Virus record (IMG/VR): IMGVR_UViG_3300027801_000149
Location: 1-25,164 of that record
Reading direction: 5' to 3' (one strand)
Source of the DNA: a virus
Length of the DNA stretch: 25,164 nucleotides
The notes under the pieces were generated by a model. It did no database searches and was not told where the DNA came from. It worked only from the letters and a program-made list of their open reading frames with translations. This document shows positions 1 to 25,164 of the stretch, one piece after another (position 1 is the first letter of the stretch; the number at the start of each line of letters is the position of its first letter). The position numbers and the translations under genes are program-made.

Positions 1-1
1 A

Positions 2-1051
2 CAGTATGATGTTGAGCTTGCTGCTAATACTTCAGGTAATGGAGCTGTTGAAATAGCTCATGTTACTACCGGTGGAACAAATTATAAGTTCGAAACGGGA
101 GCAGTACAATCAGGATATGTAGAAACCACTACTACCGCTAAAATTGTAGGATCCGGCCTAGCAACAGACGACCTTGTTGATAGTGATATCTTTTTCACAT
201 CAGATGGAGGAAGTGGATCTACGGGTCTCGGAGGAAGAATTACAGCCTATGATGCTGCTACTCAAGTAGTAACTTGGACACCCGCACTTGACGGTGCTGT
301 AGTTCCAGCAGATGCAGATGGATATTCTGTCGGACCCGCTGTTACTATTACGGGTGATGGACACGGTGCTAATGTTAGAACTACTAATACTGTATCCGGA
401 GTTATCGGAGATGTGGTTGTTGTAGCAGGAGGAAATAATTATGGAAACGCAGTAGCCACTCTTTCATCAAATGGTGGAGCCGGTGGAGCAATTGATCCTA
501 TTATCGGGCCAAGAGGTGGTCACGGTGATGATGCAGTTGAAGAACTTGGCGGATTTTTCGTAATGGTTAATAGCCGTTTAGAATATGGAGAATCTGGTAA
601 CTTCACTACTAATAACGATTTCCGTAAGATCGGACTTTTGGCACAACCAAATTATGCCAATGGTGATGTTTCTACCGCAACAATTATAGACCAAGCAGTA
701 ACATTTACTATACAAACTTGGAATAGTACTGCGTTTGCAGAAGATGAGGTAGTTACCGGTGCACTTTCGGGAGCACAAGGTAGAGTAATTGATTTTAAGG
801 GTAATACTACTATTAGATTAGTAGATGTTACTATGGGATCAAGTACTACCGCAGGATATGACAGTATTACAGGATCATTCCGTGCAAATGAAACAATCAC
901 TGCACCAAGTGGAGCTCAAGCTAATACTTCAGCTGTAGTAGGTGGAGATTTGGAAAGGTTTTCCGGAGATGTTCTCTATATTGAAAACCGTTCACCAGTA
1001 ACAAGAGCTGATGACCAAATCGAAGATGTGAAACTGATAATTGAATTTTAA
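2..1051 (+). CDS. gp8: Baseplate wedge subunit gp8, 5' end missing
   Basis: The frame is open from base 2 to the TAA at 1049-1051, giving 349 visible residues; the start lies upstream of the window. In T4, gp8 is a baseplate wedge protein that joins gp10, gp7 and gp6 in the outer baseplate. The call rests on the glycine-rich stretch with GPRGGHG and ELGGFFVMVNSRLEYGE (about nt 500-590) and on the C-terminus, where YIENRSPVTRADDQIED is followed by a short LIIEF tail; both are typical of T4-like gp8. Between them (about nt 727-951) sits a doublet of the form xxEVVTGxLSGAxG ... ANETITxPSGA, which also appears in other structural proteins of this window and probably makes the protein longer than T4 gp8 (334 residues). 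A giant baseplate-type protein follows 49 nt downstream, as expected for a baseplate region. Family assignment is strong; the role is by homology. Confidence 0.85.
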   Translation, partial: QYDVELAANTSGNGAVEIAHVTTGGTNYKFETGAVQSGYVETTTTAKIVGSGLATDDLVDSDIFFTSDGGSGSTGLGGRITAYDAATQVVTWTPALDGAVVPADADGYSVGPAVTITGDGHGANVRTTNTVSGVIGDVVVVAGGNNYGNAVATLSSNGGAGGAIDPIIGPRGGHGDDAVEELGGFFVMVNSRLEYGESGNFTTNNDFRKIGLLAQPNYANGDVSTATIIDQAVTFTIQTWNSTAFAEDEVVTGALSGAQGRVIDFKGNTTIRLVDVTMGSSTTAGYDSITGSFRANETITAPSGAQANTSAVVGGDLERFSGDVLYIENRSPVTRADDQIEDVKLIIEF

Positions 1052-1100
1052 TGAATTTGTGACAATTTAATTAAAATATTATTAATTTAGGAATACTTAA

Positions 1101-4100
1101 ATGCCATTATCTACTAATTTTAATGTTACGCCGTATTATGATGATTATGATGAAACCAAAGGATATTATCGCATACTTTTTAAGCCAGGTTATGGAATCC
1201 AAGCGAGGGAGCTAACCCAATTACAAACTGCTTTACAAAAGCAAATAGAACGGGTTGGTGCTCACAGTTTTAAAAATGGTAGTAAAGTTCTAGGTGGAGA
1301 CATAACATTAGATACGGATGTACATTCGCTTCAACTAGAGATGCAATATCTCGGCACTAATATAAATGCCGCGTCCTTTATAGGAAAAACTGTTATAGGT
1401 GAAACCTCTAATGCAAGAGGAAGGATTGTAGCGTCTCAGGCACCTACTAATCTGTTACAACCTATTTTAATGTTTCACTATTTGGGTGGTGATATTTTTG
1501 TTGACGGCGAAATAGTACAAGATGAAGTTGTAGCTCCAGCTGAATCAGAAGTCTATGCAACAACTGTTAGTCTAGACGGACCCTCCGCTATGTCTAATGC
1601 TGTTGCAAACGGCTCTGTTGTTAGTATTGATAATGGTGTTTTCTTCCTTGATGGTAATTTTGTTCTTTGTGTTGCAAATACTCTAATTCTAGATACTGCT
1701 AATACTACACCTTCTGGCAGAATTGGATTAGAAATAGCAGAAACAGTTAAAACAAGTGATGATGATATGTCATTATTAGATCCTGCAGATGGATCTTTTA
1801 ACTATGCTGCACCTGGTGCAACTCGACTTGATATAGCATTATCTTTGGTTAAAAAAGAAATTGATCTTGCCGATCCAATCGCAGCTGTTGCTGATCCAAA
1901 TTTTATACAATTATTAAAAATTGTTGATGGAATTAAACATCAAGCGGTTGAATATCCTATCTATACCGCAATTGAAAAAACCCTTACTAAAAAAGCACAT
2001 CAAAAATCAGGTGACTTTACTATAACGCCTTTTGACCTGAAATTGGAACCAAATAGAGGATTATCAGGAGAAACTGCAAATGCAGGACTTGCTGGAACAA
2101 GTGTATATGGAAATAATACACGGTTTACTACAGAGTTGAATATAGGTGATAAAATTTATCTGGGGTCTAATGTCACATGTGCTGAAGTTAGTACAATAGC
2201 AAATAATTCAAGATTAACAGTTACTTCTACACTTGATGCTGGAACATCCGGATTAAAAATTTATAATGAATCCGAAATTCAAGCAGGAGTAAGTTCAGGA
2301 AAAGCACAAATTGATGGTTATGAATATGAAAGTGTCTCTACTAAATTTCTTGATATTGATAAAGGTCGTGATACTGATATAGATTCTGATTATGGTATTG
2401 GAGTTGAAGTCGGAAATTATGTTGTAGTTGATAATATGAATAAATTTTTTGATGTTGGTACACACGAAATACTTCATTTACATAATGTAAAATCTGTAAA
2501 TATTAATGTAACAAGTAATACAGAATATTTGGCAACTCAAACTGGTACCGCAAGAGTCCGTAGTTTAAAATGGGATTCTTCTACTGGAAATACATCAGCT
2601 TCCGATTCAAATCATTCAAATTATAGAACATATCTTTATGATATTGATACTTCTAATTCAGTTGGAGGTACAGTTGGAGCTGGAAATGCAGACAAAACAA
2701 TAGTTCAACTAGATACCGCATCTACTTCTTATGTGAATAATACCTATCTTGGATCAACTATTACTGTTAATACTGTTAATGGAATTGATAGTACTAGTGA
2801 CCTTAGATCAATAGATACATATGTCTCTAATTCTACGGGACATTGGGCTACTGTTAATTCGGCAATTTCTCAAGCCACTATTACGAATAGTACTTATGAT
2901 ATAGCATTTACTATCGCAGATACTCAATCAATCACAGTTGCAGAATATTCAATAACTCTTCCAGGTGCTGCTGCTACTATAAATTCTTATGCTGATATTG
3001 CATCCACAGGAAAAGTTGGTGGAGTTGATACTGGAAAATGTTTATTAAATGATTCAAATATAAATTCTTTAGTTTACTCATTGCCACAAAGTCCCGTTAA
3101 AGCAACGGTGATAACAGCAAATACGGTAGACTATATGTTTAAACTAGTCCAAACAAATCTTACTTCTGATGCTGCAGGTAAATTTACAATAACTTTATCA
3201 AATCCTAATTATGAATTTCTTCCAAAATCTGGAACATTAACTCATAAACAAGCACGAGAAGGATATATTGTAGTTGTTAAGGAAGCTGATGGAGGAACAG
3301 TAACTACTGCACAAACATTTGTTAATGCAGTATCTTCAGGTACTTCTATTCCTAGTAATGATAGCGCAATAGCAAGAGATTTAATTGATGGTGAATGGTT
3401 AGACCTTGGTGCCCAAGATGACGCTGCTGCTTCTATTAGACCTGTTGCCGTCGCTGTAGATAAACATACAGTAGAAATACATTGTAATACTTCTTCTGCA
3501 TTTACCGCAGATATTATATATTGTGCTTCAAGTTCTACAACAAGAAAAGAGCCGGGTCCAAGAACAAAATCTTTAGTCTCAGGTAACGGTTCTCATTTAG
3601 GTTCTTATGCAGCCGGACTTCCCGTAACAGATTTAAATAGTGGACAATTTTATTTCACAGCTCCTAATTTAACACAAACTGCTACGGATGAACTTGTTGT
3701 TTCAGATGCATTTAATTTAGTAAAAGTTGTTGATTCTGGAGTAGAATCTATTCCAGTAACAAATACAATGATGACTTTATCTGCACATGATATTACTCAC
3801 ATGTACGAATTTGATACAGGTCAAAGAGATGGTTTTTATGATCATGCAAATATTAAATTGAAAGCTGGTTATCCTGGCCCTATTGGACAAATGGTATGTG
3901 TGGTGGATTATTTTGAATGGGATGGAGCAGTGGGATATCATTCAGTCGATTCTTATCCTACAGCCGGAGTATGGAATCAAAAAGATGTCGCAAGTACGAA
4001 ACCATTTGATTATACGACAATACCAGAATTTACTAGTCCTTCATCAGGTGAGACATTTAAACTAAGAGACTGTATAGATTTAAGACCCCGAAGAGAAAAT

Positions 4101-7100
4101 GAATCTAATGATTTTAGAGCAAATACTGCTGCACTTGAAGCAATACCAACTCCTTTACCAAGTGGTACGTTAACGGCTGATGTTCAGTATTATCTTCCCA
4201 GAGTAGATAAAATCACATTAACTAAAGATCGAAAATTTAAAATTTTAAAAGGTACACCTTCATTAAATCCTGTGACACCTCCTGATGATGAAGATTCAAT
4301 GACATTGTATTCATTAAATATTCCAGCATATACTTTTAATCTTTCTGATGTAATTACACGATATGTTGATAATAAACCATTTTCTATGCGTGATATTGGT
4401 AAATTAGAAAAACGAATCGAAAGATTAGAATATTGTACTTCATTATCTTTATTAGAAAAAGAAACTGCAGCAAGGAGTTTTTCTACCAGTCAGGGAATTG
4501 CATTTAAAAATGGAATATTAATAGATTCATTTAGCGGCCATTCTGTTGGAGATGTTTTAAATGATGATTATAATATTTCAGTAGAATATGCGTCTAAAGA
4601 AATGCGACCGGGATATTATTATGATAATCATAAATTTACGTATGATGTGTCATATAGTAATAACGTGACAAAAACTGGAGATTTAATTACTCTTCCTTAT
4701 ACTGATGTAGATTTTATACAACAACCCATGTCAAGTAATACAGTTGTAACAAATCCATTTAATATTGTTACCTTTGTAGGAAACTTAAAAACATATCCAT
4801 CATCAGATGTTTGGTTTTCTCAAAATGCTAGACCTGAGATTGTGACAAATCTAGAAGGACAACATGATAATTGGAAATTAAGTGGAGGAAGAAAAGGTTT
4901 TGGTTCGCAATTCAATGATTGGGAAACAAATTGGAAAGGTATAGAAAAAACTGAACCCCCTATTCTAGGAACAGAATCTAACGGAAAGACTTATGAAGAA
5001 AAAAGGATGACCGCAGAATTAGATGATGCTAAAACACGAATAGGTATACAACCTACACCACCAGATGCCATTCTTAAAACTGTAGGAAAGAAAATCGTTG
5101 ATACTACAGTTAGACCTTATATAAATGGACAAAGAATACAATTTCTTGCAAAAGGATTACGTCCTCTTACAAATGTATATACATTTTTTGGTTCAACTGA
5201 TGTTGGAGCAAGTACACGACCCGCGACATCACTACTTCTAGGAAGTATAGATGGTACATTTGAAGTGGGTGAAACACTTGTTGATACGGCAAATAATCAT
5301 AGTACAATTTTAATGACAACGGATGTAGTTTCTAATGTAGCTACAGTTTTGATTTCTAATGTATCTGGTAATGTTTCTTCTACTACAGCAAGTCCTTATG
5401 GTGCTGCAAATGGAATGACTATTGGTACAAGAGAAGTAATGGCTGATACTATTGGAGATGTAACTCATGTATTTGCTACAGGAAATACTATTACGGGTGG
5501 TACAAGTGCCGCGACTGCAACTATTACACTCTCTTCAAAATACTCTCTTGGTGCAGCTAATGGTATTATGAGAACAGATAAAAATGGTCAAATGGCCGGA
5601 GAAGTATTCATAGAAGATGGTGTATTTAGAACAGGAGATAATCTTCTTAGAATTACAGATAGTAGTTTAGACAATGTTGCTGCTACTGTCGCAGTAGCTG
5701 AAACAAAATGGTCAGCTAAAGGTGTATTAGATTCTCATTCAGCAGAATATGTTTCTACAAGAGAGGCAATTATTCGTAGAGAAGTAGCAAATGAAGAAAA
5801 ACTTTTCACCGATACTACTGTTCGAGAAACAGAAAAAACAAATTGGTTAAATCCTATAGCACAAACATTTTTTGTAGATCCACAGAATTTTCCAAAAGGA
5901 ATATTCATAAGAAGCGTTGATTTATTTTTCTCTGCAAAAGATGTATATTTACCTATAACTTTACAAGTAAGACCGGTTGTTAATGGATTTCCAAGTTCTT
6001 CTAAAATATTACCATTTAGTGAAGTAACATTAACTCCAGAATTTGTTAATGTTAATGCAATAGCAAATTCAGCATCTGCTTTGACTTATACAACATTTAC
6101 ATTTGAATCTCCAGTTTATTTGGCACCAAATGAGTATTCTCTTGTAGTAGGAACAAATAGTACAGATTATAAATTACATTTGGCGGAAGAAGGTTTTACT
6201 GCTATCGGAACAGATGATACTAAAATTTCTAAACCGAGTTTTATAGGTTCACTTTATAGACCACAAAATTCAAATTGGTGGGGAACTAATCTAGATGAAT
6301 ATTTAACATTTAGGATGAAGCGTGCAGATTTTACAATAGGTGCTGGTGGAAACACCAATTTCGCAAAAATGGTTGTACATTGCAACGGTGCTTATGGAAA
6401 TACATCAAACGTAGAAATGGATTATTTTAATGTTGGTACTTCAACATTAGATTTTAGTGATACAGAATCAACTTGGAAATATGTTGCTTCTAATAATTCT
6501 TTTACTATGAATGATGTTCTAGAAGCTACCGCAACTTGGACGGAATTTACTCCTAATAAAAATCATAAATTGATAGACAGAAAGAGACTTGTTGCTACCT
6601 CTAATGGTACATTTAGAGTAAGAACAGAAATGATATCAGCAAATTCTCATGTTTCTCCTACAGTAGACCTTGATAGATTAAATGTGACTTCTGTACATAA
6701 TATCGTTGATAATGGAGAGTTATCAAATAAAGATATAACAGTAATGACTAGAGGATCAGGATATGAAAATGTGGAACCACAATTTGTCACTGCTGTATTA
6801 ACTGATGGAGGAACAGAAAACGTTGCTTCATTAAATGTTCATGTTTCTGTATCAATGAATGTAAATTCAAATTCAACTACAGTAACTAGTGGAAATACTT
6901 CATATACTGTTGATGCTGGAAATCCTGGCCAATTTATTGTGGGTGAAGCAGTAATGGCGAATACTGCCGCAGATGTTAATGCGAATAATAGTGGTATTTA
7001 CGGAGTTATAGATTCTGTAACATATTTAGATGGGGATTCTGCTGCAAATACTGCTACTGTTACTATTAAAACAAGTGCGAATAATCAAGGAGTTTTTGGT

Positions 7101-7733
7101 AATGGTATATTAATTTGGGCCAATCCAAATGCACAGACAAATGCTGCGACAGGATTAGAGACATCATGTAGTAATACCAAGATGCAAGTATTGATATCAA
7201 ATGGTTATGTTTCAAATGTTGTAGTAGTTGATACAGGAACAGGATATACAAAAAATCCATCAATTAGCATTTCGGGATTAACTCCTGTTGTGGGATCTAT
7301 TAATGCCGCAGTACAATGTACAGGAGAGGAAAGAAATAGTGGAGGCCCAATGCTTTCTAAATATATTTCTCGTAGAGTAACCCTTAAAGATGGATTTGAT
7401 GCTTCTGACATGAAAGTAGTATTAAGTGCTTATAAGCCAAAAGGTACTGATATTCATGTTTATTTCAAGCCTCAATCAGCTTCAGATCCAGAAAAATTTG
7501 ATTTAAAAAATTATATATTGATGGAACAAGAGACAAGTCCAGGAACTTTCTCTAAGGGTAAAAATGATTTTCAAGAATTTGTTTATAAAACAGCAAATGA
7601 AAACTCAAATTATACCTCAAATAATGCACTATATGAAACGTTCAAAACCTTTTCAATAAAAGTTGCATTTGTAGCCAACACCACTTATGATATGCCAAGA
7701 GTAAAAGACTTAAGAGCAATAGCATTAGATTAA
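1101..7733 (+). CDS. Giant virion structural protein, DUF4815-like, probably baseplate/tail periphery
   Basis: This 2210-residue protein is the largest in the window. Its N-terminus (PYYDDYDETKGYYRILFKPG, then QARELTQLQTALQKQIERVG) matches the DUF4815-type structural proteins of marine T4-like phages, which lie next to baseplate genes. The middle is a long run of Thr/Ser/Asn-rich beta segments. A predicted helical stretch around residues 1095-1125 (IGKLEKRIERLEYCTSL) could be a short coiled coil. Several units of the FxxGExxxxxxSxA type occur (about nt 1360-1560, 5240-5350, 5460-5700, 6925-7075). The C-terminus (IHVYFKPQ ... FKTFSIKVAFVAN ... PRVKDLRAIALD) is a conserved ending seen in large marine phage structural proteins. 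The start has an AGGA sequence upstream (about 1089). It is most likely a baseplate-attached arm or outer wedge component taking the place of T4 gp9/gp10; that placement is inference from gene order. Confidence 0.75.
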   Translation: MPLSTNFNVTPYYDDYDETKGYYRILFKPGYGIQARELTQLQTALQKQIERVGAHSFKNGSKVLGGDITLDTDVHSLQLEMQYLGTNINAASFIGKTVIGETSNARGRIVASQAPTNLLQPILMFHYLGGDIFVDGEIVQDEVVAPAESEVYATTVSLDGPSAMSNAVANGSVVSIDNGVFFLDGNFVLCVANTLILDTANTTPSGRIGLEIAETVKTSDDDMSLLDPADGSFNYAAPGATRLDIALSLVKKEIDLADPIAAVADPNFIQLLKIVDGIKHQAVEYPIYTAIEKTLTKKAHQKSGDFTITPFDLKLEPNRGLSGETANAGLAGTSVYGNNTRFTTELNIGDKIYLGSNVTCAEVSTIANNSRLTVTSTLDAGTSGLKIYNESEIQAGVSSGKAQIDGYEYESVSTKFLDIDKGRDTDIDSDYGIGVEVGNYVVVDNMNKFFDVGTHEILHLHNVKSVNINVTSNTEYLATQTGTARVRSLKWDSSTGNTSASDSNHSNYRTYLYDIDTSNSVGGTVGAGNADKTIVQLDTASTSYVNNTYLGSTITVNTVNGIDSTSDLRSIDTYVSNSTGHWATVNSAISQATITNSTYDIAFTIADTQSITVAEYSITLPGAAATINSYADIASTGKVGGVDTGKCLLNDSNINSLVYSLPQSPVKATVITANTVDYMFKLVQTNLTSDAAGKFTITLSNPNYEFLPKSGTLTHKQAREGYIVVVKEADGGTVTTAQTFVNAVSSGTSIPSNDSAIARDLIDGEWLDLGAQDDAAASIRPVAVAVDKHTVEIHCNTSSAFTADIIYCASSSTTRKEPGPRTKSLVSGNGSHLGSYAAGLPVTDLNSGQFYFTAPNLTQTATDELVVSDAFNLVKVVDSGVESIPVTNTMMTLSAHDITHMYEFDTGQRDGFYDHANIKLKAGYPGPIGQMVCVVDYFEWDGAVGYHSVDSYPTAGVWNQKDVASTKPFDYTTIPEFTSPSSGETFKLRDCIDLRPRRENESNDFRANTAALEAIPTPLPSGTLTADVQYYLPRVDKITLTKDRKFKILKGTPSLNPVTPPDDEDSMTLYSLNIPAYTFNLSDVITRYVDNKPFSMRDIGKLEKRIERLEYCTSLSLLEKETAARSFSTSQGIAFKNGILIDSFSGHSVGDVLNDDYNISVEYASKEMRPGYYYDNHKFTYDVSYSNNVTKTGDLITLPYTDVDFIQQPMSSNTVVTNPFNIVTFVGNLKTYPSSDVWFSQNARPEIVTNLEGQHDNWKLSGGRKGFGSQFNDWETNWKGIEKTEPPILGTESNGKTYEEKRMTAELDDAKTRIGIQPTPPDAILKTVGKKIVDTTVRPYINGQRIQFLAKGLRPLTNVYTFFGSTDVGASTRPATSLLLGSIDGTFEVGETLVDTANNHSTILMTTDVVSNVATVLISNVSGNVSSTTASPYGAANGMTIGTREVMADTIGDVTHVFATGNTITGGTSAATATITLSSKYSLGAANGIMRTDKNGQMAGEVFIEDGVFRTGDNLLRITDSSLDNVAATVAVAETKWSAKGVLDSHSAEYVSTREAIIRREVANEEKLFTDTTVRETEKTNWLNPIAQTFFVDPQNFPKGIFIRSVDLFFSAKDVYLPITLQVRPVVNGFPSSSKILPFSEVTLTPEFVNVNAIANSASALTYTTFTFESPVYLAPNEYSLVVGTNSTDYKLHLAEEGFTAIGTDDTKISKPSFIGSLYRPQNSNWWGTNLDEYLTFRMKRADFTIGAGGNTNFAKMVVHCNGAYGNTSNVEMDYFNVGTSTLDFSDTESTWKYVASNNSFTMNDVLEATATWTEFTPNKNHKLIDRKRLVATSNGTFRVRTEMISANSHVSPTVDLDRLNVTSVHNIVDNGELSNKDITVMTRGSGYENVEPQFVTAVLTDGGTENVASLNVHVSVSMNVNSNSTTVTSGNTSYTVDAGNPGQFIVGEAVMANTAADVNANNSGIYGVIDSVTYLDGDSAANTATVTIKTSANNQGVFGNGILIWANPNAQTNAATGLETSCSNTKMQVLISNGYVSNVVVVDTGTGYTKNPSISISGLTPVVGSINAAVQCTGEERNSGGPMLSKYISRRVTLKDGFDASDMKVVLSAYKPKGTDIHVYFKPQSASDPEKFDLKNYILMEQETSPGTFSKGKNDFQEFVYKTANENSNYTSNNALYETFKTFSIKVAFVANTTYDMPRVKDLRAIALD

Positions 7734-7737
7734 AAAC

Positions 7738-7962
7738 ATGGGAAAACAAATACAAACAGACGATCCAAGATTTGTTAGAGATGTGGAATCCAAAGCCTTA
7801 TTGAGTACAGATCATAATGCTTTACAACAACATAGACAAGAACGCGTATATTTTGAGAACCAACGGAGAGACATAAATATAATGAAAGATCAAATAGAAC
7901 ATTTAACAAAAGTAACTGAAGAAATGTTAGAAATAAAAACTCTTCTTAGGAATTTCAAATGA
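7738..7962 (+). CDS. Small helical protein between baseplate and fibre genes
   Basis: A 74-residue charged protein beginning four bases after the giant structural gene and ending in an ATGA overlap with the next fibre gene, so the two are probably translationally coupled. No clear Shine-Dalgarno is visible, which suggests reading by coupling from the upstream gene. The second half (DINIMKDQIEHLTKVTEEML and a following hydrophobic-spaced stretch) has regularly spaced I/M/L residues typical of an amphipathic helix or short coiled coil. There is no signal peptide or membrane segment. I do not recognise a named family. Position suggests a minor virion component or a fibre assembly or oligomerisation factor. 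The reading frame is well supported by its tight packing; the function is unknown. Confidence 0.65.
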   Translation: MGKQIQTDDPRFVRDVESKALLSTDHNALQQHRQERVYFENQRRDINIMKDQIEHLTKVTEEMLEIKTLLRNFK

Positions 7963-8651
7963 CAGCAAATGTTGAACTAACGGATACGTTTGGAACTTTC
8001 CGATCTAAAAGTAATGAACTTGTAGCAATGACTCATGATGGAATGAATAATTTCATCAAGGTATTGGATACTACAGACTCAACGAGTAATATTACTGGTT
8101 CGATTGTTACTGCAGGAGGTATTGGAGTAGCTGGAAGTGGAACTATCGGTGGAAATTTTAATGTTCATGGAAATCTCCATGCAAACGGAGCTATTTCAGC
8201 AGATGGAAATTTACAACTTGGGGATGCCGCAACTGATACAGTAACTTTTAGTGCTGATATAAATTCACACATTATACCTGATATCGATGATACTTATGAT
8301 TTAGGTTCATCTGGACAAAAGTGGAAAGACCTTTATGTGGATGGTGTATCTTATCTTGATGCTATAAACCTTAATGGTACTGCAATTTCTGCAACGTCTG
8401 ACCAAATTAATTATAATGTTATTAGTGCATTAGGAACAGCAGAAGTAAGTAAGACTGTTACAAGTGATGCAGCTGGTAATGTTATTTTTGTGGATGGGGC
8501 ATGTAATATAGATATAGCAAGTCATGACGGTACAAATGGATTAAAACTGGGTGGAACACTAGTTACAAAAACAGCTGCTCAGATTAACTCTGCCGCAACA
8601 AATGAGGAAGCGACAGCAGTTGCCGTTTCAATGGCAATAGCATTAGGATAA
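7959..8651 (+). CDS. Tail fibre-like protein (N-terminal paralogue of the S74 fibre at 15053)
   Basis: A 230-residue protein. Residues 1-120 are clearly paralogous to the N-terminus of the fibre at 15053: both start MTANV-LTDTF and share NELxxMT, GMNNFIKVLDT, GGIGV, GNLxxGDAxTDxVTF and ADINSxIIP. This is likely the attachment part. A DLGSSGQKWKDLY unit (residues 114-126) is a common repeat of phage fibres near their distal domains. Residues from about 152 to the end form a small module that recurs as the separate protein at 8691. Unlike its paralogue it has no C-terminal S74 chaperone, so it is either a short fibre or a shortened descendant. Start ATG overlaps the previous stop (ATGA). The fibre call is firm; the partner is unknown. 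Confidence 0.7.
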   Translation: MTANVELTDTFGTFRSKSNELVAMTHDGMNNFIKVLDTTDSTSNITGSIVTAGGIGVAGSGTIGGNFNVHGNLHANGAISADGNLQLGDAATDTVTFSADINSHIIPDIDDTYDLGSSGQKWKDLYVDGVSYLDAINLNGTAISATSDQINYNVISALGTAEVSKTVTSDAAGNVIFVDGACNIDIASHDGTNGLKLGGTLVTKTAAQINSAATNEEATAVAVSMAIALG

Positions 8652-8667
8652 TTTCGTTTAAAAGAAA
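8523..8667 (+). repeat. First copy of a local tandem duplication (fibre 3' end plus remnant of next gene's 5' end)
   Basis: Bases 8523-8572 are identical to 8793-8842 and bases 8607-8652 are identical to 8877-8922, both at a 270-nt offset. Bases 8653-8667 then equal 8944-8958, the early codons of the gene at 8936, at a 291-nt offset. The change in offset is exactly 21 nt: the stretch 8923-8943, carrying the ribosome-binding region and ATG of the downstream gene, is missing from this copy. It reads as an ancestral duplication of a fibre 3' end plus next-gene start, followed by a 21-nt deletion here. Confidence 0.85.
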
Positions 8668-8675
8668 TATAAATA
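8668..8675 (+). promoter_or_regulatory. Putative T4-type late promoter box TATAAATA
   Basis: A perfect match to the T4 late promoter -10 element (recognised in T4 by gp55 with gp33 and the sliding clamp gp45). It sits in the 39-nt gap between the fibre at 7959 and the small gene at 8691, 15 nt before the ATG, giving a very short leader containing AGGA. It lies exactly at the end of the duplicated block. Only three such boxes were found on the + strand in the window. Confidence 0.6.
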
Positions 8676-8690
8676 TAGGAACAACAACTT

Positions 8691-8921
8691 ATGTCACAAG
8701 CAAGAAATATCGCTAATTTTGGTGTACATGCAACTACTCCTGCTGGTGCGGTGACATTCCTAGATGGTGCAACGGATGTAGATATTGCTCAACATGACGG
8801 TACAAATGGATTAAAACTGGGTGGAACACTAGTTACAAAAACTGCAACTGAACTTAATGCCACGGCATCAAATGAAGAAGCGACAGCAGTTGCCGTTTCA
8901 ATGGCAATAGCATTAGGATAA
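8691..8921 (+). CDS. Stand-alone copy of a fibre C-terminal module
   Basis: A 76-residue protein whose body repeats the last ~75 residues of the preceding fibre: QHDGTNGLKLGGTLVTKTA and the last 15 residues (from NEEATAVAVSM to the stop) are identical to it. The N-terminus MSQARNIANFG differs and resembles the opening of small tail proteins in other marine phages. Over parts of the gene the DNA is identical to the upstream copy (50 and 46 nt blocks), while flanking parts are diverged, so the pair looks like old paralogues with recent exchange or duplication. AGGA lies about 12 nt before the ATG and a late promoter box just upstream. It may be a cap or trimerisation module acting beside the fibre at 7959. 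Real expression is likely but unproven. Confidence 0.6.
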   Translation: MSQARNIANFGVHATTPAGAVTFLDGATDVDIAQHDGTNGLKLGGTLVTKTATELNATASNEEATAVAVSMAIALG

Positions 8922-8958
8922 TAAAGGATTAAAAAATGGCAAATTCGTTTAAAAGAAA
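8793..8958 (+). repeat. Second copy of the tandem duplication, with intact downstream gene start
   Basis: This copy keeps the 21 nt (8923-8943) lost from the first copy, so the downstream gene at 8936 has its AAAGGATT ribosome-binding region and ATG. Blocks 8793-8842, 8877-8922 and 8944-8958 match the first copy exactly; 8843-8876 is diverged from 8573-8606. Confidence 0.85.
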
Positions 8959-9268
8959 AACTTCAGCCGGGATTGGAACTGGTTTCATGCCTATAGACAG
9001 TTATACGGTTCCTGGATCGACAGAAGTTACTGTAATTGGAATGACTCTAGCAAATGTCACAGCCAGTCCCATTTTGGCTGATGCATCATTATTTGACGGA
9101 GCATCATATATCTCTATCGTAAAACAGGCCCCTATTCCAGCGGGTGGTGCATTAGTTGTTGTCGGAGGAGATCAAAAACTTGTAATGGAAGCAGGAGATA
9201 GTATGAGAGTTAAATCTGATACCGCATCTTCTATAGATGTAATAATGAGTATTTTGGAGATAACATAA
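8936..9268 (+). CDS. Small beta-rich virion/fibre-associated protein
   Basis: A 110-residue protein with no signal peptide or membrane segment. It is built of alternating short hydrophobic strands: SYTVPGSTEVTVIGMTLAN, then IPAGGALVVVGGDQKLVMEA, then GDSMRVKSDTASSIDVIMS. The last part (KLVxxxGDxxxVxSxxAxxxDVxxS) matches the ending of the 116-residue protein at 12669 (RLVLSGTDALCVATASAADV and VVSYI), so the two are paralogues of a compact beta-sandwich type. Similar small proteins lie among fibre genes in marine T4-like phages. The start has AAAGGA upstream; the gene at 9270 starts two bases after its stop. Its first codons are also present as a startless remnant at 8653-8667. Probably a minor structural or fibre-cap protein; exact role unknown. 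Confidence 0.65.
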   Translation: MANSFKRKTSAGIGTGFMPIDSYTVPGSTEVTVIGMTLANVTASPILADASLFDGASYISIVKQAPIPAGGALVVVGGDQKLVMEAGDSMRVKSDTASSIDVIMSILEIT

Positions 9269-9269
9269 T

Positions 9270-10199
9270 ATGTCAATGATAGGCAGACAGCCAGCACGAG
9301 CAGCAATGACTGCGGATGATATTGGAAATAATACTATAGATTCAAATAAAATAATTAATTCTTCTATAGTAGCAGCAGATATTGGTGCTCTTGATGCTTC
9401 AGTAATGACAGGTGTTATGCCAGTTGGTGTTACAGGAGGTTCTGGATTGGATGCTATATCAGGAGTTGGAGGTTCCACTTTTACAGCTGTAGCAGATGGA
9501 GCAATAGCGGCTGGAGATGAATGCATTGTAACCTCGGCAGGAAAACTAGCAAAGATTGCCTCATCTACGTCTGATGTGTATTTTGGCCCAAGTACAGCTG
9601 GATTGTTTAATGATTGGAGTACTGGCAATGGATTTAGGCAGTATGAAATCTACGACAAGTTGTGGAACCACGCACAATCTCTGAGTCCCAATCCTTTCGC
9701 TTCTCAAGATGCCATGAAACAAGCAGCATATAATTCTTTTACTAATGCAAGTTGGGGAATAAATTTCCACCAGGACGGAAGTGGTGGCTATGGAAATATG
9801 ACGCAAATTCATGTTAATACGAGTGGTGTGTATAGTGATTATTATTTGACTGTAAACAGTATCACTTGCATCTCAGCTACTGGTAGTGCGCCAAATACCA
9901 CCAATCTTTCCACCCTTTTCAGCTGGCTGACGTATAAGCAGTTGGTGTTTAGATTTCAATATTCAGCTACAGTAACAAATGTGACTGCAACAAATTTTTG
10001 TGGATGGGCCGATGGTGCATATGCAGATGGAGTTAGTGCTACAATTAATTTAAAAGGTACTATAGAAACAGGCCTAACTGGTTTGACGACAGGATCATCA
10101 TATTATATACAGAAAAACGGAACTTTAAGTACGACAACTGATGATCCTTCGGTTTTAGCTGGTGTTGCACTTGCAACTAACAAATTATTGGTAGGATAA
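9270..10199 (+). CDS. Modular tail fibre/adhesin with swappable central domain
   Basis: A 309-residue protein in three parts. Residues 1-65 carry fibre-type NTIDSNKIINSSIVAADIG repeats, typical of phage fibre N-termini. Residues 70-99 (VADGAIAAGDECIVTSAGKL) match the N-module of the propeller protein at 13029 (IADGAISDGAKCILREDGKV). Residues 236-309 (WADGAYADG, GLTTGSSYYIQKNGTL and the final strands) match the last 75 residues of the same protein. The central part, residues ~100-238, is unique, rich in Trp, Tyr, Phe and Asn, and its codons are visibly richer in C than the flanks, as expected for an exchanged receptor-binding domain. It is followed after 9 nt by a tail assembly chaperone-like gene, suggesting a fibre-chaperone pair. 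No enzyme motif was seen. Confidence 0.7.
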   Translation: MSMIGRQPARAAMTADDIGNNTIDSNKIINSSIVAADIGALDASVMTGVMPVGVTGGSGLDAISGVGGSTFTAVADGAIAAGDECIVTSAGKLAKIASSTSDVYFGPSTAGLFNDWSTGNGFRQYEIYDKLWNHAQSLSPNPFASQDAMKQAAYNSFTNASWGINFHQDGSGGYGNMTQIHVNTSGVYSDYYLTVNSITCISATGSAPNTTNLSTLFSWLTYKQLVFRFQYSATVTNVTATNFCGWADGAYADGVSATINLKGTIETGLTGLTTGSSYYIQKNGTLSTTTDDPSVLAGVALATNKLLVG

Positions 10200-10208
10200 A
10201 GGAGAATT

Positions 10209-10406
10209 ATGGCAGGATTTTATTCAGGTTCTGATACCGGAGGAGAGAAATCAGAGAGAAATAGATTTTTAGCTGAATCTGATCAATATGTGTTAGAAGA
10301 TCATCCTACTACGAAAAAAGCAGAATGGTTGATTTACAGAACAGAGTTAAGAGATATGGATTTTTCAGATTTAGAAAATTTAAATTGGCCCGAGAAGCCA
10401 GAATAG
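10209..10406 (+). CDS. Tail assembly chaperone-like protein (Phage_tail_APC type)
   Basis: A 65-residue soluble protein. ERNRFLAESDQYVLEDHPTT, then WLIYRTELRDMDF and a closing LNWPEKPE, fit the pattern RNxLLxxSDWxxxxD ... WxxYRxxLRD ... WPxxP of the small phage tail-assembly chaperones found next to tail fibre genes. Those proteins are thought to help fold or attach fibres. The start follows GGAGAA. It sits between the modular fibre at 9270 and the fibre at 10420, so its client is probably the preceding fibre. The family match is by motif; assignment to one client is inference. Confidence 0.7.
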   Translation: MAGFYSGSDTGGEKSERNRFLAESDQYVLEDHPTTKKAEWLIYRTELRDMDFSDLENLNWPEKPE

Positions 10407-10419
10407 ATAATAAGGAAAT

Positions 10420-11151
10420 ATGGCTTATATAGGACGAGAATTACGACAAGATCAAGCAGCAAGGACACAGTTTACTGCAGTAGGTGCTGAAACTGCAGTT
10501 AATGTTACTTATACTCCCGGACAATTGACTGTATTTTTGAATGGTATTAAATTACTAGACGGTACTGATTTTACAGGAACAAATGGAACGAGTATTGATT
10601 TAGCGTCTGCCTTGGCTACTGATGATGTCCTAGATTTTATAGCTTATGACACCTTTACTGTGGCCGATGTGGTACCAGCTTCTACGGGAGGAACATTTGC
10701 GGGTAATATAAGTGTGCCTACAGCAACATCAGCCGGTCATGCGGTCACAAAAGCACAGTTAGATGCTTCAGCACATACTCCTGAAGGAACCGCAGTTTTG
10801 TCAACAGGAGAATCTGGAGGTTCTAAATTTTTAAGAGAAGATGGTGATAATACCTGTAGCTGGCAAGCAGTTCCTGCTGGAACACCTTCTATTACAGATA
10901 ACGGTAATGCATTAGCCCTGACTGTTGATTCGAGTGAAGATTGCACTTTTACTGGCAACATTTTTCCTTCTGTTGATAATTCAAAGGATTTAGGTTCAGG
11001 TTCAAATAGATGGCAAAATATTTACACTACTGACTTACATCTTGCCAATGATAGAGGAAATTGGACAGTAATTGAGGAAGAAGATTACTTATCATTAAGA
11101 AACAACAAGACCAATAAAGTTTACAAGCTTGTCATGGAGGAAATAGAATAA
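10420..11151 (+). CDS. Tail fibre protein
   Basis: A 243-residue protein. The N-terminal half (YTPGQLTVFLNGIKLLDGTD, then NGTSIDLASALATDDVLDFI and AYDTFTVAD) is a widespread beta domain of marine phage fibres. A TSAGHAVTKAQLDA segment and a SGGSKFLREDGDNTCSWQ segment are also common fibre linkers. Residues 188-200 (NSKDLGSGSNRWQ, followed by NIYTTDLHL) are a DLGS-x-W fibre unit like those in the 7959 and 15053 proteins. The C-terminus (GNWTVIEEEDYLSLRNNKT and YKLVMEEIE) is the typical fibre ending in T4-like cyanophages and relatives. AAGGAAAT precedes the start. The stop overlaps the ATG of the collar-domain gene by one base (TAATG), so the two are coupled and may form one fibre complex. Confidence 0.75.
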   Translation: MAYIGRELRQDQAARTQFTAVGAETAVNVTYTPGQLTVFLNGIKLLDGTDFTGTNGTSIDLASALATDDVLDFIAYDTFTVADVVPASTGGTFAGNISVPTATSAGHAVTKAQLDASAHTPEGTAVLSTGESGGSKFLREDGDNTCSWQAVPAGTPSITDNGNALALTVDSSEDCTFTGNIFPSVDNSKDLGSGSNRWQNIYTTDLHLANDRGNWTVIEEEDYLSLRNNKTNKVYKLVMEEIE

Positions 11152-11723
11152 TGGCAGTAATTACTAGTAGTGCAAGTGCACGATCGCTTACAGACACGGC
11201 GGGAAATATGGTAGGACAAATAGGAGCTTTTGGTCAGGCTACTGCTCCCTCAGGTTGGTTAATTTGTGATGGTAGTGTAATAAACGGTGTCGCAGGTGGA
11301 TTATATGAAGCTCTTTGGAATAAAATTGGCACTACTTACGGAGGTTCTGGACAAACAAGTTTTAATCTTCCAGATTGTCGTGGAGAATTTTTGCGAGGTT
11401 TTGATGATGGAAGAGGAACCGCAGATACTGGAAGAGGAATAGCATCTGCACAAACTGACACAGTAAAACAAGTTTGGTATGGTGGTACTCGTTTTAATGC
11501 CGACTATCATACTGGTGGTTGGGGTAGTGGATCACACAACTGGCAAATTAAACATTCTGGATATCCTAATAATTATGGCGCGGCTGTAACAACAAATGCG
11601 TTTGTTGCTCCTTGGTATCAAATTGGAGTAGGGATTGGTTATAATGGTATGAGATTATCTGTAGGAGAACACACCGAAACAAGAGTACGTAATGTCGCAA
11701 TACGGTATTGTATTAAATATTAA
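11151..11723 (+). CDS. Tail collar-domain fibre protein
   Basis: A 190-residue protein with a clear phage tail collar domain at about residues 22-90: GQIGAFGQATAPSGWLICDG, LYEALWNKIGTTYGGSG, then SFNLPDCRGEFLRGFDDGRG. The collar family occurs in short-tail-fibre-like proteins and related adhesins, at the distal or trimerised part. The C-terminal region is variable, rich in Trp, Tyr, Gly and Asn (about 105-165), and ends in TRVRNVAIRYCIKY, the usual closing strand of these proteins. It starts inside the previous stop (TAATG) and is followed after 9 nt by a second chaperone-like gene. Likely a receptor-binding fibre component; the collar assignment is strong, the ligand unknown. Confidence 0.85.
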   Translation: MAVITSSASARSLTDTAGNMVGQIGAFGQATAPSGWLICDGSVINGVAGGLYEALWNKIGTTYGGSGQTSFNLPDCRGEFLRGFDDGRGTADTGRGIASAQTDTVKQVWYGGTRFNADYHTGGWGSGSHNWQIKHSGYPNNYGAAVTTNAFVAPWYQIGVGIGYNGMRLSVGEHTETRVRNVAIRYCIKY

Positions 11724-11732
11724 AGGAAAAAA

Positions 11733-12188
11733 ATGATAGTCTGGAATTCACAAACAGCAATACCAAGAGAACCACAACCAAATCCGGAAATACCCGGTGA
11801 ATTTTTATATCGTAACGATGATGTAACAGAAGAGCCGCCTGAATTTGATGTTGATACTCAATTATGTCAATGGAATGGGTCAGAATGGAATATTAGTGAT
11901 AAACCAAAAACCGAATGGGTGAATGGTGAAGAGGTTCCAATAGAAGAGGGAGAGGCTCCTCAAACATTAACAGCATTAGAACAGTTACGTGGTTTACGCC
12001 AAGGTATGTTACAAGCGATGGAACAATACGGAAAAGGATTAGAAGATAGACCATTTACACAACATGAATTAGATTACAGACAAGAACTCCGTGATTTACC
12101 TGAAAATTCCTCACCTCAATTAGATGAAAATGGTGTGCTAACTGATGTTACTTGGCCCACAGAACCACACTTGAGGATGTTAAATTAA
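11733..12188 (+). CDS. Tail fibre assembly chaperone-like protein
   Basis: A 151-residue acidic protein. Residues 1-60 are Pro/Glu-rich with a CQWNGSEWNIS motif. The C-terminal half has LEQLRGLRQGMLQAMEQYG, then HELDYRQELRDLPENSSPQ and a final LTDVTWPTEP, which is the YRQxLRDLP ... WPxxP signature of phage tail fibre assembly chaperones. It is a longer relative of the 65-residue protein at 10209. It lies directly behind the collar-domain gene, after AAAGGAAAAAAA, so it most likely serves that fibre. It closes a transcription block: a 74-nt gap with a late promoter box follows. Confidence 0.75.
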   Translation: MIVWNSQTAIPREPQPNPEIPGEFLYRNDDVTEEPPEFDVDTQLCQWNGSEWNISDKPKTEWVNGEEVPIEEGEAPQTLTALEQLRGLRQGMLQAMEQYGKGLEDRPFTQHELDYRQELRDLPENSSPQLDENGVLTDVTWPTEPHLRMLN

Positions 12189-12262
12189 ATATATCAAAAA
12201 AGATAAATAGTATAAATAATTAATATTATGTACAACATGAATTCTATAAAGGAACAGATCAA
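12189..12262 (+). promoter_or_regulatory. Intergenic region with perfect late promoter box (TATAAATA at 12211-12218)
   Basis: This 74-nt AT-rich gap carries TATAAATA, identical to the T4 late promoter element, 44 nt before the ATG at 12263. Overlapping it, TAAATAGTATA (12204-12214) is repeated exactly at 20164-20174 in the other sizeable gap of the window. AAAGGAAC before the ATG serves as ribosome-binding site. It probably opens a late transcription unit from 12263 onward. Confidence 0.65.
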
Positions 12263-12619
12263 ATGTCAAAGAAAATTACAGAATTAGGAAAATTGTCCAT
12301 TGCGGCAAATACAGATGTTTTACTAATTGTAGAAAATCCTAGTACATCTCCCACAAACAAATACATTGAAGTCGGCGACTTGATGGACAACTCTGGAGCT
12401 ATGGCTCTTCCGGGTCTTGATATTGACGGCGGAACAGACATCGGTGCACCAATTATTGATATAGATTTATTTGTTGTTGATGATGGAGCAGGCGGCACAA
12501 ATAGAAAAGCTACAGCTTCTCGGGTCAGAGATTTTGTTTATGAGGGTACAGAAAATAAAAAAATAAAACAAAAAGGTGCTTGTTTACAAAGTTCAACACA
12601 TCAAGGATTATTTTTATAA
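12263..12619 (+). CDS. Short fibre-repeat protein, possibly a truncated fibre
   Basis: A 118-residue protein made of two repeats of a fibre unit: LSIAANTDVLLIVEN with TNKYIEVGDLM, and GADxxDLFVVDD-like DLFVVDDGAGGTNRKATASR with VRDFV. The unit DIDGGTDIGA followed by VDDGAGGTNRK is common in long marine phage tail fibres, where many copies are strung together. Here the protein stops soon after, with a Lys-rich unrelated tail (ENKKIKQKGACLQ) read from an A-rich stretch (12547-12573). This suggests either a minimal N-terminal attachment protein or a fibre shortened by a slip or deletion in the A-run. The gene has its own late promoter region and a good ribosome-binding site, so it is probably expressed. 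Confidence 0.6.
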   Translation: MSKKITELGKLSIAANTDVLLIVENPSTSPTNKYIEVGDLMDNSGAMALPGLDIDGGTDIGAPIIDIDLFVVDDGAGGTNRKATASRVRDFVYEGTENKKIKQKGACLQSSTHQGLFL

Positions 12620-12668
12620 TTTAATTTGATTTTTGGTTAATAAAAAAAATTTTAAGGAGAAATAAAAA

Positions 12669-13019
12669 ATGGCTATACCAAGCGGAAGTGGAACAGAAGT
12701 TTTAAAAGTTGCGTTTACATCAGGAGTTACTAATGCAGAAAGCAAAATTTTGACTGGTGTTGCAAATCATATCTATACAATATTAAGTGTTACAATATGT
12801 GAAACATCTGGAAATGCAGAAACATTTGACATGTATGTTGATGATGATGCTGGAGGAACAGATTATGAAGTTCTTTCTGATAGCGCACTTGGCGCAAATG
12901 AAACCTTTGTATATAACGATAGACTTGTCTTATCTGGAACAGATGCACTTTGTGTCGCGACTGCAAGTGCGGCAGATGTTGACATTGTAGTTTCATACAT
13001 AGATCAGGATTGGACATAG
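12669..13019 (+). CDS. Small beta-rich virion/fibre-associated protein, paralogue of 8936
   Basis: A 116-residue protein with strand-rich sequence: EVLKVAFTSGVTNAESKILT, IYTILSVTICETSGNAETFD, then YNDRLVLSGTDALCVATAS and VDIVVSYIDQDW. The ending pattern (RLVLxGTDALxVxxxSAxxVDIVVSYI) is shared with the 110-residue protein at 8936, and both lie directly before a modular fibre with shared ends (9270 and 13029). The gene order small beta protein plus modular fibre is therefore repeated. Strong ribosome-binding site (AAGGAGAAAT). The preceding 49 nt are AT-rich with no clear signal. Likely a fibre-associated cap or connector; no enzyme motif. Confidence 0.65.
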   Translation: MAIPSGSGTEVLKVAFTSGVTNAESKILTGVANHIYTILSVTICETSGNAETFDMYVDDDAGGTDYEVLSDSALGANETFVYNDRLVLSGTDALCVATASAADVDIVVSYIDQDWT

Positions 13020-13028
13020 GAGATATAA

Positions 13029-14684
13029 ATGAGCGGATTACTTAATAAAATAGGTTCAAGGTCCGGCAAAATTTGGGCCGGACAGGCTAGAGAAGCATCT
13101 ACAGGAGGAGGAGGAGCCGCTCCGACTTGGGATACTATTGCAGATGGAGCAATATCTGATGGTGCTAAATGTATTCTTAGAGAAGATGGAAAAGTTAGTG
13201 GTTTACCGAGTGAAGATGCATCAGCCCTTTATGGAGAAGGATCAACGGGCGATGAAGTACATGACAACGGCAACAAGGCGATCACAGCTTATGATACTAC
13301 CACTAATAAGATAATTTGTATGTATAACACCACCACATCTGGTGGTAACTGGAATAAAGCAGCTTTGCGTCATGGCACGGTAGATGGGGCTACTAAAACA
13401 ATCACATGGAGCAACGAGGTCATACTTAGTGTCGGACAAAATCAAGGCCATGCCATGTGTGTTGATTCTCACTCTGGAATCATATCCTGTTTCTTTCGTG
13501 ATACCGGTAATAGCTTTTACTGTTCCGCTAGACTCGCAAAAGTCGTTGCTCTTCCGCATGCTTTTGATACAAGTTCAATTATTACTATAGAGTCTGCTGT
13601 TGGAGCTCCCTACGCCGCCGAATACGATGAGCAAAATCAGAGAGTAATATTAGTCTGGAATGGTTCCTCTTATAATACATACGCGCAAGCATTTTCCCAG
13701 TCATCCATGGGTTCAAGCTTGTACTGGACACCACAGGGTAGTAAAATAAACCTTAATATATCCTCTTTGGGTGCCTATGCTTCTGCTTGGAAGCCAGGTT
13801 CAGGAGGAGGTATGCTTTTCGCCGGCAAATGGGGTAATTACTCGATGATTACGCCAATATATCTACCAAATCAGTCAAGTAATGTAGTGCATGGGACTGA
13901 TAAGTTCCTTGATATTGGAAACAGCTCAGGAACCTCAACATCGTATGACGAACATATACACGCAGTATATGATCCAGATACCGGTAATTTCTTGGTAACT
14001 CGCAAGCGAGGAGCTGGCATGCCGAACATATATCCACATGCTGATGCAAGGGATACTGTGTCTACGGTTGTTGAAGTCGGAGGTTCTTCTTTTAATTCTT
14101 TTTCTGTCAAGGCTACGGTAAAAGTCGCTGATGCATTACCGGATCCCGGAAGTGGAACTGGTTACAACTTCGGTAATTATGGTGGTAATCTTGGATACCA
14201 TGAAGGAGAAAATAAATATATATGTGCCTGGTATAGTGAAGGGGACACTGATAACGGTTGGGTAAAAATTGGCCATATAGTATCTGGCCAGATCGTTTGG
14301 TCTACTGGAGCATACAAATTTTCTTCCACCGCGAACATGGCCATGTTTGGGCCCTCAGCTGTTTGGGATCCCGATGAAGGTGAATTAATTTTATTCTATA
14401 ATAATTATTCTACAAACCATATTGAGGCCACATTCATCGATCCCTCGGTGGCTCTGACCAATTTAACTGCATCAAATTTTATTGGTATTGCCGATGGAGC
14501 TTATGCAGATGGTACTACAGCAAAAATCCAAATGCGCGGGCATATTGACGATGCTCAATCAGGTTTAACAATAGGTACAGAATATTTTGTACGATCTGAT
14601 GGAACATTAGCAACGACAGCAGATGCAATTGGGTCAATCCCGGCCGGCAAAGCTCTCAGTTCGACTAAAATTTTAATTAAATAA
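13029..14684 (+). CDS. Modular adhesin with predicted seven-repeat beta-propeller centre
   Basis: A 551-residue protein. The N-terminus (SGLLNKIGSRSGKIW) is a fibre-type leader, followed by a Gly linker and the IADGAISDGAKCILREDGKV module (37-56) shared with 9270. Residues ~80-475 show about seven repeats of ~50-60 residues, each with a strand pair around a turn: AITAYDTTTNKIICMYN, HAMCVDSHSGIISCFFRD, YAAEYDEQNQRVILVWNG, YASAWKPGSGGGMLFAGKW, IHAVYDPDTGNFLVTRKRG, LGYHEGENKYICAWYSEG and SAVWDPDEGELILFYNN. This fits blades of a beta-propeller, a frequent glycan-binding fold. Residues 477-551 (GIADGAYADG ... GLTIGTEYF) match the C-terminus of 9270. Codon choice in the centre looks richer in C than its neighbours. 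Most likely a receptor-binding protein; glycan hydrolysis is not excluded, but no catalytic signature was recognised. Confidence 0.7.
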   Translation: MSGLLNKIGSRSGKIWAGQAREASTGGGGAAPTWDTIADGAISDGAKCILREDGKVSGLPSEDASALYGEGSTGDEVHDNGNKAITAYDTTTNKIICMYNTTTSGGNWNKAALRHGTVDGATKTITWSNEVILSVGQNQGHAMCVDSHSGIISCFFRDTGNSFYCSARLAKVVALPHAFDTSSIITIESAVGAPYAAEYDEQNQRVILVWNGSSYNTYAQAFSQSSMGSSLYWTPQGSKINLNISSLGAYASAWKPGSGGGMLFAGKWGNYSMITPIYLPNQSSNVVHGTDKFLDIGNSSGTSTSYDEHIHAVYDPDTGNFLVTRKRGAGMPNIYPHADARDTVSTVVEVGGSSFNSFSVKATVKVADALPDPGSGTGYNFGNYGGNLGYHEGENKYICAWYSEGDTDNGWVKIGHIVSGQIVWSTGAYKFSSTANMAMFGPSAVWDPDEGELILFYNNYSTNHIEATFIDPSVALTNLTASNFIGIADGAYADGTTAKIQMRGHIDDAQSGLTIGTEYFVRSDGTLATTADAIGSIPAGKALSSTKILIK

Positions 14685-14691
14685 GGATAAA

Positions 14692-14988
14692 ATGAAAACT
14701 ATTATAAGTAATGAAACTAATCACAGTCTTTACATATTCAACGATGATGTAGTGATGGATATTGATGGTGACAGATATGAGGTTGGAGATCCTGTAGAAC
14801 TAATTATTCCTGATTGTAATAGTACTAATACAACAGTTCATGAAAACGTTACACCTCCTACTGATTGGAAAGGTGGAAAATATATTTTTGATGGTACTGA
14901 TTGGACAGTTGATACTGACTATAATGATTCTGATAACGTAGAGAAAGTATATTCTGACTTTTATCCTGCCGAAAGAGGAAATGAGTAA
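14692..14988 (+). CDS. Small acidic accessory protein of the fibre block
   Basis: A 98-residue acidic protein, 7 nt after the propeller adhesin, with AAGGATAAA before the ATG. It has strand-like segments (IISNETNHSLYIFNDDVVMD) and a KYIFDGTDWTVDTDY motif that recalls the CQWNGSEWNIS motif in the chaperone-like protein at 11733. It lacks the YRxxLRD-WP signature. By position it could be an assembly factor for the adhesin at 13029. Its stop TAA overlaps the ATG of a 22-codon reading frame by one base. No family recognised; function unknown. Confidence 0.6.
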   Translation: MKTIISNETNHSLYIFNDDVVMDIDGDRYEVGDPVELIIPDCNSTNTTVHENVTPPTDWKGGKYIFDGTDWTVDTDYNDSDNVEKVYSDFYPAERGNE

Positions 14989-15056
14989 TGAAAACCATTG
15001 ATGAAAAATTAGCTGCCAAAAATGCATACTACAAAGATAAAAGGGATAACTCATGA
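14988..15056 (+). CDS. 22-residue microprotein linking two genes
   Basis: The frame reads MKTIDEKLAAKNAYYKDKRD plus two residues. Its ATG overlaps the preceding TAA (TAATG) and its TGA overlaps the next ATG (ATGA), so it exactly bridges 14692 and 15053. It could be a short leader peptide that carries ribosomes to the S74 fibre gene, or a tiny charged helix. AGAGGAA before the ATG would serve as ribosome-binding site. Very short, so moderate confidence. Confidence 0.45.
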   Translation: MKTIDEKLAAKNAYYKDKRDNS

Positions 15057-16456
15057 CAGCAAATGTAGCCTTAACTGATACTTTTGACCAATGGCGAGTC
15101 AAAGATAATGAACTTATTATAATGACTCAGCCTAGTGGAATGAATAATTTCATTAAGGTACTTGATACAGCAAATTCTACTACACCTACTTCGGGTTCTA
15201 TAATTACCCATGGCGGTATAGGAGTAGGAAAATCTGTACATATAGGAGAAGATTTAAAAGTCTGGGGCGATATTAACTGTGTAGGTGATACTACAGTAGG
15301 TGGTAATCTTATATTTGGTGACGCCACAACAGATCAAGTAACCTTTGAAGCAGATATAAATTCTGATATAATTCCAAATACAACTCTTGTATTTGATTTG
15401 GGTAATACCACCCATTTCTGGGCAAATACTTTTACAGGACATTTGACAGCTTCACAAAAAGTAGATTCAGGTAAACCTGCTCTTACTGTTGAAGCGATAG
15501 ATGTTGATCAAATAGCAGTAGATATAAATGCTTCTACTGAAACCGCAAATGCTGTAGATATTTCAGCAGATTCTATTACTACTGGTACCGCATTTAAACT
15601 TTCTTCTGGTGCCATTACTAGTGGTATAATGATGGATCTTGTTAGTGCTGCAACAATTACAGGAACTGGACTTAATGTTGCATTAGATTCATTAACTACT
15701 GGTAAAGTTGTGAATATTTCTGCAGACGGACTTACTTCAGGTTCAGCTCTTTATGTTGAATCAAATTCAGCTGATGTCACCGCAAGACATTTAATAAGTT
15801 CAATTAATAACAACGCCGCAGCAGCTGGAGCAATCCCAATTTATGCTCAACAAGATGGTGTAGCACCATGTGGACAATTTGCCGGAACAACTTCTCTTGT
15901 AGTTCCTTGTGGTACTGATGCTAATAGAGGTACTGGAGTACAGGGAGGAATTAGATTTAATAATCAATTTAATTTCTTTGAAGGATATACTGGGTCTGTA
16001 TGGACACAAATGGGTGCAGTAGAAGATGTGGATGAAGACACCCATGTACGAGCAGAAACTTCTCCTGGAACGGATAATGATGAATTAAAATTTACAACGG
16101 CTGGAACATTACGAATGACTATTGAAGCCGATGGAGATGTTATTGTTGCTGGGACAATTACTGAACAGTCTATGAGAGAACTAAAAACAAATATCTCAAA
16201 TATTGAAAATGTTCTACCTTCTGTTTTACAAATGCAAGGAGTGAAATACGATTGGAAAGATGAAACTAAATCACAAGATAGAAATTATGGATTTATTGCA
16301 GAAGATGTAGATCAAATTTTTCCAGATTTGGTATCCCATGATGATAGTGGAAAGCCAAAAGCTATTGCTTATACAAAAATGACTGCTATTCTTTTAGAAG
16401 CTATTAAAGAACAACAAAATCAAATAAACGAATTAAAATCTAAAATAGGAGTCTAA
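15053..16456 (+). CDS. Tail fibre/spike with C-terminal S74 intramolecular chaperone
   Basis: A 467-residue protein. Residues 1-125 are the attachment region shared with the fibre at 7959. Residues ~140-245 contain repeats of about 18-20 residues (DSITTGTAFKLSSGAITSGI, DSLTTGKVVNISADGLTSGS), consistent with a triple-stranded beta-helix shaft. From residue 373 (SMRELKTNISNIENVLP, then VKYDWKD, NYGFIAEDV, ALAYTK-like AIAYTKMTAILLEAIKEQQN) it carries the peptidase S74/endosialidase chaperone domain, which trimerises the fibre and cleaves itself off at the conserved Ser. The usual Ser-Asp is Ser373-Met374 here, followed by the expected R-x-LK. The C-terminal helix should form the trimeric coiled coil. 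Start ATG overlaps the preceding microORF stop. High confidence in domain; cleavage is by family knowledge. Confidence 0.85.
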   Translation: MTANVALTDTFDQWRVKDNELIIMTQPSGMNNFIKVLDTANSTTPTSGSIITHGGIGVGKSVHIGEDLKVWGDINCVGDTTVGGNLIFGDATTDQVTFEADINSDIIPNTTLVFDLGNTTHFWANTFTGHLTASQKVDSGKPALTVEAIDVDQIAVDINASTETANAVDISADSITTGTAFKLSSGAITSGIMMDLVSAATITGTGLNVALDSLTTGKVVNISADGLTSGSALYVESNSADVTARHLISSINNNAAAAGAIPIYAQQDGVAPCGQFAGTTSLVVPCGTDANRGTGVQGGIRFNNQFNFFEGYTGSVWTQMGAVEDVDEDTHVRAETSPGTDNDELKFTTAGTLRMTIEADGDVIVAGTITEQSMRELKTNISNIENVLPSVLQMQGVKYDWKDETKSQDRNYGFIAEDVDQIFPDLVSHDDSGKPKAIAYTKMTAILLEAIKEQQNQINELKSKIGV

Positions 16457-16457
16457 G

Positions 16458-17108
16458 ATGGGATTTTGGCGTGGATTTGGATATAGGTCTAGAGCAAGAA
16501 GAATGGCCGATTTCCTACGTTCAGGTATGGAGGATCTTGATCAAGCTAGGAAAGACGCGGATGCTGTAGCAAAAGCCGCCGCGGATGCAGTACTGCTGGC
16601 AGCAGCGGATGCAGCAGCCGAAGCTAAAAAAGTAGCCGCGAATGTGATACTGTTACAGCAGGCGGCTGATGCAGCTGCTGCAGCTGCTGCAGCAGACGCT
16701 GCTACAGCAGCATCGACACCAGTTCATAACAAAGTTGGAGTATTTGAAAACAACGGCACTTCTACTGTATCTGGAACTACTGTGACTGTAAACCTTAATA
16801 CTGGCAATTTCTTTGAAATGGATTTACAGGGTCTTTCTGGTAATGTGACTACATTTACAATTTCAAATGCAACTCAAGAAAATAATATGGTATCATGTTT
16901 TATTGTAAAAATTATACAAGGAACATCTACTACTACTAGAAACTTTACTTGGGCATCTATTGTTAGTAATGGTACTAATATCGATTGGTCCGGAGGCGCG
17001 GGTCCTGATATTACTACAGGAAATGATAAAGTAGATATTTTGTCATTTACTACTTATGATAAAGGTACTACTTGGTATGGTGCTCCTGTTGGACAAGAAT
17101 TTTATTAA
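16458..17108 (+). CDS. Ala-rich helical plus beta-domain tail protein
   Basis: A 216-residue protein. Residues 25-86 are an alanine-rich helix with regularly spaced Asp (DADAVAKAAADAVLLAAADA and AADAAAAAAAADAATAAS), probably a trimeric coiled-coil stalk. Its DNA is a GCA/GCT-rich run at about 16662-16712, prone to slippage. Residues 95-216 form a beta domain (NNGTSTVSGTTVTVNLNTGN, FTWASIVSNGTNIDWSGGAG, DILSFTTYDKGTTWYGAPVG) ending in QEFY, a domain seen in fibres and small structural proteins of marine myoviruses. It starts one base after the S74 fibre stop, behind AGGAG. It is likely a fibre or connector carrying the glycine-rich adhesin encoded next; that link is inference. Confidence 0.7.
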   Translation: MGFWRGFGYRSRARRMADFLRSGMEDLDQARKDADAVAKAAADAVLLAAADAAAEAKKVAANVILLQQAADAAAAAAAADAATAASTPVHNKVGVFENNGTSTVSGTTVTVNLNTGNFFEMDLQGLSGNVTTFTISNATQENNMVSCFIVKIIQGTSTTTRNFTWASIVSNGTNIDWSGGAGPDITTGNDKVDILSFTTYDKGTTWYGAPVGQEFY

Positions 17109-17123
17109 CACGCGAGATTATAT

Positions 17124-18398
17124 ATGGCACTAAGTAGGATGGTAATAACTGCTGCAGGAGCAGGAGGACAAGCCATAGAATATACATATTCCAGTGATAC
17201 TCTAACTGCCGATTTACTCACCCAAGCAATTTCTGCTGGATGGGATTCCACAAAACCAGGCACTTTTACAGCATATGTCGGAGACGGATCTAATTCTATC
17301 GGACTGTATTCAAATTCAGGAAATGCATCACACTATGGGTTGTCTTTTGGATCTGGATGGGCAGCTGATACCATAATCAATCTTATAGTAAAAAATAACT
17401 CCATTATTGTTGGAACCGCAGGAAATGGTGGTGCCGGTGGTTCTGGAGGAGCCGGTGGTTCTGGAGGTTCTGGTGGCAGCGGAGGCGGCGGAGGTTCTGG
17501 TGGAATCGGCCGGAATTGTTGGGGAAATGTCGCGCCATCGGGAGGAACAGGAGGAGGAGGAGGAAACTCCGGTAGTTCAGGTAGTTCAGGTAGTGGAAGT
17601 AGTATAGGCTCAATTGGTTCAGCTGGAACACATGCAATAAATATGAATTGGCTAGGAGGAGCAGTCAACATTACTGTCGATTCAGGAGGTAGTATTGTCG
17701 GTGGTGGAGGCGGCGGTGCTGGTGCTTCTGGTGGTACTGGAGGAGGCGGTGGAACTGGCGGAACTGGAGGAGGCGGTGGAACTGGCGGAACTGGAGGTAA
17801 TACTTGTGCTGCACCGATGGGAGGTTGGCCCCAAAGTAGTAGATGGGGTGGGTACTCCTGTTGGCCTGATCAATCAAGTCATAACGGTGGGACTGGAGGT
17901 TCTGGTGGAACTGGCGGAACTGGAGGTTCTGGTGGAACTGGAGGTGCCGGAGGAGCAGGAGGTATTGGCGGTAAAGGTGCGGGATGGACAAAAGATTGTT
18001 CTAGTAATCTTTCGTCATGTCTCAATACAGACGCAGATTCTGGGGGCGGAAGTTCTTCTGGTTCTGGTGGTGCGAGTGGTAATTCCGGAAGTGGAGGATC
18101 TGGTGGAGGAGCTGGTTCAGGGCCAGGCACATACTGTAACGGGCAAGCTCCTTGCAATTATAGCTGTTCCACATGGAGTCAAGGTAACACAGGAGCAACA
18201 GGAAGTTCTGGAGGAACTGGAAGTGGAGGTTCAACCGGTAGTGGTGGAGGAACAGCAGCTACCGGTGGTGCATATGGATCCACAGGGGCTGGTATAGCAA
18301 CTATTATAGGAGGTGCAGCAGGTAATGCTATAATTAATGGATCTCACAGTTCTGTCACACTTATAAATAATGGAACAGTATCAGGATCGGTAACTTAA
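17124..18398 (+). CDS. Glycine-rich, cysteine-looped tip adhesin (gp38-like architecture)
   Basis: A 424-residue protein. Residues 1-98 are a non-repetitive head (TKPGTFTAYVGDGSNSIGLY, INLIVKNNSIIVG). From residue 99 onward, long GGx/GGxGG tracts alternate with short non-glycine loops. All eight Cys (132, 228, 246, 292, 299, 338, 344, 348) lie in those loops, as do most of the aromatic residues of this region. A second strand unit (AVNITVDSGGSIVGG, 180-194) repeats the INLIVKNNSIIVG unit, and the end (SVTLINNGTVSGSVT) is a third. This layout, Gly-rich polyglycine-II-type sheets displaying variable loops, is the architecture of gp38-type adhesins of T-even-like phages (for example S16) that bind host receptors at the long fibre tip. 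No sequence family was confirmed. Codon use is biased to GGA/GGT/GGC. Likely the key host-range determinant. Confidence 0.7.
   Translation: MALSRMVITAAGAGGQAIEYTYSSDTLTADLLTQAISAGWDSTKPGTFTAYVGDGSNSIGLYSNSGNASHYGLSFGSGWAADTIINLIVKNNSIIVGTAGNGGAGGSGGAGGSGGSGGSGGGGGSGGIGRNCWGNVAPSGGTGGGGGNSGSSGSSGSGSSIGSIGSAGTHAINMNWLGGAVNITVDSGGSIVGGGGGGAGASGGTGGGGGTGGTGGGGGTGGTGGNTCAAPMGGWPQSSRWGGYSCWPDQSSHNGGTGGSGGTGGTGGSGGTGGAGGAGGIGGKGAGWTKDCSSNLSSCLNTDADSGGGSSSGSGGASGNSGSGGSGGGAGSGPGTYCNGQAPCNYSCSTWSQGNTGATGSSGGTGSGGSTGSGGGTAATGGAYGSTGAGIATIIGGAAGNAIINGSHSSVTLINNGTVSGSVT
17739..17792 (+). repeat. Perfect in-frame 27-nt tandem repeat, two copies
   Basis: Two identical 27-nt units (17739-17765 and 17766-17792) encode Gly/Thr-rich nonapeptides. 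A related, imperfect 27-nt unit is repeated at 17892-17918 and 17919-17945. Units are multiples of three, so slippage would change the length of the glycine sheets without breaking the frame. Confidence 0.85.
18362..18369 (+). promoter_or_regulatory. Candidate intragenic late promoter box TATAAATA
   Basis: A perfect T4-type late box inside the last codons of the glycine-rich adhesin gene, 41 nt before the ATG at 18411. This spacing resembles that at 12211 (44 nt before its ATG). It would allow extra transcription of 18411-20134, including the halogenase. It also encodes in-frame Leu-Ile-Asn-Asn, so chance is possible. Confidence 0.4.
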
Positions 18399-18410
18399 AG
18401 GATATAGAAT

Positions 18411-18698
18411 ATGGCACAAGAAAAAATTTATACATTAATTCACCGAGAGAATGGACTACGGCTCCCCACGGGGGAGACTACAGAAGAGGAACGAGCCCAA
18501 TTTCTCTCGGAAGAGATGCATTATGTTTATGATGATGGTGCATGGGTGAATATAGATTTAGGTGCGGATGAAGGCATAGCAATAGATGAATATATGCATA
18601 ATCCGGATAATCAGTTTGCTATTTGTTTTATTCCTCTCTCAGCAATAACATTAGATGAGAACAATAAAATAAAAAAAATATTATTACCCGGTGACTAA
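18411..18698 (+). CDS. Small acidic protein after the tip adhesin, unknown
   Basis: A 95-residue acidic protein with a clear start (AAAGGATATAGAAT before ATG). It has a TTEEERAQFLSEEMHYVYDD helix-turn segment and a VYDDGAWVN motif that recalls the FDGTDWT and WNGSEWN motifs of other small genes following fibres here. A hydrophobic strand (FAICFIPLSAITLDE) lies near the end. It may be the assembly partner of the glycine-rich adhesin, as gp38/gp57-type helpers are for T4 fibres, but no family is recognised. A GC-rich hairpin (18462-18476) lies within the gene. The next gene begins three bases after its stop. Confidence 0.55.
   Translation: MAQEKIYTLIHRENGLRLPTGETTEEERAQFLSEEMHYVYDDGAWVNIDLGADEGIAIDEYMHNPDNQFAICFIPLSAITLDENNKIKKILLPGD
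18462..18476 (+). other. Strong short GC hairpin inside a coding region
   Basis: CTCCCC and GGGGAG pair perfectly around a three-base ACG loop, in an otherwise AT-rich coding sequence. No run of T follows, so it is not an intrinsic terminator. It might slow ribosomes or protect the mRNA, or be coincidental. Confidence 0.35.
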
Positions 18699-18700
18699 TT

Positions 18701-18889
18701 ATGGGATCAATTTTAAAGGCATTGAAGAAAAAAGGGAGAGAATTGATTGAAAGAGGAGAAGAAAGAATGAAAATATGCAACCCGTGTGAATTTTTCTCAA
18801 CAAAAACAGGACAATGTAAGCAATGTGGATGTTTCATGGTCATAAAATCTAAAATTAAAAATTCCACTTGCCCTATAGATAAATGGTAA
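18701..18889 (+). CDS. Six-cysteine metal-ribbon-like protein
   Basis: A 62-residue basic protein. Residues 1-22 form a charged helix (LKALKKKGRELIERGEERM). The rest is a CxxC (26, 29) ... CxxCxC (39, 42, 44) ... CP (57) ... W pattern: ICNPCEFFS, GQCKQCGCFMVIKSKI, NSTCPIDKW. This is the arrangement of small zinc- or iron-binding ribbons seen in many marine phages (DUF6171-like, from memory). It lies three bases before the halogenase start and two bases after the previous stop, so it is cotranscribed with the halogenase. It could bind metal and have a redox or regulatory role, but this is speculation; a virion accessory role is equally possible. Confidence 0.65.
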   Translation: MGSILKALKKKGRELIERGEERMKICNPCEFFSTKTGQCKQCGCFMVIKSKIKNSTCPIDKW

Positions 18890-18892
18890 TTG

Positions 18893-20134
18893 ATGAAAGT
18901 TGTGATAGTCGGAGGTGGTAATGCAGGGTGTATAACTGCATTAGAATGGGGATTTATTTCTCAAACTTGGGAAAGATCAAGTCCACTTGAAGTTGAATTA
19001 ATTTATGATCCAAATGATAAACCTATACCCGTAGGACAAGGTACCGCTAGTGATTTATCTCAACTTATCTATAAACTCGGTTTTGACTGGTATAATAATC
19101 CTATAGAGGCTACACCAAAAGCTGGAATTATATTTGAAGACTGGGGCAAGAAAAATCATAAATTTATAAATTACTTAGAAAATGCAGCCATGGCAATGCA
19201 TTTCGACCCTCCTAATTTTCAAAAATATATATTAAATTCTGGTTTATTTAACATAATTGAAGATCGTATTGATGATATATCAACAATCGATGCTGATTTT
19301 ATATTTGATTGTACAGGTGGTAGACTGAATAATGATACAGAAAATTACAATAAACTTATTTCTACAGTAAATTCTAGTATAATAAGTAGAGTAAAGGGGA
19401 GAGACTATACACAGCTATGGACTCGGGCAGTGACTACTCCTGATGGATGGACATTTATAATACCACAGACCGACAATACAACAATTTATGGTTATGTGTA
19501 CAATAATCACATAACAGATGAAACCACGGCAAGAGAAAATATTAATAAATTATTTAATATAGAACCTGATGATATGATGAATCGGGTAATAAATTTTGAT
19601 TCATTTGTTGCTAAAGAAGTTATATCGGAACATAGAATAATTAAAAATGGTAATAAATTAGCTGCTTTTGATCCTCTTGACGCTCCTGCTACATCTTTAC
19701 ATATAATGGTTGCAGAATGGTGTCAAAATTTTATTTCTCATAAGATGAATTCTCCAGCTGAATTAGCTGGGACCCAAGATATTGTGGAAAAAGGCATATT
19801 AGATTATGTACATGAAATTGAAACGTTTCAATTATGGCATTATCAGTTTGGATCTAAATATGATACTCCATTTTGGGATTATGCAAAAACATTAGCTGAC
19901 AATTATTTCAATGATAATGAATATGGTAAAGAATTTAAAAATAGAATTAAACTTATAAACAACTTTTCAGAGCTTGATCTTTGTTCTATATTTTCTAAAA
20001 CTCTGCGAGTGCCAGCAGTTCTTGATGATACTCTTTTAGAATATAAAGGAATTTCTTATACCGGTAGTGATTTATTTTATGGGCCATGGGATGCAAAATC
20101 TCTCCAAAATTGGTATACTAACGTTGTTAATTGA
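18893..20134 (+). CDS. Flavin-dependent (tryptophan-type) halogenase family enzyme
   Basis: From the ATG at 18893 it has 413 residues; the TTG at 18890 would add one residue and is less likely. It opens with an FAD-binding motif VVIVGGGNAGCITA (GxGxxG: G7, G9, G12). IPVGQGTASDL (45-55) replaces the usual VGExTxP segment. ATPKAGIIFEDW carries Lys76, in the position of the catalytic Lys of PrnA-type halogenases that forms the haloamine. The family hallmark WxWxIP appears as W186-T-F-I-I-P191, with Trp changed to Phe. DPLDAPATS (260-268) takes the place of the PLES region with its catalytic Glu. These FADH2-using enzymes halogenate aromatic substrates; a cyanophage relative (VirX1) is described as iodinating diverse substrates. 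It lies among tail genes, cotranscribed with the Cys-rich protein. The family call is good; substrate and halide are unknown. Confidence 0.75.
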   Translation: MKVVIVGGGNAGCITALEWGFISQTWERSSPLEVELIYDPNDKPIPVGQGTASDLSQLIYKLGFDWYNNPIEATPKAGIIFEDWGKKNHKFINYLENAAMAMHFDPPNFQKYILNSGLFNIIEDRIDDISTIDADFIFDCTGGRLNNDTENYNKLISTVNSSIISRVKGRDYTQLWTRAVTTPDGWTFIIPQTDNTTIYGYVYNNHITDETTARENINKLFNIEPDDMMNRVINFDSFVAKEVISEHRIIKNGNKLAAFDPLDAPATSLHIMVAEWCQNFISHKMNSPAELAGTQDIVEKGILDYVHEIETFQLWHYQFGSKYDTPFWDYAKTLADNYFNDNEYGKEFKNRIKLINNFSELDLCSIFSKTLRVPAVLDDTLLEYKGISYTGSDLFYGPWDAKSLQNWYTNVVN

Positions 20135-20165
20135 ATTTTCAATACCCTAAACCATAATCTTACTA

Positions 20166-20199
20166 AATAGTATAGAAACCTCAACTAAACTATACTATT
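20166..20199 (+). promoter_or_regulatory. Perfect 10-bp inverted repeat in the leader of the neck/terminase unit
   Basis: AATAGTATAG (20166-20175) and CTATACTATT (20190-20199) are exact reverse complements around a 14-nt loop, inside the 80-nt gap 20135-20214. The left arm overlaps TAAATAGTATA (20164-20174), which also occurs over the late promoter region at 12204-12214. No T-run follows the right arm, and GGAG for the GTG start follows 4 nt after it. It may be an operator, an RNA stem near the ribosome-binding site, or a late promoter variant (CTAAATA). Confidence 0.5.
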
Positions 20200-20214
20200 A
20201 CAGGGAGATAGATT

Positions 20215-20556
20215 GTGGCATTAACTCTGCAAAAACAAACTTTAAATTTTGTATTAGACCAAGGTTGCACCTTTTCTAAAGTTGTTACCGCTAAAGATAC
20301 CGCAGGAGCAAATGTTACAATTTCTACTGGAACTACAGCAGGTAAAATGCGACAATCCTACCATTCATCGAATAATGTTCATGCTTTCACTACAGTAATT
20401 GAAGGATCAAATGTGACATTTTCTTTGACCTCTACACAAACAACAGCAATATCAGATGGAAATTATGTATTTGATGTAGAATATACACAAGCAGGAGGAG
20501 ATATAGAAAGAGTAGTAGAAGGTCTTATAACAGTTTCACCGGAGGCGACAAAATAA
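20215..20556 (+). CDS. Small beta-sandwich virion protein before gp13
   Basis: A 113-residue protein starting at GTG (20215), with GGAG 7 nt upstream; no better ATG is in frame nearby. The sequence (LNFVLDQGCTFSKVVTAKD, GKMRQSYHSSNNVHAF, NYVFDVEYTQAGGDIERVVE, GLITVSPEATK) follows the pattern of small phage structural domains with DxGxTFxxxxxxxD ... MRxSY ... GxYVFDVE ... G.VTVSPEVT, which resemble the N-terminal beta-sandwich of upper baseplate proteins and occur next to gp13 in marine T4-like phages. Its stop overlaps the gp13 start (TAATG). Likely a minor capsid/neck or tail component made in late infection; role unproven. Confidence 0.7.
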   Translation: MALTLQKQTLNFVLDQGCTFSKVVTAKDTAGANVTISTGTTAGKMRQSYHSSNNVHAFTTVIEGSNVTFSLTSTQTTAISDGNYVFDVEYTQAGGDIERVVEGLITVSPEATK

Positions 20557-21566
20557 TGGCACAACCAACTACTAGAACTACTTTTAAGGAATATTGCAAA
20601 CGAAAACTTGGATGGCCTGTAGTAGAATTAAATCTAGATGATGATCAAGTTGAAGATTGTGTAGATGATGCACTTCAATTTTTTCAAGAATATCATTTTG
20701 ATGCAACAGAAAACACATTTCTAAAACATCAAATTTCTGGTTCTACTGTAACATTAGCAGGAGCTCCTACAGGAACTTTTTCAAATGGTGAATATTTTAC
20801 TGGAGGAACAAGTGGAGTAAGAGCAAGAGTACATGAATATCATAGTGCAAACACTACACTTAGATTCAAGGACCCAGATGTTAAATTTGGTGGAGATGGT
20901 AATACGTATTACGGTAATACTACTACTACTTTTTCTACAAGTGAAATTCTAACAGGAGAAGACTCCGGCGCTACGGCAACAACTCATGCTTCTACGGCAA
21001 CTGTAATAGGAGACTTTGATAATAAATTTATAGATATTGCTGAAGCAATTATTGGAGTGAGGAGAATAATACCTTTTTCAGATAATGAATCAGCTGGCTC
21101 TGGTATGTTTTCTGTTAAATATCAATTTGCTTTAAATGAAGTCCATAATTTAGGTGGAGATTTAGTATCTCATGAACTAAAACGACAGCATTTACAATTA
21201 ATTGGTGAAATGTTTACAGGTTCTCCTATGTTCAGATATAATAGACATGCTGATAAATTATGGTTAGATATTACTTGGGGTGCAGATGCCGATATTGATG
21301 ATTGGATAATAGTAGAATGTGACAGAATTCTTGATCCTTCTACATATGCGGATATTTGGGGTGATATATTTCTTAAACAATATGCCACATTATTGCTAAA
21401 AAAGCAATGGGGTCAAAATTTAATTAAATATGAAGGTATGCAGCTTCCCGGTGGATTGACTCTTAATGGTAGACAATTATATGATGATGCAGTTACAGAA
21501 ATCACAACCATAGAAGAACAAATGCAATTAAGATATGAATTGCCCGTAGATCATTTGATAGGATAA
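20556..21566 (+). CDS. gp13: Neck (head completion) protein gp13
   Basis: A 336-residue protein. In T4, gp13 and gp14 form the neck that closes the filled head and accepts the tail. Evidence is the N-terminal helix pair (FKEYCKRKLGWPVVELNLDD, then DCVDDALQFFQEYHFD), the middle IIGVRRIIPFSDN and YQFALNEVHNLGGDLVSHEL, and the C-terminal WGDIFLKQYATLLLKKQWGQ with LPGGLTLNGRQLYDDA, all typical of T4-like gp13, plus its place before gp14-gp17. It is a little longer than T4 gp13 (309 residues) because of an insert at about residues 62-150 with two units (FSNGEYFTGGTSGVRARV and FSTSEILTGEDSGATATT) of the beta module also found in gp8. The GGAGGC upstream is a strong ribosome-binding site. Very likely correct. 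Confidence 0.9.
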   Translation: MAQPTTRTTFKEYCKRKLGWPVVELNLDDDQVEDCVDDALQFFQEYHFDATENTFLKHQISGSTVTLAGAPTGTFSNGEYFTGGTSGVRARVHEYHSANTTLRFKDPDVKFGGDGNTYYGNTTTTFSTSEILTGEDSGATATTHASTATVIGDFDNKFIDIAEAIIGVRRIIPFSDNESAGSGMFSVKYQFALNEVHNLGGDLVSHELKRQHLQLIGEMFTGSPMFRYNRHADKLWLDITWGADADIDDWIIVECDRILDPSTYADIWGDIFLKQYATLLLKKQWGQNLIKYEGMQLPGGLTLNGRQLYDDAVTEITTIEEQMQLRYELPVDHLIG

Positions 21567-21572
21567 CATTTA

Positions 21573-22436
21573 ATGGCCACTAATCCTTATTTCAATCATC
21601 ATGGAAAAAATACAGCAGATCAAAGATTAGCAGAAAATCTTATGATTGAGTCCATTAAGACTTATGGAATTGATGTTAATTATTGCCCAAGAACCCTTGT
21701 TAAAGAGGATCTCTTATTGGGTGAAGATGCGCTTTCCGAATATAATAGTGCTCATACAATTGAAATGTACATTAAAACTATTGATGGGTTTGAAGGTGAA
21801 GGTGATTTTGTTGCAAAATTTGGACTACAAATAAATGATCAAATTACTTTTACTGTAGCAAGACGCAGATGGGCAGAATTAGGATTAGTTGGTGATGGAA
21901 GAGATACTGCTCCAAAAGAAGGAGATATAATATATTTTCCTTTGACTAATGCATTATTTCAAGTTCTGTTTGTAGAAGATGAATCGGTATTTTATCAAAC
22001 TGGTGGATTGCAAGTTTATGATCTTGTGTGTGAAATGTTTACTTATTCAGATCAAAAATTAAACACTGGTATAGAAGACATTGATAAAATTGAACGATTA
22101 CAAGCATATTCTTTAGATTTTACAATGGATACTGGAAGCGGAGACTATACAGTAGAAGAGATTGTATATCAAGGAGAGTCTTTAGAAGCAGCAACAGTAC
22201 AAGGAGAGGTAGCAAGTTGGGGTTCTACAACTAAAATATTAAATCTTATTAATATGACAGGCAATTTTTCTGGTACTGTTAATATTATTGGTGACAGTTC
22301 AGGAGCCAGTTATTCGGTCACATCATTTAATGCACAAGATTCAACTTCAGCCTCTGCAGGTGATAATTTAGCAATAGAACAAGAAGCAGATTCTATTATT
22401 GATTTCACCGAAGGTAATCCGTTCGGGAGCCTATAA
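21573..22436 (+). CDS. gp14: Neck protein gp14
   Basis: A 287-residue protein, 6 nt after gp13. The start (NPYFNHHGKNTADQRLAENL, then IESIKTYGIDVNYCPRTLVK, DLLLGEDALSEYNSAHTIEM) is the conserved N-terminus of T4-like gp14, and FVEDESVFYQTGGLQVYDLV is another conserved block. Gp14 partners gp13 in the neck. An insert near the C-terminus (about 195-255, with VYQGESLEAATVQGEVASWG and GNFSGTVNIIGDSSGASYSV) is the same type of beta doublet as in gp8 and gp13, explaining the extra length over T4 gp14 (256 residues). The end ADSIIDFTEGNPFGSL is typical. The stop TAA overlaps the gp15 ATG by one base. Confidence 0.9.
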   Translation: MATNPYFNHHGKNTADQRLAENLMIESIKTYGIDVNYCPRTLVKEDLLLGEDALSEYNSAHTIEMYIKTIDGFEGEGDFVAKFGLQINDQITFTVARRRWAELGLVGDGRDTAPKEGDIIYFPLTNALFQVLFVEDESVFYQTGGLQVYDLVCEMFTYSDQKLNTGIEDIDKIERLQAYSLDFTMDTGSGDYTVEEIVYQGESLEAATVQGEVASWGSTTKILNLINMTGNFSGTVNIIGDSSGASYSVTSFNAQDSTSASAGDNLAIEQEADSIIDFTEGNPFGSL

Positions 22437-23377
22437 TGTTAGGACAAACTTATTATCATGAAACTATCAGAAAATATGTTGCTGTATTTGGAACACTTTT
22501 TAATGATATTAATATCCAAAGAACAAATTCAGCTGGTGTAGTAACAGAACAAATTAAAGTTCCGATAGCATATGAAGCTAAAGATAAAATGTTATTGCGT
22601 GTGAGAAGAGGTTCTAAATCAGATCAAAGTCTTCAAATAAGTTTACCAAGAATGGGATTTGATTTAAATGCTATTACATATGATCCAACTAGAAAATTAA
22701 ATACAATGGGTCAAACTTATGCCGCGAATAATGCTACGAATTCCACTACATTATTAAAACAATATAATCCCGTACCTTATAATTTTGATTTTACTTTGTC
22801 TGCTATGGTAGATAATTCAGAAGACGGTGCACAAATTTTTGAACAGATCGTTCCTTTCTTTACACCAGAATTCACAGTTAGTGTAAATTTGGTACCTTCT
22901 ATGAACATTAAGCCAGATATTACAATAATATTGAATGATGTTGCAATTGAGGATTCATATGAAGGAGACTTAGTTGTAAGAAGAGAAATTATATGGACTT
23001 TAAATTTTATGTTAAAGGGATATATTTATCCTGATGTTAAATCTGGATCAGTTACTAAAAGTGTTATAGTAAATCTTAGATTACCAGCAGAAGCAGGAGT
23101 TTCAGAATATATTGTCTTGGAAGATAGTACAGATTTTTCAACAAATTATATGTTGTTAGATGCAGATGCAGGATCTCCTGATGCTACAGGTATAATGAAG
23201 ATTCTTAGTGAATCAAGTTCTGATGCTGCAATGGCCGGAATTAAAACAAGAATAACAACCACTCCTGGTGCCAATGATGTTGTAGCAAGTGATGATTTTG
23301 GATATTCACAAACATTTGAATATTTTGATAATCCTATAGATAATAATCCAACAACCGGCTTAGATGTTAATTTATAA
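22436..23377 (+). CDS. gp15: Proximal tail sheath stabilisation protein gp15
   Basis: A 313-residue protein (T4 gp15: 272). Gp15 caps the contractile tail at its head-proximal end and joins it to the neck. Characteristic blocks are GQTYYHETIRKYVAVFGTLF, NDINIQR, KVPIAYEAKDKMLLR, LPRMGFDLNAITYDPTRKLN and the DFTLSAMVDNSEDGAQIFEQ to FFTPEFTVSVN region. The C-terminal segment (about residues 205-313) is rich in Asp and Ser and includes an AGVSEYIVLEDSTDF stretch and a closing DNNPTTGLDVNL. Order gp13-gp14-gp15-gp16-gp17 matches T4. A 12-nt gap with TAGGG precedes gp16. Confidence 0.9.
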   Translation: MLGQTYYHETIRKYVAVFGTLFNDINIQRTNSAGVVTEQIKVPIAYEAKDKMLLRVRRGSKSDQSLQISLPRMGFDLNAITYDPTRKLNTMGQTYAANNATNSTTLLKQYNPVPYNFDFTLSAMVDNSEDGAQIFEQIVPFFTPEFTVSVNLVPSMNIKPDITIILNDVAIEDSYEGDLVVRREIIWTLNFMLKGYIYPDVKSGSVTKSVIVNLRLPAEAGVSEYIVLEDSTDFSTNYMLLDADAGSPDATGIMKILSESSSDAAMAGIKTRITTTPGANDVVASDDFGYSQTFEYFDNPIDNNPTTGLDVNL

Positions 23378-23389
23378 TGATAGGGAATA

Positions 23390-23806
23390 ATGAAAGATAT
23401 AGTGGACGGAAGAATAGATGAAATATTAGAAATTACAAGTTTAATTCCTACATCTGAACTTAAACCAGAACCAAGTTCAAGAATTTTACCTAATACAGAG
23501 GGTAAAGATGATGACATTGATTATAATTATGCCCGTGAAAATTACTACAATTTAATCGAAAGAAATCAAGACGCGGTAGAAGAGATGTTAGAGATTGCAA
23601 AGCAGTCTGAACATCCTCGTGCTTTTGAAGTAGTCGGACAGTTAATCAAATCTGGATTAGATGCCAATAAAGAATTAATGGCACTACATAAAACAAAAAA
23701 AGAATTGACTATAGAAAAGGGACCATCACAAGTAACAAATCAAGCAGTTTTTGTTGGTTCTACCGCCGAATTACAAAAACTCTTAAAGGTAAAACGTGCC
23801 GAGTGA
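23390..23806 (+). CDS. gp16: Small terminase subunit gp16
   Basis: A 138-residue protein (T4 gp16: 164). The small terminase forms a ring that recognises phage DNA and regulates the large subunit. The central part (DDDIDYNYARENYYNLIERN, then QDAVEEMLEIAKQSEHPRAF, EVVGQLIKSGLDANKELMAL) is the conserved helical core with the characteristic R-E-N-Y-Y and HPRA motifs; it would form the helical hairpin that builds the oligomer. The Lys-rich C-terminus (VTNQAVFVGSTAELQKLL) is the part that contacts gp17. The last 11 nt overlap the GTG start of gp17, so the two subunits are translationally coupled. Confidence 0.9.
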   Translation: MKDIVDGRIDEILEITSLIPTSELKPEPSSRILPNTEGKDDDIDYNYARENYYNLIERNQDAVEEMLEIAKQSEHPRAFEVVGQLIKSGLDANKELMALHKTKKELTIEKGPSQVTNQAVFVGSTAELQKLLKVKRAE

Positions 23807-25164
23807 AAATTATTTAGGAAACCCCAACTTAAAGAATGTTGGTCAGGTTATAGAGTGGACAGAGGAAACCCTTACTGAATATATGAAATGTAAGGAAGAC
23901 CCTGAATACTTCATAAAGAATTTTGTCAAAATTATTCATGTAGATAGAGGGTTAGTTCCATTTGAGATGTATGATTATCAAGAAGATATGATACGTAAGT
24001 TCAATGATAATCGTTTTGTGATCTGTAAAATGCCCAGACAGACGGGTAAATCAACCACTATCATCGCATTTCTTCTTCATTACGTTCTGTTCAATGAAAG
24101 TGTTAACGTTGCTATCCTAGCCAACAAAGGAGCGGTAGCAAGAGAACTTCTTTCTAGATTACAACTTGCATACGAAAATTTACCTAAGTGGTTACAACAA
24201 GGCGCAGTTGTATGGAACAAAGGTAATATTGAAGTAGAGAACGGATCTAAAGTTATCGCTGCAGCAACTTCTAGTTCAGCTGTTCGTGGTAGTTCATTCA
24301 ATATTATTTTTCTTGATGAGTTTGCCCACGTTCCTCAAAATATAGCTGAATCTTTTTTCACTTCTGTTTATCCTACAATTTCTTCTGGTGAATCAACCAA
24401 GGTACTTATTGTTTCAACTCCACTTGGTATGAATATGTTTTACAAAATGTGGATAGAAGCGGAAGAAAAAAGAAGTGACTATGTACCAATTGAAGTGCAT
24501 TGGTCAGATATGCCAGGAAGAGATTTGAAGTGGAAAGAGGAGACAATACGTAATACTTCTGAAATACAGTTCACACAGGAGTTTGAATGTGAATTTGTAG
24601 GATCAACATATACACTAATTGCTCCATCAAAACTTAGATCGATGGTTTTTACACCACCGATTCATAGTAATAATAATTTGGATGTATTTCAGGAACCGAT
24701 AAAGAATCATACATACGCTTTAGTAGCAGATAGTGCTCAAGGAAAAGGTGTAGATTATTCAGCATTTATTGTATTCGATGTTTCTGAAATGCCGTACAAA
24801 CAAGTAGCAAAATTTAGAGATAATACTATTTCTCCTATGTTATATCCAAATGTAATTTACAATGTAGGAAATAAGTATAATTGTGCTCATGTACTCATTG
24901 AGGTGAATGATATTGGTTCTCAAGTCGCTGACACTTTACATTATGATTTAGAGTACGAAAACATAATGATTATTACAATGAGAGGTAGAGCTGGACAACA
25001 AATTGGTGGTGGATTCGCAAAGAACATTCAATTAGGACTAAGAACGAGCAAACAAATCAAAAGAATTGGGTGTGCTACTCTAAAGGATATAGTAGAACAA
25101 GATCAATTAATTCTTCCAGATTTTGAAACGATTAGAGAACTCACAACATTTGCTCTAACAAATA
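23796..25164 (+). CDS. gp17: Large terminase subunit gp17, 3' end beyond the window
   Basis: 456 codons are visible from a GTG start at 23796 (AAAGG upstream), without a stop before the window end; T4 gp17 has 610 residues. It powers DNA packaging and cuts the concatemer. The ATPase domain has Walker A PRQTGKST (K85), Walker B IIFLDEFAHV (D174, E175) and coupling motif VSTPLGMN. The C-terminal nuclease begins near residue 300 with VADSAQGKGVDYSAF (D312 and D320 as metal-binding acids), followed by HVLIEVNDIGSQVADTL, where an acidic residue (E) is also expected. The start choice places it 11 nt inside gp16; no in-frame ATG lies close by (first internal Met is at MKCKED, about residue 30). Assignment is certain; the end is missing. 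Confidence 0.93.
   Translation, partial: MPSENYLGNPNLKNVGQVIEWTEETLTEYMKCKEDPEYFIKNFVKIIHVDRGLVPFEMYDYQEDMIRKFNDNRFVICKMPRQTGKSTTIIAFLLHYVLFNESVNVAILANKGAVARELLSRLQLAYENLPKWLQQGAVVWNKGNIEVENGSKVIAAATSSSAVRGSSFNIIFLDEFAHVPQNIAESFFTSVYPTISSGESTKVLIVSTPLGMNMFYKMWIEAEEKRSDYVPIEVHWSDMPGRDLKWKEETIRNTSEIQFTQEFECEFVGSTYTLIAPSKLRSMVFTPPIHSNNNLDVFQEPIKNHTYALVADSAQGKGVDYSAFIVFDVSEMPYKQVAKFRDNTISPMLYPNVIYNVGNKYNCAHVLIEVNDIGSQVADTLHYDLEYENIMIITMRGRAGQQIGGGFAKNIQLGLRTSKQIKRIGCATLKDIVEQDQLILPDFETIRELTTFALTN

Follow-up and report, generated by a model that had tools for sequence, protein, structure and literature searches.

According to the available part of the report on phage Pam3, gp25 attaches to gp24 at its distal moieties, as a 3:3 complex (PMC9608196). 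The Mu fibre and its assembly protein are mentioned in the accessible text of a second report, which also describes, for Alteromonas phage A5/V22, a fibre with a cognate downstream chaperone as a module common to distantly related phages (PMC10579305). In the T5-like phage DT57C, the C-terminal regions of LtfA and LtfB are related in both amino acids and nucleotides, as stated in the portion of the source at hand (PMC4728585).

The locus explored here resembles the Mu and Pam3 systems in that a gene lies directly 3' of a fibre gene, where, as far as the available descriptions go, the Tfa product acts on the distal part of the fibre. It is unlike them in that the recurring element is a terminal peptide (the tail) of about 10 residues. 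Moreover, the partner encoded downstream is a predicted jelly roll, entirely of beta structure, and lacks the helical trimerisation domain given for gp25 in the available text. As in A5/V22, a fibre end and a downstream gene are shared as a module, whereas the A5/V22 chaperones are built of an alpha-helical body and beta-hairpin tentacles, according to the part of the report that was accessible (PMC10579305). Two fibre proteins of one phage with related C-termini recall LtfA and LtfB; unlike the tail considered here, the shared LtfA/LtfB C-terminus is described in the available text as a predicted autocleaved chaperone domain (PMC4728585). No account of a pairing between tail and partner was found in the literature searched, outside of which most subscription journals lie.

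Structure of the Two-Copy Repeat

The window, that is, the whole stretch of 25,164 nt that was analysed, is an IMG/VR fragment. Genes for baseplate wedge, neck, sheath stabiliser and small terminase were present, and the window was hence assigned to a myovirus structural cluster. The source is a marine virus infecting bacteria, with two adjacent fibre-type genes that carry an identical short end-tag. The features of the locus are given in Table 1.

Table 1. Features of the tail-partner locus in the window.
Feature	Positions	Strand	Basis
Fibre-type gene, 230 aa, first tail carrier	7959–8651	+	ORF; matches to PHROG 36222 and 697
C-terminal unit, copy 1	8461–8652	+	80% identity to 8731–8922 over 192 nt
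Terminal tail 1, VAVSMAIALG and stop	8619–8651	+	Translation; tail survey
15-nt relic of the partner gene start	8653–8667	+	Equal to 8944–8958; kept in L082, L083 and L084
Late-promoter-like TATAAATA	8668–8675	+	Sequence
76-aa gene (MSQARNIAN...), second tail carrier	8691–8921	+	ORF; homologues in L083, L084 and L086
C-terminal unit, copy 2	8731–8922	+	Comparison with copy 1 and relatives
Terminal tail 2, VAVSMAIALG and stop	8889–8921	+	Translation
21 nt absent after copy 1 (ribosome-binding region and partner ATG)	8923–8943	+	Also follows the single copy of L085
Partner gene, 110 aa, predicted jelly roll	8936–9268	+	ORF; structure model
Cassette common to window and L085, 90.8% identity	8775–9449	+	blastn
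Next fibre-type gene	9270–10199	+	Start (to about 9449) within the cassette; remainder resembles L086 3402–4353

A sequence-only reading of this DNA had reported two copies at an offset of 270, and the exact matches 8523–8572 = 8793–8842 and 8607–8652 = 8877–8922 were reproduced. The change of the offset to 291, at which 8653–8667 equals 8944–8958 (TTCGTTTAAAAGAAA), was found as described, and the 21 missing nt (AAAGGATTAAAAAATGGCAAA) do contain AAAGGA, which resembles a ribosome-binding site, as well as the ATG at 8936. No microhomology was seen at the ends of this gap. The homology is wider than first described and extends over the 192 nt of each unit. The repeated segment encodes a C-terminal unit ending in SMAIALG and the stop codon, which closes both the fibre gene and the 76-aa gene.

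The leader between these two genes contains 15 nt of the partner gene's start region, followed by TATAAATA at a distance of 15 nt 5' of the ATG at 8691. This octamer occurs in the window at 8668, 12211 and 18362 on the + strand and nowhere on the − strand. In sequence and in position, shortly 5' of a late gene, the copy at 8668 is a putative T4-type late promoter. When the leader (39 nt) was dinucleotide-shuffled 60,000 times, a match of at least 15 nt to the first 60 nt of the partner gene arose in 7 cases. None of 1901 39-mers tiled over the window, with those starting at 8600–9010 left out, gave a match longer than 11 nt, and chance is thus an unlikely origin of the 15-nt match. The relic shows that a SMAIALG-type fibre end was at one time immediately followed by a gene resembling the partner gene, which is the order observed in L085. 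The leader pattern CGTTTAAAAGAAATATAAATA was found in only three viral contigs, all of them the known relatives.

Relatives With One or Two Copies

The double copy, the gap and the relic were also present in contigs 3300009705_000401, 3300032360_000058 and 3300001683_000197, which rules out misassembly. One locus, L082, is nearly identical to the window, with 7 differences over the compared bases of a locus of 8770. In L083 and L084, the junction is the same letter for letter through the relic and TATAAATA, and 1 or 2 differences follow later in the leader. Over a flank of 8.5 kb, longer stretches of the L083 and L084 contigs (L163 and L162) are 93.0 and 95.9% identical to the window, respectively. 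The fibre of both loci (4092–4961 in each) has 289 aa compared with 230 in the window, and the difference of 59 aa looks like one more internal repeat unit.

The single-copy relative with the predicted junction that the earlier reading had called for does exist: in L085, a fibre ending in SMAIALG is followed by TAATAAAGGATTAAAAA and ATGGCAAATTCG. In L086, the fibre and a homologue of the 76-aa protein are present in the same place, both ending in IAMSIVFGG, and the next gene (MANPNIV...) is a distant relative of the partner gene. A DNA search for relatives of the locus among named phages gave one weak match. No relative of the 76-aa protein was found in 50,697 phage records, and a profile search for further relatives of its gene returned 4 loci, all of them known already.

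Age of the Copies and Probable Exchange of the Cassette

Over the last 192 nt, copy 2 is 92–93% identical between the window, L083 and L084, and copy 1 is 85–87% identical between them. The two copies inside one genome are 80% identical in the window and 77 and 83% in the others; the copies therefore cluster by position more than by genome. Since copy 2 is closer between genomes than to its own copy 1, the duplication predates the lineages of the window, L083 and L084. The duplication had been called recent, and this cannot be upheld, because contigs that are 93–96% identical over the flank share the junction and the within-genome identity is below that between genomes. Nor is the growth of a fibre module caught in the act, as had been proposed, given the same junction in the two diverged contigs L083 and L084; the arrangement was inherited and is neither fresh nor a fault of assembly. 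Some blocks are confined to the copies of a single genome. CATGACGG is common only to the two window copies among nine sequences compared, and about 30 nt are shared by both L084 copies only. Such blocks, including 8523–8572, look like the product of later gene conversion in the sequences compared.

The proposed history of a duplication followed by a deletion stood in part. The fibre 3' end and the start of the next gene do occur twice, and the first copy lacks the 21 nt that include the start codon. However, a simple local tandem copy leaves 8668–8730 unexplained, as the repeat begins only at 8731. This stretch holds the promoter-like site, the start and the first codons of the 76-aa gene, and the second copy is accordingly not wholly derived from upstream DNA. 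The 76-aa gene has its own start, found also in L086, and is thus no simple local duplicate.

Between the window and L085, the cassette (675 nt) stands out against a background of 72.8% identity for 4111–8129 and 79.9% for the fibre end 8409–8652. The similarity between the window and L086 ends at 8845 and resumes at 9461. The partner protein of L085 is 85% identical to that of the window, compared with 81% for L083 and 79% for L084, and the flank ranks L085 and L083/L084 in the opposite order. According to the cassette identity and these opposite rankings, a cassette that comprises the tail, the partner gene and the beginning of the following gene moved between lineages. The repeat is read as the mark left by a cassette of tail and partner that was transferred from one phage to another, and as a history of the DNA this is, in outline, well supported. 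In the course of it, an L085-like arrangement may have gained the 76-aa gene, or an L086-like one may have received the cassette.

Tail Type and Partner Type Across Phages

The relationship between tail and partner was explored in two sets of loci. For set A, relatives were sought with the partner protein alone, and 95 loci were taken, namely 80 viral contigs of 107 relatives and 15 named phages hand-picked from 53 records. An A-type tail (AIALG-like) was carried by the gene directly upstream in 91 of 93 evaluable loci. The exceptions were S-SRM01, in which a B-type tail is paired with a MANxFK partner, and Melnitz-3, whose ending GVALG is of neither type. Set B comprised 80 loci of 557 relatives of the sister family MANPNIV, among the matches listed; B-type tails (IVFG-like) were found in all 77 evaluable loci and A-type tails in none, within that listing. 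Both tail patterns were drawn after many tails had been seen, and that for B is loosely defined. After removal of the tails, the upstream proteins formed 14 blastp clusters in A and 6 in B, and 29 of 94 A-class bodies had a B-class homologue. The independent cases are far fewer than these counts, because many loci are near-duplicates.

The search was also carried out from the tail, with a VA(L/M/I)AIALG-type stop pattern and 80 loci listed of at least 120 stretches. A partner-family gene was located downstream in 69 of the 80 loci, 2 lay at contig edges and 9 had none, among the matches listed. Locus L064 also belongs to the set chosen by partner, and some other contigs recur from the partner search. 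In five of the partnerless loci (L274, L301, L317, L326 and L329), the tailed gene ends in ALNKAVAMAIALG and stands directly 5' of a gene like that for the head-tail adaptor of the window; their available stretches contained no partner relative at E below 0.05. One further partnerless locus is an open frame of 25 codons and probably due to chance. In an earlier count over 1383 distinct ORF ends, the tail pattern occurred at 88, of which 78 lay before a MANxFK-type gene; the count is descriptive only, since the loci were chosen partly by partner.

The gene after the partner starts with M, up to three residues and I/L/V/M-G in 41 of 59 distinct starts, and 10 further starts are MGKSK-like. The same loose pattern was found in 50 of 436 other genes of those loci. 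With such a start tag, the partner is conceivable as a connector between two fibres.

Predicted Fold of the Partner

The AlphaFold2 model of the partner, obtained with 55 sequences, was confidently all-beta (mean pLDDT 96.0, pTM 0.86). Among the matches listed, the best solved structure was that of the phage KHP40 cement protein, a trimer (7dou; Z 10.0, rmsd 2.7 over 101 residues), followed by nucleoplasmin, endospore-appendage and TNF-like proteins. The jelly-roll matches, with Z of 7–10, were spread over TNF/C1q-like proteins, nucleoplasmins and small virus capsids, and the Foldseek TM values for the cement and TNF/C1q-like matches were 0.43–0.58. ExsF with its anchor peptide (9h3d) matched the model at E 8.7e-4, and predicted viral structures matched at TM up to 0.93, several of them named virion structural protein. 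In its predicted fold, the partner resembles the KHP40 jelly-roll cement protein and may be related to TNF/C1q-like proteins. The likeness is one of predicted fold; a PDB sequence search with the partner family gave nothing significant (best E 0.38). Profile matches were limited to two PHROGs without a known function, 26609 and 1276, and no Pfam family reached its cut-off. The partner gene lies directly downstream of a fibre-type gene, as do those of the Tfa and T4 gp38 type, and no known fibre-chaperone family, including Tfa, was matched in Pfam or PHROGs at the cut-offs used.

In a fused chain of tail, read-through linker and partner, the tail was a helix of low confidence (pLDDT 61 and 59 for the first two 10-residue blocks), and docking of this low-confidence tail on the partner was not seen. 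Reading through the stop codons at 21 loci likewise gave no confident contact between tail and partner. We infer the binding of the tail to the jelly-roll partner from the pairing of their types.

Interpretation of the Tail-Partner Pairing

The tail type tracks the partner type, and the 675-nt cassette lies above background. On these grounds, the best explanation is exchange of the tail and the partner gene between phages as a cassette, with the tail as a docking peptide, and as a whole it is probable rather than secure. Two adjacent proteins bear the same unit and a SMAIALG tail of the type that matches the partner. Recombination through the repeated DGTNGLKLGG unit would move the tail and the partner together, so that both proteins would end with the matching tail. 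Through one illegitimate junction, 15 nt from the beginning of the partner gene may have remained behind the fibre stop codon, beside the promoter-like site of the 76-aa gene, and gene conversion may later have homogenised parts of both units. The tail would be a short docking peptide recognised by the jelly-roll partner, which could serve as a fibre-tip cap, a connector or an assembly factor. Operon inheritance alone could also give the adjacency of tail and partner.

A local tandem duplication of the fibre end and the next gene's start, older than thought and followed by the 21-nt deletion, would fit the collinear copies, the relic kept by the first of them and the single copy of L085. It is unlikely, because the start and leader of the 76-aa gene precede the repeat, the 76-aa homologue of L086 has a different tail and the cassette is shared horizontally with L085. 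Mere conservation, in which selection or gene conversion kept two ancient paralogous units alike and the 15-nt match is fortuitous, agrees with the last 35 nt or so of the unit, which are identical in all six copies of the window, L083 and L084, and with the blocks common to copies within genomes. This is highly improbable given the rarity of the match in the shuffles, its conservation and its location exactly where copy 2 runs into the partner gene.

The tail may also be unrelated to the partner, forming an end for fibre folding or trimerisation that travels with it only as an operon neighbour. The modelled helix without partner contact and the five loci with the tail before an unrelated gene point in this direction. 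However, the tail class splits with the partner class despite many unrelated upstream body clusters, and homologous bodies bear either tail. In both L086 and the window, moreover, the two tailed proteins match the partner, even the one that is not adjacent to it. A tail without relation to the partner is consequently doubtful, though it is the least improbable of these alternatives.

Cassette exchange with a docking tail may be part of a wider code, a tentative proposal with somewhat less than an even chance of holding. Short C-terminal tails of AIALG-type, IVFG-type and perhaps more types, borne by differing fibres, would pick the jelly-roll connector. The connector would then receive the next fibre, whose start is often tagged M-x-Y-I/L-G. 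The window, L085 and L086 would record a change of code in which two proteins switched tail with the partner. If the tail is a docking tag, marine phage fibre modules could be read from sequence, both as to which proteins join and in what order. The sites at which natural recombination swaps fibre modules without breaking assembly would be readable as well. A likely function would, in addition, be provided for an unnamed but widespread family of virion proteins near the fibres of Pelagibacter, Synechococcus, Rhizobium and Roseobacter phages.

Additional Observations

A second member of the partner family (12669–13019, profile E 4e-5) follows a gene ending in STHQGLFL, whose L086 counterpart ends in NATHHALAL; the region 12263–13019 may be a third tail-partner pair. 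A promoter-like TTGACA...TATAAT was observed between the tailed gene and the partner gene in L074 (about 4941–5000) and in L174 (HMO-2011, about 2940–3000). The 2210-aa protein encoded at 1101–7733 ends in RAIALD, and 7716–7733 differs at only two bases from the final 18 nt of the fibre gene, a DNA likeness for which 0.03 matches are expected by chance. The RAIALD ending is also present in L086 and was taken for a separate conserved end. The fibre genes 15053–16456 and 7959–8651 share an N-terminal region (MTANVxLTDTF...), which suggests two fibres with the same attachment end. A relative of tryptophan halogenase (18890–20134; PHROG 2928, E 6.5e-56) is located inside the structural gene cluster.

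Follow-up and report, generated by a model that had tools for sequence, protein, structure and literature searches.

In T-even phages, conserved motifs lie in the terminal adhesin, and the exchange of distal tail fibre adhesins by recombination between conserved motifs was reportedly described by Tetart, Desplats and Krisch in 1998. The locus analysed here is alike in that conserved parts flank variable recognition parts, as do the motifs which act as exchange places in T4-like phages. It differs in that the slot would be a loop within a folded bead domain, which takes whole domains that differ in fold, or nothing.

In marine myophages, the host recognition cluster is found between the genes of the baseplate and those of the neck (PMC7029224). 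In the accessible portions of two reports, metaviromic islands and this cluster vary at the level of genes or regions (PMC3909814, PMC7029224). Our locus lies in the same genomic region, with recognition genes that vary between close relatives, whereas a split-domain slot is not described in those portions (PMC3909814, PMC7029224).

Another comparison is provided by the Anabaena phage A-1(L), whose gp81 and gp82 build a bead-chain neck fibre (PMC10966104). The C-terminal domain of these proteins is an uninterrupted bead domain, to which both halves of our split domain match contiguously, and gp81 forms repeated beads in the fibre just as some marine proteins have three to four copies in a row. 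On the other hand, A-1(L) has no loop insertion, and a separate carbohydrate-binding module sits on gp80 at the tip (PMC10966104). The Photorhabdus lectins PLL/PHL have the seven-bladed fold of the predicted 13029 insert (Z about 29), but they are free lectins rather than phage fibre inserts, and the identity is 9–12%. Overall, the exchange of adhesin parts and variable recognition islands are already known, and the split bead-loop slot is the new part; a literature search with little subscription literature gave no description of a bead-domain loop as an insertion slot.

Genomic setting of the two adhesin genes

We have analysed a 25-kb virus record from IMG/VR over its stretch of 25,164 nucleotides, called the window below. 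It opens with the last part of a baseplate wedge gene, followed by a protein of 2210 aa (phrog_358) and a row of fibre genes; after these come the head-tail adaptor, the head closure protein, the sheath stabiliser and the small terminase. The arrangement is similar to that of the host recognition cluster in pelagimyophages and cyanomyophages (PMC7029224). According to PHROGs and Pfam, a collar-domain fibre (11151), an S74 fibre (15053) and tail-assembly chaperones adjoin the two adhesins A (gene 9270) and B (gene 13029). The adhesins and the small genes around them are all on the plus strand, including a small tail-fibre assembly chaperone gene at 10209–10406 (PF16778, E = 1e-10; phrog_4912).

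Upstream of adhesin A, a small beta-rich virion protein is encoded at 8936–9268 (phrog_26609, E = 1e-11), which is homologous to the 12669 product and to the MANPNIV-type family. A small beta protein is likewise encoded upstream of adhesin B, at 12669–13019, and its orthologues mark the same site in the related contigs L002, L081 and L082. The original prediction regarded these two small proteins as paralogues, and the profile comparison agrees (hhalign 99%, which is slightly circular because one profile includes a member of the other family). Adhesin B is followed by a small ORF at 14692–14988 that had no match in family searches including Pfam and PHROGs, and which is a possible assembly partner.

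Anatomy of the adhesins

From its ORF, the N and C profiles and a structure model, adhesin A (9270–10199, 309 aa) consists of a fibre-type N-terminus and a putative split bead domain with an insert of 142 aa. The N-half of the domain is at 9480–9548 (profile E = 6e-12) and the C-half at 9975–10193 (profile E = 9e-30), and between them, at 9549–9974, profiles and model place a Trp/Tyr-rich inserted domain (pLDDT 43–75). Adhesin B (13029–14684, 551 aa), delimited by the same kinds of evidence, has a short N-terminus and the same split domain, with the N-half at 13137–13199 (profile E = 3e-11), the C-half at 14457–14678 (profile E = 3e-33), and an insert of 419 aa at 13200–14456, for which the model (pLDDT 77, pTM 0.74) and its fold matches predict a seven-bladed beta-propeller.

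The original prediction described two adhesins with common ends and different centres, and our comparison bears this out. The C-modules share 49% identity over 78 residues (E = 2e-20, z = 22 against shuffles) and the N-modules 30% (E = 2e-8, z = 7.3), while the centres of 142 and 419 aa give z = −1.1, i.e., they are unrelated. The 15-nt string GCAGATGGAGCAATA within the N-halves is exactly identical at 9492–9506 and 13140–13154, as it had stated. Identities of 49% and 30% are too low for dating an exchange between these two genes. Its further claim that the centres are richer in C holds in the window, where the C fraction of both is 0.035 above the ends and GC3 is 0.20 above, but not in the family: across 79 relatives, the C fraction of the centres lies slightly below that of the ends (−0.022). 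We have considered composition as a sign of foreign centres and rejected it, since the difference is reversed family-wide.

A probable single bead domain split by a slot

Although the N- and C-modules are common to both genes, as predicted, we have dropped the idea that they are two separate modules. Together they appear to make up a single small beta domain, of which each is a half, with the centres inserted in one loop, as suggested by profiles and structure models.

A search for the end modules was part of the original prediction. Our search of IMG/VR with a C-module profile has brought up at least 257 viral loci, and we have retained the best 79. Among the 97 distinct C-halves in these best 79 of at least 257 loci, 82 have a clear N-half upstream, while 15 lack it because they are truncated, either at a contig end or, in L038, where the ORF breaks. 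The N profile has 0 matches in shuffled ORFs, and elsewhere there is one lone N-half, which lies at a contig end. The half-domains therefore come in pairs, and the slot occurs both empty and filled: the halves are 3–5 aa apart in 3 of the 82 intact copies (L015, L028 and L038, the natural empty slots), 142 aa apart in gene 9270 and 145 aa in L002 (2/82), and 358–485 aa apart in 77/82. In L038, the C-half at 6797–6815 is spread over two overlapping frames (ORFs 4140–6815 and 6797–9151), either by frameshifting or through an error in the sequence.

Among the A-1(L) ORFs, a profile without the insert matches gp81 contiguously across both halves (E = 2e-8, profile positions 3–88 of about 102), which is better than the match of the C-half alone (E = 9e-7). 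The C-terminus of gp82 is matched at E = 5e-5 (positions 22–102), with the next best ORF at 0.18. In the structure model of A, confidence is high mainly for the host domain (pLDDT about 80–91), and there the N-half and C-half are aligned jointly, each time to a single domain of a phage head protein. The Z scores range from 3.9 to 7.7 for phi29, HFTV1, Patience, Adjutor, phiCD508, BB1 and lambda (phi29 6qvk 7.7, HFTV1 6.3, lambda 8xqb 3.9), and Foldseek gives an E of 0.5 at best. In Pfam, PF09956 (Phage_cement_2) and PF22758 (Phage_cement) stay below the curated cut-off in all six sequences tested, the best score being 19.7 bits vs a cut-off of 24 for the emptied B sequence. These cement families match 5 of 52 relatives at E < 0.01, with a best value of 3e-4. 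It seems from these models and profiles that the halves would pack into one fold.

In many relatives, the bead domain terminates a fibre-like protein of 1000–2500 aa, and single proteins of 1700–2500 aa have three to four bead domains in a row (L015 42–5576, L063 1524–8981, L080 1566–9020, L020 and L083). The bead may well be a building block of the fibre. In these five strings, each bead has its own insert or is empty.

As to the spread of the family, the own peptide patterns of 13029 bring up no relative in IMG/VR, only one marine single-cell virus came up as a relative in the search of isolated phages, and one peptide pattern found no C-half relative in bacterial and archaeal genomes.

Contents of the slot

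In the model of B, the propeller spans residues 63–475, and it fills the slot exactly, as the N-half ends at residue 57 and the C-half begins at 477. The predicted model has seven blades and shows Z values of 27–31 to seven-bladed propellers, with YncE at 30.8 and the PLL/PHL lectins at about 29. The lectins align over 313–321 residues at 9–12% sequence identity, so that the insert is no sequence member of PLL/PHL; the best profile match is the CV39L lectin with E = 0.049. Because the best structural matches include non-lectins (YncE, WD40 proteins), the propeller fold alone is no proof of sugar binding. B shows no gp38 family match, its only hits being phrog_3852 at E 0.038 and sub-threshold Pfam entries. 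A has no PHROGs or Pfam family and no gp38 family match.

Several insert families occupy the slot. A large SGT-repeat family links 72 of 78 centres at E < 1e-3, SBBP-like propellers are found in L018 gene 1 and in L022 genes 1 and 2, and L027 has a slot content seen in this single case. For the 142-aa insert of A no fold was recognised, since that part of the model (pLDDT 43–75) is too uncertain to search. The relatives of the 9270 centre, sought in three ways, are only L002 and the near-identical contig L001. Considering the fold and the genomic position, the inserts are probably the receptor-binding part, and probably sugar-binding.

Exchange of the inserts

The clearest exchange is observed in gene 2 of L018 and L022. 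In 30-nt bins, the DNA upstream of the N-half is 97–100% identical, the N-half itself about 87–90%, and the next bin 40%; identity is back at the start of the C-half (70–93%) and is 97–100% downstream. Breakpoints of the kind anticipated by the original prediction are therefore present, as identity drops sharply no more than 30 nt from the edges of the half-domains, and the BLAST cliffs fall at +1 nt from the N-half end and −1 nt from the C-half start. At protein level, the N-halves are 96% and the C-halves 92% identical, but the centres are an SGT-type propeller in L018 and an SBBP-type propeller in L022, which are unrelated (25%, z = 1.6). Actually, the L022 centre is 46% identical to that of L018 gene 1, the neighbouring gene-1 type, and only 25% to its positional counterpart. 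The raised divergence within the halves beside the cliff would fit crossovers at or outside the halves, as judged from these two sequences.

The same edges at the half-domains are seen between L053 and L021/L029/L051, with flanks of 76–91%. In both comparisons, the halves are retained at 89–96% while the centre changes. In addition, a single ORF of L040 contains three copies, whose C-halves are 85–89% identical in DNA and whose centres differ, and L052 and L066 share a centre that is 69% identical but a C-half of only 36%. Independent contigs speak against misassembly of the main cases: L018 and L019 agree at 99.8%, L021, L029 and L051 have one centre type in common, and L001 matches the 9270 side of the window at 99.9%. 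It is the near-identical flanks, in few pairs, that carry the argument for exchange. As close relatives hold unrelated domains, cut at the loop edges, the phages seem to exchange host-recognising parts as plug-ins. The cassette slot of the original prediction is sustained by such unrelated centres in near-identical flanks, with cliffs at the slot edges, but its ends would be one domain.

Larger replacements are found at the site after the 12669 gene, which holds B in the window, a 9270-type adhesin in L002, and another propeller in L081/L082 (24% to 13029), in flanks that are 76–95% identical. L002 and L081/L082, with flanks of 82–95%, have different folds there, and the difference reaches from about 20 nt inside the gene up to its last 20 nt or so, which takes in the halves as well. 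The chaperone gene accompanies the A-type adhesin in L002 (window 9461–10400 corresponds to L002 3402–4353 by synteny). Since whole genes differ at this site and only inserts elsewhere, the exchange seems to work at two scales.

We have also compared the distances among 76 long-insert copies. One half of the centre correlates with the other at r = 0.90, and C with C at 0.64, while the C-half correlates with the centre at only 0.28. An observation on the other side is that the N-half distances agree more closely with those of the centre (r = 0.50) than with those of the C-half (0.42). In IQ-TREE, neither alignment, ends or centres, is compatible with the tree of the other (delta lnL 516 and 1642, SH p = 0). 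Centres bound to their own ends with the same phylogeny are thus not what we see: the trees are discordant, and near-identical flanks hold unrelated centres. Fast divergence of the centres explains part of this discordance, and only the near-identical flanks exclude it.

Proposed explanation and alternatives

Based on the above analyses, we consider it likely that 9270 and 13029 are fibre adhesins with a bead-loop slot for an exchangeable, most likely glycan-binding insert. The phage would be a marine T4-like myovirus whose fibre proteins for host recognition are the products of these two genes, and each product would end with a small beta domain like those from which the beads of phage neck fibres are made. 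One loop of this domain would serve as the insertion slot for a complete second domain. The bead would attach the adhesin to the fibre, with the insert facing outward, where it most likely binds a glycan of the host surface. The insert would be swapped by recombination, either from phage to phage or from one paralogous gene to its neighbour, presumably by homologous crossovers through the conserved halves or the flanking DNA. Since the slot is bordered on either side by a bead half with conserved DNA and protein sequence, the insert could be replaced with the fibre still foldable.

Alternatively, the ends could be structurally conserved while the centres diverge fast in an arms race without any exchange, the breakpoints being mere boundaries of conservation. 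Of 47 C-anchored pairs, 27 do have alignments that stop at the domain edge, as have 11 of 23 N-anchored pairs, but these counts are weak alone, because selection alone also ends alignments at domain edges; the membership of most propellers in one diverse superfamily (72/78 centres, E < 1e-3) also suits this idea. We nevertheless regard it as very unlikely, for different propeller families lie in the 97–100% identical flanking DNA of L018/L022, different folds occupy one site between the 82–95% flanks of L002 and L081/L082, and the centre of L052 has stayed closer to its relative than the C-half. That whole adhesin genes are the unit of exchange, with the split domain merely a conserved anchor, agrees with the almost gene-wide difference at the 13029 site, where the halves are included and the chaperone gene moves along. 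As a general account it is quite unlikely, given the halves retained around changed centres in L018/L022 and in L053 vs L021/L029/L051, and the three copies in L040 with similar C-halves and different centres. Insert-only and whole-gene exchange both seem to occur.

The location on the virion is a different matter. The proteins could belong to capsid decoration or a neck fibre instead of tail adhesins, and show their inserts on the head or neck. The nearest solved relatives of the bead domain are indeed head decoration and neck-fibre proteins, and the neck fibres of A-1(L) are thought to take no part in primary recognition (PMC10966104). Yet the genes stand in a tail-fibre cluster beside the collar-domain and S74 fibres and a tail-fibre assembly chaperone, and the domain terminates the long fibre-like proteins of many relatives, which makes a head or neck position rather unlikely. 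The tail fibre is the location that we prefer for the adhesins and their slot.

A broader version of the bead-loop slot has, in our estimate, about even chances. The bead domain would then be a general socket across many marine phages, its loop taking different folds or nothing, with several sockets per fibre, and the host-recognition inserts would circulate, sometimes with a chaperone gene. If the slot works as proposed, protein architecture would explain how ocean phages alter their host recognition without breaking the fibre. The two half-domains are sequence handles for the automatic cataloguing of recognition domains in uncultured phages; the domains so found could be expressed alone and assigned to receptors, with the natural empty copies as a clean negative control.

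Other features of the window

A 130-nt stretch occurs twice at 90% identity, at 8523–8652 and 8793–8922. The C-terminal part of the ORF 7959–8651 is duplicated in the small ORF 8691–8921, and SMAIALG ends both. HQGLFL is a C-terminal tail common to otherwise unlike fibre-type ORFs (window 12263–12619, L038 6797–9151). No reverse transcriptase, as would accompany DGR-diversified receptor-binding proteins, was matched among the scanned ORFs of this 25-kb fragment. Within the fibre cluster, 17124–18398 encodes a glycine-rich protein of 424 aa with Cys-containing stretches, which is without family match. A tryptophan halogenase gene (18890–20134; PF04820, phrog_2928), preceded by a small DUF6171 gene (18701–18889), lies within the virion gene cluster.

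Follow-up and report, generated by a model that had tools for sequence, protein, structure and literature searches.

Flavin-dependent halogenases that act on free tryptophan, such as PrnA, RebH, PyrH and SttH, have a long form with a Trp pocket segment, a WxWxIP motif and an intact EPLESTG. WxWxIP and Fx.Px.Sx.G have been described as marks of active halogenases, and WxWxIP variants, or its absence, are also known among active enzymes (PMC8407142). VirX1 from cyanophage Syn10 is a phage-borne flavin-dependent halogenase of 530 aa, with WVWNIP and an intact PLESTG. Two further enzymes are peptidyl-tryptophan brominases of a short form that combines GWxF with the catalytic Lys and a Glu in EPLEA. 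SrpI (proteusin, marine sponge microbiome) brominates a peptide C-terminal Trp but not free Trp (PMC10286304), and its published residues are K84, Y102, P105, Q106, Q107, V108, S109 and Y110 (PMC10858898, PMC10286304); MppI (lanthipeptide, Moorena) has K73 as its catalytic lysine (PMC11791876). Short phage proteins annotated as tryptophan halogenases are encoded by S-ShM2, S-SSM5, Sf-CH8 and AG-345-E15 (T4-like GC 212/phrog_2928), and we found no biochemical characterization of them in the open-licence PMC literature. The cyanophage 'prnA' genes have stood for more than a decade without a function, and the papers concerned, as far as their available text goes, still invoke free-tryptophan or antibiotic chemistry. 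A search of the accessible portions of the open-licence PMC literature found no earlier statement that connects halogenases of phages with SrpI or with virion proteins, and the available portions of a review on peptide halogenation (PMC12615548) contain no passage on phage halogenases.

The short halogenase considered here, denoted HAL, is encoded in a 25,164-nt fragment of a virus record (the window; G+C 0.365) that carries tail fibre and neck genes, all on the + strand. The large frame at its end has a counterpart in a related contig (L001) that, judged from its translation, looks like a terminase. HAL is read from an ATG to a stop codon at 20132-20134, and a mechanical open reading frame call begins at a TTG one codon before ATG 18893. 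A preliminary description of this DNA had assigned HAL to the halogenase family, and the assignment is borne out by matches to Pfam PF04820 (Trp_halogenase; E 2.6e-28, 99.5 bits against a curated cut-off of 21) and to PHROG 2928 'tryptophan halogenase' (phrog_2928; 6.5e-56), so that, on these profile scores, the family match is far above chance. Solved halogenases, for example MibH, PyrH and PrnA, are matched as well. An AlphaFold model from a 55-row alignment (mean pLDDT 86.3, pTM 0.88) has the halogenase fold. With Foldseek and VIA-align, all of the matches listed are flavin-dependent halogenases; the best is SttH (Z 36.0, rmsd 3.0, 363 residues), with VirX1 (6qgm) below it at Z 26.4. A predicted fold common to HAL and halogenases would nevertheless say nothing decisive on function.

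Table 1. Coordinates of HAL, its catalytic motifs and the neighbouring features in the window.
Feature	Position	Strand	Basis
Tail fibre tip protein, 216 aa	16458..17108	+	Tail fibre PHROGs
Gly-rich putative tip adhesin, 424 aa	17124..18398	+	Identity to L025, L184 and L185 homologues
TATAAATA, late-promoter-like	18362..18369	+	Same place in sibling (L001:1889)
Small acidic protein of adhesin cassette, 95 aa	18411..18698	+	Homologues in L001, L184, L185
DUF6171 protein, 62 aa, C-terminal Trp, separated from HAL by 3 nt	18701..18889	+	PF19668, 9.7e-10
HAL, short flavin-dependent halogenase, 413 aa	18893..20134	+	Pfam PF04820, phrog_2928, AlphaFold model, SttH fold match
GxGxxG dinucleotide-binding motif, G7-G12	18911..18928	+	Sequence
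K76, equivalent of PrnA K79, SrpI K84, MppI K73	19118..19120	+	PrnA alignment
WTFIIP, W186-P191, variant of WxWxIP	19448..19465	+	Sequence
D263 (GAC), equivalent of PrnA E346	19679..19681	+	Profile alignment to PrnA
113-aa protein, right edge of accessory insertion	20215..20556	+	Directly after DUF6171 in L184/L185

HAL shares fold, GxGxxG and lysine with PrnA, RebH, PyrH and SttH, and fold and lysine also with VirX1. The FAD motif and Lys76 are kept, as had been claimed: G7-G12 are present, with G7 and G9 invariant and G12 found in at least 90% of the A4 alignment, and K76 aligns with PrnA K79 (the PrnA numbers K79 and E346 were counted by hand from the printed profile alignment). In a motif census of 88 other rows, comprising 79 viral contigs and 9 named-phage proteins, with the sibling L024 excluded, the K76 position is K in 87 of the 87 rows with data. 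Strict WxWxIP is replaced by WTFIIP in HAL, so that the earlier reading of this motif stands; it is not a peculiarity of HAL, however, since Phe occupies position 188 in 86 of the 87 rows for which there are data, and WxF therefore marks the whole short clade. The PLES region was also read correctly, as D260-P-L-D263-A264, with Asp at the place of the PrnA E346-type active-site Glu. What does not hold is a replacement of the catalytic Glu at the level of the clade: position 263 is Glu in 84 rows, Gln in three and without data in one, and Asp occurs in the window alone. The codon there is GAC in the window versus GAA in both L001, a 95%-identical full-length sibling on the same contig as L024, and L002, a partial third copy. 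D263 as an evolved catalytic replacement was rejected, as it is private to the window contig and a one-codon change from the GAA of the siblings. Natural Gln at this position occurs in P-TIM40 (L008), S-SSM7 (L010) and Campylobacter phage CP21 (L012). According to PMC8407142, Glu to Gln in PrnA lowers activity by two orders of magnitude, Glu to Asp in MalA leaves low but observable activity, and phenol halogenases lack the catalytic Glu, which is tied to indole activation. At the Fx.Px.Sx.G tunnel motif the window, with A-FD-P-LD-A-P-A, retains the Pro only; F, P and S are retained in many clade members.

HAL differs from the free-tryptophan enzymes and from VirX1 in a segment after the lysine region, where the window has eight residues (95-102) versus 70 in VirX1, 63 in its Syn10 neighbour and 52 in the long S-SSM7 copy. 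The short phage clade and the SrpI-like proteins have 7-10 residues at this site, compared with 52-70 in VirX1 and the long halogenases, and GWxF is common to the same two short groups. The VirX1 sequence was taken from the Syn10 phage record (L014; 530 aa, with 531 aa in the 6qgm chain) and was told from its neighbour ORF by length. Searching the genomes of bacteria and archaea with the phage alignment gave 158 loci, of which 80 were kept. Eight of these (L103-L109 and L112) group with the phage sequences and probably represent viral contigs inside metagenome bins; L110-L129, apart from L112, are cellular proteins of 414-446 aa with 8-10 residues at the segment site and GWxF; and those from L130 onward are long, with 52-65 residues there in the five long rows checked. 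L135 has 56 residues at the site yet only 419 aa.

In a 77-row tree built by a quick method, three groups stand apart: short rows from phages, SrpI-like rows, and long rows, among them VirX1. The tree has no root, certain inner branches are weakly supported, and some of the rows sit on long branches. SrpI-like and long rows fall together on one side of a 97% branch, and an unrooted tree does not establish that the SrpI-like group is the sister of the short phage group. When VirX1 and its Syn10 neighbour were constrained to join 33 phage-clade rows, the log-likelihood fell by 149 (AU p 0.0005). VirX1, the phage enzyme to which HAL had been compared, belongs to the long group, is not close kin of HAL and was rejected as a close comparator. 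Phage-clade profile scores are 147-187 bits for 17 SrpI-like cellular rows, 57-122 for 17 long cellular rows and 80 for VirX1, a gap that is in part due to the missing segment. Being short does not settle the grouping, because the Campylobacter phage CP21 protein is short (399 aa) yet groups with the long side and retains WxW. The S-ShM2, S-SSM5, Sf-CH8 and AG-345-E15 enzymes have the family, size and WxF of HAL, are 23-40% identical to it and occupy other genome positions. Among the other loci, the VirX1 gene adjoins that of a second long halogenase of 507 aa, which joins VirX1 in the tree (HQ634191.1 114149-117086; L014, L020); in L085 a halogenase-like gene immediately precedes the halogenase; and L029:54-1175 gives a full-length halogenase match whose frame is open for only 124 codons, reflecting either a frameshifted copy or an assembly error.

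The cellular short group was typed by the published residue numbers, without the SrpI sequence, and these identify it as the SrpI/MppI family as far as the cited sources report them. All eight SrpI residues are found at identical numbers in L117 and L123, L111 and L114 deviate at 106 only, and K73 is present in L110, L115, L121 and L129, all of them cyanobacterial. RiPP markers (a C39-peptidase ABC transporter, with a threshold of 500 aligned residues, or YcaO) accompany 11 of 19 short cellular loci versus none of 53 long ones; the 11 include a number of closely related sponge members, so that fewer independent lineages are represented, and full length is confirmed for part of the 53. By profile score, the cellular proteins nearest to HAL are those of the SrpI/MppI family of peptidyl-tryptophan brominases. 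They also share with HAL a marine setting, and theirs are the highest profile scores among clearly cellular proteins; by contrast, identity is only about 23-28%, HAL sits among phage structural genes, and the Glu of their EPLEA, kept in the phage clade, is Asp in the window. HAL can therefore be called built like, and nearest to, SrpI/MppI on sequence grounds. We do not claim membership of that family, because its RiPP context and leader-binding loop were looked for in the phages and not found. C39-ABC, YcaO and HlyD queries drew no match in 92 viral sequences, a number that counts the window and duplicate loci, so that on these three queries the phages lack the gene cluster that surrounds SrpI. 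The SrpI leader-binding loop (104-110, TPQQVSY in the SrpI matches) is not conserved in the phage rows of the alignment, and cellular members of the K73 (MppI) type also differ from SrpI there. In Granulosicoccus (L122:1773-7311 and L127:1756-7311), a YcaO gene, a gene for a 192-200-aa protein, a FAD/halogenase-like gene and a short SrpI-like halogenase lie in a row that, from its gene content, looks like a halogenated-RiPP cluster.

The reported place of HAL, between the tip adhesin and the neck genes (from 20556 onward), is correct. The Gly-rich putative adhesin has no Pfam or PHROG match; its N-terminal part is 52% identical to a homologue in L025 and 67-68% to those in L184 and L185. L184 and L185 are collinear with the window through fibre, fibre tip, adhesin, small protein, DUF6171, 113-aa protein and neck genes, lack the halogenase, and align with the right flank across the empty site. 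In L025 a related enzyme (41% identical, joint group support 84%) lies between a fibre whose tip is 78% identical to the C-terminal part of the window fibre tip protein, and a homologous adhesin, a 100-aa protein and DUF6171. This contig seems to derive from another phage type, with a structural protein (phrog_684) and an endolysin downstream and no neck gene match. The HAL gene is accessory; two syntenic phages are without it, and a related copy resides in the same adhesin cassette of a different phage. Five loci with the adhesin were found (window, L001, L025, L184, L185), three of which have the enzyme, in two arrangements; no adhesin was found in the DNA examined of L040, from the same subclade. 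The association of enzyme and adhesin is suggestive for the window subclade only, since the position of the enzyme varies across the clade.

The suggestion of late promoters nearby fails as a matter of numbers, as TATAAATA occurs three times in the window against 4.25 expected. We rejected its count as evidence and used conservation only, which does favour the copy at 18362: it is found at the identical place in L001 and is absent from that position in the HAL-less L184 and L185. With TATAAATA before the 95-aa gene common to the window and L001, the late expression proposed earlier is plausible, and the data would fit a single late unit of the 95-aa, DUF6171 and halogenase genes starting at this box. 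At the empty sites (L184:6735-6804, L185:6768-6832), where the 113-aa gene follows DUF6171, the interval holds two TATAAATA boxes, both of which are disrupted in the window and L001.

We tentatively favour, with confidence a little short of even, the reading that HAL is a short halogenase made late in infection, that it has a protein or peptide substrate and is accessory, and that the allele in the window is weak or drifting. This reading builds on the computed family, fold, catalytic lysine and missing segment, and on a profile match that is closer to SrpI/MppI than to VirX1 or the long halogenases. By analogy with the family, FADH2 supplied by the host would react with O2 to give a flavin hydroperoxide, which would oxidize a halide, in seawater probably bromide, to HOX. 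HOX would pass to K76, from which X+ would be delivered to an aromatic ring with assistance from the acid at position 263. We propose with moderate confidence that the ring belongs to a Trp (or Tyr) residue of a protein or peptide and not to free Trp, because the missing segment would open the pocket as in SrpI and MppI. A protein substrate is also made more plausible by the nearest characterized relatives, which modify peptides. Openness of the pocket is no proof of a protein substrate, because an open active site is described for the long-segment enzyme VirX1 as well (PMC8407142). The enzyme would be produced from the unit starting at TATAAATA 18362 and be accessory to infection, and E263D with relaxed constraint suggests a weaker or drifting allele in the window contig.

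A stronger form of this last element, in which the window enzyme is a decaying or hypomorphic allele losing function, is compatible with either a peptide-directed or a metabolic role for the clade and deserves to be taken seriously, although we do not think it the probable case. For 30 pairs of relatives that match in length and have an identity of 85% or more, dN/dS lies at 0.00-0.25, and purifying selection in all 30 of these other pairs indicates that the clade enzyme is maintained. Window and sibling HAL, in contrast, differ by 22 replacements and five silent codon changes (dN/dS 1.14), compared with 33 replacements and 73 silent changes in the three downstream genes together (Fisher p 4e-6). 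This test covers HAL and the three downstream genes, with the 95-aa and DUF6171 genes outside it and the adhesin dropped as its length differs. YN00 gives dN 0.022 and dS 0.042 for the HAL pair, a ratio near 0.5, which is above the other pairs and below 1. The occurrence of Asp in the window alone, the low but observable activity reported for E to D in MalA (PMC8407142) and the absence of the gene from two syntenic relatives also favour decay, and D263 together with the clustered replacements would allow a relaxed function of the allele. On the other side, the frame is intact over 413 codons, K76 and HYQFGSKYDTPFW are unchanged, and only one contig is affected. Several of the 22 replacements bunch at 279-294, partly where most other rows are gapped, and a small exchange tract could inflate dN. 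The ratio of the 95-aa neighbour is raised too (0.135/0.175, dN over dS, with 0.044/0.15 for DUF6171), so that local diversifying exchange is possible; in this respect the 95-aa protein is unlike the neck genes. The dS of HAL (0.022 by NG86) is far under the 0.14-0.23 of the downstream genes, as expected if the gene had recently moved between window and sibling phages.

The competitor to the protein or peptide substrate, which we regard as a credible minority view, is an ordinary auxiliary metabolic role in which the enzyme would halogenate free tryptophan, indoles or some other small molecule of the host. Most annotated phage homologues are named tryptophan halogenase, VirX1 acts in this manner in vitro and the cyanophage 'prnA' literature assumes the same, with antibiotic protection for the host as the published speculation (PMC2984593, PMC9964418). 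The catalytic Glu present in 84 of 87 rows is, moreover, the residue that PMC8407142 connects with indole activation. Position also speaks for such a role, since a place that varies widely (gp23 slot, talC, gp33, 2OG oxygenases, fibres) is expected of a trans-acting gene. A conserved genome position for the clade was rejected, as neighbour families differ among 59 non-redundant loci. The neighbour scan took in 54 of the 59 genes upstream and 47 of the 58 downstream, the omitted 5 and 11 being mostly minus-strand or very short ORFs. Upstream, gp23 is commonest (9), followed by 2OG-Fe(II) oxygenase PHROGs (5 and 3) and NAD synthetase (3); downstream are tail tube (5), virion structural (4) and 2OG (4) genes. 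No enrichment is claimed for the 2OG neighbours because such oxygenases are common in these phages, with ten in S-CREM1 (PMC9964418). A slot between gp23 (major capsid) and a gp3-like tail completion gene is a recurrent place of short halogenases, seen in Sf-CH8 (L005) and several viral contigs, and the short clade is common in ocean virus contigs, with at least 544 relatives. Weighing against a small-molecule substrate are the peptidyl brominases as nearest characterized relatives by profile, the rejected kinship with VirX1 and the lack, after the lysine, of the very segment that is present in Trp halogenases.

The protein or peptide substrate that we favour can be extended to a bolder proposal, namely that marine phages carry a widespread clade of enzymes that halogenate protein, brominating Trp or Tyr in late proteins of the phage itself. 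In the window lineage the target would be the adhesin cassette, with its fibre tip, its Gly-rich adhesin, the 95-aa acidic protein and the DUF6171 protein with its terminal Trp. This virion-protein reading is derived from location in one subclade, and we consider it unlikely. DUF6171, whose C-terminal Trp recalls the site of SrpI, was not supported as the substrate. Its matches reach the last residue of the query in all 60 matches listed, of 149 phage records, and include Rhizobium and Stenotrophomonas phages outside the 31 halogenase-matching records; a C-terminal Trp is not enriched beside the halogenase (1 of 95 neighbours versus 4 of 521 others), and the DUF6171 protein of L185 extends three residues beyond the Trp. 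Trp/Tyr of the adhesins likewise gave no clear signal, with W counts of 9, 9 and 5 in the three with the enzyme versus 7 and 6 in the two without.

It is very improbable that HAL no longer halogenates and has become some other flavin enzyme, a hydroxylase or oxidase: strict WxWxIP is absent and Fx.Px.Sx.G largely lost, both being marks of active halogenases in PMC8407142, but cellular sequences that match the published residues of SrpI, itself active, carry the same GWIFxIP and EPLEATA, halogenases alone appear among the fold matches listed, and K76 and the Glu are conserved across the clade.

If the short clade is built like the peptidyl brominases, its role is directly testable through bromine in phage or host proteins of cultured isolates, and it would be a source of leader-independent or differently guided protein halogenases. 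Were the adhesin reading true, it would mean an enzymatically halogenated receptor-binding tip, a case of post-translational bromination in a virus. Tail fibre modules recur in the window (7959-8651, 8691-8921 and 15053-15433; 9963-10193 and 14445-14678): the 8691-8921 frame is 78% identical over 59 aa to the end of the 7959-8651 protein, the N-terminal part of a 467-aa fibre is common to the latter, and proteins of 309 and 551 aa share their C-terminal part.
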